Below are positions 1 to 64,000 of a stretch of 64,000 bases of DNA, piece by piece. Below the pieces are notes generated by a model that did no database searches, was not told where the DNA came from, and was given only the letters and a program-made list of their open reading frames with translations. Made by a program: the position numbers and the translations under genes. Positions within the stretch are counted from its first letter, which is position 1. The number at the start of each line of letters is the position of its first letter. Source of the DNA: an uncultured Bacteroidaceae bacterium. GTDB lineage: Bacteria > Bacteroidota > Bacteroidia > Bacteroidales > Bacteroidaceae. The DNA lies in NCBI GenBank assembly GCA_905235525.1, contig CAJOLW010000001.1, positions 1 through 64,000 of the forward strand, written 5' to 3'.

Positions 1-163
1 GAATATTAGTCAGAGTTGCTTATTGAACAACTTTTTTGCAAAAAAGCTACGTATTTGTCAGATGCCCCCTTTTTATCCAAACACTCGTTTTATATTCTCG
101 ATTAGCAAAATACGTGGTCTTTGAAATTCATTCCATTCGCATTCTGGCGAGTAATTAGATATA

Positions 164-195
164 AAAAGGACCTGCCCAAGCGGCCAGGTCCTTTT
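164..195 (-). terminator. Rho-independent terminator of ppdK
   Basis: A perfect 11-bp stem (164-174 with 185-195) encloses a 10-nt loop just beyond the ppdK stop. Read on the minus strand, it is followed by a T/A-rich run. Positions 1-163 hold no gene I can support. Confidence 0.85.
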
Positions 196-216
196 AATTA
201 ATTTGTTTTAGTAAAC

Positions 217-2937
217 TCACTCCTCTACGGCAGCCTGCGCGGCGGCTAGACGTGCGATAGGTACACGGAATGGTGAACAAGATGCGTAGTTCATGCCAAT
301 CTTTGCGCAGAACTTCACGGATGAAGGCTCACCACCATGCTCGCCACAGATACCAGTGCGCATACCTGGACGAACAGCACGACCCTTCTCTACAGCCATC
401 TTGATGAGTTGGCCAACGCCCTTCTGGTCAAGCACCTGGAATGGATCAACTTTCAGAATCTTCTTCTCCAGATATACTGGGAGGAATGAAGCGATGTCAT
501 CACGAGAATAACCGAAGGTCATCTGAGTGAGGTCGTTCGTACCGAATGAGAAGTATTCAGCCTCTGTGGCGATGCGGTCTGCCGTGAGGGCTGCACGTGG
601 AATCTCAATCATAGTACCGATTTCAAATGCAATCTCAATGCCTTCTTCTGCAAAGACTTCCTTGGCAACTTTTTGGATGATTTCTTTCTGCTGCTTCAAC
701 TCATAGAGAATACCAATGAGCGGAACCATGATTTCAGGATGAGGATCGAAACCTTCCTTCTTCAGTTGGCAAGCAGCACCGAGGATGGCGCGTGTCTGCA
801 TGGCTGTGATTTCAGGGAATGTGATACCAAGACGGCAACCACGGTGACCAAGCATTGGGTTGTTTTCTGCAAGAGATGCCACACGCTGCTGGATGACCTT
901 CACATCTACGCCCATTTCCTTAGCCATCACTTCCTGACCCTTCAGATCGTGTGGAACGAACTCGTGCAATGGTGGGTCAAGCAGACGGATATTCACGTGG
1001 AGACCGTCCATCGCCTTGAGGATTCCGTAGAAGTCTGCCTTCTGATATGGGAGCAACTTCGCAAGGGCTTTCTCACGACCTTCAACAGTGTCAGAAAGAA
1101 TCATCTCGCGCATGGCGATAATCTTCTGGTCATCGAAGAACATGTGCTCTGTACGAGTCAAACCGATACCCTTGGCGCCGAATGCACGAGCCACCTCTGC
1201 GTCGTGTGGTGTATCGGCATTGGTGCGAACCTGCAACTTGGTATATTTGTCGCAGAGATCCATGAGCGCCTTAAAGTCGCCAGAGAGTTCTGCTGCCTTT
1301 GTCTTGATTTCGCCAGCATATACCTGACCTGTGGAACCGTTCAGAGAGATGAAGTCGCCTTCCTTGTAGGTAACGCCTTCGATTTCAACTGTCTTTGTCT
1401 TGTAGTCAACGTTGATGGCACCTGCACCAGAGACACAGCACTTACCCATACCACGAGCCACTACGGCAGCGTGAGAAGTCATACCGCCACGAGCCGTGAG
1501 GATACCTTCTGCTGATGCCATACCAGCGAGGTCTTCTGGAGATGTCTCGATACGTACCATGATGACTTTATGGCCATTAGCATGCCACTCCTGAGCATCG
1601 TCAGCGTGGAACACAATCTGACCACAAGCAGCACCAGGAGATGCTGGAAGACCCTGAGTGATGACCTTTGCCTTCTTCAGCGCATCCTTGTCGAACACTG
1701 GGTGCAGGAGTTCGTCGAGTTTCTGAGGTTCGCAACGGAGAATGGCAGTCTTTTCGTCGATGAGGCCTTCGCGAACGAGATCCATAGCAATCTTCACCAT
1801 GGCAGTACCTGTACGCTTACCGTTACGAGTCTGGAGGAACCAAAGTTTGCCTTCCTGTACGGTGAACTCCATGTCCTGCATGTCTTTGTAGTGCTTCTCA
1901 AGTTTCTCTTGAATGCCGTTCAGTTCAGCATAGAGAGCGGGCATTGCCTCTTCCATAGAAGGATATTTAGCCTTACGCTCTTCTTCCGAGATGCCAGCAC
2001 GTTCAGCCCAACGCTGTGAACCAATCTTGGTAATCTGCTGTGGTGTGCGGATACCTGCCACCACGTCTTCACCCTGTGCATTGATAAGGTACTCACCGTT
2101 GAAAAGGTTTTCACCGTTACCAGCGTCACGAGAGAAGCAAACACCTGTAGCAGAGGTGTCACCCATGTTACCGAACACCATTGCCATCACTGACACAGCA
2201 GTACCCCACTCGTCTGGAATGCCTTCCATCTTGCGATAGAGAATAGCGCGCTCGTTCATCCAACTGCGGAACACGGCACAGATTGCACCCCAGAGTTGTA
2301 CGATTGGGTCGGTTGGGAAGTCCTGACCAGTACGCTCCTTGATTGCTTTCTTGAAGAGTTCGACGAGTTTCTTCAGAGACTCTACAGAAAGATCCTTATC
2401 GAGCACAACACCCTGCTCTTTCTTTACCTTCTCGATGATTTCCTCAAAGGGGTCTATATCTTCCTTGTTAACCGGCTTGAGACCAAGTACAACGTCACCG
2501 TACATCTGTACGAAACGGCGGTATGAGTCATAAACGAAATGAGGATTATTGGTTTTCTTCACCATACCCTCTGCAACTTCATCATTGAGTCCAAGGTTCA
2601 ATATGGTGTCCATCATACCTGGCATGGAAGCACGTGCACCAGAACGTACAGAAACAAGGAGTGGATTGTTCACATCACCAAATTTGCTGTTCATCAGCTT
2701 CTCAATGTGGGCGACAGCGGCATTCACTTCACTCTGAAGCAATTCTTTGATTTTCTCCTCCCCTACTTCATAATATTCATTACAGCAATCTGTAGTGATA
2801 GTGAAGCCCGGAGGCACTGGCACACCGATGAGGTTCATCTCGGCAAGGTTCGCACCTTTGCCACCGAGAGCCTCGCGCATCTGCGCATTACCTTCTGCTT
2901 GTCCATTTCCGAAGGTGTAAACTCTTTTTTGAGCCAT
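217..2937 (-). CDS. ppdK: Pyruvate, phosphate dikinase
   Basis: This cytoplasmic enzyme interconverts pyruvate + ATP + Pi and PEP + AMP + PPi, linking glycolysis and gluconeogenesis. The 906-residue protein is full length for the bacterial family (about 870-910). The N-terminal ATP-grasp part carries GGKGANLAEM near residue 25. The swivelling phosphohistidine domain has GGMTSHAAVVARG, with the catalytic His at 489. The C-terminal PEP/pyruvate barrel ends with RTGICGEHGG, with the catalytic Cys at 864. It is transcribed alone from its own promoter and closed by a hairpin terminator. The start sits directly before the conserved N-terminal region. Identification is secure. Confidence 0.97.
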   Translation of the reverse strand: MAQKRVYTFGNGQAEGNAQMREALGGKGANLAEMNLIGVPVPPGFTITTDCCNEYYEVGEEKIKELLQSEVNAAVAHIEKLMNSKFGDVNNPLLVSVRSGARASMPGMMDTILNLGLNDEVAEGMVKKTNNPHFVYDSYRRFVQMYGDVVLGLKPVNKEDIDPFEEIIEKVKKEQGVVLDKDLSVESLKKLVELFKKAIKERTGQDFPTDPIVQLWGAICAVFRSWMNERAILYRKMEGIPDEWGTAVSVMAMVFGNMGDTSATGVCFSRDAGNGENLFNGEYLINAQGEDVVAGIRTPQQITKIGSQRWAERAGISEEERKAKYPSMEEAMPALYAELNGIQEKLEKHYKDMQDMEFTVQEGKLWFLQTRNGKRTGTAMVKIAMDLVREGLIDEKTAILRCEPQKLDELLHPVFDKDALKKAKVITQGLPASPGAACGQIVFHADDAQEWHANGHKVIMVRIETSPEDLAGMASAEGILTARGGMTSHAAVVARGMGKCCVSGAGAINVDYKTKTVEIEGVTYKEGDFISLNGSTGQVYAGEIKTKAAELSGDFKALMDLCDKYTKLQVRTNADTPHDAEVARAFGAKGIGLTRTEHMFFDDQKIIAMREMILSDTVEGREKALAKLLPYQKADFYGILKAMDGLHVNIRLLDPPLHEFVPHDLKGQEVMAKEMGVDVKVIQQRVASLAENNPMLGHRGCRLGITFPEITAMQTRAILGAACQLKKEGFDPHPEIMVPLIGILYELKQQKEIIQKVAKEVFAEEGIEIAFEIGTMIEIPRAALTADRIATEAEYFSFGTNDLTQMTFGYSRDDIASFLPVYLEKKILKVDPFQVLDQKGVGQLIKMAVEKGRAVRPGMRTGICGEHGGEPSSVKFCAKIGMNYASCSPFRVPIARLAAAQAAVEE

Positions 2938-3049
2938 AACTTTTTCTTTTTGTTTTATTTAATTATTTAAGGCTATTGTATGATATGTAAATCACTATTC
3001 TTAAGAAGGAAAAAACCTTGTGTCAGGAACGCGCTCCCGACGATTTTTG

Positions 3050-3081
3050 CAAAAATATACCATTTTTTTCGAAGAAGCAAA
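3050..3081 (-). promoter_or_regulatory. Bacteroidota promoter for ppdK
   Basis: On the minus strand TTTG (3078-3081) lies 20 nt upstream of TATTTTTG (3050-3057), which fits -33 and -7 boxes. The leader to the ppdK start would be about 105 nt. Confidence 0.65.
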
Positions 3082-3112
3082 TTTTTTGATGTTTTTTTGC
3101 CAAAAACAGTGC

Positions 3113-4177
3113 TTATTTGTCTGAAAGTCTCCGAATGAAGCCTTTCTTAATCTTCGGGATGCGTGGTCCTTTCTTGATATTCTCCTGTATTAATTCTTCT
3201 GTTTTATTGTACATGTTTTTAAACTGTTCTGTGATGAAATTCTGCACCCTCACCTCCACGGTTGGCATTCCTTCTTCAGCTGGAGATACACACATGAGGC
3301 CATTATGAATAATCTCTACTTCTACATCTTTTTCAGTTTGCATGGGGTCACCGTCAAAATGCACGACTCCTGGTCTGGAACGGCGAATGGTGGCTTTTTG
3401 ACACTGGAATGTTTTAATACGAGAGTTCTGGTCTATTGTTCCATTGAACAATTGGATGGCCATTTGAGGTGCTTCAATGGGCAAAAAGGGCTCGATGATG
3501 GTAACATCCATCAATCCGTCCCTGACTGAAGCCGAAGGGGCAATGTAAGCGTTGTTGCCGTATTGAGAGGCATTGGCACAGGATACGAGGAATGCTTTAT
3601 ATATATGATGTATTTCTTCCCCACCCTTGTTGTTGATAATATCAATATCGTATGTTTCAGGGTGGTAGTTGAGACTGCTGTTTAGAACATTCTCAATGTA
3701 GGCTACAGGACCTCTCTTTCCTCTTTCGGCAAATCGCTGTGAAATAAACGCGTCAAATCCCACTCCGCAGGTGCAGAAAAAGGGACGCTTGTTCACCGTG
3801 CCGAAGTCCATAGGCTGTGTATTCCCCCTGTTGATGATTTTGATGGCACTAAGAGGATCGGTCGGAATACGCAAATGGCGTGCCAACCCATTACCTGACC
3901 CGGATGGAATGATAGCGAGTGCTGTCTGGCTATGAATGAGGCCTGTTGCGACCTCGTTAACGGTGCCGTCACCTCCTATTGCACATACGACACCGACTCC
4001 ACTTTCGGCAGCCTGTTGTGCTAATTCCGTGGCATGTCCTACATGCTCAGTCATCAAAACTTCATAATCATAGCATTTTTTGTCGAGATAATCCTCTATC
4101 AGTTTAATGATAAAGTTCTTTCCCGATGTACCGGCTATAGGGTTTGCTATGAATATGATTTTCTTTTTTTGTGGCAT
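3113..4177 (-). CDS. Diacylglycerol/sphingoid lipid kinase family protein (YegS/BmrU-like)
   Basis: This is a cytoplasmic or membrane-associated kinase of the DAGK catalytic-domain family, which phosphorylates lipid hydroxyl groups with ATP. The N-terminus has the nucleotide-binding segment IFIANPIAGTSGK. GGDGTVNEVATG follows near residue 67, then PSGSGNGLARHL, all family hallmarks. At 354 residues it is somewhat longer than the usual 290-310, with a basic C-terminal extension. It lies divergently next to serine palmitoyltransferase, so a sphingolipid or ceramide substrate is possible. The sequence does not settle the substrate. Confidence 0.85.
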   Translation of the reverse strand: MPQKKKIIFIANPIAGTSGKNFIIKLIEDYLDKKCYDYEVLMTEHVGHATELAQQAAESGVGVVCAIGGDGTVNEVATGLIHSQTALAIIPSGSGNGLARHLRIPTDPLSAIKIINRGNTQPMDFGTVNKRPFFCTCGVGFDAFISQRFAERGKRGPVAYIENVLNSSLNYHPETYDIDIINNKGGEEIHHIYKAFLVSCANASQYGNNAYIAPSASVRDGLMDVTIIEPFLPIEAPQMAIQLFNGTIDQNSRIKTFQCQKATIRRSRPGVVHFDGDPMQTEKDVEVEIIHNGLMCVSPAEEGMPTVEVRVQNFITEQFKNMYNKTEELIQENIKKGPRIPKIKKGFIRRLSDK

Positions 4178-4214
4178 AGAATAGAGTGAACTTGTTATCC
4201 TCTGTTTCTTTTAG

Positions 4215-4222
4215 CAAATATA
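4215..4222 (-). promoter_or_regulatory. Candidate -7 box for the lipid kinase gene
   Basis: TATATTTG on the minus strand matches TAnnTTTG about 40 nt upstream of the kinase start. No clear -33 element sits at the right distance, so this is weak. Confidence 0.35.
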
Positions 4223-4388
4223 ATATATAATAATGTATATTGAATACTTGTTCCTTGTCTGAGGAACTCATTTGAAATTGTGCTGCAAAATTACGACTTT
4301 TTTGCGTCAAAATCTCAAAATACAACGATGTTTTTTGACTTTCTCGTTTTTTTTCCAAAAAGATGAGAGTTAAACGGACTTTTTTTAC

Positions 4389-4406
4389 TAACTTTGCATC
4401 GTTTTT
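4389..4406 (+). promoter_or_regulatory. -7 box and start region for serine palmitoyltransferase
   Basis: TAACTTTG matches TAnnTTTG. The 18 nt from 4389 to 4406 are identical to 7181-7198 upstream of the NfnAB-like fusion gene. I see no convincing -33 box. Confidence 0.5.
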
Positions 4407-4511
4407 GTATTAACAATAGAAAAGAATCATAAAAAATAGCGTGTCTCTTTCGGTGTCGGTAGAGAAATTTTTTTATATGTGATAAATTTCAATCATTGAC
4501 AACAAACCGAA

Positions 4512-5714
4512 ATGCACAATTTAATTATGGGTTTATTACAAGAAAGAATGAGTAAGTATAGGGAGCCGCAAAAATACATTGATGCGGGTGTCTATCCTTA
4601 CTTTAGAGAAATTGACAGCCATCAGGACACGGAGGTGATGATGAGCGGAAAGCGAGTTCTTATGTTTGGCTCAAACTCTTATATGGGTCTCACCTATGAT
4701 AAACGCATTTGTGAGGCTGCCATTAATGCCATCAAGAAATACGGAACAGGGTGTGCGGGCTCACGTTTTTTGAACGGTACACTTGACCTTCACATCCAAC
4801 TTGAAAAGGAACTTGCAGACTTTGTCGGTAAAGATGAGGCCTTGGTTTATTCTACTGGTTTCACGGTGAATTCAGGTGTGGTTTCTTGTTTGACGGGTAG
4901 GAATGACTATATCATTGGTGATGATCGTGACCACGCATCCATCGTCGATGGTCGTCGTCTCTCTTTTTCGCAGTTCTTCCATTATAAGCATAATGATATG
5001 GAAGATTTGGAGCACCAACTCATGCGATGCAATGCAGACTCTTTGAAACTGATTGTCATTGACGGTCTCTTTTCTATGGAGGGAGACCTTGCCAAACTCC
5101 CAGAAATCATCGAATTGAAGAAGAAGTACAATGCTACTGTCATGGTTGATGAGGCACACGGATTGGGTGTTTTTGGTAAACAAGGACGTGGCGTGTGCAA
5201 CCATTTCGGCGTGACAGAAGATGTTGATCTTATCATGGGCACATTCTCCAAGAGTCTTGCCTCTATCGGCGGATTCATTGCATCTGACAGTGACACGATC
5301 AACTGGCTCCGTCATAACAGCCGTACTTATATTTTCAGTGCCAGCAATACCCCTGCAGCAACTGCAGCAGCACTTGAGGCTCTTCATATCCTCCAAAACG
5401 AACCAGAGCGTCAGGAAAATCTTTGGAAGATTACAAATTACGCACTCGAACAGTTCAAGCAGGCTGGTTTTGAAATTGGCGATACAGAAAGCCCTATCAT
5501 CCCTCTCTATGTGCGTGATGCCTTCAAGACTTTCCAAGTCACCAAGATGGCCTTTGACAAGGGAGTATTTGTCAACTCCGTTGTTCCTCCAGCATGTGCA
5601 CCGCAAGACACTCTTATCCGTGTGGCGCTTATGGCAACTCACACCAAAGAACAAGTTGATCGATGCGTTGCCATTCTTGTGGATACATTTAAGGAATTGG
5701 GACTGCTCAAATAA
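4512..5714 (+). CDS. spt: Serine palmitoyltransferase (alpha-oxoamine synthase family)
   Basis: This PLP enzyme condenses L-serine with a fatty acyl-CoA to 3-ketodihydrosphingosine, the first step of the sphingolipid synthesis typical of Bacteroidales. Visible motifs are MVDEAHGLGVFG (Asp-213, binding the PLP pyridine) and GTFSKSLASIGG, where Lys-247 forms the internal aldimine. The length of 400 residues fits the family. Met-6 (4527) is an alternative start. The divergent lipid kinase gene supports a lipid role. The related 2-amino-3-ketobutyrate CoA ligase and AONS families are alternatives; the N-terminal sequence and context favour Spt. Confidence 0.85.
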   Translation: MHNLIMGLLQERMSKYREPQKYIDAGVYPYFREIDSHQDTEVMMSGKRVLMFGSNSYMGLTYDKRICEAAINAIKKYGTGCAGSRFLNGTLDLHIQLEKELADFVGKDEALVYSTGFTVNSGVVSCLTGRNDYIIGDDRDHASIVDGRRLSFSQFFHYKHNDMEDLEHQLMRCNADSLKLIVIDGLFSMEGDLAKLPEIIELKKKYNATVMVDEAHGLGVFGKQGRGVCNHFGVTEDVDLIMGTFSKSLASIGGFIASDSDTINWLRHNSRTYIFSASNTPAATAAALEALHILQNEPERQENLWKITNYALEQFKQAGFEIGDTESPIIPLYVRDAFKTFQVTKMAFDKGVFVNSVVPPACAPQDTLIRVALMATHTKEQVDRCVAILVDTFKELGLLK

Positions 5715-5747
5715 GGAAGAAAAGAATTGATTATATATGTGCAGGAT

Positions 5748-5772
5748 GAAGGGAAGTTGTTAACTTCCCTTC
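5748..5772 (+). terminator. Strong hairpin between spt and serS
   Basis: An 11-bp perfect stem with a 3-nt loop lies 33 nt after the spt stop. It lacks a clean T-run, so it may be a terminator or only an mRNA-stabilising hairpin. Confidence 0.5.
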
Positions 5773-5793
5773 CCTATTCTAAAATAGAATGTT

Positions 5794-7107
5794 ATGTTAA
5801 CATTAAAACTTATTACCGAAGAGACCGAACGCGTCATTAAGGGTCTCGAAAAGAAGCATTTCCCTGAGGCTAAAGCCGCGGTGGAGAAAGCCATTTCAAT
5901 TGACAGGCAGCGTCGTGAAGCACAAACAAAACTTGATGCCATCCTTGCCGAAAGCAAAAAATATGCTGCTCAGATTGGTCAACTCATGAAGGCTGGTAAA
6001 AAAGAAGAAGCCGAGACTGCTAAACAAGAAGTTGCAAAACTTAAGGCAGAAGCATCCAATCTTGAAACTGTCAAGCAAGAGGCAGAACAGCAACTTACCA
6101 CACATCTCTGCACCATCCCCAACATTCCATACGATGAAGTGCCGGAAGGCTCTTGCGCAGAAGATAATGTGGTCGTGAAATCCTCCTTGCGCGAATGTAA
6201 GCCAGGTGATACTGTTGGTAATTGGGACACTATTCCTTCCAATGGCAATGCAAAACTTCCTCATTGGGAACTCGCCAAGAAATACAATCTTATCGACTTC
6301 GATCTTGGTGTGAAGATTACGGGTGCAGGTTTTCCTGTGTATATTGGGAAAGGTGCACAACTTCAGCGTGCTCTCATCAACTTCTTCCTTGCCGAAGCAA
6401 ACAAGGCGGGATACACTGAAATCATGCCACCAACAGTGGTGAATGCTGCTAGTGGCTATGGAACGGGACAACTTCCTGATAAGGAAGGTCAGATGTATCA
6501 CTGCGAGGTGGACGATCTCTATCTTATTCCCACAGCAGAAGTGCCTGTCACAAATATATACCGCGATGTCATCCTCGATGAGAAAGACCTCCCTATTAAG
6601 AACTGCGCCTACACTCAGTGTTTCCGTCGTGAAGCGGGTTCTTATGGTAAAGATGTGCGTGGTTTGAACCGTTTGCATGAGTTTTCAAAAATAGAGATTG
6701 TCCGTATTGATAAGCCTGAGCATTCTAAGGAAAGCCACAGGGAGATGCTTGATCATGTGGAAGGTCTCTTGAAAAAACTGGAACTTCCCTATCGTATTCT
6801 CCGTCTTTGTGGTGGTGACCAGTCGTTCACATCTGCTATCTGTTACGATTTCGAAGTCTATTCCGAGGCTCAGGGACGTTGGCTTGAGGTTTCATCAGTC
6901 AGCAACTTTGATACTTATCAGGCAAATCGCCTGAAGTGCCGTTATCGTAATGCTGACAAGAAGGTGCAACTTTGCCACACTCTCAATGGCTCCGCTCTCG
7001 CCTTACCTCGTATTGTGGCTTCTATCCTTGAAGATAACCAGACACCAGAAGGTATTCGAATTCCTAAGGCGCTCGTTCCATATACAGGGTTTGAGATGAT
7101 TGACTAA
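5794..7107 (+). CDS. serS: Seryl-tRNA synthetase
   Basis: This class II aminoacyl-tRNA synthetase charges tRNA-Ser. The first 110 residues form the long antiparallel coiled-coil arm, rich in Lys, Glu and Ala, that contacts the tRNA-Ser variable arm. The catalytic core follows, with TAEVPVTNIYRD, the motif 2 region around FRREAGSYGKDVRGLNR, and the C-terminal motif 3 region NGSALALPRIVASILEDNQ. The length of 437 residues is normal. It follows spt by 79 nt with a hairpin between, so it may be partly co-transcribed. Confidence 0.97.
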   Translation: MLTLKLITEETERVIKGLEKKHFPEAKAAVEKAISIDRQRREAQTKLDAILAESKKYAAQIGQLMKAGKKEEAETAKQEVAKLKAEASNLETVKQEAEQQLTTHLCTIPNIPYDEVPEGSCAEDNVVVKSSLRECKPGDTVGNWDTIPSNGNAKLPHWELAKKYNLIDFDLGVKITGAGFPVYIGKGAQLQRALINFFLAEANKAGYTEIMPPTVVNAASGYGTGQLPDKEGQMYHCEVDDLYLIPTAEVPVTNIYRDVILDEKDLPIKNCAYTQCFRREAGSYGKDVRGLNRLHEFSKIEIVRIDKPEHSKESHREMLDHVEGLLKKLELPYRILRLCGGDQSFTSAICYDFEVYSEAQGRWLEVSSVSNFDTYQANRLKCRYRNADKKVQLCHTLNGSALALPRIVASILEDNQTPEGIRIPKALVPYTGFEMID

Positions 7108-7180
7108 TGTAAATCCGACATTTTTCATCTGAAAGTGAAGATTCTATGACAAAATGACGGGTCGTTACGATGGTTTTTTG

Positions 7181-7198
7181 TAACTTTGCATCGTTTTT
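7181..7198 (+). promoter_or_regulatory. -7 box and start region for the NfnAB-like fusion gene
   Basis: TAACTTTG lies 40 nt before the ORF. The 18-nt block is identical to 4389-4406 upstream of spt. A good -33 box is not evident. Confidence 0.5.
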
Positions 7199-7227
7199 AC
7201 GTAAACAACTGGTAAAAAGATATTATT

Positions 7228-9579
7228 ATGAATAAGATTGTCAAGAAAGAGCAGTTCAGTGAAAAGGTGTTCAAACTGGTGGTTGAAGCACCTCTTATCG
7301 CTAAATCTCGCAAGGCTGGACACTTCGTCATCGTTCGTGTGGGCGAACAAGGCGAACGTATGCCACTCACCATCGCAGATTCTGATGTTGAGGCTGGTAC
7401 CATCACACTTGTCGTACAGAAGGTGGGCTATTCTTCCACCAAGTTGTGCAACCTGAATGAAGGCGACTATATCACCGATGTGGTAGGTCCACTGGGACAG
7501 GCTACTCATATTGAGAAGTTCGGCACAGTAGTATGTGCTGGTGGTGGTGTTGGTGTGGCTCCTATGCTCCCTATCATCAAGGCATTGAAGGCTGCAGGAA
7601 ATAAGGTCGTTTCAGTGTTGGCTGGTCGTACGAAGGAACTTATCATTCTGGAGGACGAGGTGCGTAAGCATTCTGACGAGGTTATCATCATGACAGACGA
7701 TGGCTCTTATGGACAGAAGGGCGTAGTGACTGTTGGTATTGAGCAAGTCATTCAGCGTGAGAAGGTGGACAAGTGTTTTGCTATTGGTCCAGCCATTATG
7801 ATGAAATTCTGCTGTCTCTTGACTAAGAAATATGATGTTCCAACGGATGTTTCACTGAATACTATCATGGTGGATGGTACGGGTATGTGTGGCGCTTGCC
7901 GTATCACGGTGGGTGGCAAAACTCGTTTCGTGTGTGTGGATGGTCCTGAATTTGATGGCCATGAAGTGGACTTCGATGAGATGTTCAAGCGCATGGGTGC
8001 ATTCAAGCCTATTGAAATTGAGGAGATGAAGAAACTGGAGGAGCATGTTGAATCAGTTGCTCCTACAGTCAAGGAAGAGGCTGCCGCTGATGCTACAGGC
8101 ATGACAACAGACACTCCCCTCTCCGAACTGACTGACCGCAATGTTGCTTGGCGTAAGGAATTGGCTGCCAGCATGAAACCAAAGGAGCGTGGAGAAATTG
8201 AACGTTGCGTGATGGGCGAACTTGATCCAGTCTATCGTGCCACCACTCGTACAGAAGAAGTGAACACGGGTCTTACCGTTGAGCAGGCACTTACGGAGGC
8301 GAAGCGTTGTCTTGACTGTGCAAAGCCTTCTTGTATGGAAGGTTGCCCTGTGAGCATCAACATTCCTTCATTTGTGAAGAACATCGAGCGTGGGCAATTC
8401 TTGGAGGCTGCAAAGGTGCTCAAGGCTACAAGCGCGCTGCCTGCTGTGTGTGGTCGTGTATGTCCACAGGAAAAGCAGTGTGAGAGCAAGTGTATCAAAC
8501 TGAAGATGAATCAGAAGGCTGTGGCTATCGGTAATTTGGAGCGTTTCGCTGCAGACTTTGAACGTAATAGTGGTAAGATGGCTTTGCCTGAGTGTGCACC
8601 AAAGAATGGCAAGAAGGTTGCCATCGTGGGTTCTGGTCCTGCAGGTCTTTCATGTGCAGGCGATTTGGCTAAGGCTGGCTATGATGTGACAGTGTTTGAG
8701 GCTTTGCACGAGATTGGTGGTGTGCTGAAATATGGTATTCCTGAATTCCGTTTGCCTAATGCAATTGTAGATGTGGAAATAGAAAATCTGCGAAAGATTG
8801 GCGTGAACTTTGTGAAAGACTGCATCGTGGGTAAGACTATTACCATTGACGAGTTGGAGAAGGAAGGCTACAAGGCCATCTTCGTGGCTTCGGGTGCAGG
8901 TCTGCCAAACTTCATGGGCATTCCTGGTGAAAACTCTGTGGGTATCATGTCTTCTAACGAGTATCTGACTCGTGTGAACCTGATGGATGCTTCCAATCCT
9001 GCCAGCGATACACCAATTGTAAAAGCCAAGAGCGTGATGGTAGTCGGTGGTGGTAACACCGCTATGGACTCTTGTCGCACTGCTAAGCGTTTGGGTGCTG
9101 AACACGTATTCATTGCATATCGTCGAAGCGAGGCTGAAATGCCAGCACGTTTGGAGGAGGTGAAGCATGCTAAGGAAGAAGGTATCGAGTTCCTCACGCT
9201 TCATAACCCTATCGAGTATGTTTCCGATGAAAAGGGTAATGTGACACAGGTGAAACTTCAAGTGATGGAATTGGGCGAACCTGATGCTTCTGGTCGTCGC
9301 TCTCCAATTCCAGTAGAGGGTAAGATTGAAACACGTGACATCGACCTTGCTATTGTCGCTGTTGGTGTGTCGCCAAACCCACTTGTACCAAAGTCTGTAG
9401 AAGGTCTTGAATTGGGTCGCAAGAACACTATCGCCGTGAATGATCAGATGCAGTCGAGCATTCCTACCATTTTTGCAGGTGGCGATATCGTGCGTGGTGG
9501 TGCAACTGTCATCCTTGCTATGGGGGATGGTCGTAAGGCTGCTGCAAATATAGATGCGATGCTGAAGGCTCAGGCATAG
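7228..9579 (+). CDS. NfnAB-type fusion: ferredoxin-NADP+ reductase subunit alpha + GltD-like NADPH oxidoreductase
   Basis: A single 783-residue protein joins two flavoproteins. Residues 1-270 resemble the FAD/NAD-binding reductase family (NfnA, DHOD subunit B): a nucleotide-binding CAGGGVGVAPML near 103 and a [2Fe-2S] site with Cys-221, Cys-224 and Cys-236 near Asp-217. Residues 300-783 are GltD-like: [4Fe-4S] cysteines at 361, 364, 369, 373 and 408, 412, 418, 422, then FAD site VAIVGSGPAGLS and a second GGGNTAMDS nucleotide fold. Nfn enzymes couple NADH, ferredoxin and NADP+ by electron bifurcation. Databases often name such fusions glutamate synthase subunits. Sitting just before gltB, it may supply NADPH for nitrogen assimilation. 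Confidence 0.85.
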   Translation: MNKIVKKEQFSEKVFKLVVEAPLIAKSRKAGHFVIVRVGEQGERMPLTIADSDVEAGTITLVVQKVGYSSTKLCNLNEGDYITDVVGPLGQATHIEKFGTVVCAGGGVGVAPMLPIIKALKAAGNKVVSVLAGRTKELIILEDEVRKHSDEVIIMTDDGSYGQKGVVTVGIEQVIQREKVDKCFAIGPAIMMKFCCLLTKKYDVPTDVSLNTIMVDGTGMCGACRITVGGKTRFVCVDGPEFDGHEVDFDEMFKRMGAFKPIEIEEMKKLEEHVESVAPTVKEEAAADATGMTTDTPLSELTDRNVAWRKELAASMKPKERGEIERCVMGELDPVYRATTRTEEVNTGLTVEQALTEAKRCLDCAKPSCMEGCPVSINIPSFVKNIERGQFLEAAKVLKATSALPAVCGRVCPQEKQCESKCIKLKMNQKAVAIGNLERFAADFERNSGKMALPECAPKNGKKVAIVGSGPAGLSCAGDLAKAGYDVTVFEALHEIGGVLKYGIPEFRLPNAIVDVEIENLRKIGVNFVKDCIVGKTITIDELEKEGYKAIFVASGAGLPNFMGIPGENSVGIMSSNEYLTRVNLMDASNPASDTPIVKAKSVMVVGGGNTAMDSCRTAKRLGAEHVFIAYRRSEAEMPARLEEVKHAKEEGIEFLTLHNPIEYVSDEKGNVTQVKLQVMELGEPDASGRRSPIPVEGKIETRDIDLAIVAVGVSPNPLVPKSVEGLELGRKNTIAVNDQMQSSIPTIFAGGDIVRGGATVILAMGDGRKAAANIDAMLKAQA

Positions 9580-9598
9580 GGCTATTTTCATATAATAG

Positions 9599-9640
9599 AA
9601 GAAGGCACGTTCAATAATGAAGTTGAACGTGCCTTCTTTG
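9599..9640 (+). terminator. Terminator of the NfnAB-like gene
   Basis: A 14-bp perfect stem (9601-9614 with 9623-9636), extended by A/T pairs and followed by a T-rich stretch, lies about 20 nt after the stop. Confidence 0.9.
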
Positions 9641-9770
9641 TTTTCTTGTGATAGATACATAAGTTTTTTTGTTTATATTCTCATTTTGTAAATAAAACAC
9701 GTTGTTTCTGTTTCTTTTTGATATTGTTTTATTAAAATTCTAATACTTTTTGAGATTATTTGCAAAAATA

Positions 9771-9803
9771 TTGTGATAAAATGAAATTTTGTATATAACT
9801 TTG
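9771..9803 (+). promoter_or_regulatory. Promoter of the gltB-gltD-dapL-purF-like-pyrG run
   Basis: TTG (9771-9773) and TAACTTTG (9796-9803) are 22 nt apart, matching the Bacteroidota -33/-7 pattern. The predicted leader is about 50 nt and A-rich. Confidence 0.7.
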
Positions 9804-9858
9804 CAGTCGAAAAGATAGCATACAACACAATAAACATATTAATAAAACACAAAAAAGA

Positions 9859-12800
9859 ATGGTAAAACGTAATTTGGGATTGTACAGCAAAGACTACGAG
9901 CACGATGCTTGTGGTGTGGGCATGGTGGTCAACATTCATGGAGGTAAAAGCCACGAATTGGTGGACAATGCCCTGAAGGTTCTGGAGAACATGGAACACC
10001 GAGGAGCCGAAACACGTGACAAGACGGGGGACGGTGCTGGTATCTTGGTGCAGATTCCCCACGAGTTTATTCTATTGCAGGGGATTCCCGTGCCCGAAAA
10101 GGGGAAGTATGGTACAGGCTTGGTGTTCCTGCCGAAAGAGGAAGGAAGCCAACAGGAGATTCTAAACGTGATGATTGAAGAGATTGAGCGCGAGGGGCTT
10201 ACGCTGATGCATCTGCGCACTGTGCCTACATGCCCAGAGGTGCTGGGTGTGGGAGCACGAGAAGTGGAACCTGACATCAAGCAGGTGTTTGTAACGGGTG
10301 TGAACGACGAACAGGTGGAGGTGTTTGACCGTATATTATATAAGGTACGCAAAAGGATAGAGAACCGCATCACGGACGAGGATTTCTATATTTGTTCGTT
10401 GTCAAGCAAAAACATCATCTACAAGGGCATGTTGACGAGCGGTCAATTGAGACGTTACTTCCCTGACCTCTCAAGCCCCTACTTCACCAGCGGATTGGCG
10501 TTGGTTCATTCACGTTTCAGCACCAATACCTTCCCGAAGTGGAAGTTGGCACAGCCGTTCCGCTTGCTGGCTCACAACGGCGAAATCAACACGATTCGTG
10601 GCAATCGAGGTTGGATGAAAGCGCGTGAGAGCGTGTTGAGCAGTAAGGCACTGGGCAACATCAAGGACATTCGTCCTATTGTGCAGGATGACATGAGCGA
10701 CTCGGCAAGCCTCGACAATGTGTTTGAGTTTCTCACTATGAGCGGGCTGAGCCTGCCACAAGCGATGGCGATTCTGGTGCCCGAGAGTTTCAACGATAAG
10801 AACCCCATTAGCGAGGACTTGAAGGCGTTCTACGAATATCACTCCATCCTGATGGAGCCGTGGGATGGTCCTGCCGCCCTACTCTTTTCCGACGGCCGCT
10901 ATGCCGGTGGCATGTTGGACAGAAACGGCTTGCGTCCCAGCCGCTACACCATCACGAAGAGTGGTATGATGGTAGTGGCAAGCGAAGTGGGCGTGATGGA
11001 CTTTGAGCCAAGCGACGTGGTGAGCAAGGGACGTTTACAACCGGGAAAGATTCTGCTCATTGACACACTGGAAGGCCGCATCTACTACGATGGTGAAATC
11101 AAGGAACAACTCGCTAAGGCATATCCTTACCGCGAATGGCTTTCGACCAACCGCATTCAACTGGAGACACTGAAGAGCGGTCGGCACGTGGAGAATTCGG
11201 TGGAGAATTATGAGCGTAAACTGCTTAATTTCGGATTTGGCCAGGAAGATATCGACAAGACTGTGGTGCCAATGGCTACAGCAGGTCAGGAGCCTGTGGC
11301 AGCAATGGGTAATGATACCCCTTTGGCTGTCATCAGCGAACGTCCGCAAATCTTCTTCAACTACTTCCGTCAGCAATTTGCACAGGTGACCAACCCTGCT
11401 ATCGACCCGATACGTGAGGAGTTGGTGATGAGCCTGACGGAGTATATCGGTGCGGTGGGCACAAACATCCTCACACCCGATGCAAGCAATTGTAAGATGG
11501 TGCGTCTGCCTCAACCTGTACTGACCAACACACAGTTGGACATCCTCTGCAACATCCGCTATAAAGGTTTCAAGACCAAGAAACTCGCCATGCTGTTCGA
11601 CATAGAGAAGGGTGCCAGTGGATTGCGTCAAGCCATAGAAGATCTTTGCCATGAGGCTGAGGCATCGGTGGATGAAGGGGTGAATTACATCATCCTCAGC
11701 GACCGCGACATCGACGAAAAGCGTGCAGCCATTCCAAGTTTGCTGGCGGTAAGTGCGGTGCATCATTATCTCATCTCAGTACAGAAACGAGTACAAACTG
11801 CCCTCATCGTGGAAAGCGGTGAGATTCGCGAGGTGATGCATGCTGCGTTGCTGTTAGGCTATGGAGCCAGTGCCATTTGTCCTTATATGACCTTTGCCGT
11901 GCTGGATGATTTGGTGAAGAAACATAAGATTCAGGAGGAATATGCTACCGCTGAAAGCAACTACATCAAGGCGGTGGATAAGGGCTTAAAGAAGATTATG
12001 AGCAAGATGGGCATCTCGACCATCCGCTCTTATCGTGGCGCGAAGATTTTTGAGAGTATCGGACTGAGCGAAGACTTATTGAGACGCTATTTCGGTACCG
12101 AAATGAGCACCATCGGTGGCATCGGACTGAAAGAGATTGCAAGAGATGCCATCCGTCTGCACGACGAGGCTTTCAAACCTTCCGAAATCAACGAGTTCTT
12201 GCCAAACAATGGGCAATTTTCGTGGCGAAAGGACGGTATTGCTCATGCTTGGAACCCAGAAAGTATCGCCAACTTGCAGATTGCTACAAGATTGGGCAGT
12301 TACAAGAAGTTTAAGGAATGGGCAAAACTGGTGGATGAGAAGGAAAAGCCCATCTTCTTACGCGACTTCATGGGCTGGAAGAAGGCGGCTGTGCCTACTC
12401 CACTGGAGGAGGTGGAACCCGTGGAAAGTATCGTGAAACATTTTGTGACAGGTGCCATGTCGTTTGGTGCGCTGAGCATTGAGGCACATGAGGCGTTGGC
12501 TCTGGCGATGAACAAACTCGGCACACGAAGCAACACGGGTGAAGGCGGTGAGGACAATGCTCGCTATCACTCGGAGGTGGATGGCGTGAGCCTGAGTAGC
12601 AAGACGAAGCAGATAGCCAGTGGGCGTTTCGGCGTGACGGCTGAATATCTGGTGAATGCGGAGGAGATTCAGATTAAGGTGGCTCAAGGAGCCAAGCCCG
12701 GTGAAGGTGGACAACTGCCTGGTTTCAAGGTGAACAAGATTATTGCGAAGACACGCAACGCCATCCCCGGCATTTCACTCATCTCTCCCCCACCTCACCA

Positions 12801-14349
12801 TGACATCTACTCAATTGAAGACCTTGCACAACTCATTTTCGACCTGAAGAACATCAACCCAACGGCTGCCGTGAGCGTGAAACTGGTGGCAGAGAGCGGT
12901 GTGGGCACCATTGCCGCAGGTGTAGCGAAGGCAAAGGCCGATCTCATCGTGATTAGCGGTGCTGAAGGTGGAACCGGTGCCAGCCCTGCCTCATCCATGC
13001 GCTTTGCGGGCATCAGTCCTGAGATTGGCTTGGCAGAGACGCAGCAGACATTGGTGATGAATGGACTCCGTAACCAAGTGCGGTTGCAGACCGACGGACA
13101 ACTGAAAACCGCTAAGGACGTGGTCATCATGGCAATGTTGGGTGCTGACGAGTTTTCGTTTGGAACGCTGCCACTCATTGTGTTAGGGTGTGTGATGATG
13201 CGCAAGTGCAACACCAACACCTGTCCTGTCGGTGTGGCGACCCAAGATGAACGGCTTCGTGCCCGATTCATGGGACGTGCTGAGTATGTGGTGAATTTCT
13301 TCACCTTCCTTGCTGAACAGGTGCGTGAATACCTCTCAGAGATGGGTGTACATGGCCTAAAAGACATCATCGGACACACAGAACTGATGGAAATTCGAAC
13401 TGACCATGCTACCGACAAGCAGAAAACCATCGACTTTGCCCGATTGCTGTATAAGCCTGATACGGACAAACCGCTCTATTGGGACAGAGGCGAATTCACG
13501 AAGGTGAGCCATGTGAAGGACGAGGAAATCATCAAGGCTGCTCAGAAAGCCATTGAACATCAGGAAGACGTGAGCCTCGACTATGCCATCCGAAACACCG
13601 ACCGTGCCGTGTCGGCGATGCTATCGGGAGTGGTTGCGAAGAAATATGGTGAGGAAGGCTTGCCCGATGTCACCATTCGCTTGAAGTTCAAAGGTTCGGC
13701 TGGTCAGTCGTTTGGAGCCTTTGCCGTGAAGGGACTGGACATCCGACTGGAGGGGGAAACCAACGACTACTTCGGCAAGGGACTCAGTGGCGGTCGCATC
13801 AGCATTCTGCCTCCAGCACGACGAAGTGCCGATTTTTTGGCAGAAGACAACATCATTGCAGGCAACACGGGCTTGTATGGAGCCACCAGCGGAGAACTCT
13901 ACGTGAACGGTCGTGTAGGCGAACGCTTTGCCGTGCGCAACAGTGGTGCCATTGCCGTAGTGGAAGGTGCAGGCGACCACTGCTGCGAGTACATGACTGG
14001 CGGACGTGTGGTGGTGCTCGGCAAGACAGGTAGAAACTTCGCTGCTGGTATGAGCGGCGGTGTTGCCTACGTCTATGACCGCGACCACACATTCGACTAC
14101 TTCTGCAATATGGACATGGTGGAACTGGGACTGGTGGAGGAAGCCTCTCACCGCAAGGAACTCCTAGAACTGATTCGTCAACACTATCTGCACACAGGCA
14201 GTGCCCTTGCAGGACGGATGCTCGATGACTGGAACCGTTATGTGGAAGACTTCATCCAAGTGGTTCCCATCGAATATAAGCGTGTGCTGCAAGAAGAACA
14301 GATGGCAAAATTGCAGCAGAAGATTGCAGACATGCAGCGTGATTATTGA
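9859..14349 (+). CDS. gltB: Glutamate synthase, large subunit
   Basis: GOGAT large chain: it removes the amide nitrogen of glutamine and transfers it to 2-oxoglutarate. At 1496 residues it is full length. The first 17 residues look like the usual propeptide, leaving Cys-18 (DACGVG) as the catalytic N-terminal Cys of the class II amidotransferase domain. A central domain, the FMN-binding synthase barrel (GGTGASPASSMRFAG) and a cysteine motif C-x5-C-x4-C (CVMMRKCNTNTC) for the 3Fe-4S cluster follow. The C-terminal GXGXG beta-helix is present. gltD follows 136 nt downstream. Confidence 0.97.
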   Translation: MVKRNLGLYSKDYEHDACGVGMVVNIHGGKSHELVDNALKVLENMEHRGAETRDKTGDGAGILVQIPHEFILLQGIPVPEKGKYGTGLVFLPKEEGSQQEILNVMIEEIEREGLTLMHLRTVPTCPEVLGVGAREVEPDIKQVFVTGVNDEQVEVFDRILYKVRKRIENRITDEDFYICSLSSKNIIYKGMLTSGQLRRYFPDLSSPYFTSGLALVHSRFSTNTFPKWKLAQPFRLLAHNGEINTIRGNRGWMKARESVLSSKALGNIKDIRPIVQDDMSDSASLDNVFEFLTMSGLSLPQAMAILVPESFNDKNPISEDLKAFYEYHSILMEPWDGPAALLFSDGRYAGGMLDRNGLRPSRYTITKSGMMVVASEVGVMDFEPSDVVSKGRLQPGKILLIDTLEGRIYYDGEIKEQLAKAYPYREWLSTNRIQLETLKSGRHVENSVENYERKLLNFGFGQEDIDKTVVPMATAGQEPVAAMGNDTPLAVISERPQIFFNYFRQQFAQVTNPAIDPIREELVMSLTEYIGAVGTNILTPDASNCKMVRLPQPVLTNTQLDILCNIRYKGFKTKKLAMLFDIEKGASGLRQAIEDLCHEAEASVDEGVNYIILSDRDIDEKRAAIPSLLAVSAVHHYLISVQKRVQTALIVESGEIREVMHAALLLGYGASAICPYMTFAVLDDLVKKHKIQEEYATAESNYIKAVDKGLKKIMSKMGISTIRSYRGAKIFESIGLSEDLLRRYFGTEMSTIGGIGLKEIARDAIRLHDEAFKPSEINEFLPNNGQFSWRKDGIAHAWNPESIANLQIATRLGSYKKFKEWAKLVDEKEKPIFLRDFMGWKKAAVPTPLEEVEPVESIVKHFVTGAMSFGALSIEAHEALALAMNKLGTRSNTGEGGEDNARYHSEVDGVSLSSKTKQIASGRFGVTAEYLVNAEEIQIKVAQGAKPGEGGQLPGFKVNKIIAKTRNAIPGISLISPPPHHDIYSIEDLAQLIFDLKNINPTAAVSVKLVAESGVGTIAAGVAKAKADLIVISGAEGGTGASPASSMRFAGISPEIGLAETQQTLVMNGLRNQVRLQTDGQLKTAKDVVIMAMLGADEFSFGTLPLIVLGCVMMRKCNTNTCPVGVATQDERLRARFMGRAEYVVNFFTFLAEQVREYLSEMGVHGLKDIIGHTELMEIRTDHATDKQKTIDFARLLYKPDTDKPLYWDRGEFTKVSHVKDEEIIKAAQKAIEHQEDVSLDYAIRNTDRAVSAMLSGVVAKKYGEEGLPDVTIRLKFKGSAGQSFGAFAVKGLDIRLEGETNDYFGKGLSGGRISILPPARRSADFLAEDNIIAGNTGLYGATSGELYVNGRVGERFAVRNSGAIAVVEGAGDHCCEYMTGGRVVVLGKTGRNFAAGMSGGVAYVYDRDHTFDYFCNMDMVELGLVEEASHRKELLELIRQHYLHTGSALAGRMLDDWNRYVEDFIQVVPIEYKRVLQEEQMAKLQQKIADMQRDY

Positions 14350-14354
14350 TATTT

Positions 14355-14431
14355 ACAATTTGACAATTTACAATGTACATTTTGTATAGTCATTGGGGAT
14401 TTATGTAATTCACGGTAAATTGTCAAATTGT
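14355..14431. repeat. AATTGT-rich intergenic repeat with 17-bp inverted arms
   Basis: 14355-14371 and 14415-14431 are perfect 17-nt inverted repeats around 43 nt, between gltB and gltD. The surrounding 110 nt consist of variations on CAATTTGACAATTTAC. Similar pieces occur at 25735-25760 and 57975-58005. Confidence 0.75.
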
Positions 14432-14485
14432 TAAATCATCAAATAAATGATAAATCGTAAATCGTCAAATTGTACATAAAACACA

Positions 14486-15844
14486 ATGGGAAATCCAAAA
14501 GCATTTCTGACCGTGCCTCGCAAGGAGGCAGGCTATCGCCCCATCAATGACCGTATTCATGATTTTGGTGAGGTGGAACAGACACTCAACACAAAAGACC
14601 GACAAGAACAGGCGAGCCGCTGCATGGACTGCGGTGTACCCTTCTGCCATTGGGCTTGTCCGCTTGGCAACAAAGACCCCGAATGGAACGATGCCCTCTA
14701 TCGTGGCGATTGGGAAATGGCATACAAGATACTGAAAAAGACAAACCCCTTCCCCGAATTTACAGGTCGCATTTGCCCAGCCCTGTGTGAAAAGGCCTGT
14801 GTGCTCTATCACACGACAGGCGAGGCGGTAACCAACCGCGAGAATGAATGCTCCATTGCCGAAAGGGCTTTTCTCGAAGGATATGTCACCATTGAGCACC
14901 CTCAACGCAATGGCAAGAAGGTGGCAGTCATTGGTAGTGGTCCTGCAGGACTTTCCGCTGCTACCCACCTCAATTATATGGGCTATGAAGTGACCGTTTT
15001 TGAGAAAAACGAAGCGGCTGGCGGTTTGTTGCGATACGGCATCCCCAACTTCAAACTGAACAAGAAGATAATAGATAGGAGAATCAAGGTAATGGAGGCA
15101 GAAGGCATTGTATTCCGCTACGGTGAGAAGGTGGATGGTGTTGAAACTCTCTCAAAGTTGAGCGAACGACATGATGCTGTTGTGCTTGCCACTGGAACTC
15201 CAACAGCCCGCGATTTGAAAGCACCCGGACGTGAACTGAAAGGTATCCACCTCGCTCTCGAACTGCTCAGTCAGCAAAATCGGGTGTTGGCAGGCATCGA
15301 GTTTTCGAAAGAGGAACGCATCACTGCCAGGGGAAAGGATGTGCTTGTCATCGGAGGTGGCGACACAGGCAGCGACTGCATCGGCACGTCACATCGTCAG
15401 GGTTGCAAAAGCGTGACTCAGATAGAAATCATGCCCAAACCTCCAGTAGGGCATAACCCCAATACCCCCTGGCCCAACTGGCCTGTCATCCTCAAGACCA
15501 CTTCGTCGCACGAAGAGGGTTGCATCCGCCGTTGGAACATCAACACGTTGGAGTTCATTGGTGAAGAGGGGCACGTGACAGGGGTGCGTGTGCAACCCAT
15601 CGACTGGAAGCCCAACCCTGAAGGTGGCAGACCCGTCATGGTGGAAGCAGGAGAACCTGAAATCATCAAAGCCGACCTCGTTCTTCTCGCTATGGGATTC
15701 CTCAAGCCCGAACACCCCGAATATCCCAAGAACGTCTTCATCTGTGGCGATGCCGCTCATGGTGCCAGCCTCGTGGTGAAAGCCATCGCATCGGGCAAGA
15801 AAACAGCAGAAGAAGTGAATGATTTTGTAATGAAGAATTCCTAA
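14486..15844 (+). CDS. gltD: Glutamate synthase, small subunit
   Basis: This subunit supplies electrons from NADPH through FAD and iron-sulfur clusters to the GltB FMN site. N-terminal cysteines CMDCGVPFCHWACPLGN and GRICPALCEKACV match the paired 4Fe-4S ligands of the family. VAVIGSGPAGLSAA binds FAD and VLVIGGGDTGSDC binds NADPH. The length of 452 residues is normal. It is separated from gltB by the AATTGT repeat and is 10 nt from dapL. The upstream fusion protein carries a second GltD-like module, so two distinct electron-donor proteins are encoded here. Confidence 0.95.
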   Translation: MGNPKAFLTVPRKEAGYRPINDRIHDFGEVEQTLNTKDRQEQASRCMDCGVPFCHWACPLGNKDPEWNDALYRGDWEMAYKILKKTNPFPEFTGRICPALCEKACVLYHTTGEAVTNRENECSIAERAFLEGYVTIEHPQRNGKKVAVIGSGPAGLSAATHLNYMGYEVTVFEKNEAAGGLLRYGIPNFKLNKKIIDRRIKVMEAEGIVFRYGEKVDGVETLSKLSERHDAVVLATGTPTARDLKAPGRELKGIHLALELLSQQNRVLAGIEFSKEERITARGKDVLVIGGGDTGSDCIGTSHRQGCKSVTQIEIMPKPPVGHNPNTPWPNWPVILKTTSSHEEGCIRRWNINTLEFIGEEGHVTGVRVQPIDWKPNPEGGRPVMVEAGEPEIIKADLVLLAMGFLKPEHPEYPKNVFICGDAAHGASLVVKAIASGKKTAEEVNDFVMKNS

Positions 15845-15854
15845 TAAGCACAAT

Positions 15855-17039
15855 ATGATACGCACAAACACGAACTACACGAAACTTTCCCATCGCTACC
15901 TCTTTGCTGAGATAGCCGGGCAGGTGAACGAATATAAAACAAAGCATCCCGATGCCGACATTATCCGTCTCGGCATTGGCGATGTCACCCGCCCCCTGCC
16001 CGATGCTTCCATCCAAGCCATGCACCGAGCCGTGGATGAATGTGCCGACGGAAAGACTTTTCGAGGCTATGGTCCCGAACATGGCTACGACTTCCTCATC
16101 GACACCATCATCCAGCATGATTTCCTTCCTCGAGGCATTCAACTTGACCGCGAAGAGGTTTTTATTAGCGATGGTGCCAAGAGCGACACGGGCAACATCG
16201 GTGATATCCTCTCCAATGACAACATCGTGGGCATCACCGATCCTGTCTATCCTGTCTATGTCGATACGAACATCATGGCAGGACGTACCATCAAGTACAT
16301 CCCTTGCCATGCTGCCAATGGCTTCACAGGCGATATTCCATCGGAGCATCTCGACATCATCTATCTCTGCTATCCCAACAATCCTACGGGAGCCGTCATC
16401 ACGAAAGAGAAACTGACGGAATGGGTCAATTATGCCCTCCGAGAGAAGGCACTCATTCTTTATGATTCAGCCTACGAAGCCTTCATCCAAGACGACTCAC
16501 TGCCCCACTCCATCTATGAGATAGAAGGGGCGAAGGAATGTGCCATTGAGTTCCGCAGTTTCTCCAAAACTGCAGGATTTACGGGTGTCCGTTGTGGCTA
16601 CACGGTCATTCCGAAGGAACTGAAAAGTGCTGATGGCACTTCACTCAATGCACTCTGGAACCGTCGTCAATGCAGCAAGTTCAACGGTGCTTCTTACATT
16701 TCTCAGCGTGGAGCTGAAGCCATCTATACGCCAGAAGGTCAGCAACAGGTACGTGCCACTATTCAGCACTACATGAAGAATGCCCAACTCATTCACGAAA
16801 GCCTTGCCTTCCTCGGATTGACCGTCTATGGCGGCGAGCATTCTCCCTACATCTGGGTATCCACTCCTGAAGGCGAGGACTCATGGGGCTTTTTCCACCG
16901 ACTGCTCACCGATGCCAACGTGGTCGTCACTCCGGGTGAAGGTTTCGGTACACATGGTGAGGGCTACATCCGCATCACCGCCTTCGGCACATGGGAAGAC
17001 AGTCTTGCGGCAATGGAGAGAATCAAAAAGATTATTTAG
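15855..17039 (+). CDS. dapL: LL-diaminopimelate aminotransferase
   Basis: This PLP aminotransferase makes LL-2,6-diaminopimelate directly from tetrahydrodipicolinate and glutamate, the short DapL branch of lysine/peptidoglycan synthesis. SFSKTAGFTG holds the PLP lysine (Lys-238). CYPNNPTGA and the N-terminal RLGIGDVTRPLP are typical of DapL. The length is 394 residues. It lies 10 nt after gltD, which would supply its glutamate, and 3 nt before the PurF-like gene. dapF, the next enzyme, lies at 22.7 kb. Confidence 0.95.
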   Translation: MIRTNTNYTKLSHRYLFAEIAGQVNEYKTKHPDADIIRLGIGDVTRPLPDASIQAMHRAVDECADGKTFRGYGPEHGYDFLIDTIIQHDFLPRGIQLDREEVFISDGAKSDTGNIGDILSNDNIVGITDPVYPVYVDTNIMAGRTIKYIPCHAANGFTGDIPSEHLDIIYLCYPNNPTGAVITKEKLTEWVNYALREKALILYDSAYEAFIQDDSLPHSIYEIEGAKECAIEFRSFSKTAGFTGVRCGYTVIPKELKSADGTSLNALWNRRQCSKFNGASYISQRGAEAIYTPEGQQQVRATIQHYMKNAQLIHESLAFLGLTVYGGEHSPYIWVSTPEGEDSWGFFHRLLTDANVVVTPGEGFGTHGEGYIRITAFGTWEDSLAAMERIKKII

Positions 17040-17042
17040 CGC

Positions 17043-18887
17043 ATGGAACCTCTCAAACACGAATGCGGCGTGGCGATGATTCGCCTGCTCAAGCCCATCA
17101 GTTATTATAAAGAGAAATACGGCACCTCCAACTACGGACTCAACAAACTCTATCTCCTTATGGAGAAGCAGCACAATCGGGGACAGGAAGGGGCCGGCAT
17201 CGCCTGCACCCGAATGGACGCACAGCCTGGCGAGGAGTACATGCTGCGCGAACGCGCTCTCGGCAGCGGTGCCATCACCGAAATCTTCCAAGCCATCGGC
17301 CCAGGATGGGACGAGGCCCAAATCCTGATGGGGCATCTCCGCTATTCCACCACGGGCAAGAGCGGACTTGCCCATGTCCACCCCTTCATGCGCCGGAACA
17401 ACTGGCGAGCCAAGAACCTCTGCCTCTGCGGCAACTTCAATCTGACCAATGTGGATGAAGTCTTCACCGACATCACCTCCAAGGGGCAGCATCCGCGCAT
17501 CTACAACGACACCTACATCATGCTCGAACTGATGGGGCACCGTCTCGACCGCGAGAGCGAGCGCATCTACAACATCGCCAACATGCAGGGACTCACAGGC
17601 ACAGACCTGACACGGTACATCGAAGACAACATCGACATCACCAACATCCTGCGCACCTCCACCCCCATGTTCGACGGTGGCTATGTGCTGTGCGGATTCA
17701 CAGGAAGCGGCGAGATGTTCTCCATGCGAGACCCGTGGGGTATCCGTCCCGCATTTTGGTATCGGGATGAAGAGGTGCTGGTGGTGGCATCCGAGCGGCC
17801 TGTCATTCAGACCACCTTCGATGTGCCCACCGACAGCGTCCACGAACTTCTGCCTGGGCAGGCACTGACCATCCACAAGAACGGCAATGTGGCTCTCACC
17901 CAGATTCTACCCCCTCAGGGAAACCACGCCTGTTCCTTCGAGCGCATCTATTTCAGCCGGGGCAGCGACCGCGACATCTACCGCGAGCGCAAGGCATTGG
18001 GCGAACAACTCACCCTACAAATCAACAAAGCCATCGACGGCGACCTTGAGCACACTGTGTTCAGTTATGTGCCCAACACGGCAGAAGTGGCCTTCTACGG
18101 CATGCTTGACGGATTCAAGAAACAACTCAACGAGCAGAAGGTGGAACAACTCTATCGGCTCACCCAACAACGCCGCCCCACCCGTGAGGAACTGCGAGCC
18201 ATCCTCCACAACTACGTCCGCAGCGAGAAAGTCGCCCTCAAGGACATCAAACTCCGCACCTTCATCACCGAGGGAAACCAGCGCAACGACCTTGCCGCCC
18301 ATGTATATGACATCACCTACGGCTCCCTGGAGCCACAGGTTGACAACCTCGTCATCATCGACGACTCCATCGTGCGCGGCACCACCCTCCGCGAAAGTAT
18401 CATCCGTATCCTCGACCGGCTGCACCCCAAGAAGATGGTGCTCGTCAGTTCTTGTCCACAAGTGCGCTATCCTGACTACTACGGCATCGACATGTCGCAT
18501 CTCGACGAGTTCATCGCCTTCCGGGCGGCAGTGCAACTCCACATCGAGCACGGCAACTGGCAGACGCTCCACGACATCTACCTGAAATGCGTGAAGCAGC
18601 AATCGCTTCCAGCCGAAGAGATGCACAACTACGTGAAGGACATCTACCAGCCCTTCAGCACCGATGAAATCTCAGCGAAGATGCTCGACCTGCTCCGTCC
18701 CGATGGCATGACCACCCCCATGCAACTCGTCTTCCAGTCGCTCGAAGGACTTCATCATGCATGTCCCCATCATCCCGGCGACTGGTACTTCAGCGGCGAC
18801 TACCCCACTCCTGGAGGTGTGCGGCTCGTCAATCAGGCATACATAGAATGGTACGAAAAAAATCAATTATCAAACAGCAATGACTAA
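17043..18887 (+). CDS. Amidophosphoribosyltransferase-like protein (PurF paralogue)
   Basis: A class II glutamine amidotransferase domain (Cys-8 in HECGVAM, preceded by a 7-residue leader) is joined to a phosphoribosyltransferase domain with the PRPP loop VIIDDSIVRGTT. At 614 residues it is far longer than a typical PurF (470-505). The extra length is an inserted charged helical stretch around residues 365-405 and a C-terminal extension of about 100 residues. By homology it would make 5-phosphoribosylamine from PRPP and glutamine, but the divergent form may have another role. Gaps to dapL and pyrG are 3 and 6 nt, so it is almost surely translated from the same mRNA. Confidence 0.8.
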   Translation: MEPLKHECGVAMIRLLKPISYYKEKYGTSNYGLNKLYLLMEKQHNRGQEGAGIACTRMDAQPGEEYMLRERALGSGAITEIFQAIGPGWDEAQILMGHLRYSTTGKSGLAHVHPFMRRNNWRAKNLCLCGNFNLTNVDEVFTDITSKGQHPRIYNDTYIMLELMGHRLDRESERIYNIANMQGLTGTDLTRYIEDNIDITNILRTSTPMFDGGYVLCGFTGSGEMFSMRDPWGIRPAFWYRDEEVLVVASERPVIQTTFDVPTDSVHELLPGQALTIHKNGNVALTQILPPQGNHACSFERIYFSRGSDRDIYRERKALGEQLTLQINKAIDGDLEHTVFSYVPNTAEVAFYGMLDGFKKQLNEQKVEQLYRLTQQRRPTREELRAILHNYVRSEKVALKDIKLRTFITEGNQRNDLAAHVYDITYGSLEPQVDNLVIIDDSIVRGTTLRESIIRILDRLHPKKMVLVSSCPQVRYPDYYGIDMSHLDEFIAFRAAVQLHIEHGNWQTLHDIYLKCVKQQSLPAEEMHNYVKDIYQPFSTDEISAKMLDLLRPDGMTTPMQLVFQSLEGLHHACPHHPGDWYFSGDYPTPGGVRLVNQAYIEWYEKNQLSNSND

Positions 18888-18893
18888 AACAAT

Positions 18894-20489
18894 ATGGTGA
18901 ACACAAAATACATCTTCGTTACCGGAGGTGTCGTCTCCTCGCTCGGCAAAGGCATCATCTCCGCCAGCATCGGCAAACTGCTCCAGGCACGTGGCTTCAA
19001 AGTCACCATCCAGAAATTCGACCCCTACATCAACATCGACCCTGGCACCCTCAACCCCTACGAGCACGGCGAATGCTACGTCACCGTTGATGGCATGGAG
19101 ACCGACCTCGACCTCGGCCACTACGAGCGTTTCACCGACATCCAGACCACACGCCACAACTCCATCACCACCGGACGCATCTACAAGACCGTCATAGACC
19201 GTGAACGGCATGGCGACTACCTCGGCAAGACCATTCAGGTCGTGCCCCACATCACCGACGAAATCAAAAGGAGGATGCTGAGAGAAGGTTCGGAGGAAGG
19301 GCTTGATTTCGTCATCACCGAAGTGGGCGGCACCATCGGCGACATTGAGAGTGCCCCCTTCATGGAAGCCATCCGGCAACTGCGATGGCAACTGGGCCGC
19401 AATGCCGTGTGTGTGCATCTCACCTATGTGCCCTACCTGAAAGCCGCCGGCGAACTGAAGACCAAGCCCACCCAGCACTCCGTGAAGGAACTTCAGGGCA
19501 TGGGCATCCAGCCCGACATTCTTGTACTCCGCACCGAACGCCACCTCGACGACTCCCTACGCATGAAAGTTGCCTCCTTCTGCAATGTTGACCTTGAATG
19601 TGTGGTGCAGAGCGAAGACATGCCCAGTATCTACGAAGTGCCAGTCAACATGCAACGGCAAGGGCTTGATGCCGCCATCCTCCGCAAAATCGGCATTCCA
19701 GTAGGAGAGACACCAGCCATGAAATCATGGCACGACTTTCTCGACAAACAGCGCCATGCCACCCAGGAAATTGACGTGGCACTTGTTGGCAAGTACGATT
19801 TGCAAGATGCCTATAAATCCATTCGCGAAAGCCTTAACCTCGCCGGCATCTACTGTGGTGTGAAGGTGAAAGCCCACTTCGTTAACAGCGAAGACATCAC
19901 CCCCGACAACGTGGCAAAACAACTCGAAGGCATGGCAGGAGCCATCATCTGCCCCGGATTCGGACAGCGAGGCATCGAAGGCAAAATCACAGCCATTCAA
20001 TACACCCGCACCCACGACATCCCCACCTTCGGCATCTGCCTCGGCATGCAGATGATGGTCATCGAATTCGCCCGCCACGTGCTCGGACTCGCCGATGCCC
20101 ACAGCACCGAAATGACCTCCGGCACCCAGCACCCCGTCATCGACCTCATGGAAGAGCAGAAGACCATCACCGGCATGGGCGGCACCATGCGCCTCGGAGC
20201 CTATCCCTGCCAGTTGCGCGATGGCAGCAAGGCACACGGCATCTACGGCAAGTCCGACATCCAGGAGCGGCACCGCCACCGCTACGAGTTCAACAACCAC
20301 TACCTCCCCACCTTCGAACAGCATGGCATGCAATGCGTCGGCACCAATCCCGAAAGCAACTTGGTCGAAGTTGTCGAACTCCCCGACAAGAAATGGTTCA
20401 TCGGCACCCAGTTCCATCCCGAATACGCCTCCACCGTCCTCCATCCACACCCCCTCTTCATGGACTTCGTGCGGACAATAATGAAGTGA
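18894..20489 (+). CDS. pyrG: CTP synthase
   Basis: The enzyme aminates UTP to CTP with glutamine-derived ammonia and ATP. The N-terminal synthetase domain begins with the signature GGVVSSLGKGIISASIG and carries YINIDPGTLNPYEHGE. The C-terminal class I amidotransferase domain has the nucleophile Cys in FGICLGMQM and the catalytic HPE near the end (QFHPEYAST). The length of 531 residues is normal. It is the last gene of the gltB run. Its codon use is strongly C-ending and more GC-rich than genes such as serS. Confidence 0.97.
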   Translation: MVNTKYIFVTGGVVSSLGKGIISASIGKLLQARGFKVTIQKFDPYINIDPGTLNPYEHGECYVTVDGMETDLDLGHYERFTDIQTTRHNSITTGRIYKTVIDRERHGDYLGKTIQVVPHITDEIKRRMLREGSEEGLDFVITEVGGTIGDIESAPFMEAIRQLRWQLGRNAVCVHLTYVPYLKAAGELKTKPTQHSVKELQGMGIQPDILVLRTERHLDDSLRMKVASFCNVDLECVVQSEDMPSIYEVPVNMQRQGLDAAILRKIGIPVGETPAMKSWHDFLDKQRHATQEIDVALVGKYDLQDAYKSIRESLNLAGIYCGVKVKAHFVNSEDITPDNVAKQLEGMAGAIICPGFGQRGIEGKITAIQYTRTHDIPTFGICLGMQMMVIEFARHVLGLADAHSTEMTSGTQHPVIDLMEEQKTITGMGGTMRLGAYPCQLRDGSKAHGIYGKSDIQERHRHRYEFNNHYLPTFEQHGMQCVGTNPESNLVEVVELPDKKWFIGTQFHPEYASTVLHPHPLFMDFVRTIMK

Positions 20490-20506
20490 GAGATAACAGA
20501 CAAAAA

Positions 20507-20540
20507 TGCCACACCGGAACCCTTTCCAGTGTGGCACTTT
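20507..20540 (+). terminator. Terminator after pyrG
   Basis: TGCCACAC pairs with GTGTGGCA (20507-20514 with 20529-20536), with two more pairs after one mismatch, followed by a short T-run. The rest of 20541-20786 shows nothing I can call. Confidence 0.7.
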
Positions 20541-20816
20541 CACTTTCTCCAAGTCGTGAACACTCTCGTAATGTCTTATGGTAGGCATCCACCTCTTTTC
20601 CTCTCACACTCTTCCCCAATCGTACAAAATAACCAATCCTCACACCGTTTTTTTCTTTTGCCTCCCCCTGTTCTCATCTTCTTCGGTTTCAGATTCACCA
20701 CGAATTTCAGTATTTGCACATACACAATCGATGCCTCAATCGAGATAAAACTAAGAAAGATATGAATCATCACATATCTTGATTTATGATGCACACTGAC
20801 AAAGGATGCACATCGT

Positions 20817-20876
20817 TCAAAGTGTGATTTCTCCCTCGAATGTGATGGCGGCAGGATCGGTCATGAGGATGTGGCC
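20817..20876 (-). pseudogene. Remnant of a second dapF 3' end
   Basis: The minus strand reads [19 protein letters not shown] and a stop. This matches the last 19 residues of the intact DapF at 22662, except for two substitutions. The two 60-nt stretches differ at 11 positions, mostly silent. Homology continues past the stop to about 20787 (matching 22630-22661). The remnant and the intact end form imperfect direct repeats around the NSS transporter. Confidence 0.85.
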
Positions 20877-20919
20877 TTATCTTATTATAACCTCTCGTTC
20901 TTTAATTCTTCCTGTTTCT

Positions 20920-22311
20920 TTATAACTTTATGAATGCCGCGAGAAGCAGTATGGTGAGCATAATGGGCACAACATATTTAAGCATCACGATGTAGAGTTT
21001 CTTGCGATGGAAATGATAACCATTGAGGCGCATCTCACCGACAAGGAAGTTTGGCTTCATCACCCAACCTATCAGGATGCAAGTGCAGATGGCAAGGACA
21101 GGCATTAACAGATTGTTGCTCAGATAGTCGAAAATGTCGAGTATCTGCGCTGTAACCCCATTTGGCAGCGTGTATTCGAAGTATAACACATTGTAACCTA
21201 AACAGACTACTACCGACCCAATAAGCCCTATACTGGCCATAATCAACACCGACTTGCGACGGCTCCATCCGAACTTGTCCATTATGCTGGACACGATAGC
21301 CTCAAGTAAGGACACTGCACTCGTTACGGCAGCAAATAATACCGTGAGGAAAAACACAATACCCATTATCATGCCAAATGCGCCAAGATTATCAAAAACC
21401 TTTGGCAGGGCAATGAAAATCAGCCCGGGACCAGCCTTCATGCCATCAGTACCCATAAAAACATAAACGGAAGGGATGATCATCAGTCCGGCAAGCACGG
21501 CTACAATTGTGTCGAACATCTCTATGCGGTCAATTGCCTGTCCAAGATTTACGTTCTTCTTCATATATGAGCCGTATGCTATCATAATGCCCATGGCTAT
21601 GGAAAGCGAATAGAAGAGTTGTCCTGTGGCATCGAAACATATCATAAGGAAACGGGATAGCGTCAGTCCTTTAAAGTTGGGCAGGAAGTACATCACCGCA
21701 CCTTCTAACCCCGTGCGAGTCACGCCGTTTGCGTCAGTATGGCTTGTGAAGAGCGAATAGATGCAGATGAACACGACCATAACAATCAGCGAGGGCATGA
21801 GGATGCGAGAATATCTCTCGATACCCTTCTCCACGCCATTATAAACGATATAGAAGCATATCAGGGCAAAGATTCCCATATACACCAGTGGTTCCCACTG
21901 CGATGTTATGAAGCCTGTGAAGAAATTATCAGACACGGCATCATCGTCACTGAATGTTAGATACGTGGCAAAATACTTCAGCACCCAGCCGCCTATCACA
22001 CAATAGTATGGATAGATGACACAAGGGACTATGAACGCCAGCCATCCCAGGAATGCCCATTTCTTGCTAAAGTACTTATATGCTGTGAGAGGTCCCTGCT
22101 GCGAACGTCTGCCTATAGCCACCTCGGTTATAAGCAGCGTAAAGCCAAAAGTTACGACCAGAATAATGTAAATCAGTAGGAACAAACCACCCCCATCGCG
22201 AGCTGCCAGATACGGAAACCGCCAGATATTGCCCAAACCTACTGCTGAGCCGGCAGCAGCAAGCACGAAGCCCAGCGAGCCACTAAAAGAATTTCGATTT
22301 TTATTATTCAT
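20920..22311 (-). CDS. Sodium-dependent transporter, NSS/SNF family
   Basis: This inner-membrane Na+-coupled symporter belongs to the neurotransmitter:sodium symporter family, whose bacterial members import amino acids or amines. The N-terminal segment GFVLAAAGSAVGLGNIWRFP is the family hallmark, with the unwound TM1 that binds Na+ and substrate. About 12 hydrophobic segments can be seen in 463 residues. The substrate cannot be read from the sequence. It has its own promoter and is bracketed by dapF-derived direct repeats, so the segment may have arrived by recombination. Confidence 0.9.
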   Translation of the reverse strand: MNNKNRNSFSGSLGFVLAAAGSAVGLGNIWRFPYLAARDGGGLFLLIYIILVVTFGFTLLITEVAIGRRSQQGPLTAYKYFSKKWAFLGWLAFIVPCVIYPYYCVIGGWVLKYFATYLTFSDDDAVSDNFFTGFITSQWEPLVYMGIFALICFYIVYNGVEKGIERYSRILMPSLIVMVVFICIYSLFTSHTDANGVTRTGLEGAVMYFLPNFKGLTLSRFLMICFDATGQLFYSLSIAMGIMIAYGSYMKKNVNLGQAIDRIEMFDTIVAVLAGLMIIPSVYVFMGTDGMKAGPGLIFIALPKVFDNLGAFGMIMGIVFFLTVLFAAVTSAVSLLEAIVSSIMDKFGWSRRKSVLIMASIGLIGSVVVCLGYNVLYFEYTLPNGVTAQILDIFDYLSNNLLMPVLAICTCILIGWVMKPNFLVGEMRLNGYHFHRKKLYIVMLKYVVPIMLTILLLAAFIKL

Positions 22312-22423
22312 GGCATTAATTATAATGATTATTGTTTTTATCCATGTTAATTCACTTGTTTATTTCAGAGTTAATAATGATAGGTAACGAATGCTTTCAA
22401 CTGTGTTTGTCTTCATTTCGTTG

Positions 22424-22453
22424 CAAAGATACAACATCTATTCGCTAAATCAA
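22424..22453 (-). promoter_or_regulatory. Promoter of the NSS transporter
   Basis: On the minus strand TTG (22451-22453) precedes TATCTTTG (22424-22431) by 19 nt. The leader is about 105 nt. Confidence 0.7.
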
Positions 22454-22535
22454 TACTTTTTTTGTGTGTTTTATGTTTTTTTTGTGATTGTCTGTTCCAA
22501 ATGTTTATAAATCCTTCTCTCAAAGACCACTCAAT

Positions 22536-22598
22536 CGTACCCCTCGGGAGCATTGTGACGTACCCCTCGGGTACGCCGCAGCGTACCCGAGGGGTACG
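22536..22598. repeat. Three-unit 23-bp periodic repeat, CGTACCCCTCGGGTACG family
   Basis: Units start at 22536, 22559 and 22582, exactly 23 bp apart. Unit 2 is CGTACCC-CTC-GGGTACG, itself a 7-bp hairpin. Unit 3 is its exact reverse complement, so units 2 and 3 also form a 17-bp stem. The same motif with the same period recurs at 50180-50242. Confidence 0.8.
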
Positions 22599-22661
22599 AT
22601 ACAAACTTCGACCTCTTAAAAAGTCAAACAGATGATGCACGCTGCCATGGATGCACCTTGT

Positions 22662-23585
22662 TTAGAGTGTGATTTCACCCTCGAATGTGATGGCAGCCGG
22701 TCCTGTCATAAGGATGTGGTTGTCGGTCTCGCTCCATTCGATGTGCAAGGTGCCGCCATCCATCCTGATGTTGCTCTGACGACCGGCACGACCTGTCAGG
22801 TGGGCGGCTACGGCGGTGGCGCAGGCTCCTGTTCCGCAGGCGAGGGTGATGCCCGAACCGCGTTCCCACACGCGCATGCGGAAAGTGTTCTCGCCTATGG
22901 CTTGGGCGAACTCGATGTTGCAGCGTTGAGGGAAGGCGGGATGATGTTCGAGCAGAGGACCATAGTGTTCCAATGGAAACTGCTCCACGTCTTCATCATC
23001 GAGAAAGATGACGAAGTGGGGATTGCCCATGGAGACGAAGGTGCCCCAGAAGGTGTCAGACCCTCCCCCTGCCCTCCCTACAGGGAGGGAGCAGTTACCT
23101 TGCCCGTATGTTTTTCCCTCATTCTCCCCATTAATTGAGATACTATCCCCTCCCTGTAGGGAGGGTGAGAGGAGTGTCTTTGGGGGAAGGGTCTCTGGTT
23201 TGCCCATATCGACGGTGACGGCTTCCACTTTGTCGTCGGCATCGAGATGAAGCTGAAGGATTTTGACACCCGAAAGTGTCTGGAGACGGATTGGGTTCTT
23301 TTTCGTCACGCCTTTGTCGTGAAGAAATTTTGCCACGCACCGGGTGCCGTTGCCGCACATCATGGCTTCAGAGCCGTCGTTGTTGAAGATGCGCATGGAA
23401 AAGTCGGCGTCGGGACAGGTGGCGGCGCCGATGAGGATGAGTCCGTCGCTGCCGATGCCGAAGTGGGGCTTGCTCCACTGGATGGATGCGGCGGCGGGGT
23501 CGGGTATATTATATAATAATGTGTTGACGTAGATGTAGTCATTTCCGGCACCGTGCATCTTGGTAAAATGGATTGTCTGTTTCAT
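22662..23585 (-). CDS. dapF: Diaminopimelate epimerase with in-frame insert
   Basis: The enzyme converts LL- to meso-diaminopimelate for lysine and peptidoglycan synthesis. Both active-site cysteines are present: Cys-77 in MMCGNGTRC and Cys-250 in [10 protein letters not shown]. At 307 residues it is about 40 longer than usual. The excess lies at residues 137-175, which are Gly/Ser/Pro-rich and encoded by a palindromic repeat (23072-23165). I chose the start at 23585 because [17 protein letters not shown] matches the family; a longer frame runs into the promoter. Confidence 0.93.
23072..23165. repeat. Palindromic CCCTCCCT repeat pair inside dapF
   Basis: CCCTCCCT-AC-AGGGAGGG (23072-23089) and CCCTCCCT-GT-AGGGAGGG (23148-23165) are inverted copies flanking 58 nt, all inside the dapF reading frame. 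The layout resembles a small MITE or REP-type element whose length keeps the frame open. Confidence 0.8.
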
Positions 23586-23615
23586 TTTGTCTTGCGTTTT
23601 GATTGTTTTTGCATG

Positions 23616-23649
23616 CAAATGTAGGTATTTTTAATGTTTTAACTTCAAA
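23616..23649 (-). promoter_or_regulatory. Promoter of dapF
   Basis: TTTG (23646-23649) and TACATTTG (23616-23623) on the minus strand are 22 nt apart, about 30 nt upstream of the chosen dapF start. Confidence 0.6.
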
Positions 23650-23720
23650 AAGGAAGTTGTTTTTTGTTTGTTTATTGATGTATATCAAAAATAAAGCAAA
23701 AGATGTTAAATAATTATCAT

Positions 23721-23756
23721 TTTGCTTTACTATTTTATGAAAAAGCTTTACCTTTG
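23721..23756 (+). promoter_or_regulatory. Promoter of the Gln/Asn-rich leader ORF
   Basis: TACCTTTG (23749-23756) is a good -7 box. TTTG at 23721-23724 is 24 nt upstream, slightly long for a -33 box. Transcription would start near 23763, 23 nt before the small ORF. Confidence 0.6.
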
Positions 23757-23785
23757 CATTGTAAAACAAACAAAATACAAACAAT

Positions 23786-23920
23786 ATGTCATCTATAAGT
23801 GAATATTTCACAGCAGTTCTGAATCAGAACAATCAGCAGCAGAATCAGCAGCAGAACCTGAACAATCAGCAGAATCAGGCTCAGCAGATTGCTTGTTGTG
23901 GAATTCTACCAGCCGGATGA
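23786..23920 (+). CDS. Gln/Asn-rich 44-residue peptide, candidate leader peptide
   Basis: The ORF begins MSSISEYFTAVLNQ and ends with IACCGILPAG. Residues 13-34 contain 12 Gln (all CAG codons) and 8 Asn, with only one Leu and one Ala between them. A promoter lies directly upstream. A terminator-like hairpin with T-run starts 65 nt after its stop, and PII-amtB follows. I do not recognise a family. The tract, the position before nitrogen genes and the downstream hairpin suggest an attenuator leader peptide. A stand-alone secreted or regulatory micropeptide remains possible. The coding status rests on the start, stop and context only. Confidence 0.5.
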   Translation: MSSISEYFTAVLNQNNQQQNQQQNLNNQQNQAQQIACCGILPAG

Positions 23921-24024
23921 ACACATGAAGAAAGGCAAGCACAGAAGAAACACAGTACGACACAAACACAAAATAAAAATGAAGAGAGGCTGGTTCCCAT
24001 GAGGGAGTCAGCCTCCGACTTTTT
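23908..24024 (+). promoter_or_regulatory. Candidate attenuator upstream of PII-amtB
   Basis: The terminator stem is 23986-23998 with 24003-24015: 13 consecutive pairs including two G-U, with an ATGA loop, followed by T5 at 24020-24024. ACCAGCC at 23908-23914, in the last codons of the Gln/Asn-rich ORF, is fully complementary to GGCTGGT at 23988-23994 in the left arm. A ribosome ending translation at 23918 would mask the upstream segment and allow the terminator. One stalled in the Gln/Asn tract would leave it free to block the terminator. The structure is seen; the mechanism is inferred. Confidence 0.5.
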
Positions 24025-24071
24025 GAGAGAGCATTAAAACTTATTTATTTACATTAAAACACAAACACAAC

Positions 24072-24419
24072 ATGAAAAGAATCGAAGCAATTATCCGCAA
24101 GACGAAATTCGAGGATGTGAAGGAGGCCTTGCTGAAATCGGACATCGACTGGTTTGAGTACCACAACGTGCATGGCATCGGACAGACACGTGAGGAGCGC
24201 ATCTACCGCGGCGTGCAGTACTCGACCGACGTAATTGAACGCGTGGCACTGACCATCGTGTGCCGCGACCACTTTGTGGAGCCGACGGTGAAGGTCATCC
24301 TGAAGGTGGCGTACACGGGTGAAATCGGTGACGGACGCGTCTTCGTGAGCGACATGATCGACACATGGAGCATCCGCACAGGCGAGAACGGCGACACCGT
24401 ACTGAGAGATAAGAAGTAA
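24072..24419 (+). CDS. PII family nitrogen regulatory protein (GlnK/GlnB-like)
   Basis: A small trimeric signal protein that binds ATP/ADP and 2-oxoglutarate and, next to amtB, usually gates the ammonium channel. The start KRIEAIIRKTKFEDVKEAL and the end GEIGDGRVFVSD...IRTGENGD match the family. The T-loop IYRGVQY keeps a Tyr at the position of E. coli GlnB Tyr-51, though the loop is one residue shorter and GHTELYRG is altered. The length is 115 residues. It lies 42 nt before amtB. I leave the gene symbol open because the GlnB/GlnK split does not apply cleanly to Bacteroidota. Confidence 0.9.
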   Translation: MKRIEAIIRKTKFEDVKEALLKSDIDWFEYHNVHGIGQTREERIYRGVQYSTDVIERVALTIVCRDHFVEPTVKVILKVAYTGEIGDGRVFVSDMIDTWSIRTGENGDTVLRDKK

Positions 24420-24434
24420 ACAAAAAAAGAAGAT

Positions 24435-24454
24435 TAGTCACAACACAAACACAA
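24435..24454 (+). promoter_or_regulatory. CA-rich leader element before amtB
   Basis: A 20-nt block made of TAGTCA followed by CA-rich ACAAACACAA units recurs identically at 25762-25781 before the barrel gene. Related ACACAAACACAA tracts precede PII (24058-24071) and glnA (31050-31062). No Shine-Dalgarno is present, so this may be a translation-enhancing leader. Confidence 0.45.
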
Positions 24455-24461
24455 CACAACT

Positions 24462-25718
24462 ATGAACGAAATTGGATTATCACTTGATACTGTATGGATG
24501 CTTCTGGCAGCCATTCTGGTGTTCTGGATGCAACCGGGCTTTGCCCTCTGCGAGGCAGGTTTCACACGCGGAAAGAACGCCGCCAACATCCTGATGAAGA
24601 ACTTTGTCGATTTCATGCTCGGCTCACTGCTGTTCTTCGGCCTTGGCTTCGGCATCATGTTCGGCAGCGACGTGCTGGGCGGATTTATCGGTATGCCCAA
24701 CTGGGGCGCTCTCTCCTTCTATGATGGCGACCTTCCGGTGGAGGGCTTCCTGATTTTCGAGACGGTGTTCTGCGCCACCTCTGCCACCATCGTGAGCGGT
24801 GCGATGGCTGAGCGCACGAAGTTCTCCATGTACTTGGTGTACAGTGCTTTCATCTCGCTCATCATCTATCCCGTGGAGGGTCACTGGACATGGGGCGGTG
24901 GCTGGCTCTGCAACGATGCTGCCGACTCGTTCATGATGACGACTTTCGGCGACGTGTTCCATGATTTTGCCGGTTCTGCCATCGTGCATAGTGTGGGCGG
25001 TGTGCTCGCTCTCATCGGTGCCATCGTGCTGGGCCCCCGTCTCGGCAAGTATGGCAAGGACGGCAAGAGCCGTGCCATTCCCGGCCACAACCTCACTTTG
25101 GCAGCCCTCGGCGTGTTCATCCTCTGGATGGGATGGTTCGGCTTCAACCCTGGCAGTCAGTTGGCAGCGAGTGGTGAGGTGAACCGCGTGGCCATCTCGC
25201 ACGTGTTCCTGACCACCAACCTGGCGGCTGTGTCTGGCGGCGTGGCAACCATGTTCCTCACATGGTTCAAGTACGGAAAGCCTTCTCTCTCCCTGACGCT
25301 CAACGGCATCTTGGCTGGCCTCGTGGGCATTACGGCAGGTTGCGACCTCGTTTCTCCTGTCGGTGCCATCATCATCGGCCTCGTCTGCGGTGTCGTGCTG
25401 GTGTTCGCCATTGAGTTCATCGACCACAAACTGCACATTGACGACCCTGTGGGTGCTTCCTCTGTGCATGGTGTTTGCGGTATTCTCGGCACGCTCATGA
25501 CTGGTCTCCTCTCTACCAGCAATGGCGCTCTCTACGGAGGCGGCTGGGGTTTCTTCGGTGCCGAGTGCTTCGGTATCCTCGTCATCGATCTCTGGGCTGC
25601 CGCATGCGGACTCGTCCTCTTCTACAGCATCAAAAAACTGCATGGTATCCGTGTGGATGCCCGCATTGAGGAGGAAGGTCTTGACATCTATGAACATGGA
25701 GAGAGTTGCTACAACTGA
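24462..25718 (+). CDS. amtB: Ammonium transporter
   Basis: Inner-membrane Amt/Mep/Rh family channel for ammonium uptake. The sequence starts GLSLDTVWMLLAAILVFWMQ and runs through about eleven hydrophobic segments. Family motifs include FCATSATIVSGAMAER, the GGVLALIGA stretch and, late in the protein, DPVGASSVHGVCGILGT, which contains a pore-lining His. The length of 418 residues is normal. There is no long N-terminal signal. It follows PII by 42 nt, the usual pairing in which PII blocks the channel when nitrogen is plentiful. Confidence 0.97.
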   Translation: MNEIGLSLDTVWMLLAAILVFWMQPGFALCEAGFTRGKNAANILMKNFVDFMLGSLLFFGLGFGIMFGSDVLGGFIGMPNWGALSFYDGDLPVEGFLIFETVFCATSATIVSGAMAERTKFSMYLVYSAFISLIIYPVEGHWTWGGGWLCNDAADSFMMTTFGDVFHDFAGSAIVHSVGGVLALIGAIVLGPRLGKYGKDGKSRAIPGHNLTLAALGVFILWMGWFGFNPGSQLAASGEVNRVAISHVFLTTNLAAVSGGVATMFLTWFKYGKPSLSLTLNGILAGLVGITAGCDLVSPVGAIIIGLVCGVVLVFAIEFIDHKLHIDDPVGASSVHGVCGILGTLMTGLLSTSNGALYGGGWGFFGAECFGILVIDLWAAACGLVLFYSIKKLHGIRVDARIEEEGLDIYEHGESCYN

Positions 25719-25761
25719 TTGATGGGAGGGTGTAAAATGTAAATTGTTAAATGTCAAAAAA

Positions 25762-25781
25762 TAGTCACAACACAAACACAA
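25762..25781 (+). promoter_or_regulatory. CA-rich leader element before the barrel gene
   Basis: Identical over 20 nt to 24435-24454. It lies 13 nt before the start codon, after an AATTGT-type fragment (25735-25760). Confidence 0.45.
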
Positions 25782-25794
25782 AAGGAAACAAGTT

Positions 25795-26514
25795 ATGAAA
25801 AAGGTATTTAGATTGTTTTCCCTCACGGCTTTGTCGCTCTTCGGAGCGACTGCCGTAGAGGCACAAGAAACGAAAGTGGGAACAACTATAGAGGCGGACG
25901 TAGTGAACCAATATATCTGGCGCGGTCAAGAGTTGGGAAATGTGTCCTTCCAACCCACACTGGGCATCGACTACAAAGGGCTGTCATTCACGGCATGGGG
26001 AAGCGTGGGACTGAGCACTCCCGATGACACGAAAGAGTTTGACCTCACACTGGGTTATACCCTCGGAGGTTTCAACATCGGTGTGACCGACTACTGGTTC
26101 AACACGGGAAATGACCCTAAGGGGCGTTACTTCATGTACGAAGCGCACCGAACAAACCACATCTTTGAGGCAAATGTCGGTTATGACTTCGGCGTGGCAA
26201 GTCTGCAATGGTACACTAACTTTGCTGGCAATGACGGTGTGAACAAGGATGGTAAACGTGCCTACAGTTCCTACTTCGAGGCATCGGTTCCCTTCAAACT
26301 TGCCTCCGTCGATTGGACAGCCACAGCAGGAGCAGTCCCCTATGCCACCGACTTCTACGGCACGAATGGTTTTGCCGTGACCAACCTCGCCCTAACTGCC
26401 ATGAAGGACATCCGGGTGACTGACACCTTCACCCTCCCCATCTTCGCCCGTCTGACCGCCAACCCATGCAGTCAGAAAGCCTATCTGGTGTTTGGATTCA
26501 CGTTGCGTCCATAA
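25795..26514 (+). CDS. Outer-membrane beta-barrel protein of the amtB locus
   Basis: The 239-residue protein begins with a signal peptide (MKKVFRLFSLTALSLFGATA, cleavage likely after VEAQ). Alternating polar/hydrophobic strands such as GLSFTAWGSVGLS and FEANVGYDFGVASLQW follow, and it ends in an aromatic-rich strand (YLVFGFTLRP) suited to barrel assembly. It is probably a small porin or TorF-like barrel; I do not recognise a characterised family. It follows amtB by 76 nt with the same leader element and precedes a terminator. A role in letting ammonium or small nitrogen compounds cross the outer membrane is an inference from position. Confidence 0.75.
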   Translation: MKKVFRLFSLTALSLFGATAVEAQETKVGTTIEADVVNQYIWRGQELGNVSFQPTLGIDYKGLSFTAWGSVGLSTPDDTKEFDLTLGYTLGGFNIGVTDYWFNTGNDPKGRYFMYEAHRTNHIFEANVGYDFGVASLQWYTNFAGNDGVNKDGKRAYSSYFEASVPFKLASVDWTATAGAVPYATDFYGTNGFAVTNLALTAMKDIRVTDTFTLPIFARLTANPCSQKAYLVFGFTLRP

Positions 26515-26533
26515 AATCCAAACCAGATGAAGG

Positions 26534-26562
26534 GGCTGTACCAGTAGGTGCAGCCTTTTTTT
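26534..26562 (+). terminator. Terminator of the PII-amtB-barrel unit
   Basis: A 9-bp stem with one G-T pair (26534-26542 with 26547-26555) and a 4-nt loop is followed by T7. Confidence 0.9.
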
Positions 26563-26614
26563 GTCCTATACTTTTTGCCAAACTGAATTTTCGTTTATCA
26601 TAAATGGAATAGGA

Positions 26615-26646
26615 TTTGGTCACGTTCCTTTTTTTCTGTTACTTTG
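26615..26646 (+). promoter_or_regulatory. Promoter of the kinase-AraC fusion gene
   Basis: TTTG (26615-26618) and TTACTTTG (26639-26646) are 20 nt apart. The -7 box deviates at one position. Its place excludes an in-frame ATG at 26644 as the translation start. Confidence 0.6.
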
Positions 26647-26667
26647 CAGCCGAAAACTTCACAAAAC

Positions 26668-27567
26668 ATGAACACGACAATACTGACAATTACGGGTAGT
26701 GACGGAACGGGAGGTTCTGGTGTGCAGGCCGACATCCGTTTTATCAGCGAGTTGGGAGGAGTGGCGGCATCGGCAGTTACGTCTATCACAGTGCAGAACA
26801 CATTGGGTATTCAGGAGTTTCATGACCTGCCTGCATCGGTGGTTCGTGAGCAGGTGGAGGCTATCGTGAACGACTTGCAGCCACAAGTGGTGAAGATAGG
26901 TTTGCTACGCAGAATCGATGTGGTGGAGACATTGGTGGAGGTGCTGCATCGATATCAACCGCAACACATAATCTATGCTCCCGTGCTGAAGTCAACAAAG
27001 GGAGAACAACTGGTATCTGACAAGGTGTATGATGCCATTCAGCGGTTGTTGATACCGATATGCACAGTGGTGCTGGAACCTTCAGACTTACCTATAGGTC
27101 CTCGCAAACATGGTCATGCTAACCAATTGGCATCAGCGGTCGCTTTCTATCTGAGTCATGGGGAGAGTGTGGACGAAGCGATGCTCCATGCACGGATGTA
27201 CCTAAAGCAGTTGCCAGCCGACTATGCTGAAGGCAATAGTCGGAGCGAGGAACTTTACAATCAGTTCCGTGATGCGGTGGAACGTTACTGCAACCGCTAT
27301 GCTGATGTGACTTTCTATGCGGAACAACTGAATGTGAGCCCGCGCTATCTTGGACAGGTGACCCGTCGCATTGCAGAGCGTTCGCCCAAATCTATTATAG
27401 ACGAACGTGTCACCACCGAAATCACTTTGTTGTTGACTAAAACAAACAAGTCATTAAAGGAAATTGCCATGCAACTTGGTTTTTCTTCACAGGCACATCT
27501 CTCCCGCTATTTTAAGAAACAGAAGGGGCTTTCGCCCAGTCAATATAAACAAGGAAACAAAAATTGA
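26668..27567 (+). CDS. Degenerate pyridoxal/HMP kinase domain fused to AraC-type DNA-binding domain
   Basis: Residues 1-180 resemble ThiD/PdxK ribokinase-fold kinases ([35 protein letters not shown]). About 70 residues of the usual fold are absent between [10 protein letters not shown] and [15 protein letters not shown]. The catalytic GTG motif of ThiD (HGTGC) is replaced by HGHAN, so kinase activity is doubtful. Residues 205-299 are a two-helix-turn-helix AraC domain ([38 protein letters not shown]). pdxS follows by 19 nt. The likely role is a vitamin B6-vitamer or pyrimidine sensor controlling pdxST; this is inferred. The start was chosen downstream of the promoter. Confidence 0.85.
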
Positions 27568-27586
27568 ACATAAACAACACAAAAAC

Positions 27587-28462
27587 ATGAAAGAAAACAG
27601 ACAAGAACTGAACCGCCAACTGGCACAGATGCTGAAGGGTGGTGTGATTATGGACGTGACGACTCCAGAACAAGCACGTATTGCCGAAGAGGCGGGAGCG
27701 TGTGCTGTGATGGCATTGGAACGGATTCCTGCCGACATCCGTGCGGCAGGCGGTGTGTCGAGAATGAGTGACCCGAAGATGATTCGTGGCATACAAGAGG
27801 CTGTGAGCATCCCTGTGATGGCGAAGTGTCGCATCGGACATATTACCGAGGCGCAGATACTTCAAGCCATTGAGATTGACTACATCGATGAGAGCGAAGT
27901 GCTCAGCCCTGCCGATAACATCTACCACATCGACAAGACAAAGTTTGATGTGCCCTTTGTTTGTGGTGCCAAGAATCTGGGTGAAGCATTGCGGCGCATA
28001 GCCGAAGGAGCCACGATGATTCGCACGAAGGGCGAACCGGGCACAGGAGATGTGGTGCAGGCTGTAAGCCACATGAGGCTGATGCAGAGTGAGATTCGTC
28101 GGTTGGTCAGCATGAGCGAAGACGAACTCTTTGAGGCAGCCAAGCAGTTGCAGGCGCCATATGAACTGGTGAAGTTTGTACATGAAAATGGCAAACTGCC
28201 TGTGGTGAATTTTGCAGCCGGCGGTGTAGCGACACCTGCCGATGCTGCCCTGATGATGCAACTCGGTGCCGAAGGTGTATTTGTGGGTAGCGGCATCTTT
28301 AAGAGTGGCAATCCCCAGAAACGTGCTGCTGCTATCGTGCAGGCGGTAACCAACTATCAGGACGCAAAACTTTTGGCGGAACTTTCCGAAGATCTTGGTG
28401 AGGCAATGGTGGGCATCAACGAACAAGAGATAGAGTTGTTGATGGCTGAAAGAGGAAAATGA
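27587..28462 (+). CDS. pdxS: Pyridoxal 5'-phosphate synthase, synthase subunit
   Basis: PdxS forms the dodecameric barrel that builds PLP from ribose 5-phosphate, glyceraldehyde 3-phosphate and ammonia delivered by PdxT. The sequence is very conserved: [31 protein letters not shown] with a key Lys, [18 protein letters not shown], and [19 protein letters not shown]. The length of 291 residues is normal. I chose the start at 27587, just before [18 protein letters not shown]; a longer frame overlaps the preceding gene. It is 30 nt from pdxT. Confidence 0.97.
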
Positions 28463-28492
28463 AATTAAGGTTTAGAGTTGAGTGGTAGTAGT

Positions 28493-29074
28493 ATGAGAAT
28501 TGCTATACTCGCCCTGCAAGGGGCTTTCATTGAGCACGCACAAATGTTGCATGAACTTGGTGTTGAGACATTTGAGGTACGACAGTTGCAGGATTGGCAG
28601 CAACCCAAGGACGGACTCATTATCCCTGGCGGTGAATCGACTACCCAAGTCCGTCTGCTTGACCGTTTGGGGCTTCTCCAACCTATTCGCCAAGCAATCC
28701 TTGAAGGTCTGCCCGTCTTCGGCACTTGTGCCGGACTTATTCTTCTTGCAAAACAGGAAGACGGACACTCCCGTAAGGGACTCTGCACGATGGACATTGA
28801 CGTTTGCCGTAATGCTTATGGGCGGCAACTGGGTAGTTTCAACGCTGTCGGTGATGTTGTAGGCATAGCTAAGGATTTCCCCATGACATACATCCGGGCA
28901 CCTTACATCCACCGCACCATTTCTCCTGATGTAAAGATTTTGTCTACGATAAATGGTCACATTGTAGCCGTTCAGCAAGGTAGGCAATTCGCTACAGCTT
29001 TCCATCCCGAACTGACCTCCAACAACGAATTGCACCACTATTTTATCCAGCAAGTCATACCTTCTCGAGCATGA
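28493..29074 (+). CDS. pdxT: Pyridoxal 5'-phosphate synthase, glutaminase subunit
   Basis: PdxT hydrolyses glutamine and channels ammonia to PdxS. It is a class I amidotransferase: the nucleophile Cys is in PVFGTCAGLILLA and the catalytic His/Glu are in AFHPELTSN. IPGGESTT and YIRAPYI are family motifs. The length of 193 residues is normal. The start at 28493 (MRIAILALQGAF) fits the family; an upstream in-frame TTG at 28478 adds only five residues. It completes the B6 unit with the fusion regulator and pdxS. Confidence 0.97.
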   Translation: MRIAILALQGAFIEHAQMLHELGVETFEVRQLQDWQQPKDGLIIPGGESTTQVRLLDRLGLLQPIRQAILEGLPVFGTCAGLILLAKQEDGHSRKGLCTMDIDVCRNAYGRQLGSFNAVGDVVGIAKDFPMTYIRAPYIHRTISPDVKILSTINGHIVAVQQGRQFATAFHPELTSNNELHHYFIQQVIPSRA

Positions 29075-29107
29075 CTCCGCTTGGAAGTCACTTGCTCCTC
29101 AAAAATT

Positions 29108-29150
29108 GGCAGGAATGAAGTGTTTTTGCACTTTGTTCCTGCCTTTTTTT
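29108..29150 (+). terminator. Terminator after pdxT
   Basis: GGCAGGAA pairs with TTCCTGCC (29108-29115 with 29136-29143). An inner AAGTG/CACTT stem and a T7 run follow. Confidence 0.9.
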
Positions 29151-29212
29151 GTGACATGAATATTGAAAACAGTCAAAATAACATGATTTTTCGAAAAAAT
29201 ATTTCAAAATGT

Positions 29213-29243
29213 TTTGCGAATAAATATAAACTGCGTAAATTTG
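29213..29243 (+). promoter_or_regulatory. Promoter of asnB
   Basis: TTTG (29213-29216) and TAAATTTG (29236-29243) are 19 nt apart. The leader is about 58 nt and A-rich. Confidence 0.7.
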
Positions 29244-29307
29244 CAATCAAAATAAAGAAATTGAAAACAATTTGTTTATCTAAAACGCAAACATAAAAGC
29301 AAAAAAC

Positions 29308-30987
29308 ATGTGTGGATTTGTTACAATACTCAAAGTGAAAGGCGATGCAAGGCAGAAGCGTGAGCAGGCGCTGAAAATGTCAGCAAGGATTCGGCATCGC
29401 GGTCCCGACTGGAGCGGAGTGTATAGCAGTGAAAAGGCTGTGCTGGTGCACGAACGGTTGGCAATTGTGGATCCGCTATCAGGAGGGCAACCTTTGTATT
29501 CCGTTGACGGAAAGAAAGTGTTGGCAGTGAATGGAGAAATATATAACCATCAGGAAATCCGTCGTCTATTTGCGGGTCAGTATGAGTTTCAGACAGGTTC
29601 TGACTGCGAGGTCATCCTGGCATTATATGAAAAATACGGCACTGAGTTCATCGATAAGTTGAACGGCATCTTTTCATTTGTCCTCTACGATTCGACTACA
29701 GACGACTATCTGATTGCCCGCGACCCTATCGGGGTCATACCTTTATATATAGGGCACGACAAGGATGGCACCGTGTATGCGGCAAGCGAACTGAAGGCAC
29801 TGGAGGGTCAATGCGAGGAATATGAGCCTTTTCCTCCTGGACATTACTGCACAAGCAAACACGATGGAAAGCCTGTGCGTTGGTATGAGCGTGACTGGGT
29901 ACAGTATGACGGTATGCAGTGGGCTACATCCGACCACAAGGAGGCGGTGCAGATGGTGAAAGAGGGATTGATGGCGGCAGTGAAACGTCAGTTGATGAGC
30001 GATGTGCCCTACGGAGTGCTGCTGTCAGGCGGTCTGGACAGTTCGGTGGTGTCAGCCATAGCCAAACTGTATGCTGCCAAGCGTATTGAAACCGATGACC
30101 AGCACGATGCATGGTGGCCTCGGCTGCACTCGTTTGCCGTAGGACTGAAAGGTGCGCCAGACTTAGCGAAGGCGCGTGAAGTGGCTAAGCATATCGGTAC
30201 GGTGCACCATGAAGTGAACTATACGGTTCAGGAGGGTTTGGATGCCATCCGCGATGTGATTTACTACACGGAAACTTACGATGTGACGACGGTGCGCGCT
30301 TCCACACCGATGTACTTGTTGGCACGAGTCATCCGCAGTATGGGCATCAAGATGGTGCTCAGTGGCGAAGGGGCAGACGAAATTTTCGGTGGCTACCTCT
30401 ATTTTCACAAGGCACCTGATGCGAAGGCTTTTCACGAAGAGACGGTGCGGAAGTTGAAGAAACTGCACTTCTATGACTGCCTGAGAGCGAACAAGTCGCT
30501 GATGGCTTGGGGTATAGAAGGACGTGTGCCGTTTCTCGACAAGGAATTTCTCGATGTGGCGATGAGGATTGATCCTGCCCTGAAGATGTGTCCCGGGAAG
30601 ACAATCGAGAAGGCTGTGGTGCGCGAAGGTTTTGCCGACTTGCTGCCCGAAAGTGTGGCTTGGCGACAGAAGGAGCAGTTCAGCGACGGCGTAGGCTACT
30701 CATGGATTGACACGCTGAAGAAAGTGACTTCGGAGGCAGTCAGCGACGAACAGATGACACATGCTACAGAACGGTTCCCCGTCAATCCCCCACTCTGCAA
30801 GGAGGAATATTACTATCGCAGCATCTTTGAGGAACACTTCCCCAGCCCATCGGCGGCACGAAGCGTGAATCAAGAGGCATCGGTGGCCTGTTCCACCGCC
30901 ATCGCGCTGGAATGGGACGCTGCATTCAAAAACATGAATGACCCCAGCGGACGAGCCGTGAAGGGAGTACACGAACAAGCATACTAA
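29308..30987 (+). CDS. asnB: Asparagine synthase B (glutamine-hydrolysing)
   Basis: The enzyme makes asparagine from aspartate, ATP and glutamine. Cys-2 (MCGFVTIL) is the class II amidotransferase nucleophile; RIRHRGPDWSGVY and LAIVDPLSGGQPL are family motifs. The synthetase half has the PP-loop VLLSGGLDSSVVSA and VLSGEGADEIFGGYLYFH. The length of 559 residues matches E. coli AsnB. It has its own promoter and is followed 82 nt later by glnA, so the two may share a transcript. Confidence 0.97.
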   Translation: MCGFVTILKVKGDARQKREQALKMSARIRHRGPDWSGVYSSEKAVLVHERLAIVDPLSGGQPLYSVDGKKVLAVNGEIYNHQEIRRLFAGQYEFQTGSDCEVILALYEKYGTEFIDKLNGIFSFVLYDSTTDDYLIARDPIGVIPLYIGHDKDGTVYAASELKALEGQCEEYEPFPPGHYCTSKHDGKPVRWYERDWVQYDGMQWATSDHKEAVQMVKEGLMAAVKRQLMSDVPYGVLLSGGLDSSVVSAIAKLYAAKRIETDDQHDAWWPRLHSFAVGLKGAPDLAKAREVAKHIGTVHHEVNYTVQEGLDAIRDVIYYTETYDVTTVRASTPMYLLARVIRSMGIKMVLSGEGADEIFGGYLYFHKAPDAKAFHEETVRKLKKLHFYDCLRANKSLMAWGIEGRVPFLDKEFLDVAMRIDPALKMCPGKTIEKAVVREGFADLLPESVAWRQKEQFSDGVGYSWIDTLKKVTSEAVSDEQMTHATERFPVNPPLCKEEYYYRSIFEEHFPSPSAARSVNQEASVACSTAIALEWDAAFKNMNDPSGRAVKGVHEQAY

Positions 30988-31069
30988 CCAGCCCACGCGC
31001 TGAGCGGTTTTTCATCTGCCAACAAACACTATCCAATATACAATCAACAACACAAACACAAACACGACT

Positions 31070-33256
31070 ATGAGCAAATTGAGATTTGACGTGGTGCAGG
31101 ATGCTTTCAAGAAGAAGGCGGTTCCTGCCGAAAGTCCAGCCGAGAGGACTTCAAAGTATTTCGGTGAGTTAGTTTTCGACCGCGAGAAGATGCATAAGTA
31201 TCTGAGCACGGACACGTATGAGGCACTGATTGACTGTATTGACAACGGCCATCCGCTCGACCGTGCCATTGCCGACGAAGTGGCTGACGGCATGAAGACG
31301 TGGGCAATGGAGCATGGCGTTACACACATCACACACTGGTTCCAGCCGCTGACCGAAGGCACAGCCGAAAAACACGACTCGCTGATGGAGTATGACGGTA
31401 AGGGGGGCATGCTGGAAGAGTTTGGCGGCAAGTCACTCATTCAGCAGGAGCCTGATGCCAGTTCGTTCCCAAGCGGTGGCATCCGCGCCACATTCGAGGC
31501 TCGTGGCTACACGGCATGGGACCCGACATCGCCTGTATTCATTCAGGACGACACACTCTGTATTCCTACCGTTTTCGTTTCCTATACAGGTGAAGCCCTT
31601 GACTACAAGACACCGCTGAAGAAGTCTTTGAAGGCAGTGAGCGATGCCGCTGTGCCTATCTGTCAGATGTTCGACCCAAAAGTGAAGAAAGTTTATTCTT
31701 ATCTGGGATGGGAACAGGAATACTTCCTTGTGGATGAAGACCTTTATGCCGCTCGTCCCGACCTGATGCTGACAGGCAGAACGCTGATGGGACATGAATC
31801 ATCGAAGAATCAGCAGTTGGACGACCATTATTTCGGTGCCATCCCTTCAAGAGTGATGGAGTTCATGAAAGATGTGGAGATTGCGGGTTACCGTCATGGC
31901 ATTCCATTGAAGACCCGTCACAACGAGGTGGCTCCCAACCAGTTTGAGTTGGCTCCCATCTATGGAGAAACCAATCTTTCGAACGACCAGAACCAGATGA
32001 TGATGAACCTGATGAACCAGATTGCCAGAAAGCACGGCTTTGTGTTGCTGTTGCACGAAAAACCGTTCGCCGGCATCAACGGTTCTGGTAAGCACAACAA
32101 CTGGTCGCTTGGCACCGACACTGGCACCCTGCTTCTTGCTCCGGGAAAGGACGCAAAAGGCAACCTTCAGTTCGTCACCTTCTTTGTGAACGTGCTGGTG
32201 GCTGTACAGAAACACAATGCCTTGCTGAAAGCCTCCATTGCTACAGCGACAAACGCTCATCGACTGGGCGCAAATGAGGCACCACCAGCCATCATTTCTT
32301 CTTTCCTTGGCGACACGATGACGAAGGTGCTGCGCAAGTTGCTCGAAGTGCCATCCGACACGCCGATTGAGATTGCAGGCAAGAAAGGTGCATCGGTGGG
32401 ATTGGTCGAGATTCCTGAAATCTTCATCGACAACACCGACCGCAACCGCACCAGCCCATTCGCCTTCACGGGCAACCGCTTCGAGTTCCGTGCTGTGGGT
32501 TCAAGTGCCAACTGTGCAGGAGCCATGACCACGCTCAATGCTGCCGTGGCAGAACAACTCACCGCCTTCAAGGCTGCGGTGGATAAGGAACTGGCAACAG
32601 GGAAAGCCATGAACATTGCCTTCATGGACGTGCTCAAACCGCTCATTGCCAGCATCATCGATACCGTCTGCTTCGATGGCAACGGCTACACAGACGAGTG
32701 GAAAAAGGAAGCAAAACGTCGTGGTTTGGATACAGAAATCTGTGTGCCACGTATGTTTGACGAGTTCACAAAGGCTGCCTCTGTTGAGATGTTCACCAGC
32801 ACGGGTGTCTATACCGAAGCAGAACTGGCTGCCCGCAACGAGGTGAAGTGGGAAACTTACACGAAGAAGGTGCAGATTGAGGCACGTGTGATGGGACGCA
32901 TGGCACTCAACCACATCATCCCTGCCGCCCTCGCCTACAAGACCCGACTGCTCAACATCGTCACCCAGATCAAGGCACTCTATCCCGATGACTTTGAGAG
33001 CATGGCAGAAACTGAGTTGACCCTGCTCCAGCGTGTGACCAAACTCATTGAGGAAGTGCGCACCAAGTGTGCCGCGATGGTCGATGCCCGCAAGGCAGCC
33101 AACAAGATTGAGGACGAGAAGGAGAAGGCACTCGCCTACTACGACATTGCCGAATCCCTCTTCGCCATCCGTCGCCCCATCGACAAACTGGAGGAGGTGG
33201 TTGACAATGACCTTTGGCCACTGCCGAAGTACCGTGAACTGCTGTTCATCAACTGA
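31070..33256 (+). CDS. glnA: Glutamine synthetase type III
   Basis: It makes glutamine from glutamate, ammonium and ATP, the entry point of ammonium assimilation. The 728-residue length and N-terminal region (YFGELVFDREKMHKYLS, followed by HWFQPLTEGTAEKHDSL) are diagnostic of GSIII (GlnN type), common in Bacteroidota and distinct from the 470-residue GSI. Core motifs EVAPNQFELAPIY, NGSGKHNNWSLG and NRTSPFAFTGNRFEFRA supply metal, ATP and glutamate ligands. A CA-rich leader like that of amtB precedes the start. A terminator follows. Confidence 0.96.
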   Translation: MSKLRFDVVQDAFKKKAVPAESPAERTSKYFGELVFDREKMHKYLSTDTYEALIDCIDNGHPLDRAIADEVADGMKTWAMEHGVTHITHWFQPLTEGTAEKHDSLMEYDGKGGMLEEFGGKSLIQQEPDASSFPSGGIRATFEARGYTAWDPTSPVFIQDDTLCIPTVFVSYTGEALDYKTPLKKSLKAVSDAAVPICQMFDPKVKKVYSYLGWEQEYFLVDEDLYAARPDLMLTGRTLMGHESSKNQQLDDHYFGAIPSRVMEFMKDVEIAGYRHGIPLKTRHNEVAPNQFELAPIYGETNLSNDQNQMMMNLMNQIARKHGFVLLLHEKPFAGINGSGKHNNWSLGTDTGTLLLAPGKDAKGNLQFVTFFVNVLVAVQKHNALLKASIATATNAHRLGANEAPPAIISSFLGDTMTKVLRKLLEVPSDTPIEIAGKKGASVGLVEIPEIFIDNTDRNRTSPFAFTGNRFEFRAVGSSANCAGAMTTLNAAVAEQLTAFKAAVDKELATGKAMNIAFMDVLKPLIASIIDTVCFDGNGYTDEWKKEAKRRGLDTEICVPRMFDEFTKAASVEMFTSTGVYTEAELAARNEVKWETYTKKVQIEARVMGRMALNHIIPAALAYKTRLLNIVTQIKALYPDDFESMAETELTLLQRVTKLIEEVRTKCAAMVDARKAANKIEDEKEKALAYYDIAESLFAIRRPIDKLEEVVDNDLWPLPKYRELLFIN

Positions 33257-33300
33257 TGTGAATCAGAAGAACAATATCAATTAAACTCATTGAGCATGTA

Positions 33301-33338
33301 TCCCTCAAGCATTGACAACCGATGCTTGAGGGACTTTT
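33301..33338 (+). terminator. Terminator of glnA
   Basis: A perfect 12-bp stem (33301-33312 with 33322-33333), a 9-nt loop and a T5 run. Confidence 0.92.
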
Positions 33339-33357
33339 TATGGAAATGGAGGTTCTC

Positions 33358-33462
33358 CGCACCGTTCGCATAACATTTCGCGCACCCAGCGCATAATATT
33401 ACGGGCACTCAGTGCGTGTTAATTCGTGCTGAGTGCCCGTCTTTGAGGATCAAAGGGTTACG
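33358..33462. repeat. GGGCACTCAG intergenic repeat, copy 1
   Basis: About 105 nt similar to 44825-44930. The core is a perfect 12-bp hairpin (33401-33412 with 33429-33440, arm ACGGGCACTCAG), preceded by a CGCACnnnGnGC segment and followed by a conserved AAAGGGTTA. It lies after the glnA terminator. Confidence 0.75.
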
Positions 33463-33556
33463 TTTTTTGACCAGATGGTGCCATCATTTCATTCACAAAT
33501 GGCATGTTCTTCATCGTTCTTTTCTTTTCTTTTCTTTTATTTATAACGAATTATAA

Positions 33557-34240
33557 TCAGACCTTAAAGGTTTCAGAACCCACCTTTATGATATACACCC
33601 CACTTTCGAGTAAGAACGTTGAGTTGCTGAAAGATGAAGTGACCAATGCACCATTGATGCCATATACAGCAATCATTGCATCCTCTGCTGCGCCTGTTAC
33701 GGTGATGCTATTGTTGGAAGCATAAACCTTCACGTCTGTCATTGGCGGCATTTTTTTATACTGCTTCCAATCTGCCTGAACACCACATTCAACTCTGCAT
33801 TGCCAGTGATGACAGGAGTTGAAAACTGACCGTTCAACAGTTGAGAAGTCATGTCTTTCCCATCGAATGAAACGGTGTTCACCTCCCATCCATCGTCAGC
33901 CTTTATTTCATAAATGTAGGTCTGCCCTACTTCCACTAACTGTTTCTGCACACCACCATCACCCATGCGAATAGTGATATAATGGGAATCTTCTCCATCA
34001 TCAAACTCCAAAATATGAGCAAAAGAAGACCAGCCATTTGCTGCCATATACATCATGGCAGTGCCTTTAGGCACATAAAGAGTGCCATCATACCCATCTG
34101 ACATGATGTCTGCTCCTACCGCTAAGGGACGGTTCCAATGAACTTTCACTGAGGTCACGCTGCAGCCGTAGAAAGCCCTATAACCCTTGTATGTGACGCT
34201 GTTTGTAATGGTCACTGAGGTCAGGCCGCTGCAATTAGAG
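33557..34240 (-). pseudogene. C-terminal fragment of a BspA-like leucine-rich-repeat T9SS protein
   Basis: The minus strand reads a leucine-rich repeat of the BspA (LRR_5) type (SNCSGLTSVTITNSVTY, YRAFYGCSVTSV), a spacer, then a tail (VKVYASNNSITVTGA, VYGINGALVTSS, GVYIIKVGSE) that matches the type A sorting domain of T9SS cargo. The frame breaks at a T7 run (33751-33757; A7 in the coding sense), where one extra A would join the halves. No 5' end or signal peptide exists, since the homology stops at the junction near 34235. A decayed surface protein. Confidence 0.8.
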
Positions 34241-34994
34241 TATTTGCAAATACTTTTATATCATCTCCACTCTTAAATTCTTTTGCTGCACTTTGAAGAA
34301 GTCTAAAGCAACATTTCATAATGAAACGCGGAGAACCTTTAAGCGTTGTGTCGCGTGTGTTCAGTATAGCTCTTATTGCATCTTCTGTAAATGGATATAA
34401 TTCATCTTTATCAAAATTCTCAATTCTTGCTAAACTAAGGTGATTACCTATTACCACCTTGCTTGCCTCCATATCGTATGGAGTCAAATCTATTATACGA
34501 TCACCTATTCGGTCTGCCAATGGTGGTACCAACTTCTCTATTTTAGTCAAGGCTATAGAGTTCATAGCAAACACTGAACACCAATTCTTCTCGTTGTCTA
34601 TTAGTGAACAAAGATTTCGTAAATAGTTATCTATGTCTTTATCATTTACTCGACCTGATGCAAGCTCCTCGAATTCGTTTACAAGAATAATAAAGTCAGT
34701 AGCACCTAAATACTCTTTAGCAATTTGTACGATTGCATGCAGAATATAGAACTCTCGCTTACTTACGTTTTTGACATCACCTGTTACCATGTAATCTCAC
34801 GCCTGGGATACACTCAAGCTATCTGTTACTACTTCATAAAAATATTCTGCGACAGATGCCGTTTTAAACTCATCCATAAAGCATTTCACTAAATAGGATT
34901 TAAGCATTTGGTTTATAGCTTTCTGCTGAACCGATTTTGTTCCAATCAACAACTTTTCGAGAAGATATTTGTAACTTATTTCAGTGGAACTGTT
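34221..34994 (-). pseudogene. Fragment of an AAA/ORC-like P-loop ATPase
   Basis: The minus strand encodes the middle and C-terminal part of an ATPase: a Walker B-like FIILVNEFEEL, a sensor-like CSVFAMNSIALTK, and the ADRIGDRIIDLTPYD lid region. An in-frame TGA at 34797-34799 splits it, and about 60 residues upstream remain in the same frame. There is no Walker A because the frame meets a stop at 34995-34997. The 3' end runs directly into the BspA-like fragment near 34235. ATPases of this kind occur in defence and mobile loci, but too little remains to name it. Confidence 0.7.
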
Positions 34995-35094
34995 TTAAGT
35001 CTCACAGAAATTGCGGAATGATGCCTTTTCAATGCTTTTACACAATAAAAGGGAAAAGAGTTTCGTTTATTGTATTATTCAACTTTGATAATCA

Positions 35095-36525
35095 ATGAAA
35101 AGAATCGTTTATAATATATTGTTGGGGAACATTCTTCTGTCGCTTTTTCCCGCCCTGTTCTCATCGTGCAGTGACGAAGAGCAGTTTACAGTTGACAAGA
35201 ATGCCCAACTGACTTTTAGTCAGGACACGGTGTCTTTTGACACGATATTTACGGGCATTACATCGACAACGGAGGTTGTACAGGTGTATAACAAGAACAG
35301 CAAGGGATTGCGCATCACGAATGCAAAATTGGAATCAGGGGGAACGTCTGGATTCATGATTAATGTGGATGGTCAGAACGGCACTTCCATCAATGACGTG
35401 CAGGTGTTGAAGAAGGACAGCGTCTTCCTGTTCGTCAAGGTCAACATACCGACAAGTTCTTCGATGAAACCGACAAAATTAACAGACAAGGTAATCTTCA
35501 CGCTTGAGAACGGCGTGCAGCAGGAGGTGGTGCTGGAGGCATTCGGACAGAACATGCAATCTTTGCAAGCGGAGGTGCTGAAAGGCGACAAGGTGATGAC
35601 AGCCAACGAGTTGCCCTATGTGGTATATGATAGTCTTGTGGTGGCAGAAGGTGCATCGCTTTGTATGAAGGAAGGTACGACACTGTATTTTCACAATGGC
35701 GCAAGCCTGATTGTTCACGGTTCGCTGAAGGTGGAAGGAACGTTGGAAAAGCCAGTCGTGTTGCGTGGTGACCGCTTGGACAAGATGTTTGACTACCTGC
35801 CCTATGACCGTCTGGAGAATCAATGGGGAGGCGTCTATCTGTCACCTTCATGTCAGGGGTGTGACATCAATTATGCAGACATCCACAGTGGAAACTACGG
35901 TCTTGTGTGCGAAGATGTCAAAGGGAAAGTGAACATCTCGAACTCCATCATCCACAATGTGGCTGGCTACGGCCTCTATCTGAAAGAATGTGAAACGTTG
36001 GTGACCAATACGCAAATCTCTAATTCCAAGTATGATTGTGTGGGCATCTATGGTGGGACAGCAGATTTCTACCATTGCACGATGGCACAGTTCTATCCAT
36101 GGAAAGTTGATCGTGGTAATGCGATTTATGTGAGCAACTATATTGGCGAGGAAAAGCATCTGGTACAATCAGTCAATTTCTACAATTGTTTGGCGACAGG
36201 ATACGCTGACGATGAGGTGTATGGCAATCCCGGGGAGCAGGCGCTCAACTTGAATTTCTACCATTGCGTGTTATTGACCGACGTGAACGATGCCACCTAT
36301 TTCCATGATTGCATCGGAGAATCGAAGGATGCAGCCACATACAAAGAAAAGAATTTCATGACTTTTGACACACATGCCTACTTCTATGATTTCCGTCTTG
36401 ATCCCATCAGTGTGGCACGTGGCAAAGCTGCTACAACTTATTCCGCCCTCTACCCTGTAGACAGATTAGGGGTGGAACGTGGCGAGAAGCCCGATGCAGG
36501 GTGTTACCAAACCCAAGAGCCATAA
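35095..36525 (+). CDS. Beta-helix lipoprotein
   Basis: A 476-residue protein with a lipoprotein signal (LSLFPALFSSC, lipidation at Cys-25). The acidic residues right after the Cys (SDEE) resemble the Bacteroidota surface-export signal. Residues 30-170 look like an immunoglobulin-like beta domain. From about 190 the sequence has right-handed beta-helix repeats rich in Asn and Gly (NISNSIIHNVAGYGLYLKE, GIYGGTADFYHCTM). Such proteins often bind or cleave polysaccharides. No catalytic motif is obvious, so function is unknown. Confidence 0.8.
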   Translation: MKRIVYNILLGNILLSLFPALFSSCSDEEQFTVDKNAQLTFSQDTVSFDTIFTGITSTTEVVQVYNKNSKGLRITNAKLESGGTSGFMINVDGQNGTSINDVQVLKKDSVFLFVKVNIPTSSSMKPTKLTDKVIFTLENGVQQEVVLEAFGQNMQSLQAEVLKGDKVMTANELPYVVYDSLVVAEGASLCMKEGTTLYFHNGASLIVHGSLKVEGTLEKPVVLRGDRLDKMFDYLPYDRLENQWGGVYLSPSCQGCDINYADIHSGNYGLVCEDVKGKVNISNSIIHNVAGYGLYLKECETLVTNTQISNSKYDCVGIYGGTADFYHCTMAQFYPWKVDRGNAIYVSNYIGEEKHLVQSVNFYNCLATGYADDEVYGNPGEQALNLNFYHCVLLTDVNDATYFHDCIGESKDAATYKEKNFMTFDTHAYFYDFRLDPISVARGKAATTYSALYPVDRLGVERGEKPDAGCYQTQEP

Positions 36526-36554
36526 GGACATCCCTTTTCTTTTTATTATAACAT

Positions 36555-36596
36555 AAGTGCAAGTTTGTTCATAATGAACAACTTGCACTTTTTTAT
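36555..36596 (+). terminator. Terminator of the beta-helix lipoprotein gene
   Basis: AAGTGCAAGTT pairs with AACTTGCACTT (36555-36565 with 36580-36590) with inner pairing, followed by T6. Confidence 0.85.
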
Positions 36597-36652
36597 TTAA
36601 GCAATAGTCTTAACAATCATAATTGGAAGTTCCCCGATGAAATCGAGACAAA

Positions 36653-36696
36653 ATAAAGTGGATACTCCTGCCAGAACTTGGTCTCGGAGTATCCAC
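36653..36696 (-). terminator. Candidate terminator of dnaB
   Basis: An 11-bp perfect stem (36658-36668 with 36686-36696), followed on the minus strand by a T-rich TTTATTTTG, lies 225 nt past the dnaB stop. A second hairpin (36778-36785 with 36801-36808) sits between. No gene is visible in 36597-36920. Confidence 0.5.
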
Positions 36697-36920
36697 GCCT
36701 TCTAATTGATAAAGTGAGAAAAAATGTATCATTCAAACAACGGATACGTTGCTCACGCAACCTTTTCGTGTTGAATGTATGCCTTGAGTTCTCGCGAATG
36801 AAGGCATAATCATCTGAAAATTCTTTTCATTCTGCAATTATAAAATCGTTGGTTTTCATCCAATCTTACGATTTTTTTCTGTTCATTCAATCTTATATAT
36901 ATTCTCGTGCAGATTTTTTA

Positions 36921-38474
36921 TCAGAATGGTGCTGGTCCAGGTTCGGCAGAAATGTCCAATCCCTCGAAGGAATCGTCATTTTGATTTCCTTCATTAAATT
37001 TTGAGGGGCTGGGTTTAATGGTGCCGTCATCTGTTGGCATTGGCGGAACATCATCTTCCAGATTCTGGAACCTGGCAAACTCACTACGGAATCTCAAACG
37101 GACGTCGCCAACAGCACCGTTACGGTGTTTTGCTATGATGATTTCTGCAACACCTTTAGTGTCGTTTCCCTGAGCATCTTTATATATTTTGTAATATTCA
37201 GGCCTGTGAATAAAGCACACCATATCGGCATCCTGTTCGATGGCTCCAGATTCACGAAGATCGCTCAATTGTGGACGTTTGCTGTCTGGGCTATCAGGAT
37301 TACTATTGGTACGTTGCTCAACTTGTCGATTTAATTGTGACAGTGCGATAATAGGAATATTGAGTTCCTTTGCCAACCCCTTTAATGAACGGGATATAGT
37401 GGATACTTCTTCTTGGCGCGAGTTGTAAGACATGCCCGATGCATTCATCAACTGAAGGTAATCGATGATAATCATCTTCACCTTATAGTCACGTACTAAT
37501 CGGCGGGCTTTTGTTCGGAGTTCGAAAACTGACAACGATGGTGTGTCGTCTATATAGAATGGTGCACCGTAAAGAGTACCAATATTGTAATCAAGTTGAT
37601 TCCATTCAAAAGGTGCCAACTGACCGCTTCTAATTTTTTCGCCAGGCAATTCGCATACGTTCACAATCATTCGATTCACCAATTGCACATTGGACATTTC
37701 AAGCGAAAACATCGCAATCGGTATTTTCGCGTTGATAGCCATGTTGCGTGCCATTGAGAGCACAAAAGCCGTCTTACCCATCGCGGGACGTGCTGCGATA
37801 ATGACCAAATCGGAATTTTGCCATCCCGAGGTCATTGCGTCCAATTTATCGAAACCGGAAGATAGCCCAGATAATCCATCGGAGCGTGCTGCTGCTTTGC
37901 GCAGAAGGTCATACGCTTCTTCAATGACAGGGTCTATTTGTGTGAAATCCTTCTTCAGATTGGACTTGGAAAGTTCGAACAATTTTCCCTCAGCCTCCTG
38001 CATCAATTGCTCTATGTCCTGAGTTTCGTCAAACGCTTGTTTTTGTATGTGGCTGGTATAAGATATAAGATCACGCGCCAGTGCCTTCTGGGCCACAACA
38101 CGTGCATGATATTCCAAATGGGCTGCAGATAGCATAGAACGAGAAAGTTCTGCAATGTATGCTGCTCCTCCAGCATTTTCCAGTTCACCATTTCTCTGCA
38201 ATTGTTCAACCACCGTCAGCACATCAATGGGAGAATTTGCCGCTGCCAATGATTGAATCGCCTGAAAAATAACCTGATGTTTCGACTCATAGAAAGAATG
38301 AGGTTTCAGGAAGTCTGATACGGTGCCAAAAGCATCTTGTTCAATAATGCATGCACCTAATACAGCCTTCTCAAACTCTACGGCTTGAGGCTGTAGTCTT
38401 CCCAGTTGGGCAAGCGGGTCTTGCTCATTGCTGCGATAGGTCTTTCTACGAGGTGTACGGTTTTGTTCTGGCAT
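36921..38474 (-). CDS. dnaB: Replicative DNA helicase
   Basis: DnaB is the hexameric helicase that unwinds DNA ahead of the replisome. The N-terminal domain (PQAVEFEKAVLGACIIEQ) interacts with primase. The RecA-like domain has Walker A AARPAMGKTAFVLSMARN, Walker B MIIIDYLQLM and the DnaB motif LSQLNRQVEQR. The C-terminus is Pro/Asp-rich. At 517 residues it is slightly longer than E. coli DnaB because of N- and C-terminal tails. No intein is present. It is a single-gene unit with its own promoter. Confidence 0.97.
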   Translation of the reverse strand: MPEQNRTPRRKTYRSNEQDPLAQLGRLQPQAVEFEKAVLGACIIEQDAFGTVSDFLKPHSFYESKHQVIFQAIQSLAAANSPIDVLTVVEQLQRNGELENAGGAAYIAELSRSMLSAAHLEYHARVVAQKALARDLISYTSHIQKQAFDETQDIEQLMQEAEGKLFELSKSNLKKDFTQIDPVIEEAYDLLRKAAARSDGLSGLSSGFDKLDAMTSGWQNSDLVIIAARPAMGKTAFVLSMARNMAINAKIPIAMFSLEMSNVQLVNRMIVNVCELPGEKIRSGQLAPFEWNQLDYNIGTLYGAPFYIDDTPSLSVFELRTKARRLVRDYKVKMIIIDYLQLMNASGMSYNSRQEEVSTISRSLKGLAKELNIPIIALSQLNRQVEQRTNSNPDSPDSKRPQLSDLRESGAIEQDADMVCFIHRPEYYKIYKDAQGNDTKGVAEIIIAKHRNGAVGDVRLRFRSEFARFQNLEDDVPPMPTDDGTIKPSPSKFNEGNQNDDSFEGLDISAEPGPAPF

Positions 38475-38543
38475 TTTATTGGTTGATGAGAAAGATTCCC
38501 ATTCGTACTATAACAGAATGGTGCTTTCACACTTTATCGCTTG

Positions 38544-38575
38544 CAAATTTAGAAAGATTTTTTGACAGTAACAAA
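38544..38575 (-). promoter_or_regulatory. Promoter of dnaB
   Basis: On the minus strand TTTG (38572-38575) and TAAATTTG (38544-38551) are 20 nt apart. The region 38576-38890 between dnaB and nqrA holds no gene I can support. Confidence 0.7.
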
Positions 38576-38893
38576 CACAAAACATGAAAGTTATCAACAC
38601 TTGATGAACTAAAAGTGTTGATAACTGTGTTAATAAAACGATTTCATCGATTATCTTTTGTGTAAAACGTGAAAAGTAAAAAAAAGTTAAACTTTTAGAC
38701 GGGAGGCTTGTTTGTGCATTCATTGTTCGTTTTTCAACTGCCTTTTCAATTGGTAGAATCTCCATACGTGAAAAGACTTGGAATGGCGTAAGGTTGACTT
38801 CTCTCACCTTGCACATGCCAGACCTCTTGAGGTTTTTTTCGGTCTTTTTATTAAATATGTATAAGGAAATTTCGGCAATCCATTTAAAAGTGC

Positions 38894-38901
38894 TACCTTT
38901 G
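38894..38901 (+). promoter_or_regulatory. -7 box for the nqr operon
   Basis: TACCTTTG lies 70 nt before nqrA. The -33 position reads TTTC rather than TTTG. A small ACCTC/GAGGT hairpin with T7 (38822-38838) lies just upstream. Confidence 0.5.
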
Positions 38902-38971
38902 TGCCGTTTTTAGAATAACGGATTTACGTACAAGGTAAGAGAGAAACAACTATAGTTAATATTAACAAATT

Positions 38972-40315
38972 ATGGCGAATGTAATTAAAATTACGAAAGG
39001 CTTGAACATCAACCTCAAAGGTAAGGCTGCTGCTCAGGTTTCTGTTGCGCCTGCATCGAAAGTCTATGGACTTGTTCCTGATGCATTTGGGGGCATGAAA
39101 CCAAAAGTTGTAGTTAAAGAAGGGGATGAGGTGAAGGCTGGCGATGCATTGTTTGTCAACAAGATGCGTCCAGAAGTAAAATTCGTCTCTCCTGTGGCGG
39201 GTGTGGTCAAACTCGTGGAGAGAGGCGACCGTCGTAAAGTTTTGAGCGTTCAGGTGGAGGCCGCTGCGCAGCAAGCGTACGTGGACTTCGGAAAGAAGGA
39301 CGTGAAGTCGCTGACTGGAGAGCAAGTGAAAGAGGCTCTCCTCGAAAGTGGACTTTTCGGTTTCTTCCTCCAGCGCCCTTATGCTGTCGTTGCCGACCCC
39401 AACGATACGCCTAAAGGCATTTTCGTGTCTGCCATTGCAGACATGCCGCTCGCTGCAGACATCGACGTAGTGATGAAGGGTAATGAAGCAGATTTCCAGA
39501 CTGGCATCTCTGCACTTGCCAAGTTGGCTAAGGTTCATCTGGGAGTTAAGCCCGGTAGTGCGCTTGCCAACACAAAGGATGCGGAAATAACCGTGTTTAG
39601 CGGCAAATGTCCAGCAGGTAACGTGGGTGTTCAAATCAATCATGTAGATCCCGTGAACAAGGGAGAGGTGGTTTGGACCATTGGTGCAGAAGAGGTCGTT
39701 TTCATCGGCAGACTTTTCAACGAAGGCAAGGTGAATCTGACTCGTACCATTGCTGTGGCTGGTTCTGAAATCAAGGAACCTCAATACAAACAGGTACTTG
39801 TTGGTGCTAAGATCGGCGACATTGTGTGTGGCAATGTGAAGACGGAACAGAAGGTTCGTCTCATCGACGGTAACCCACTCACAGGTATGCAGACAAACGA
39901 AGAAGCATTCCTTCTTGCGCATTCCACCGAAGTAACTGCTATTCCTGAGGGTGACGAAGCCAACGAACTTTTCGGTTGGATTGCACCTCGTTTCAAGAAT
40001 TTCTCTGTCAGCCGTTCCTACTTCTCTTGGCTGCTGCCGAAGAATAAGGAGTATGTGCTTGACGCACGTGTGAAAGGCGGACACCGCCACATGATTTTCA
40101 GTGGCGAATACGAGTCTGTCTTTCCTATGGACATCTACCCAGAGCAGTTGGTGAAGGCTATCATCGCCGGTGATATCGACCGCATGGAAGCACTTGGCAT
40201 CTATGAGGTGGCACCAGAGGACTTCGCTGTGGCAGAGTTCGTCGATAGTTCTAAAGTTGAACTTCAGCGCATTGTTCGAGAGGGTCTCGACATGCTGCGT
40301 AAAGAAAACGAATAA
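38972..40315 (+). CDS. nqrA: Na+-translocating NADH:quinone reductase subunit A
   Basis: NqrA is the peripheral subunit of the Na+-pumping respiratory NADH:quinone oxidoreductase, facing the cytoplasm and linked to quinone binding. The start IKITKGLNINLKGKA and the barrel-sandwich segment GDALFVNKMRPEVKFVSPVAG are family hallmarks. The length of 447 residues is normal. It opens a six-gene operon in the canonical order A-F, five nt before nqrB. Confidence 0.97.
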   Translation: MANVIKITKGLNINLKGKAAAQVSVAPASKVYGLVPDAFGGMKPKVVVKEGDEVKAGDALFVNKMRPEVKFVSPVAGVVKLVERGDRRKVLSVQVEAAAQQAYVDFGKKDVKSLTGEQVKEALLESGLFGFFLQRPYAVVADPNDTPKGIFVSAIADMPLAADIDVVMKGNEADFQTGISALAKLAKVHLGVKPGSALANTKDAEITVFSGKCPAGNVGVQINHVDPVNKGEVVWTIGAEEVVFIGRLFNEGKVNLTRTIAVAGSEIKEPQYKQVLVGAKIGDIVCGNVKTEQKVRLIDGNPLTGMQTNEEAFLLAHSTEVTAIPEGDEANELFGWIAPRFKNFSVSRSYFSWLLPKNKEYVLDARVKGGHRHMIFSGEYESVFPMDIYPEQLVKAIIAGDIDRMEALGIYEVAPEDFAVAEFVDSSKVELQRIVREGLDMLRKENE

Positions 40316-40320
40316 GCAAT

Positions 40321-41493
40321 ATGGGACTTAAGAAAATTCTTGACAACATGAAGCCCACCTTCTCGGAAGGAGGCAAACTTAGCGCTTTCGGCTCTCTCTT
40401 TGATGCAGCGGAGACATTCTTCTTTGTACCAAACGAGACGGCAAAGGTACGTGGTGCTCAGATTCATGACGCCATCGACTCTAAGCGTTCTATTTTCTTT
40501 GTGGTAATTGCGCTGATTCCTGCTATACTCTTCGGAATGTATAACATCGGCTATCAGCACGCTCTTGTGACTGGTGGTTGCACACCCGATGCATGTCCTT
40601 GTGCTGATGTCTGGGGCAACTTCCTGTATGGTCTTGCTGTGATGCTTCCCAAGATTGTGGTGAGTTACGCTGTTGGTCTCGGCATTGAAATTGCAGTGGC
40701 TCAGTGGAAGAAGGAAGAGGTGCATGAAGGTTTCTTCGTGACAGGTATCCTCATTCCGCTCATTGTTCCTGTGAACTGTCTTTGGATTATTGCAGTAGCA
40801 ACCGCATTTGCCGTTATCTTCGCCAAGGAAGTGTTTGGTGGTACGGGTATGAACATCTTCAACCCTGCTCTCGTCACTCGTGCTTTCCTTTTCTTCGCTT
40901 ATCCATCTATGATGTCAGGCGATAAAGTTTGGGTGAATGGCAACTACATCGACTGTATCAACGGTGCTCCCGCTGTGGATGCCGTTTCTGCTGCTACCCC
41001 ACTCGGCCAGTTGGCAGCAGGCGACCCTGTCACTGCTTCTCCTATGGAAACAATTATCGGTACAATTCCCGGTTCCATCGGTGAAACTTCCGTTATCGCC
41101 ATCTTGATTGGTGCAGTCATCCTCATTTGGGCAAACATCGCCAGTTGGAAGATTATCCTTTCCACTTTTGCAGGTGGTGCATTGATGGCATACTTCCTTC
41201 GCTATGACGGTGCGCAGAACTTCGAATGGTGGGAGCAACTCACTGTCGGTGGTTTCTGTTTCGGTGCCGTGTTCATGGCAACAGACCCTGTGACCAGCCC
41301 TCGCACAGAAGGCGGCAAGTGGATCTTTGGTTTCCTCATCGGTGCTATGGCTATCATCATCCGTGTGCTCAACCCTGGTTTCCCCGAGGGTATGATGCTC
41401 GCAATCCTGCTGATGAACCTGTTTGCTCCGCTGATTGACTACTTCTTCGTACAGGCTAATATCAACAAGCGCGCTAAGCGTGCCAAAAAGTAA
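40321..41493 (+). CDS. nqrB: Na+-translocating NADH:quinone reductase subunit B
   Basis: Integral membrane subunit with about ten hydrophobic segments. A flavin is attached covalently through a threonine in family members; the matching site here is Thr-226 in VSAATPLGQLA. The motif GTGMNIFNPALVTRAFLFFAYP is typical. The length of 390 residues is normal. A purine-rich AAAGGAGG lies after its stop, before nqrC, one of the few Shine-Dalgarno-like sites in the window. Confidence 0.96.
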   Translation: MGLKKILDNMKPTFSEGGKLSAFGSLFDAAETFFFVPNETAKVRGAQIHDAIDSKRSIFFVVIALIPAILFGMYNIGYQHALVTGGCTPDACPCADVWGNFLYGLAVMLPKIVVSYAVGLGIEIAVAQWKKEEVHEGFFVTGILIPLIVPVNCLWIIAVATAFAVIFAKEVFGGTGMNIFNPALVTRAFLFFAYPSMMSGDKVWVNGNYIDCINGAPAVDAVSAATPLGQLAAGDPVTASPMETIIGTIPGSIGETSVIAILIGAVILIWANIASWKIILSTFAGGALMAYFLRYDGAQNFEWWEQLTVGGFCFGAVFMATDPVTSPRTEGGKWIFGFLIGAMAIIIRVLNPGFPEGMMLAILLMNLFAPLIDYFFVQANINKRAKRAKK

Positions 41494-41508
41494 AGGAGGA
41501 TACAGAAA

Positions 41509-42138
41509 ATGGCAAAACTGAATACAAACGGTAATGCATATACCATTATTTATGCATCTGTCATGGTCATCATCGTGGCATTCCTCCTTGCTTTCGTTGC
41601 TTCGGCATTGAAACCCAAGCAGGACGCTAATGTAGCACTTGACACAAAAAAGCAGATTCTTTCTTCTTTGAACATCCGTGACCTTGCCGATGCAGAGGCA
41701 GAAGCCAAGTACAGCGAGGTCATCACCAGTGGTGAACTTGACAGCCCTACCCTCACAGCCAATGTAGATGGTGAGGAAAAACTCATCGTTGCCGTGAAGG
41801 GTGCTGGACTTTGGGGACCACTTTGGGGATGGATTTCCATCAACAAAGACGGAGAGACCGTGTATGGCACATTCTTCAACCATGAATCTGAAACAGCAGG
41901 TCTTGGTGCCCGCATCAAGGAGCAGTGGTTCCAGGATGAGTTCAAAGGCAAGAAGATTTATCAGGACGGCAAGGTTGTCCTTGGTGTCTATAAGCAGGGC
42001 AAGGCTCCAGCCACGCTGTCAGCAGACAACTATGTAGATGCTGTGACAGGTGCCACCCTTACTTCAAATGGTGTTAACGACATGATTCAAAAGTGCCTTG
42101 CAGACAATCAGGGTGCGATTGAAGCATTCAAAAATTAA
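41509..42138 (+). CDS. nqrC: Na+-translocating NADH:quinone reductase subunit C
   Basis: A single N-terminal membrane segment (TIIYASVMVIIVAFLLAFVA) anchors a periplasmic FMN-binding domain. The covalent FMN site is Thr-183 in DAVTGATLTSNGV, matching the D/S-GAT-T/S consensus. GLWGPLWGWISI and ETAGLGARI are conserved. The length is 209 residues. A GGAGG-type ribosome binding site precedes it. Confidence 0.96.
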   Translation: MAKLNTNGNAYTIIYASVMVIIVAFLLAFVASALKPKQDANVALDTKKQILSSLNIRDLADAEAEAKYSEVITSGELDSPTLTANVDGEEKLIVAVKGAGLWGPLWGWISINKDGETVYGTFFNHESETAGLGARIKEQWFQDEFKGKKIYQDGKVVLGVYKQGKAPATLSADNYVDAVTGATLTSNGVNDMIQKCLADNQGAIEAFKN

Positions 42139-42152
42139 GGAGGACAAAGAAT

Positions 42153-42788
42153 ATGAGTTTATTTTCTAAAGAGAATGGCGAAGTCTTCATGGGTCCGCTC
42201 AACTTGAACAACCCAATCGCAGTTCAGGTCCTCGGCATTTGCTCGGCACTCGCTGTCACTTCACAGTTGAAGCCAGCCATCGTGATGGGACTCTCTGTGA
42301 CTGTCATTACAGCATTCTCAAACGTGATTATTTCCCTGATTCGCAAGACTATTCCTAACCGCATCCGTATCATTGTGCAGTTGGTGGTTGTAGCCGCGCT
42401 CGTTACGATTGTGAGCAACATTCTCAAGGCATACGTATATGACGTGAGCGTTCAACTGAGTGTCTATGTCGGTTTGATCATTACCAACTGTATCCTGATG
42501 GGACGTCTTGAGGCATTTGCCATGCAAAACGGACCTTGGGAGAGTTTCCTCGATGGAATCGGCAATGGTCTCGGCTATGCCATCGTGCTTGTCATCGTTG
42601 GTTTCATCCGTGAAATCCTCGGTTTCGGCACCATCTTTGGCTTCCAGATCATTCCTGATAGCGCTTACGTTGAAAATGGTGGTCTTTACATGAACAACGG
42701 TATGATGACCATGCCAGCCATGGCACTCATCATCGTGGCATGTGTCATCTGGGCACATCGCGCGTACAATAAAGATTTAGAGTCATAA
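42153..42788 (+). CDS. nqrD: Na+-translocating NADH:quinone reductase subunit D
   Basis: Integral membrane subunit of the RnfE/NqrD family with six predicted helices. The start NLNNPIAVQVLGICSALAVT and CILMGRLEAFAMQNGPWESFLDGIGNG-type segments are conserved. With NqrE it forms the symmetrical helix core that holds the intramembrane iron-sulfur site in known structures. The length of 211 residues is normal. An AGGAGG sequence lies 10 nt upstream. Confidence 0.96.
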   Translation: MSLFSKENGEVFMGPLNLNNPIAVQVLGICSALAVTSQLKPAIVMGLSVTVITAFSNVIISLIRKTIPNRIRIIVQLVVVAALVTIVSNILKAYVYDVSVQLSVYVGLIITNCILMGRLEAFAMQNGPWESFLDGIGNGLGYAIVLVIVGFIREILGFGTIFGFQIIPDSAYVENGGLYMNNGMMTMPAMALIIVACVIWAHRAYNKDLES

Positions 42789-42823
42789 GTATAACATACC
42801 TCAACAATTAAAAGAAAAGAATT

Positions 42824-43453
42824 ATGGAACATTTCATTAGTTTGTTCGTCCGCTCCATTTTTGTGGACAACATGATTTTCGCTTTCTTCTTGGGTATGTG
42901 TTCTTATCTCGCCGTATCCAAGACAGTAAAGACATCGTTCGGACTGGGTATTGCGGTCACATTCGTGCTCCTTATCACAGTTCCCGTCGATTACTTGCTT
43001 CAGACAAAGGTGCTCGCCAACGGTGCATTAGCCGAAGGCGTTGACCTCACCTTCTTGGCATTCATCCTTTTCATCGCAGTCATTGCAGGTATCGTGCAGT
43101 TGGTCGAGATGATTGTGGAGCGTTTCTCCCCTTCTCTCTATGCCGCACTTGGTATCTTCTTGCCACTGATTGCTGTGAACTGTGCCATCATGGGTGCATC
43201 CCTCTTTATGCAGCAGCGCATCCAACTTGACCCTGCCACATCCACTCAAGCCATCTCTGGTGTAGGTGACTGCATTGCTTATGCACTTGGTTCTGGTATC
43301 GGTTGGACACTCGCTATTGTGGGTCTTGCTGCTATTCGTGAGAAAATGGCTTACTCTGATGTGCCCAAGCCCCTTCAGGGTCTCGGCATCACATTCATCA
43401 CCGTAGGTCTCATGGCAATGGCATTTATGTGTTTCTCTGGTCTCAAAATCTAA
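42824..43453 (+). CDS. nqrE: Na+-translocating NADH:quinone reductase subunit E
   Basis: Six-helix membrane subunit related to NqrD/Rnf[21 protein letters not shown] contains one of the conserved intramembrane cysteines, and [15 protein letters not shown] the other. The length of 209 residues is normal. It lies 35 nt after nqrD and is followed by nqrF after a GAAAGGA ribosome binding site. Confidence 0.96.
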
Positions 43454-43473
43454 AAAGAAAGGACATAGCAATT

Positions 43474-44691
43474 ATGGATATGACATTTATATTATATAGT
43501 ATAGGAGTGTTTTTGGTGATTGTGCTTGTGCTCGTCATCATCCTCCTCGTTGCTAAGAAGTACCTTTCTCCAAGCGGTAATGTGACCATTACCATCAACG
43601 GAAAGGACAAGCTTGAAGTGGAACAAGGTTCGAGCCTACTCTCCACCCTCGCTGCACACGATGTATATCTCCCTTCTGCCTGTGGCGGTAAAGGTTCTTG
43701 CGGACAGTGCAAGTGTCAGGTCGTTGCTGGTGGTGGTGAGATTCTCGACTCAGAGAAGGGACATTTCACACGTAAACAGATTAAGGAGGGCTACCGTCTT
43801 GGTTGCCAGTGCAAAGTGAAAGGCGACCTTGAAATCAAGGTGCCAGATTCTGTGATGGGTGTCAAGGAATGGGAATGCGAAGTCATCAGTAACAAAAATG
43901 TTGCCACCTTCATCAAGCACTTCGTAGTGCGTCTGCCAAAGGGCGAACACATGGACTTCGAACCAGGCTCCTATGCACAAATCAAGATTCCTGCATACTT
44001 CATCGACTACGACAAAGACATGGACAAGGAACTCATTGGCGATCTCTATGTACCATCGTGGAAACACTTTGGCCTTTTCGGCCTCAAGCAGGAGAACACT
44101 ACGCCAACCATCCGTGCCTACTCTATGGCGAACTATCCTGACGAAGGCGACATTATCTCGCTCACCGTACGTATCGCTACACCTCCGTTCAAGCCCAAAG
44201 ACCAATGTCCTAACGGTCCTGAGTTCCAAGATGTACCTTGTGGTATTGCATCCACCTACATCTTCTCGCTCAAGCCAGGTGACAAAGTCATCATGTCTGG
44301 TCCTTACGGTGAGTTCCATCCCAAGTATGGCACAGGTCGGGAAATGATTTGGGTAGGTGGTGGCGCAGGTATGGCTCCGCTACGTGCACAAATCATGCAC
44401 ATGCTCAAGACCCTCCATGTTCGCGACCGCGAGATGCACTACTTTTATGGCGCACGTGCCCTCGACGAAGTTTTCTTCCTCGAAGACTTCCTCGAACTGG
44501 AGAAGGAATACCCCAATTTCCACATGCACCTCGCACTCGACCGTCCCGATCCGAAGGCAGATGCTCAAGGTGTGAAATATACTCCGGGATTCATTGCTAA
44601 CGTGCTGGGTGACACTTACCTCAAGCAACACGAGGCACCTGAAGATATTGAGTACTATCTCTGTGGGCCTCCAATGATAGACCGTGCTTGA
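43474..44691 (+). CDS. nqrF: Na+-translocating NADH:quinone reductase subunit F, C-terminus frameshifted
   Basis: NqrF takes electrons from NADH via FAD and a [2Fe-2S] cluster. It has one N-terminal membrane segment, a ferredoxin domain with Cys-70, 76, 79 and 111, the FAD motif RAYSMANYP, and the NADH motif WVGGGAGMAPLRAQI. The start at 43474 follows a GAAAGGA site; a longer frame begins inside nqrE. The frame ends early after CGPPMIDRA. The expected tail (VLDLLHSLGVEDD..FDNFGG) is intact in another frame at 44684-44752. A lost 5-nt unit (GTGCT, normally doubled) explains this. Confidence 0.93.
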   Translation: MDMTFILYSIGVFLVIVLVLVIILLVAKKYLSPSGNVTITINGKDKLEVEQGSSLLSTLAAHDVYLPSACGGKGSCGQCKCQVVAGGGEILDSEKGHFTRKQIKEGYRLGCQCKVKGDLEIKVPDSVMGVKEWECEVISNKNVATFIKHFVVRLPKGEHMDFEPGSYAQIKIPAYFIDYDKDMDKELIGDLYVPSWKHFGLFGLKQENTTPTIRAYSMANYPDEGDIISLTVRIATPPFKPKDQCPNGPEFQDVPCGIASTYIFSLKPGDKVIMSGPYGEFHPKYGTGREMIWVGGGAGMAPLRAQIMHMLKTLHVRDREMHYFYGARALDEVFFLEDFLELEKEYPNFHMHLALDRPDPKADAQGVKYTPGFIANVLGDTYLKQHEAPEDIEYYLCGPPMIDRA

Positions 44692-44752
44692 CCTTCTCCA
44701 CTCTCTTGGTGTGGAAGATGACATGATTGATTTCGACAACTTCGGAGGATGA
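44684..44752 (+). other. Out-of-frame C-terminal tail of nqrF
   Basis: 22 codons plus a stop encode the usual NqrF C-terminus (starts VLDLLHSLGVEDD, ends DFDNFGG) in the frame not used by the main ORF. Joining it to 43474-44683 restores a full-length protein of about 427 residues. Confidence 0.85.
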
Positions 44753-44790
44753 CAAGAAAGGCAGGATTGATAATCCTGCCTTTCTTGTTA
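44752..44790 (+). terminator. Terminator of the nqr operon
   Basis: A perfect 17-bp stem (44752-44768 with 44772-44788) with a 3-nt loop. It starts within the stop codon of the out-of-frame nqrF tail, supporting 44752 as the ancestral end. Confidence 0.9.
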
Positions 44791-44824
44791 GGGGATGGTA
44801 ATAGTATTGTCACGCCGAATGTCG

Positions 44825-44930
44825 GCACGGTGCGCCTTACATTTCACGCACGGTGTGCAAAATATTTTGGGCACTCAGCGCGAAATAACATGCGCTGAGT
44901 GCCCGTCGTTGAAGGGAAAAGGGTTAGCGC
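44825..44930. repeat. GGGCACTCAG intergenic repeat, copy 2
   Basis: Similar along about 105 nt to 33358-33462. The hairpin core is 13 bp (44869-44881 with 44892-44904), preceded by CGCACGGTGTGC and followed by AAAGGGTTA. Like copy 1, it lies after an operon terminator. Confidence 0.75.
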
Positions 44931-44994
44931 TTTCCTTGAATAAAGCGGATGAATTGTGGAATGTTGGACGAAAAAGCAAGTTTTTGTTCAATAA

Positions 44995-45026
44995 TTTGGT
45001 TTCACTCTCAAATATCCGTAAATTTG
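44995..45026 (+). promoter_or_regulatory. Promoter of the solute-binding lipoprotein gene
   Basis: TTTG (44995-44998) and TAAATTTG (45019-45026) are 20 nt apart. The leader to the ATG at 45058 is about 25 nt. Confidence 0.75.
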
Positions 45027-45057
45027 CAAGTTGTTAGGATGATTGGTGTATGACAAG

Positions 45058-45960
45058 ATGCGAAAACTGATAGATATATTCATATGGTTGATGGTTGTGG
45101 GATTGTGTGGCTCATGCAACCGGACGAATGGAACGGTGAATGACGAGGATTCCACAGCTATCCGCTTAGGGGTGCTTCCGACAATGGAGTGCCTACCCTT
45201 TTATTATGCCGATTCCATCGGACTGTTTGACTCGCTGGGCATGGATGTGAAGTTGGTTACTTTCGATGCCGCGATGGATGCTGACACCGCTTTTGTGAAT
45301 GGCGACATTGACGGCATCGTGACAGACTTGGTGAAGGCTTGCATCTGGCAGGGCCATGGAGACACTGCATATGTGGCGATGGTTGGAGAACTGCGGATAT
45401 GGCTTATCACCGCACCTAAAGCCCGATTGCTAAAAGCGGAGAGCCTGAGAGAAAAGATTATCGGCATCACGCGCCACTCGGCAGTGGATTATTTTGCTGA
45501 CAAGATTCTGGAGTCGGTGAAGTTGCAGAGCATCGACCTCAACAAGCCACAAATCAACAATATACGGCTTCGTGGTCTGATGGTTGACCAAGACCAGATG
45601 GATGGTGCTATCCTGCCCGAACCTTATGCCAGCGAAGCGGTGGCGAGAGGTGCCAAGAGGCTGAACGGAACGGAGGATCTGAAGGTGGCGAACCTCATGT
45701 GTGTGCTCTTCAATGACTCCATCCACCAAGCCAGAAAGAGTGAAATAGAAAACATCAGGAATGTGTATGACCAGGCTGTTGCGGCACTGAATGCCGACAC
45801 GCTTTCGAATGTGCTGGAGTACATTCCGAAGGAACATCGGACGGCAATGCCTGACACGCTTTTCCGCTATTCGCCCCTTCATGTCAGCATGGCGTATGCC
45901 GACTCGATGATGACAGATGTGAAGAAATGGGCGATAGGAAGAAAACTCGTGGGAAATTGA
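45058..45960 (+). CDS. Solute-binding lipoprotein, NMT1/SsuA/ThiY-like
   Basis: A 300-residue protein with a lipoprotein signal (MVVGLCGSC, lipidated Cys about residue 20). The fold-typical start IRLGVLPTMECLPFYYADSIGLFDSLG and FVNGDIDGIVTDLVKA match periplasmic binding proteins for thiamine precursors, sulfonates or nitrate. No ABC permease or ATPase gene lies nearby, so the partner is elsewhere or it works alone. I chose ATG 45058 over an upstream TTG because it starts directly at the signal peptide. A TPR gene follows after 3 nt. Confidence 0.8.
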   Translation: MRKLIDIFIWLMVVGLCGSCNRTNGTVNDEDSTAIRLGVLPTMECLPFYYADSIGLFDSLGMDVKLVTFDAAMDADTAFVNGDIDGIVTDLVKACIWQGHGDTAYVAMVGELRIWLITAPKARLLKAESLREKIIGITRHSAVDYFADKILESVKLQSIDLNKPQINNIRLRGLMVDQDQMDGAILPEPYASEAVARGAKRLNGTEDLKVANLMCVLFNDSIHQARKSEIENIRNVYDQAVAALNADTLSNVLEYIPKEHRTAMPDTLFRYSPLHVSMAYADSMMTDVKKWAIGRKLVGN

Positions 45961-45963
45961 GAA

Positions 45964-48183
45964 TTGACAAATAGATTGGAATACATTGATATACATAATC
46001 AACTCAGGGAGGGAAACCTTGCCGACACCTTGCCGCTGATTCGTCAGAAGGTGGCAGAGATGGGAAATTGGGAATTGTCAGAAAAGACGGAGAATCTCTG
46101 GACGACCTACCGACAGATGTTGCAGTTTATGCTGCAAGGGATGAATGATGCTCAAAGCACACGCATCCGTGCCAACATCTGCCATCAACTCTCCTTTGTG
46201 GCAAGTCGTCTAGAACGCTTGGAACGCATCAAGAACCACCCTGAAGAGAAGTATGTCAGCACCCGAAAGGAACTGAAAAACATCGCTTCCTTCGAAAATA
46301 TTGTCAATCATCTCGAATCGTTATCGCAAGAAATCAATGAGGTTGCCACTGACGAATTGCTGCGCGACACGGTCCGTCAGTATCGCATGGACAACCTCAA
46401 TGAACAGCACGAAACAGCCATGCAGCACCTGTTCAACTGGACATGGACGTGCGAGGTGTGGCAAAGCACCGACACGGAACAAGCCAACCGCATCATTTTC
46501 TCGGACAGCATCAGTGCCAACGACAAGGCGGTCTTCATCACCGCTGTCACCCTGTCACTTTTCGAGTTCATGGACATCGCTAAGGTGCTCTTCCTCCTGG
46601 ATTGCTACCTGGTGGAAGACGACATCGTGTCGCAACGTGCATTGGTGGGCTTCCTGCTTATTTTCCACCTCTTCTTTCCGAGCATCAAGGACAATCAGGA
46701 TTTGAGAGACCGATTGCGCATCTATAGCGACGATGCCACCTTCGTGCACGACCTCTATGCCACCATGATGCAATTGCAAATGAGTTGCACCACTGACAGC
46801 GTGACCTCCCGAATGCGCAACGACATCATGCCTGCGCTGATGAAGGGCGTGATGATGAGGAAAAAGCCTGAGCAGACGAATATAAACCCCGATGACTTCG
46901 CCAGAAACGGCGAGAATCCCGAATGGATGAACGATGAGAAGATGAACAAGAAGATGCACGAAATGGCTGAGATGCAACTCGATGGCGCCGATGTCTATTT
47001 CGCCTCCTTCTCCACGTTGAAGGGCTATTCGTTCTTCCATCAGATGCCCCACTGGTTCTACCCTTTCTCGCTGGACGACAATCACGCTCCCGAACTCAAG
47101 AACTTTGCAAGCGGGCATGTGAACAAGATCATCCGTCTCATCCTGAATGGAAGTCCTTTCTGCAACAGCGACAAATACTCACTCTGCTTCACATTCTCCA
47201 ATCTCGGCAACATGGCAGAAAGTGCCATTGAGGCACAAATCAGCAGTCAAATCCCCGGTGGAATGGACATGGACGAACTGGCTGAGAGTGCCGAACTGCA
47301 GAAACCGAAAAGGGCGGACATCCGTCGGCACTATGTGTTCGACCTCTACCGCTTTTACCATCTCTACCCCTACAAACAGCAATTCACCAATCCGTTCGTC
47401 CAGTTGAAAGAGCACCCCATCACTCCGTTCAGCAACCCATGGCTGGAGGAACTCTTAACAACCGACAAGGAGGAGATGGCACAATATGCCGATTTCCTGA
47501 TGCGGAAAGAATTCTATCAGGCAGCATTGGACATCTTCACCACACTTGCCGACAATGAGTTTGACGAAGCCTTGGCAAGCATCTGGCAAAAAATCGGTTT
47601 CTGCCATCAGAAACTGAACCACACCGAAGAAACCATCCACGCCTACACCGTTGCCAACAGCATCAAGCCAAACTCCAAGTGGACACTCAGCCATCTTGCC
47701 TCGCTGTGCTACTCTACAGGAAGGATGGAAGATGCAGCCAAGTATTACCAAGAACTGCTGGAAATCACCCCCGAGAGTCTGAAATATATGATGAATGCGG
47801 CACAATCGCTCATGCAATGCAACGAGCATGAAGCCGCACTCCCACTATTATATAAGGCTTCATTTCTCGACGAGGAATCACCATTGGTAAAACTCCTCTT
47901 GGCATGGTGTCTCATCGTATGTGGCAAAAAGGAAGATGCCATGAAACACATCTTCGAACTGCAAAGGGAAGAAACAGCCAGTGAAGACGCAAACATTCTC
48001 ATGGGCATCGTGCTACTCATCGATGGAAAAGTCAAAGAAGCCTATCAGCAACTTCGCCCCATCGCCAGCGAGAAGAACATGGCAGACTTGCGTCAGAAAC
48101 TCGACACGCTTCATCACCGCAAGTTGATAGAGCGCACCACCCTCACTCTTTTCATCGACGCACTGACGCTCAATATTGACTAA
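45964..48183 (+). CDS. Large TPR-containing protein
   Basis: A 739-residue, probably cytoplasmic protein without a signal peptide. The first 500 residues are helical and charged, with no family I recognise. Residues 500-700 contain TPR-like helix pairs (FYQAALDIFTTLADNEFDEA, ASIWQKIGFCHQKLNHTEET, EDAAKYYQELLEITPES), suggesting a protein-binding scaffold. The TTG at 45964 is the furthest start after the preceding stop; ATG 46060 is an alternative. A helicase gene follows after 14 nt, so the two may act together. Function is unknown. Confidence 0.75.
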   Translation: MTNRLEYIDIHNQLREGNLADTLPLIRQKVAEMGNWELSEKTENLWTTYRQMLQFMLQGMNDAQSTRIRANICHQLSFVASRLERLERIKNHPEEKYVSTRKELKNIASFENIVNHLESLSQEINEVATDELLRDTVRQYRMDNLNEQHETAMQHLFNWTWTCEVWQSTDTEQANRIIFSDSISANDKAVFITAVTLSLFEFMDIAKVLFLLDCYLVEDDIVSQRALVGFLLIFHLFFPSIKDNQDLRDRLRIYSDDATFVHDLYATMMQLQMSCTTDSVTSRMRNDIMPALMKGVMMRKKPEQTNINPDDFARNGENPEWMNDEKMNKKMHEMAEMQLDGADVYFASFSTLKGYSFFHQMPHWFYPFSLDDNHAPELKNFASGHVNKIIRLILNGSPFCNSDKYSLCFTFSNLGNMAESAIEAQISSQIPGGMDMDELAESAELQKPKRADIRRHYVFDLYRFYHLYPYKQQFTNPFVQLKEHPITPFSNPWLEELLTTDKEEMAQYADFLMRKEFYQAALDIFTTLADNEFDEALASIWQKIGFCHQKLNHTEETIHAYTVANSIKPNSKWTLSHLASLCYSTGRMEDAAKYYQELLEITPESLKYMMNAAQSLMQCNEHEAALPLLYKASFLDEESPLVKLLLAWCLIVCGKKEDAMKHIFELQREETASEDANILMGIVLLIDGKVKEAYQQLRPIASEKNMADLRQKLDTLHHRKLIERTTLTLFIDALTLNID

Positions 48184-48197
48184 CACACAGAAACGCC

Positions 48198-50150
48198 ATG
48201 CAAAACAGCACACTCTACTTGCAACGACTTCGCCAACTTCTCCAGATGGAATATGACTCGGAGAAGGAAGAGTTTCGTGTGCAGTCGGAAAAGATGGGCA
48301 TCAAGCGGAAGATTCATCGCGGCATCTGCTGGTATCCTGTCGAAGCAGGACGCAGTTACTACAACTCGCTGAACCAATTCGTCGTTGAAGTCGTGAAAAA
48401 AGACCACGAAGAGGATGAGGAGGACATTGAGCATTTGTTTGAGTATGGAAAGCCTGTGCAGTTCTTTTCCTTCCAGGCACAATACCTCAACGATGACATT
48501 AAGAACAAGTCAGACATTCAATACTACCCCTTCTCATCGACAGTTTCATACGTAGATGGCGACCGAATGGTGGTCACGCTACCCTCTTCGCAAGCACTCA
48601 TCGACTTGCAGAATGCGACAAATCTTGGCTTGCAACTTTACTTTGATGAAACTTCGTATAAGACTATGTTTCATGCACTTGACGATGCCATCAATGCGAA
48701 GAGCAATCGTTTGGCAGACTTGAAGGACATCTTTGCAGGGCAACTGAAACCAGAGAAGCGCACTTTCACACCTATCTCATTCCCTTGGCTGAACAAGACA
48801 CAGGAACAGGCTGTGAACGAAGTATTGTGGGCAAAGGATGTCGAAGTGGTGCATGGACCTCCCGGAACTGGAAAGACAACCACACTGGTTGAAGCCATCT
48901 ACGAGACGCTGCATCGTGAAACACAGGTGCTCGTGTGTGCTCAAAGCAACATGGCGGTCGATTGGATTAGCGAAAAACTCGTGGATCATGGTGTGCCCGT
49001 CCTTCGCATTGGCAACCCCTCGAGAGTGAACGACAAGATGCTCTCTTTCACCTACGAACGCAAATTCGAGAGCCATCCCGACTATCCCGAACTGTGGAGC
49101 ATCCGCAAGACCATCCGCCAAATCAAGGAGAACCGCAAGCGTGGCGACAACGTGCACCAAAAGATAGCACGTCTGCGCGACAGAGCCAACGAAATAGAAA
49201 TGGCCATCAATGCCCAACTCTTTGACGAGGCACGAGTGGTGGCATGCACCTTGGTAGGTTCAGCCAACAAACTCTTGGTGCGACATAAATTTTCCACCCT
49301 TTTTATTGACGAAGCGGCACAAGCGTTAGAGCCTGCATGCTGGATTGCCATTAGGCGTGCGTCGCGTGTCATCTTGGCGGGTGACCACCAACAACTTCCA
49401 CCCACCATCAAGTGTTACGAAGCCATGAAACAGGGCCTTGGAAAGACACTCATGGAACGGATTGTGGAGAACCAACCCGATGCTGTCACATTACTCAAAG
49501 TACAATACCGCATGAATGATGACATCATGAAGTTCTCCTCCGACTGGTTCTATCATGGCGCAGTCGAGTCGGACGAAAGTGTCAGGCATCGTTCTGTGCT
49601 CGACTTTGAACATTCCATTCAATGGATAGACGGCAACGAAATATTGCAGCAGGTGAACGAGGATTTGAAAGAAACGGAAAGGCTTGAAATAGATTTCTCC
49701 GAACAATTCATTGGTGAGAATCATGGACGCATCAACAAGGCGGAAGCAGAACTGGTGCTTTCTACACTCAAGAATTACATAGAAAAAATCGGCAAAGAGC
49801 GTTTCCTTGCCGAACGGCTTGATGTGGGCATCATCTCCCCTTATAAGGTGCAGACACAATACCTCCGACAGCAAATCCGCAAGCGTGAGGAGTTCCGTCC
49901 TTTCCGACAGGTCATCAGCGTCAACACTGTCGATGGGTTTCAGGGACAAGAACGTGACATCATTCTCATTAGCCTTGTGCGCAGCAACGACAACGGACAG
50001 ATTGGCTTCCTCTCCGACCTCCGCCGCATGAATGTCGCCATGACTCGTGCCCGCATGAAACTCATCATCTTTGGCGACAAAGCCACCCTCCAACATCATG
50101 CTTTCTATCGGAAACTCATCCAGTATGTGGAAAGGTTGAAGGGAGAATGA
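48198..50150 (+). CDS. Superfamily 1B DNA/RNA helicase (Upf1/IGHMBP2-like)
   Basis: A 650-residue ATP-dependent helicase. Walker A is VHGPPGTGKTTTLVEA near residue 218, Walker B FIDEAAQALEP, motif III LAGDHQQLPPT, motif IV-like LKVQYRMNDDI, and motifs V/VI VNTVDGFQGQERDIILISLVR and RRMNVAMTRARMKLIIFG. The N-terminal 200 residues form a beta-barrel-like region (GICWYPVEAGRSYYNSLNQ) as in this family. It probably unwinds nucleic acid 5' to 3', though the substrate is unknown. It is coupled to the TPR gene upstream. Confidence 0.9.
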   Translation: MQNSTLYLQRLRQLLQMEYDSEKEEFRVQSEKMGIKRKIHRGICWYPVEAGRSYYNSLNQFVVEVVKKDHEEDEEDIEHLFEYGKPVQFFSFQAQYLNDDIKNKSDIQYYPFSSTVSYVDGDRMVVTLPSSQALIDLQNATNLGLQLYFDETSYKTMFHALDDAINAKSNRLADLKDIFAGQLKPEKRTFTPISFPWLNKTQEQAVNEVLWAKDVEVVHGPPGTGKTTTLVEAIYETLHRETQVLVCAQSNMAVDWISEKLVDHGVPVLRIGNPSRVNDKMLSFTYERKFESHPDYPELWSIRKTIRQIKENRKRGDNVHQKIARLRDRANEIEMAINAQLFDEARVVACTLVGSANKLLVRHKFSTLFIDEAAQALEPACWIAIRRASRVILAGDHQQLPPTIKCYEAMKQGLGKTLMERIVENQPDAVTLLKVQYRMNDDIMKFSSDWFYHGAVESDESVRHRSVLDFEHSIQWIDGNEILQQVNEDLKETERLEIDFSEQFIGENHGRINKAEAELVLSTLKNYIEKIGKERFLAERLDVGIISPYKVQTQYLRQQIRKREEFRPFRQVISVNTVDGFQGQERDIILISLVRSNDNGQIGFLSDLRRMNVAMTRARMKLIIFGDKATLQHHAFYRKLIQYVERLKGE

Positions 50151-50179
50151 ATTCCATCTCCAACTTTTTTCAGAAAAAG

Positions 50180-50242
50180 CGTACCCCTCGGCTACGAAGT
50201 GCCGTACCCCTCGACTACGGCAAGGTGTACCCCTCGGCTACG
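50180..50242. repeat. Three-unit 23-bp periodic repeat, second locus
   Basis: Units of the form CGTACCCCTCGGCTACG start at 50180, 50203 and 50226, exactly 23 bp apart, all in one orientation and each with a 6-nt spacer. The family is shared with 22536-22598. Confidence 0.8.
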
Positions 50243-50256
50243 CTCTTATGCCACAA

Positions 50257-50289
50257 CAAAAAAAGGAATCCTTTGATGGATTCCTTTTT
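50257..50289. terminator. Bidirectional terminator between helicase and tRNA genes
   Basis: GGAATCC-6 nt-GGATTCC (50265-50271 with 50278-50284), flanked by A-run and T-run, works in both directions: for the helicase gene and for the minus-strand tRNA cluster. Confidence 0.85.
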
Positions 50290-50300
50290 GTGGTTCTTTG

Positions 50301-50372
50301 TAGCGCCTACGAGAATCGAACTCGTGTTCCATGCGTGAGAGGCATGTGTCCTAGCCGCTAGACGAAAGCGCC
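50301..50372 (-). tRNA. tRNA-Glu (anticodon CTC)
   Basis: The 72-nt cloverleaf starts GGCGCTTTCGTCTAGCGGC on the minus strand. The anticodon arm is CATGC-CTCTCAC-GCATG, anticodon CTC. The T-arm is ACGAG-TTCGATT-CTCGT. It is a copy of the gene at 50413. Confidence 0.95.
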
Positions 50373-50412
50373 CTGGTTGCCCTGTTAAGGGCTAATGATT
50401 CCGAAGTTTTAG

Positions 50413-50484
50413 TAGCGCCTACGAGAATCGAACTCGTGTTCCATGCGTGAGAGGCATGTGTCCTAGCCGCTAGACGAAAGCGCC
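50413..50484 (-). tRNA. tRNA-Glu (anticodon CTC), second copy
   Basis: Identical in sequence to the gene at 50301 and 40 nt upstream of it in the same transcript direction. The CCA end is not encoded. Confidence 0.95.
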
Positions 50485-50501
50485 ATCAGAAACAAAGGTG
50501 G

Positions 50502-50588
50502 CGGAAGGAGGGGGATTCGAACCCCCGGTACGGTAACCCGTACGTCAGTTTAGCAAACTGGTGGTTTCAGCCACTCACCCATCCTTCC
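50502..50588 (-). tRNA. tRNA-Ser (anticodon GCT)
   Basis: An 87-nt class II tRNA with the long variable arm of serine tRNAs. The acceptor is GGAAGGA/TCCTTCC, and the anticodon loop TTTGCTAAA reads AGC/AGT codons. It is the first gene of the three-tRNA cluster. Confidence 0.95.
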
Positions 50589-50665
50589 GGAACCGTGTGT
50601 TCTGAATTGCTCCGACAAAGTGCATTTCTCCTTTGCTAAAGGTGCTCCTTTGTCTTTTGCGAGTG

Positions 50666-50696
50666 CAAAGGTAGCACAATTTTCGGACACTACAAA
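50666..50696 (-). promoter_or_regulatory. Promoter of the tRNA-Ser/Glu/Glu cluster
   Basis: On the minus strand TTTG (50693-50696) and TACCTTTG (50666-50673) are 19 nt apart. It is divergent to the mazG promoter. Confidence 0.7.
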
Positions 50697-50717
50697 ATAA
50701 AATTGAGGAAAAAATCG

Positions 50718-50725
50718 TACCTTTG
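50718..50725 (+). promoter_or_regulatory. -7 box of mazG
   Basis: TACCTTTG lies 40 nt before the mazG start and rules out an in-frame ATG at 50703 as the start. No clear -33 box is seen. Confidence 0.5.
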
Positions 50726-50765
50726 CGGAAAATTTGTGCTACACATTATATATAATAAGAGAAAT

Positions 50766-51584
50766 ATGCATACAAGACAAGAGAAGATGGAGGCTTTCGG
50801 ACGTTTGCTCGACGTGATGGACGACCTCCGTGAGAAGTGCCCGTGGGACAGGAAGCAGACGAATGAGTCGCTGCGCCCCAACACGATTGAGGAAACTTAC
50901 GAACTCTGTGATGCCCTCATGAAGGAGGACAACCTCAATATCTGCAAGGAACTCGGCGATGTGCTCCTGCATATCGTTTTCTACTCGAAGATTGGCGAAG
51001 AGAAAGGGGCATTCGATGTGGCTGACGTGTGCCATAAACTGTGCGACAAACTCATCTTCCGTCACCCCCATGTGTATGGCGATGCGGTGGCAAACACGGC
51101 TGGCGAAGTGGTGCAGACATGGGAACAAATCAAGACGAAGGAGAAGGATGGCAACAAGACCGTCCTCTCTGGTGTACCCGATGCACTCCCCTCTCTCATC
51201 AAGGCATACCGCATACAGGACAAGGCCCGCAACGTGGGTTTCGATTGGGAGGAACGCCGCGACGTGTGGAAGAAGGTGAAGGAGGAAATCACCGAATTTG
51301 AAGCGGAAGTGGAAACGCTCTACAACAATGCGGAGACAGATGAAGCCAAAGCAGCCGCCAAGCAACACGCCACCGAAGAGTTTGGAGATGTGATGTTCAG
51401 CCTGATCAACGCTGCCCGACTCTACAAAATCAACCCAGATAATGCCCTCGAACACACCAACCAGAAGTTCATCCACCGCTTCAACTATGTGGAAGCCAAG
51501 GCAAAAGAAAAAGGTCAGGACTTGAAAGACCTAACCTTGGAACAAATGGATGCTTGGTGGAACGAAGCAAAGACAGCGGAGTGA
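50766..51584 (+). CDS. mazG: Nucleoside triphosphate pyrophosphohydrolase
   Basis: MazG hydrolyses NTPs/dNTPs to the monophosphate and PPi, clearing abnormal nucleotides or adjusting (p)ppGpp-related stress. The N-terminal repeat has LREKCPWDRKQTNESLRPNTIEETYEL and the metal-binding EExxE-ExxD pattern; the second half has TEEFGDVMFSLINAAR. The length of 272 residues is normal for the two-domain form. It converges on metH with a 19-nt gap. Confidence 0.95.
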   Translation: MHTRQEKMEAFGRLLDVMDDLREKCPWDRKQTNESLRPNTIEETYELCDALMKEDNLNICKELGDVLLHIVFYSKIGEEKGAFDVADVCHKLCDKLIFRHPHVYGDAVANTAGEVVQTWEQIKTKEKDGNKTVLSGVPDALPSLIKAYRIQDKARNVGFDWEERRDVWKKVKEEITEFEAEVETLYNNAETDEAKAAAKQHATEEFGDVMFSLINAARLYKINPDNALEHTNQKFIHRFNYVEAKAKEKGQDLKDLTLEQMDAWWNEAKTAE

Positions 51585-51603
51585 AAAACACTCGACGTCA
51601 AGG

Positions 51604-54374
51604 TCATTCGAAGTATTTCGGTTTTCTTTGACGTGCCTCTTCCAGGCTCACCATGCCGGACTTCTCATCTGATTGTTCAGAGCGGAGTTCGGCATATTTC
51701 TTGTCCAATTCATCGGTCAATTCGGCTCTTGTGGCAGGATTGAGCAGACGAGCACTGGCAATTACGTTCTGCGAGGCATCTTTCATCCAGAGGACAGGAC
51801 CATGATAGACAGGCGCAATCTTCAAGGCCGTGTGGAGTTCGCTGGTCGTCGCACCACCAATCATGATGGGGATGTTGGCACCCCGCTCTTCAAGAGCACG
51901 AGCCACATTCACCATCTCCTCCAACGAGGGAGTGATAAGACCAGAAAGCCCGATAATATCGACCTTTTCTTCGATGGCTTTATCCACAATCGTTTCGGTA
52001 GGCACCATCACACCAAGGTCAATGATTTCGTAGTTGTTGCAGGCAAGGATGACACTCACGATGCCAATGTCATGCACATCGCCTTTCACCGTTGCCAACA
52101 GCACTTTTCCAGCCTTCTGTGCCCCCTCCGAACGACTTGCCTCAATCAGCGGTTGGAGAATGCCTACCGCCTTCTTCATTGTTCTTGCCGTCTTCACCAC
52201 TTGCGGAAGGAACATCTTGCCGCTGCCGAACAATTCACCCACCGTATTCATCGCATCCATCAGCGGGCCTTCGATAATCTTCACAGGGTTGTCGTACAGT
52301 TTCGTCGCTTCGTCCAAATCGACCTCCAGATAGTCGCCAACACCCTTCACCAAAGCATGCTTCAGTCGTTCCTCCACCGTGCCGTTTCGCCAATCGTCAG
52401 CCGAACTTTTTGATAAAACACCACCATTTTTAAGTGCCTCCTTTTCAGCATCTTTCTCCTCCTTAATTCGCGCGGCAATTTCAATCAGCCTCTCCGTCGC
52501 AGAGATTTCACTTCCTCCCCGTGGAGTGCGATTGAGCAGCACATCATCGATGGCAGTCAGCACATCATCAGGAATATCGCTGTAGAGCACTTGAGTGGCA
52601 GGATTGACAATGCCCATGTCCTGACCCACCGCAATGGTGTGGTAAAGGAAAACCGCATGCATCGCCTCACGGATGTAGTTGTTGCCTCGGAATGAGAAAG
52701 AAAGGTTGCTGATACCACCCGACACATGCGCACCCGGCAAGTGCGAATCCACTCAGTGGCACGGATGAAGTCAAGTCCGTAGTTGTTGTGCTCCTCCATA
52801 CCCGTCGCCACCGCCAACACGTTAGGGTCGAAAATGATGTCGAGCGGATTGAAACCCACCTCGTCCACCAAAAGATGATAGGCACGTTCACAGATTTCTA
52901 TCTTCCTTTCATAGGTAGTTGCCTGTCCTTGTTCGTCAAACGCCATCACCACCGTTGCAGCACCCAACCGTTTGATTTCCCGTGCTTTTTCGAGAAACTT
53001 TTCCACCCCTTCTTTCAGTGAAATGCTGTTAACGATACTCTTGCCCTGCACACACTTCAACCCAGCCGTGATCACCTCCCAATCGCTGGAGTCAATCATC
53101 ACAGGCACCTTTGAAATGTCGGGGTCACTCATCAAAAGATTCAGGAACGTCACCATCTCCTTCTTCGCATCCAGCAATCCGTCATCCATGTTGATGTCGA
53201 TGACGAGCGCCCCATCCTCCACCTGCTTTCTGGCAATGGAAAGTGCTTCTTCGTAATTCTTTTCGTTGATGAGACGGAGGAACTTGCGCGAACCCGCCAC
53301 ATTGCAGCGTTCACCCACATTCACAAAACGACGTTCAGGCGTGAGTTCCAGCAATTCAAGACCGCTCAACCACATGTTCTTCGGTTTCTCCACAGGCACA
53401 TGCGGCTTTTTCCCCTCCACAAGGGCTGGATACCGTTCAATGAACTTCTCCGTCGTTCCACAACAACCACCCAAGATGTTGACCAGTCCCTCTTCCACAT
53501 ATTCCTTCACCTGCTCAGCCATCATATCGGGTGTCTGGTCATAAAGTCCCAACGAATTGGGCAGACCAGCATTGGGATGCGCCGAGATATAATAAGGTGC
53601 CTTCTCTGCCAACAACTTCAGGATGGGTTTCAGTTGACGTGCCCCAAACGAACAATTCAATCCGATAGAAAAGATGTCGGCATGCTGTACACTCGCCAAG
53701 AAAGCCTCCAACGTCTGTCCTGAAAGTGTACGACCAGCCGTGTCGCTCACCGTGATGGAAAGCATCAGCGGCACCCGCTTTTTAGTCGATTCCATCGCCT
53801 TTTCTGCCGCATAAATGGCAGCCTTGGCATTGAGCGAATCAAAGATGGTCTCGATGAGCAAGGCATCCACCCCCCCCTCAATGAGGGCTTCCATCTGCTC
53901 CACGTAGGCATCCAGCAGTTCGTCATAAGTGAGGCTTCGCAAAGCAGGATTATTCACATCGGGCGAGATGCTCAGCGTCTTGTTCGTGGGACCCACATCG
54001 CCCAACACAAAACGCGGTTTCATCGGTGTTTTTCGAGAGTATTCATCCGCCAACTGACGGGCAATCTTCGCACCAGCCAAGTTCATCTCACGGCAATACC
54101 TCTCCACGTTGTAGTCAGCCATCGACACCCGTTGCGAAGAGAAGGTGCAAGTCGTAATCAAGTCAGCCCCAGCCTCCAGATACTTCCGATGAATGTCGGC
54201 AATCACGTCAGGACGGGTCAAGCAGAGGATGTCGTTGTTACCCTTCATCAGCCCCGGCACATCCTTGAACCGTTCACCTCTGAAGTCCTCCTCCTGCAAT
54301 CCGTACCGCTGAATCATGGTGCCCATCGCACCGTCCAGAATCAGTATTTTGTGTTTGATGATGTCGTGTATCAT
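51604..54374 (-). pseudogene. metH: Methionine synthase (B12-dependent), frameshifted, no reactivation domain
   Basis: MetH methylates homocysteine using methyltetrahydrofolate and cobalamin. The first part (54374 to about 52745) encodes the homocysteine domain (ILDGAMGTMIQRYGLQ, zinc-site Cys in GGCCGTT) and the folate domain. The frame then shifts at about 52740-52750 after ATEWIRT. The second part (to 51604) holds the cobalamin cap and B12 domain ([25 protein letters not shown]). DVHDIG lacks the usual following Lys-Asn. The joined length of about 920 residues stops before the AdoMet reactivation domain. The gene overlaps smpB by 4 nt. It may be an error, pseudogene or recoded gene. Confidence 0.85.
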
Positions 54375-54847
54375 AATCTCATTTTCTTTGCCCTGTCCAT
54401 TTCCCTTCTGTCCTCCTTCTCCTTCAACGTCTGTCGCTTGTCATACTCCTTCTTGCCTCGTGCCAACGCGATGACCAGTTTAGCCAAGCCCTTCTCGTTG
54501 ATGAACAGTCGGACAGGCACGATGGTGAAGCCCGGTGCCTTCGTGTCCTCCTGCAAGTTGCGGATTTCCTTTCGGTTCAAGAGCAGTTTCCGTTCCCTGC
54601 GCTCCACATGGTTATTGTAAGAGCCCTCCGAATAGAGCGCCACATACATGTTCTTCACCCATATCTCACCATTATTGATATAGCAATAGGTGTCCACCAG
54701 ACTTGCCTTGCCAGCACGGATGCTCTTGATTTCCGTGCCCGTCAACACAATTCCAGCCGTGAAAGTGTCGATGAATTCGTAGTCAAACGACGCCCTCTTG
54801 TTCTTGATGTTCACCTGCTGCGGTTTCGTTATCTTATTCTTAACCAT
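54371..54847 (-). CDS. smpB: SsrA-binding protein
   Basis: SmpB binds tmRNA and enters stalled ribosomes to start trans-translation. [27 protein letters not shown] is the conserved beta-barrel start, followed by [17 protein letters not shown] and the basic C-terminal tail ([17 protein letters not shown]) that reaches into the mRNA channel. The length is 158 residues. I chose the start at 54847. Its stop overlaps the metH start as ATGA, suggesting coupled translation. Confidence 0.97.
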
Positions 54848-54851
54848 AATC

Positions 54852-55340
54852 TTACAAATACTTATCCAAATTCTCCACAATCATCTTCGCCACCGCTGGG
54901 GTCACCTCCTCCTGATGTTCGTCCAAAAAGTCATCCCCCAACTCGTTCAGTTCCTCTAACTGCTCATACAGTGCCATGAACTCCTCATCGCTCATATCCT
55001 GCGAGAGTTCCTCCAGATGCTTGTGGTACTCCTTCTTCACCTCATACAACAACTTCGAAAACTCCTTCATCCCCCACTCCTTCTTCACCACCATCGGGAA
55101 CGGTCCTTCCAACACATACGGCGCATATCCATTCAGGATCAACTGAATGAAACCGCCCTCCATCACCTCGTAACGGTAGCACAGCACCGCATGTTGTTCC
55201 GCACTCAGCATATCCATGTTCTCGGCAGTCAATCCACCGCCAATCGCCGCCAGATACCCATCCGTCACCCATTCGATGAACGCAATGCCATCCAGCGTTT
55301 CATACTTTTCCCGTGCCTCTTGCTTGTCTAAATGTACCAT
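54852..55340 (-). CDS. DMP19/DUF4375-like protein
   Basis: A 162-residue acidic, mainly helical cytoplasmic protein. The segment [21 protein letters not shown] resembles the GG-Q-NG core of the DMP19 (DUF4375) family. The C-terminus is Glu/Asp-rich ([18 protein letters not shown]). DMP19 is known as a DNA-mimic protein in Neisseria, but the function of Bacteroidales members is unknown. It is the first gene of a unit with smpB and metH (4-nt gap). The start at 55340 lies downstream of a -7 box. Confidence 0.65.
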
Positions 55341-55358
55341 TCTGTTGCTTTTAGGGTG

Positions 55359-55366
55359 CAAAGATA
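55359..55366 (-). promoter_or_regulatory. -7 box of the DMP19-smpB-metH unit
   Basis: TATCTTTG on the minus strand, 19 nt before the first start codon. The -33 region is unclear. Confidence 0.5.
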
Positions 55367-55554
55367 GTGAAAATTCGGGGTAAATTTAGAACAGTAAGTA
55401 AAAACTTCTCATTTACTCAAAAAAATTTACTCCGAATTTACCTTCCGAGACTGTGCGAAGCACACAAAAAGGTCAAATGGAAATCTCGCAAAATTAGTGT
55501 TTTTTTCAAAACTTGCTTGTGGGGGCGATTTTTTGCAGTTAATTCCTCGAAAAA

Positions 55555-55585
55555 TTGGTGCGATGCAGAAAATGCGGTACATTTG
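55555..55585 (+). promoter_or_regulatory. Promoter of the lipoprotein gene at 55626
   Basis: TTG (55555-55557) and TACATTTG (55578-55585) are 20 nt apart. The leader is about 34 nt. Confidence 0.7.
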
Positions 55586-55625
55586 CAACTACTTTTACTA
55601 CACGAAAACTAAAAACCTAAAGACA

Positions 55626-56378
55626 ATGAAAAAGACTATGTACATTTGGGCTTGTGGACTCGCACTTCCCATGCTCTTCGGCAGTTGCAACAGTAAGAAT
55701 GCTGGTGGAAATGGTGGCGAAGAGGATTCGACGGCAGTGGCTGTCGTGAGTGACACGGAAATAGACGAGGAATTTCTCGCCGAGCAGCAACTTCTCGAAA
55801 AGAGTTGGAGGCATCTTGGCGAATGGGCATCGCAACCGCTGACGGTGAAGGCCAAGGGCGAGAAGGTGAACATCCACGATTTTGCTCAGGCATTCTGTGA
55901 GGAGTATTCTTCGTTTGAACCTTGTGCGAAATTGCTGTCCTACTTGAAAGACCCAGAGCATTTTGATGGAGGGGAAAAGAACTTCTATGTGCAGGATGCT
56001 CAAAAGGATGGTTACATCCAGTGCAACTGGGAATGGGAGTTTTCCAATGCCGTGACCCTCTGCTACTGGAACCGCAAGAACGGACACCAACTGGTGGGTG
56101 TGACAGTGGAGCGTGGTTTTGAAAACGATGATGACTCGAAGTATCAGTATATGTTTTATAACTATGACAAGGCTACGGGCATCATGACTCCCGACAAGGA
56201 GGTGGTGAAGGTGTTTGACGATTTTGCCGCCCAATATAGTTCCATGTATGTATATCTGCCTCAAGAGGACAAGGACTGCTATGTGTGCACATGGAGCAAT
56301 GACGACGATGACTCCTTCAAGGATTATCATGCTGTGTGGAACGGCATGAGTTTCACTTTTGCTCCAGCAGAGGAGTGA
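55626..56378 (+). CDS. Hypothetical lipoprotein
   Basis: A 250-residue protein with a lipoprotein signal (GLALPMLFGSC, lipidated Cys near residue 21). A Gly/Asn-rich linker (NSKNAGGNGG) and an acidic stretch follow. The body contains aromatic-rich strands (YIQCNWEWEFSNAVTLCYWN) and an acidic end. I do not recognise the family. The start at 55626 lies downstream of the promoter; longer frames include it. It converges on the Nudix gene with a 14-nt gap. Confidence 0.75.
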   Translation: MKKTMYIWACGLALPMLFGSCNSKNAGGNGGEEDSTAVAVVSDTEIDEEFLAEQQLLEKSWRHLGEWASQPLTVKAKGEKVNIHDFAQAFCEEYSSFEPCAKLLSYLKDPEHFDGGEKNFYVQDAQKDGYIQCNWEWEFSNAVTLCYWNRKNGHQLVGVTVERGFENDDDSKYQYMFYNYDKATGIMTPDKEVVKVFDDFAAQYSSMYVYLPQEDKDCYVCTWSNDDDDSFKDYHAVWNGMSFTFAPAEE

Positions 56379-56392
56379 GTTTTTTGTAAAGT

Positions 56393-56962
56393 TTACAAAA
56401 GATGGTTTTCGGCGATGTAGCGCCAGAGGGGGGCAACCATGAGGGATTGTTTCATCTCGTCACGACGGAGGAGGTCGATGAGTTCCTGAAGGGTGAAGAG
56501 ATGGACGGTGATTTCCTCGGTTTCATCGAGGTGCTGGGAGGACACTTTTTCTACTCCCTTGGCGATGAAGGTGTGGTTGAGGTTGTTCATGGAGGTGGGA
56601 TTGGCTGACAGGGCTGTGAGTTCTGTCCATTCGCCTCCTGCATAGCCTGTCTCTTCGAGGAGTTCGCGCTTGGCTGCATCGAGGGGTGTGGCATCCGTCG
56701 CATCCATGGTGCCTGCACAGAGTTCGTACTCGACGATGCCGAGTGCATGGCGGTATTGGCGCACGAGGAGGTATTTGCCTTCGGTGGTGATGGCAATGAT
56801 GTTGACCCATGTGGGGTATTCGAGCACATAGTATTCGGGCACCAGTTTTCCGTCGGGCATGCGGAGCACGTCACGACGTGCTGTGAGCCAAGGTCTTTGA
56901 ATGAGATACTTAGAACTGACGGTTTCCCAAGGTTGAATGTCTTTTTGTTTGTCCATCATCAA
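56393..56962 (-). CDS. Nudix hydrolase, ADP-ribose pyrophosphatase-like
   Basis: A 189-residue cytoplasmic hydrolase of nucleoside diphosphate-X compounds. The Nudix box is GTMDATDATPLDAAKRELLE followed by ETGY. The RELLEETGY half is canonical, but the first acidic residue is Asp and one residue is added. The N-terminal strands (VLRMPDGKLVPEYYVLEYP) and LVRQYRHALG match the ADP-ribose pyrophosphatase group. Three consecutive Met codons open the frame, so the true start may be 56956. Confidence 0.88.
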   Translation of the reverse strand: MMMDKQKDIQPWETVSSKYLIQRPWLTARRDVLRMPDGKLVPEYYVLEYPTWVNIIAITTEGKYLLVRQYRHALGIVEYELCAGTMDATDATPLDAAKRELLEETGYAGGEWTELTALSANPTSMNNLNHTFIAKGVEKVSSQHLDETEEITVHLFTLQELIDLLRRDEMKQSLMVAPLWRYIAENHLL

Positions 56963-57015
56963 AAATCAAAATAAAAAAGGGGAAAAAGCACTTCACCTTC
57001 TCCCCTATTCTATTG

Positions 57016-57089
57016 AGCCTCTTGTCGGATTCGAACCAACGACCCCGAGATTACAAATCACGTGCTCTGGCCAACTGAGCTAAAGAGGC
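57016..57089 (-). tRNA. tRNA-Thr (anticodon TGT)
   Basis: A 74-nt cloverleaf on the minus strand with acceptor GCCTCTT/AAGAGGC and anticodon loop TTTGTAATC, anticodon TGT. It lies directly downstream of the SRP RNA in the same direction, so it is probably co-transcribed. Confidence 0.95.
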
Positions 57090-57090
57090 G

Positions 57091-57190
57091 GGTGGGTAAG
57101 CTGACTACATCGCGCCGCTACAACCAAGTACCCTTGCTGCGGTCAAGCCCTGGGGGAATTCCGAGGGAGCTGGCCGTATAGGACTTACCC
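57091..57190 (-). ncRNA. ffs: Signal recognition particle RNA, small bacterial type
   Basis: The minus strand gives a rod whose ends GGGTAAG and CTTACCC pair. It contains a CAGGGC..GACCGCAGCAAGGG tip, like the SRP domain IV core (CAGG opposite AGCAG), and a GATGTAG segment also found in E. coli 4.5S RNA. A strong promoter ends about 15 nt upstream. The gene lies 0.8 kb from ffh, its protein partner. The tip loop differs from the canonical GGAA tetraloop, so another structured RNA is possible. Confidence 0.75.
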
Positions 57191-57209
57191 GTTTTTTCGT
57201 TTGCGGGTG

Positions 57210-57241
57210 CAAAGGTAGGGAGTTTTTGTGAATTGACAAAA
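57210..57241 (-). promoter_or_regulatory. Promoter of the SRP RNA/tRNA-Thr transcript
   Basis: On the minus strand TTTG (57238-57241) and TACCTTTG (57210-57217) are 20 nt apart. The start would be near 57203, just before the SRP RNA end. Confidence 0.8.
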
Positions 57242-57276
57242 CTTTTTCACTGAAAAAACATGTCTGAATGCAAAAA

Positions 57277-57306
57277 ACTCCTAACTCCTAATTCCTAACT
57301 CCTAAC
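57277..57306. repeat. CTAACTCC short tandem repeat
   Basis: Nearly four copies of an 8-nt unit (CTAACTCC, one CTAATTCC) lie where the -33 region of the dedA promoter should be. Confidence 0.7.
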
Positions 57307-57313
57307 TTTTTCG

Positions 57314-57321
57314 TACCTTTG
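57314..57321 (+). promoter_or_regulatory. -7 box of dedA
   Basis: TACCTTTG ends only 8 nt before the dedA start codon, so the mRNA would be nearly leaderless. The -33 site is replaced by a short tandem repeat. Confidence 0.55.
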
Positions 57322-57329
57322 CACCCGTT

Positions 57330-57962
57330 ATGGAAGAAATCATTCTCAATTTGACAAACGGAGCACTCGACAACCTGAATTATGGTTGGGTCATTTTGTT
57401 TATGGCCATCGAGAGTTCGTTCATTCCTTTTCCATCTGAAGTGGTGATGATTCCTGCGGCTTACATGGCGGCAGAGACGGGCGAGATGTCTTACCCGATG
57501 ATCATATTGTGTGGCACGTTGGGTGCCTTGGTGGGTGCGCTGGTGAACTACGGACTTGCCTACTCTTTGGGGCGTCCGATTGTGTATGCGTTTGCCAACA
57601 GCCGTTATGGTCACATGTGTCTGATTGATGCGGAGAAGGTGGAGAAGGCGGAGGCGTATTTTGACAAGCGGGGTGCCATCTCCACGCTGATTGGCAGAAT
57701 GATTCCTGCCATTCGTCAACTCATCAGCATTCCTGCGGGGTTGGCAAAGATGAACCTTCTGTCGTTTTGCCTCTACACCTGTCTGGGTGCAGGACTTTGG
57801 AACAGCATCCTTGTGGGCATTGGTGCGGCTTTCCACTCGACCATGCCGAAGCAGGAACTCATCGACATCATCGCGCACTACTCCCACATCATCGGCATTG
57901 CTGCCATCATCATCGTTGTGGCGATTGTTGCATACCTTATATATAAAGGAGTGAAAAAGTGA
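57330..57962 (+). CDS. DedA family membrane protein
   Basis: A 210-residue inner-membrane protein of the DedA/SNARE-associated family, some members of which flip undecaprenyl phosphate or phospholipids. ESSFIPFPSEVVMIPAAYMA and the GRMIPAIRQLISIPAGLAKM segment, with conserved Arg and Pro, are diagnostic. About five hydrophobic segments are visible. The next in-frame Met is at MAIESSF (57402), which would lose part of the first helix, so I keep the near-leaderless start. Confidence 0.92.
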   Translation: MEEIILNLTNGALDNLNYGWVILFMAIESSFIPFPSEVVMIPAAYMAAETGEMSYPMIILCGTLGALVGALVNYGLAYSLGRPIVYAFANSRYGHMCLIDAEKVEKAEAYFDKRGAISTLIGRMIPAIRQLISIPAGLAKMNLLSFCLYTCLGAGLWNSILVGIGAAFHSTMPKQELIDIIAHYSHIIGIAAIIIVVAIVAYLIYKGVKK

Positions 57963-58016
57963 GTGCGAGCAAACCGACAGGCAAATTGTACATGGTAAAA
58001 TTGTAAATGAAAAAAT

Positions 58017-59357
58017 ATGTTTGAAAACTTGAGCGAGAGACTGGAACGGTCTTTCAAGATACTGAAGGGTGAAGGCAAAATCACCGAGATTAACGTGGCG
58101 GAAACGCTGAAGGATGTACGTAAGGCACTTCTGGAGGCTGACGTGAACTATAAGGTTGCCAAGACTTTCACTGACACGGTAAAGCAGAAGGCACTGGGTC
58201 AGAATGTGCTGACTGCCGTGAAACCGGGTCAGATGATGGTCAAGATTGTACACGATGAGTTGGCTGAACTGATGGGCGGACAAGCCACCGAACTGAACCT
58301 GACGGGACACCCTACGGTGATTCTGATGGCGGGTTTGAACGGTGCTGGTAAGACGACCATGTCGGGCAAGTTGGCACTTCGCTTGAAGACTCAAAACCAC
58401 AAGAAGCCGCTCTTGGCTGCCTGCGACACTTTCCGTCCTGCCGCTATGGAGCAGTTGCGCGTGTTGGCTGAACAGGTGGAGGTGCCTTGCTATTTGGAGG
58501 AAGGTGCCACCGACCCGATTGCTGTGGCGAAGAATGCCATTCAGGAGGCACGATCGAAGGGCTATGATGTGGTGATTGTCGATACTGCTGGCCGCCAGTC
58601 GATTGACGAGGAACTGATGCGGCAGATTGAACAGATCAAGGCAGCCGTCACTCCGCACGAGACCCTGCTGGTGGTGGATGCCATGACTGGTCAGGATGCT
58701 GTCAACACAGCCAAGACATTCAACGAGCGTTTGGAGATTGACGGTGTCATACTCACCAAACTGGATGGCGACACCCGTGGTGGTGCAGCACTCTCCATTC
58801 GAACGGTGGTGGATAAACCCATCAAGTTTGTTGGTACAGGCGAAAAGATGGAGGCTCTTGATGTGTTCCATCCTGAACGCATGGCTGACCGCATCCTCGG
58901 CATGGGCGACATCGTGTCGTTCGTGGAACGTGCGCAACAGCAGTTTGACGAGGAGGAAGCCAAGCGTCTGGAAAAGAAGATTGCGAAGAACAAGTTCGAC
59001 TATAACGATTTCCTCGGTCAAATCGGACAAATCAAGAAAATGGGCAACATCAAGGACTTGGCATCGATGATTCCGGGTGTGGGCAAGGCGCTGAAGGATG
59101 TGGACATTGACGACAATGCTTTCAAGTCGGTGGAAGCGATGATTGGTTCGATGACGCCTTATGAAAGAGAGCATCCAGAGTGCATCAACATGTCGCGCAA
59201 ACAGCGCATTGCAAAAGGTGCCGGTGTCTCGATTGACGAGGTGAACCGTATCACGAAGCAGTTTGAGCAGATGCGCAAAATGATGCATCAGATGACCAGT
59301 CCCAAGATGGCTCAGGCGATGGCTCAGATGCAACGAATGAAGGGATTCAGGAAATAA
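58017..59357 (+). CDS. ffh: Signal recognition particle protein Ffh (SRP54)
   Basis: Ffh binds signal sequences and SRP RNA to target membrane proteins to the FtsY receptor. N and G domains: P-loop GLNGAGKTTMSGKLAL, DTFRPAAMEQL, VDTAGRQ and TKLDGDTRGGAALS. The methionine-rich M domain fills the last 130 residues (MRKMMHQMTSPKMAQAMAQM). The length of 446 residues is normal. It follows dedA by 54 nt, across an AATTGT-type repeat fragment. The SRP RNA gene lies about 0.8 kb upstream on the other strand. Confidence 0.97.
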   Translation: MFENLSERLERSFKILKGEGKITEINVAETLKDVRKALLEADVNYKVAKTFTDTVKQKALGQNVLTAVKPGQMMVKIVHDELAELMGGQATELNLTGHPTVILMAGLNGAGKTTMSGKLALRLKTQNHKKPLLAACDTFRPAAMEQLRVLAEQVEVPCYLEEGATDPIAVAKNAIQEARSKGYDVVIVDTAGRQSIDEELMRQIEQIKAAVTPHETLLVVDAMTGQDAVNTAKTFNERLEIDGVILTKLDGDTRGGAALSIRTVVDKPIKFVGTGEKMEALDVFHPERMADRILGMGDIVSFVERAQQQFDEEEAKRLEKKIAKNKFDYNDFLGQIGQIKKMGNIKDLASMIPGVGKALKDVDIDDNAFKSVEAMIGSMTPYEREHPECINMSRKQRIAKGAGVSIDEVNRITKQFEQMRKMMHQMTSPKMAQAMAQMQRMKGFRK

Positions 59358-59384
59358 TTCAGTGAGTTAAATAAAACAAGAAAT

Positions 59385-60263
59385 ATGCAACTGATAGACG
59401 GAAAGGCAACGGCAGCAGCCATCAAGGCAGAGATTGCTGAAGAAGTAAAGAATATAGTGGATGCAGGAGGAAAACGTCCGCATCTTGCTGCCATTCTCGT
59501 TGGACACGATGGTGGGAGCGAGACTTACGTGAAGAACAAGGTGCTGGCATGTGAGGCTTGCGGCTTCACCTCTACCCTGCTCCGCTTTGAGGAAGACATC
59601 ACGGAGGAGTTTCTTCTGGAGCAGGTGGAGAAACTGAACAACGATGCCGACGTGGATGGTTTCATTGTGCAACTTCCTCTGCCCAAACATATCTCTGAGC
59701 AGAAAATCATCGAAGCCATCGACTACCGCAAGGATGTGGACGGTTTCCACCCCATCAACGTGGGACGCATGGCAATTGGACTCCCCTGCTATGTGTCAGC
59801 CACTCCGCTGGGCATCATCACGCTGCTGAAGCGCTACAACATAGAGACAAGCGGAAAGAAGTGCGTTATCCTTGGACGTTCCAACATTGTGGGAAAGCCT
59901 ATGGCTCAACTGATGATGCAGAAGCAGTATGGCGATGCCACGGTAACAGTGTGTCACAGCCATTCAAAGACGCTGAAAGAGGAATGCCGGCAGGCAGACA
60001 TCATCATCGCTGCCATCGGCAAGCCAAATTTTGTGACTGCTGACATGGTGAAGGACGGCGCTGTCATTGTTGATGTAGGTACCACTCGTGTTCCCGATGC
60101 CACCCGCAAGTCTGGTTTTCGTCTCAATGGCGACGTGGATTTTGAGCATGTGGCTCCTAAATGTTCTTTCATCACTCCTGTTCCTGGCGGCGTTGGTCCT
60201 ATGACCATTTGCTCGTTGATGAAGAACACGCTCAGTGCAGGTCGCAAGGAGTTTTACAAATAA
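59385..60263 (+). CDS. folD: Methylenetetrahydrofolate dehydrogenase/cyclohydrolase
   Basis: FolD interconverts 5,10-methylene- and 10-formyl-tetrahydrofolate using NADP+. The catalytic Lys lies in [27 protein letters not shown] and [12 protein letters not shown] are family signatures. The NADP fold has [17 protein letters not shown], and the C-terminus has [12 protein letters not shown]. The length of 292 residues is normal. It is 27 nt after ffh, likely the same transcript, and ends at a large inverted repeat. Confidence 0.97.
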
Positions 60264-60273
60264 GTGAAAAATA

Positions 60274-60366
60274 AAAAGAGAAAAGTGAAAAATCAAAGTT
60301 ACCAACCATACGGATTGCTACCCATCCATCAGCAAGAGTAACTTTGATTTTTCACTTTTCTCTTTT
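60274..60366 (+). terminator. 29-bp inverted repeat after folD
   Basis: 60274-60302 and 60338-60366 are perfect 29-nt inverted repeats (unit GTGAAAAA-rich) with a 35-nt loop, followed by a T-rich tract. It may terminate folD; the GTGAAAA units also suggest a repeat family. Confidence 0.7.
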
Positions 60367-60414
60367 CACTCTTCACTTTTTTATTCTTTACTCATCATTT
60401 TTTACTCAAAAAGT

Positions 60415-60445
60415 TTTGTCAATCCAAAAATAACCCCTACCTTTG
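60415..60445 (+). promoter_or_regulatory. Promoter of tRNA-His
   Basis: TTTG (60415-60418) and TACCTTTG (60438-60445) are 19 nt apart, 29 nt before the tRNA. Confidence 0.75.
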
Positions 60446-60474
60446 CACTCGCAAAAGGGAAATGACCCCTACAC

Positions 60475-60549
60475 GGTGGATGTAGTTCAGTTGGTTAGAG
60501 CGTCAGATTGTGGTTCTGAATGTCGTGGGTTCGAGTCCCACCCTCCACC
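60475..60549 (+). tRNA. tRNA-His (anticodon GTG)
   Basis: The anticodon arm contains CAGATTGTGGTTCTG with anticodon GTG. The extra G(-1) typical of tRNA-His is encoded at 60475 opposite C73. One acceptor pair (T6-C67) is mismatched. A CCA end is not encoded. Confidence 0.93.
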
Positions 60550-60665
60550 CTCCAAAAAGAAAGTGCTCAGCAGTTATGCTGGGCATTTCTCATTCACAGA
60601 AACTCTGATTTCAACTGAATGAGAAAATTTCTGTAGAAATCATGAATTTGTGCTTCATATTTTCG

Positions 60666-60673
60666 TATCTTTG
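60666..60673 (+). promoter_or_regulatory. -7 box of the CE15-type esterase gene
   Basis: TATCTTTG lies 55 nt before the start. The nearest TTTG (60647-60650) is only 15 nt upstream, too close for a standard -33 box. Confidence 0.5.
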
Positions 60674-60727
60674 CAGTCAGAAATATCATCTTTAATCAAA
60701 AGAACTAAACCGTATTTTTACAAAACT

Positions 60728-62089
60728 ATGATGAGAATCTGGAAGTATTTTGTCGGGACAATGCTGATGGTTTGTGTCCCGTTTGCAGCAAACGCACAAT
60801 TCTTTATGTTTGGAGGCGGTAACAGAGTGAACATGGACAGCCTTCGTCAAATTACGGCTGCCGATTATGCGGACATGCTGGCAAAAGTGGGTGTCGGCAC
60901 TCCTCGTGAAGGTCGTCAACCCAACAATCAGGATGAAAGCAAGCATCCCAACTATGATGAATTGACCGCAAATCCCTACCCTTTCTATCCAGACCCTCTG
61001 GTGACCGAGAGTGGCAAGAAGGTCACGAATGCCAAGATGTGGTATAAGGTGCGCCGTCCGGAAATTGTGAAACTTTTTGAGGATAATGTATATGGACGTG
61101 TTCCTGACAATGTACCCAATGTAAAATGGGAAATCACAAATGAAGAAAAGAAGAATTTTGCAGGAACGCCTGTTCGTTATCTGAAAGGTGTTGTGGACAA
61201 TTCCATTTATCCATCTATAGCGGTTGAGATTCAAGCCAATGTGGTATATCCCGACAATGGTAAGCGGAACCTTCCCGTCATCGTGGAATTTGGATTTGGA
61301 GGTGGTGACCCCACCCATACTCGTGCTGGTTCTGTGTCATGGCAACAGATGGTGGTTGAACGCGGATGGGCTGCCGCTACCATCAATCCTTCATCCATTC
61401 AGGCAGATAGCGGTTCTGGTCTTACCAACGGCATCATTGGTTTGTGCAACAAAGGCGAACATCGTCAACCCACCGATTGGGGAGCACTCCGCGCATGGGG
61501 TTGGGGATTGTCACGTCTGATTGACTATTTTGAATCTGACGGCACCTTCGATGCCACCAAGTGTGCCATTGAAGGTGTGTCGCGCTACGGAAAGGCTTCA
61601 CTCGTTGCCATGGCTTTTGAGGAACGCATTGCTGCGGGATTCATTGCTTCTTCAGGTAAGGCTGGTGCAGCAGGATGGCGTCGTGACTGTGGTGAAAGCA
61701 TCGGAAACATTGTGTCGAATGAGGAATACCATTGGGTGTGCGGTAACTTGATCAAATATGGTACGGATCCGTTGACAGAAAATGACATACCTGTTGATCA
61801 GCATGAACTCATAGCCCTCTGTGCTCCACGCGCTTGTTTCATTTCCACTGGAAGTTGGAACGGTGACAAATGGCAAGATGTGGTGGGTTCATTCATCTCG
61901 GCTTCAAAGGCGTCGCCTGTATATGAGTTGCTCGGCTATCAAGGTGTCGGTACTGACCTTTTCCCCGGTATGGACAATGGCTTGATGGAGGGTCGCCTCA
62001 CTTATCGTCAGCACCATGGCGGTCATGAAGCAGGACCTAACTGGCCTTTCTTCTTGGATTTCTTTGAACGTGAAGTGGTCAAGAAGTGA
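60728..62089 (+). CDS. Secreted glucuronoyl esterase-like protein (CE15 type)
   Basis: A 453-residue alpha/beta-hydrolase with a signal peptide (YFVGTMLMVCVPFAANAQ). CE15 enzymes cut ester links between lignin and 4-O-methylglucuronic acid of xylan. The nucleophile motif GVSRYGK matches G-C/V-S-R-x-G-K, with the GGHEAGPNWPFF region supplying the catalytic His and EERIAAGFIASSGKAGA the acid region. No SusCD or glycoside hydrolase genes lie nearby. The start at 60728 is downstream of the -7 box; longer frames exist. Confidence 0.82.
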   Translation: MMRIWKYFVGTMLMVCVPFAANAQFFMFGGGNRVNMDSLRQITAADYADMLAKVGVGTPREGRQPNNQDESKHPNYDELTANPYPFYPDPLVTESGKKVTNAKMWYKVRRPEIVKLFEDNVYGRVPDNVPNVKWEITNEEKKNFAGTPVRYLKGVVDNSIYPSIAVEIQANVVYPDNGKRNLPVIVEFGFGGGDPTHTRAGSVSWQQMVVERGWAAATINPSSIQADSGSGLTNGIIGLCNKGEHRQPTDWGALRAWGWGLSRLIDYFESDGTFDATKCAIEGVSRYGKASLVAMAFEERIAAGFIASSGKAGAAGWRRDCGESIGNIVSNEEYHWVCGNLIKYGTDPLTENDIPVDQHELIALCAPRACFISTGSWNGDKWQDVVGSFISASKASPVYELLGYQGVGTDLFPGMDNGLMEGRLTYRQHHGGHEAGPNWPFFLDFFEREVVKK

Positions 62090-62192
62090 AAGGGAGTCCA
62101 TCGTGGATTCTTGAAAAGAGGAGGAAAAGTAAGGTCTTATTCTGAAAAAAGGTGAGCAGATAAGCCTTTTTATGAGGAATTTGAGGTTTTTA

Positions 62193-62224
62193 TTTGTTTA
62201 GTAGAGACAAAATCTGTATCTTTG
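62193..62224 (+). promoter_or_regulatory. Promoter of the DUF4301 gene
   Basis: TTTG (62193-62196) and TATCTTTG (62217-62224) are 20 nt apart. The box overlaps an in-frame ATG at 62222, which therefore cannot be the start. 62090-62192 shows nothing else. Confidence 0.75.
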
Positions 62225-62260
62225 GCAAAATTTTGTACAACTAAAAAAACACATCAAACC

Positions 62261-63748
62261 ATGCTTACACAAGAAGATAAGGCCTTTCTCGCGAAGAAAG
62301 GTATTTCGGAGGAGAAACTGAATGCACAGTTAGAATGTTTCAAAACAGGGTTCCCTTGGCTGAAATTGGCTGGGGCTGCCTCACCTGGCAATGGCATCAC
62401 CATTCCAACAGAGGCGGAGAAAAAAGACTATCTTTCTGCTTGGGATGCCTATCTGGACGGTTCGGGAAAAGTGCTGAAATTTGTGCCTGCATCAGGCGCA
62501 GCAAGCCGCATGTTCAAAAACTTGTTTGAGTTTCTTGACAACGAAGAGAAGACAGAGTTTATACAGAAGTTTGAGGCAAACCTTGACAAGTTCGCGTTCA
62601 TCGATGATTTGAAGGCTGCCATCAACAAGAATGGTGGCGACGGAAGTGTGAAGACAGCCATTGCTACATTGCTGGGCGAGGAAGGTCTTTCGTATGGCAA
62701 GTTGCCAAAAGGTCTTTTGAAGTTCCACAAATATGAGGATGGTGCCCGTACACCCGTGGAAGAGCATCTGGTGGAAGGTGCGCTCTATGCTGGTGGCAAG
62801 AATGGACAGGTGAATGTGCATTTCACAGTCAGTCCTGAACACCGACCATTGTTTGAGGCTCTGGTGGCAAAGGTGGCTCCGAAATATGAGAAGAAGTTTG
62901 GCGTGAAGTATTCGGTGAGTTTCTCGGAGCAGAAAGCAAGCACGGATACGGTGGCAGCAAATCCTGACAACACGCCATTCCGTGGAAAAGATGGCAAGAT
63001 TCTTTTCCGTCCAGGTGGTCACGGTGCGTTGATTGAGAACCTGAATGATTTGGACGCTGATGTCATCTTCATCAAGAATATTGACAATGTGGTGCCAGAC
63101 CGTCTGAAAGCCGAAACTGTAGAATATAAGAAACTGATTGCAGGTGTGCTGGTGAGCAAGCAGAAAAAAGCGTTCCAATATTTGGAACTGTTGGAGAGCG
63201 GTAAATACACTCATGCACAATTGGAAGAGATTATCCGTTTCCTGCGCGATGAACTTTCCTGTCGTAACCCCGAACTGAAAGACTTGGAGGATGCAGAACT
63301 CGCCATCTATCTGAAGAAGAAACTGAACCGTCCTATGCGTGTGTGTGGTATGGTGAAGAATGTGGGTGAGCCTGGCGGTGGTCCTTTCTTGGCATACAAT
63401 CAGGATGGTACTATCAGTTTGCAGATTTTGGAGAGTAGTCAGATAGACAAGAACAATGCAGAATACTTGCAGATGTTCCAGAACGGCACTCATTTCAACC
63501 CTGTTGACCTTGTGTGTGCAGTGAAGGACTACAAGGGCAAAAAGTTCGACCTCACCAAGTATGTGGATCATCAAACTGGCTTCATCTCCAGCAAGAGCAA
63601 AGACGGAAAGGAACTGAAGGCACTTGAACTGCCAGGATTGTGGAATGGCGCGATGAGTGACTGGAACACCATCTTCGTGGAGGTGTCACTTGGCACTTTC
63701 AACCCTGTGAAAACAGTGAACGACCTGTTGCGTCCACAACATCAATAA
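62261..63748 (+). CDS. DUF4301 family protein
   Basis: A 495-residue cytoplasmic protein of a family largely limited to Bacteroidota. Its segment VLKFVPASGAASRMFKNLFEFL resembles the loop of nucleotidyl/sugar-phosphate transferases. ILFRPGGHGALIENLNDLDADVIFIKNIDNVVPD also recalls UDP-sugar pyrophosphorylases, so a nucleotidyltransferase role is possible but unproven. I chose the start MLTQEDKAF after the promoter. rsmG follows 30 nt later. Confidence 0.85.
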   Translation: MLTQEDKAFLAKKGISEEKLNAQLECFKTGFPWLKLAGAASPGNGITIPTEAEKKDYLSAWDAYLDGSGKVLKFVPASGAASRMFKNLFEFLDNEEKTEFIQKFEANLDKFAFIDDLKAAINKNGGDGSVKTAIATLLGEEGLSYGKLPKGLLKFHKYEDGARTPVEEHLVEGALYAGGKNGQVNVHFTVSPEHRPLFEALVAKVAPKYEKKFGVKYSVSFSEQKASTDTVAANPDNTPFRGKDGKILFRPGGHGALIENLNDLDADVIFIKNIDNVVPDRLKAETVEYKKLIAGVLVSKQKKAFQYLELLESGKYTHAQLEEIIRFLRDELSCRNPELKDLEDAELAIYLKKKLNRPMRVCGMVKNVGEPGGGPFLAYNQDGTISLQILESSQIDKNNAEYLQMFQNGTHFNPVDLVCAVKDYKGKKFDLTKYVDHQTGFISSKSKDGKELKALELPGLWNGAMSDWNTIFVEVSLGTFNPVKTVNDLLRPQHQ

Positions 63749-63778
63749 TTTTTTCAACAACGAATAACACGAATTTGA

Positions 63779-64000
63779 ATGGAAATCATTCAGAAGTATT
63801 TCAAAAATCTGACAGGGCTTCAGGTTGAGCAGTTTGCTCAACTTGAGGCTCTCTATAATGAATGGAATGCCAAAATCAATGTGATTTCGCGTAAGGACAT
63901 CCAGAATCTGTACGAGCATCATGTGCTGCATTCGTTGGGGATTGCCAAGGTGGTGAACTTCAAAGATGGCACCACCGTGATGGATCTCGGTACAGGCGGT
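63779..64000 (+). CDS. rsmG: 16S rRNA m7G527 methyltransferase, 5' part
   Basis: The gene runs off the window after 74 codons. The start IIQKYFKNLTGLQVEQFAQLEALYNEWNAKINVISRKD and the SAM-binding start VMDLGTGG are diagnostic of RsmG/GidB, which methylates G527 of 16S rRNA. It follows the DUF4301 gene by 30 nt without a visible promoter, so it is probably co-transcribed. Confidence 0.93.
   Translation, partial: MEIIQKYFKNLTGLQVEQFAQLEALYNEWNAKINVISRKDIQNLYEHHVLHSLGIAKVVNFKDGTTVMDLGTGG

Follow-up and report, generated by a model that had tools for sequence, protein, structure and literature searches.

Leader-peptide attenuators control the trp, his, leu and ilv operons, in which a promoter is followed by a short open reading frame (ORF) enriched in codons of the regulated amino acid, a downstream intrinsic terminator, a complementary segment that overlaps this terminator, and genes of the matching pathway. 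T-box leaders sense tRNA charging by binding the tRNA itself and control a terminator. An upstream ORF is reported for Corynebacterium ilvB (PMC11109978), and leader peptides are reported before amino-acid biosynthesis operons of Flavobacterium psychrophilum (PMC9723704), which belongs to the phylum of the bacterium studied here and for which the same class of mechanism is proposed; the portion of that article available to us names no Gln/Asn leader, amtB, gltB or asnB. Glutamine riboswitches and a gltD riboswitch candidate, which bind or may bind glutamine directly, are further examples of RNA control of glutamine and glutamate genes (PMC8632094). Among the strongest nitrogen responders of Prevotella ruminicola 23 are the genes encoding PII, AmtB, AsnB, GlnN and GltBD, with nitrogen-dependent fold changes of 69 for amtB, 58 for PRU_1977, 46 for glnK, 38 for asnB, 35 for glnN and 27-33 for gltBD (PMC5552732). 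According to the introduction of that article, the regulation of such nitrogen genes remained to be characterized, and the portion available gives no mechanism; it is also inconsistent as to which state induces these genes, ammonium limitation or ammonium excess. Induction by excess ammonium would oppose the reading given below, if P. ruminicola 23 had the switch.

Here, we describe a leader that precedes the PII and amtB genes in a 64,000-nucleotide stretch of DNA from an uncultured Bacteroidaceae bacterium (the window; Table 1). Judged from its sequence, we put the probability that it is a ribosome-controlled transcription attenuator, measuring the charging of Gln- and Asn-tRNA, at about 0.8. 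It is built like the trp, his, leu and ilv attenuators, but would read two amide amino acids together, has ammonium transport and PII among its targets, and carries its candidate anti-terminator in a hairpin loop after a long codon tract. Like a T-box, it would sense tRNA charging to control a terminator; in contrast to T-boxes and glutamine riboswitches, it has a codon tract, which is the proposed sensor, and no Rfam match. Rfam searches returned no family at 23700-24075 up to an E-value of 10 and none in the leader at gathering scores, and thus placed it neither with the glutamine riboswitches or T-boxes nor in any other Rfam family. We know of no earlier leader-peptide attenuator for ammonium uptake, and an incomplete literature search, covering titles and the starts of abstracts, found no Gln/Asn leader peptide or amtB attenuator. 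If the reading is correct, the leader would be the first of its kind known to us and a simple RNA answer to nitrogen sensing in part of this group of gut bacteria, and it may show a loop-displayed form of anti-termination. The finding is larger than the initial annotation of this DNA reported, which overlooked both the hairpin that carries ACCAGCC and the other target operons.

Table 1. Features of the leader and of the genes downstream, in window coordinates
Feature	Position	Strand	Basis or remarks
Promoter: TTTG 23721-23724, -7 element TACCTTTG 23749-23756	23721..23756	+	consensus fit
Leader ORF, 44 codons, ATG start, stop TGA 23918-23920	23786..23920	+	sequence, ORF scan
Gln/Asn codon tract, 20/22 codons	23822..23887	+	12 CAG, 5 AAT, 3 AAC
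Hairpin domain, folded alone	23890..23941	+	single fold; RNAalifold (15 leaders) finds P2 and P3; P1 search
P1	23890-23896 with 23935-23941	+	P1 helix search, single fold
P2	23897-23900 with 23922-23925	+	single fold, RNAalifold
P3, 8-base loop 23907-23914	23903-23906 with 23915-23918	+	single fold, RNAalifold
Segment B, ACCAGCC, apical loop, candidate anti-terminator strand	23908..23914	+	folds, alignment
Segment C, terminator left arm (GGCTGGT 23988-23994 complementary to B)	23986..23998	+	scan, RNAalifold, covariation
Segment D, terminator right arm	24003..24015	+	scan, RNAalifold, covariation
T5 tail of terminator	24020..24024	+	sequence
PII nitrogen regulatory protein	24072..24419	+	PF00543
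Ammonium transporter AmtB	24462..25718	+	PF00909
TorF-like protein, 239 aa	25795..26514	+	relatives accompany PII-amtB

The layout upstream of PII-amtB, which stand in tandem behind the leader, is as first described: a 44-codon ORF with 12 Gln and 8 Asn codons within 22 codons, a 13-bp terminator stem and a run of five T. As for the promoter, TACCTTTG agrees with the Bacteroides -7 consensus TAnnTTTG, which is accompanied by an upstream TTTG (PMC7366714); a sigma-70 scan of the forward strand found nothing. The motif CTTTGCA occurs in 15 of 15 distinct aligned leaders, having itself been used, with 0 failures, to cut these sequences. The third protein of the locus, which we call TorF-like, has no Pfam or NCBIfam match. 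Elsewhere in the window, on the reverse strand at 57016-57197, a small SRP RNA (Bacteroidales type, 57090-57197) and a tRNA-Thr gene (57016-57089) lie immediately side by side, not a single base separating them.

Between this consensus-defined promoter and the gene that it would serve lies the short leader ORF, whose product is MSSISEYFTAVLNQNNQQQNQQQNLNNQQNQAQQIACCGILPAG and in which codons 13-34 hold the Gln/Asn tract. Among ATG-started ORFs of 12-110 residues (stop counted) on both strands of the whole 64-kb window, it is the sole one with at least nine Gln or Asn per 20 residues; its own score is 18. At the background of 7.9% Gln and Asn in the 37 long window ORFs, the binomial chance of such a score in a single stretch is about 2e-18. 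The start codon is conserved across 15 aligned relatives, as is the tract, while the peptide sequence varies. The codons are those of pathway products, the targets in relatives including amtB, gltB, asnB and glnN. Two observations count against the attenuator reading. Some leaders are poorer in these codons: that before an ATP-grasp gene has, as tabulated, just six Gln and two Asn, and those before gltB have one or two Gln each. Codon-position counts, moreover, show neither a clear coding constraint nor the clear third-position excess that would be a sign of translation.

Codon choice within the tracts is uneven. Gln is encoded by CAG 457 times and by CAA 30 times (487 in total), and Asn by AAT in 558 of 688 cases, in 73 leader rows that count six loci twice; in the 37 long window ORFs, the corresponding figures are 371 CAG of 634 (263 CAA) and 321 AAT of 755. 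Taken alone, the window leader has a significant bias to CAG (12 to 0, Fisher P 0.002) and a non-significant one to AAT (5 to 3, P 0.30). Among 49 tRNA matches, the genome has one tRNA-Gln(CTG), one tRNA-Gln(TTG) and two tRNA-Asn(GTT) genes. Other leaders likewise prefer particular codons, and the preference for CAG and AAT could possibly have a reason at the RNA level.

The tract is followed by a hairpin in whose apical loop segment B usually lies. RNAalifold, applied to 15 leaders, predicts a hairpin with a 7-base loop, ACCAG(C/U)C (UCCAGCC in L010), together with the terminator, and the 144-nt attenuator region is more stable than its shuffled versions (z -2.3; 3/200 equally good). Folds and P1 were analysed in 33 of the 67 leaders described below. 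In 22 of these 33 minimum-energy folds, a hairpin loop holds B and leaves six or seven of its seven bases unpaired, an arrangement that only 0-6 of 100 flank shuffles give in an equally stable fold; in six more, B lies in a hairpin with four or five of the seven bases open, and in the remaining five it is outside any hairpin loop. The sequence of P1 varies by family (GCUUG:CAAGC, GCUUA:UGAGC, UCUCUGUUGUUCG:UGAACAAUAGAGA and GGAUGGUUA:UAAUCAUUC). As P1 was defined as the best available helix in each leader, finding it in 33 of 33 is no evidence in itself; in comparison with flank shuffles, it is modest for single PII leaders of genus g1, where 5 to 57 of 200 shuffles do as well, and strong for those of genus g45, where 0 to 4 of 200 do. 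P1 starts 2-12 nt past the last Gln or Asn codon in 31 of the 33, and the stop codon falls within the best P1 domain in 32 (in L147 it lies 9 nt beyond), so that a ribosome completing the leader must unfold the hairpin.

The reading frame runs into this hairpin without a fixed register. Relative to the leader ORF, B may begin in any of the three frames, and within g1 the end of the stop codon lies either four bases upstream of B or 13 or 21 bases past its start; the element is thus kept as RNA and not as peptide, which indicates that selection acts on the RNA around B rather than on the peptide end. The core of B reads ACCAG in 40 of 73 rows, ACCGG in 18, GCCAG in 14 (one a wrong pick, L010) and UCCAG in one (L141). 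The spacer between hairpin and terminator (23941-23985) is poor in G and T and rich in A and C, as in other g1 leaders, and resembles the stretch that precedes the PII start codon. Perhaps it is no more than a region that remains free of structure.

Downstream, the terminator (23986-24015) has 13 pairs and a loop of four, with -21.1 kcal/mol when folded alone. A scan of 1 kb gave one terminator-like match, equal to the shuffle average (mean 1.0). In alignment A4 (22 sequences, 21 distinct), the hairpin and terminator together have 97.8% of cells paired, versus 32-46% when slid, and a covariation score of 0.162, versus 0.103 in shuffled alignments, with none of 500 as high. The number of cells with two-sided change likewise exceeds all 500 shuffles; the pairs with such change number two and the further pair types 13, values that 430 and 408 of 500 shuffles match, respectively. 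Both two-sided pairs are located in the terminator, which on its own has 99.2% of cells paired with these two compensatory pairs and is of the intrinsic type; the changes in the hairpin are one-sided.

The pairing that would compete with the terminator is that of B with C. The full complementarity of ACCAGCC to GGCTGGT, pointed out in the initial annotation, is exact, and is weak evidence when taken alone: at the window locus, 11 of 500 shuffles contain a Watson-Crick run of seven, and 144 of 500 one that allows G-U. Across 73 rows, B:C has six to eight contiguous pairs, just six in the 22 asnB rows and in 5 of the 23 PII rows of genus g48, and cognate B and C segments pair no better than swapped ones (6.54 versus 6.49). 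Conservation of the B and C cores is partly by construction, since their letters served as a search key. The alternative pairing was expected to covary in relatives; in A4, it is preserved in 98.6% of cells with zero two-sided changes, and hairpin plus B:C scores 0.068, against 0.065 in shuffles, 252 of 500 being as high. Since it is preserved without two-sided change, B:C is a step that we infer and not one proven by covariation. C of all five gltB leaders has an A that pairs with the U of B and that, in four of the five, mispairs with the right arm, which is suggestive of B:C pairing. Taken together, a competing anti-terminator pairing of B with C is likely. As the terminator is more stable than B:C, with a predicted energy of -21.1 versus -11.8 for B:C (-9.1 in the case of the U variant), B:C would have to prevail by forming first, ahead of the synthesis of D.

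In the model that we favour, scarcity of Gln- or Asn-tRNA would stall the ribosome within the tract, whereupon the downstream hairpin would fold and expose B, and B would pair with C as C leaves RNA polymerase, so that no terminator forms and transcription continues into the operon. With both tRNAs in the charged state, the ribosome would reach the stop codon inside the hairpin domain and unfold the hairpin, leaving C to pair with D and cause termination. The anti-terminator is perhaps displayed in the hairpin loop. The tract is long and starts 38-68 nt upstream of P1 in the 33 leaders, which suggests that a stall anywhere within it is supposed to let the hairpin form, and with such length the exact stall position would not matter to the switch; this favours a display role over restraint as in trp, if not strongly. 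In four gltB leaders, the stop codon ends 39 nt past the start of B, so a ribosome terminating there would not cover B and could act only by opening P1. A bolder version, which we hold tentatively and at somewhat less than even odds, is that of a protein-free nitrogen regulon in part of the Bacteroidaceae, in which Gln/Asn leaders jointly switch PII-amtB, gltB and asnB-glnN-gltB through an anti-terminator that is loop-displayed, by a pseudoknot or kissing contact with the terminator arm, and not stem-borne.

The alternative that survives best is a sub-model of the same switch, whose odds overlap those of the explanation above: the logic, on in starvation, is the same and the role of the hairpin is the opposite, in that it would restrain B until a ribosome that has stalled on the last codons of the tract covers the 5' strand of P1 and frees B. 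The stalled ribosome frees the anti-terminator strand of the trp leader in this restraining manner, and the short distance from the last Gln or Asn codon to P1 means that a ribosome stalled there would cover P1. A stall at the first codons of the tract, in contrast, would leave the hairpin intact and result in termination, a poor design for a long tract, and in the 22 folds mentioned above B is open in the loop rather than held in a stem. On balance we consider restraint unlikely, while taking it seriously.

That the ORF encodes a functional small Gln/Asn-rich protein, with a terminator that merely lowers transcription into PII-amtB, would account for the conserved start codon and composition. 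The peptide, however, changes freely, with 88 non-synonymous versus 10 synonymous alternative codons in 15 g1 leaders (a count affected by poor alignment of the repetitive tract), and the product matches nothing in Pfam or NCBIfam. Its C-terminus shifts frame over the conserved RNA element, and the tabulated loci, the ATP-grasp case excepted, all precede nitrogen-assimilation operons, which together make this explanation improbable. Equally improbable is a translation-independent sensor, either a riboswitch or a protein-binding hairpin, next to an incidental ORF: such a device would explain the conserved hairpin with its almost invariant loop and the intrinsic terminator, but the stems vary by family while the Gln/Asn tract stays, and the Rfam search described above, up to its permissive limit, found none. 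Chance placement of a low-complexity ORF before an ordinary terminator can be dismissed, since, for all that the single-locus statistics for B:C and P1 are modest and one terminator-like site per kb is expected, 67 recurrences before PII, gltB, asnB and ATP-grasp genes and a covarying terminator are decisive against it.

The attenuator reading of the initial annotation thus gains support from recurrence before PII-amtB, gltB and asnB-glnN-gltB, with B:C lacking covariation as its weaker side. Leaders of the same build were tabulated at 67 loci (73 table rows minus six loci entered twice) in three genera, g1, g45 and g48, of one family. They stand before PII-amtB, gltB, asnB (followed by type III glutamine synthetase and gltB) and one ATP-grasp gene; most of these targets import ammonium or make Gln, Asn or Glu, which fits a Gln/Asn sensor. 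Very probably, then, a family of Gln/Asn attenuators guards nitrogen-assimilation operons in the three sampled genera of this one Bacteroidales family.

The orthologue comparison proposed in the initial annotation came out mostly positive: part of the PII-amtB loci have a Gln/Asn-rich ORF, a covarying terminator and the matching complementary segment, and many relatives have PII with no such leader close by. Queries with the PII protein retrieved 30 loci (61 genomes searched) and the best 80 of 571 named relatives, two partly overlapping sets; the nearest named relatives of the window, among these best 80 of 571, are records of rumen Prevotella, Prevotellaceae and Bacteroidaceae. A leader lies within 450 nt of PII in 23 of 111 sequences (the window and its copy L001 counted), giving 15 distinct leaders. 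The element is absent within this distance from the other 88, which include L030, with a leader farther upstream before TorF, and L064, for which only 109 nt upstream are available. In a tree of PII and AmtB, restricted to the loci listed, rooted at the midpoint and judged by eye (L030 being unlabelled despite its leader before TorF), leader-bearing and leader-free loci are interleaved and the leader stands before two divergent lineages. This uneven distribution among close relatives makes it possible to compare strains that have the switch with strains that lack it.

The 15 leaders served to build a covariance model, R1, with which 45 genomes from the genus and 399 from the family were scanned. 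In g1, leaders comprise the 15 distinct PII-amtB cases and those of a second PII-amtB copy (L141), a TorF-PII-amtB operon (L147) and a circularly permuted ATP-grasp gene (L145). Searching 17 g45 genomes gave leaders in six genomes; in g45, five leaders are in PII-amtB operons, where asnB is behind amtB in four of five and TorF comes first in three, and five leaders are before gltB. Searching 37 g48 genomes gave 20 leaders before PII (from 22 rows, of which L369 is unmatched and L370 has a tract without an ORF) and 19 before asnB (from 22 rows, with a tract without an ORF in L333, none in L336 and L341 unmatched). In the three g48 asnB loci that were read beyond asnB, the gene behind it encodes type III glutamine synthetase, and gltB is next in two. 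Weak R1 matches at L143, L144, L149-L152 and L159-L162 look like ordinary terminators and were rejected; L163-L165 and other weak matches were left out of the locus reading.

Other searches of the family, starting from the target genes, found few leaders. Another 40 PII loci, out of 71 genomes with a match, yielded five in their upstream regions, L175 in g1, L178 in g45 and L193-L195 in g48, and none at the g45 loci L184 and L187 (the latter with only 143 nt upstream). The 30 loci upstream of gltB (64 genomes with a match) have a leader only at L215 (g45), and the 30 upstream of asnB (66 genomes with a match) only at L271 (g48); L260 and L261, also upstream of asnB, passed the Gln/Asn filter and were rejected as unlike this leader. 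Within the window itself, neither gltB (start near 9859) nor asnB (29309) is preceded by a Gln/Asn leader. An order-wide search for nine consecutive MAB codons gave matches in 175 of 393 genomes, mostly His/Lys/Asn repeats among the matches listed; of 30 loci examined from it, only L291 besides the window passed the filter, and L291 was rejected as unlike this leader.

Several individual loci deserve mention. At L145 (G010), the leader precedes the circularly permuted ATP-grasp gene, which suggests a nitrogen link for this enzyme; a near-identical leader lies at a contig end (L142 in G036, outside the 67 loci), and the homologous ATP-grasp loci L245-L247 have none. One genome, G024, has two PII-amtB operons, L141 and L018, each with its own diverged Gln/Asn leader. 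At L336 (G359), asnB lies directly behind amtB and has no leader of its own, and at L334 (G296), one extra A in the tract, either an assembly error or real, shifts the frame of the leader ORF. Finally, at L171 (G316), a leader of the g45 type precedes a TorF-PII-AmtB operon whose PII and AmtB are of a distant lineage, as though the leader and the operon had been put together anew.
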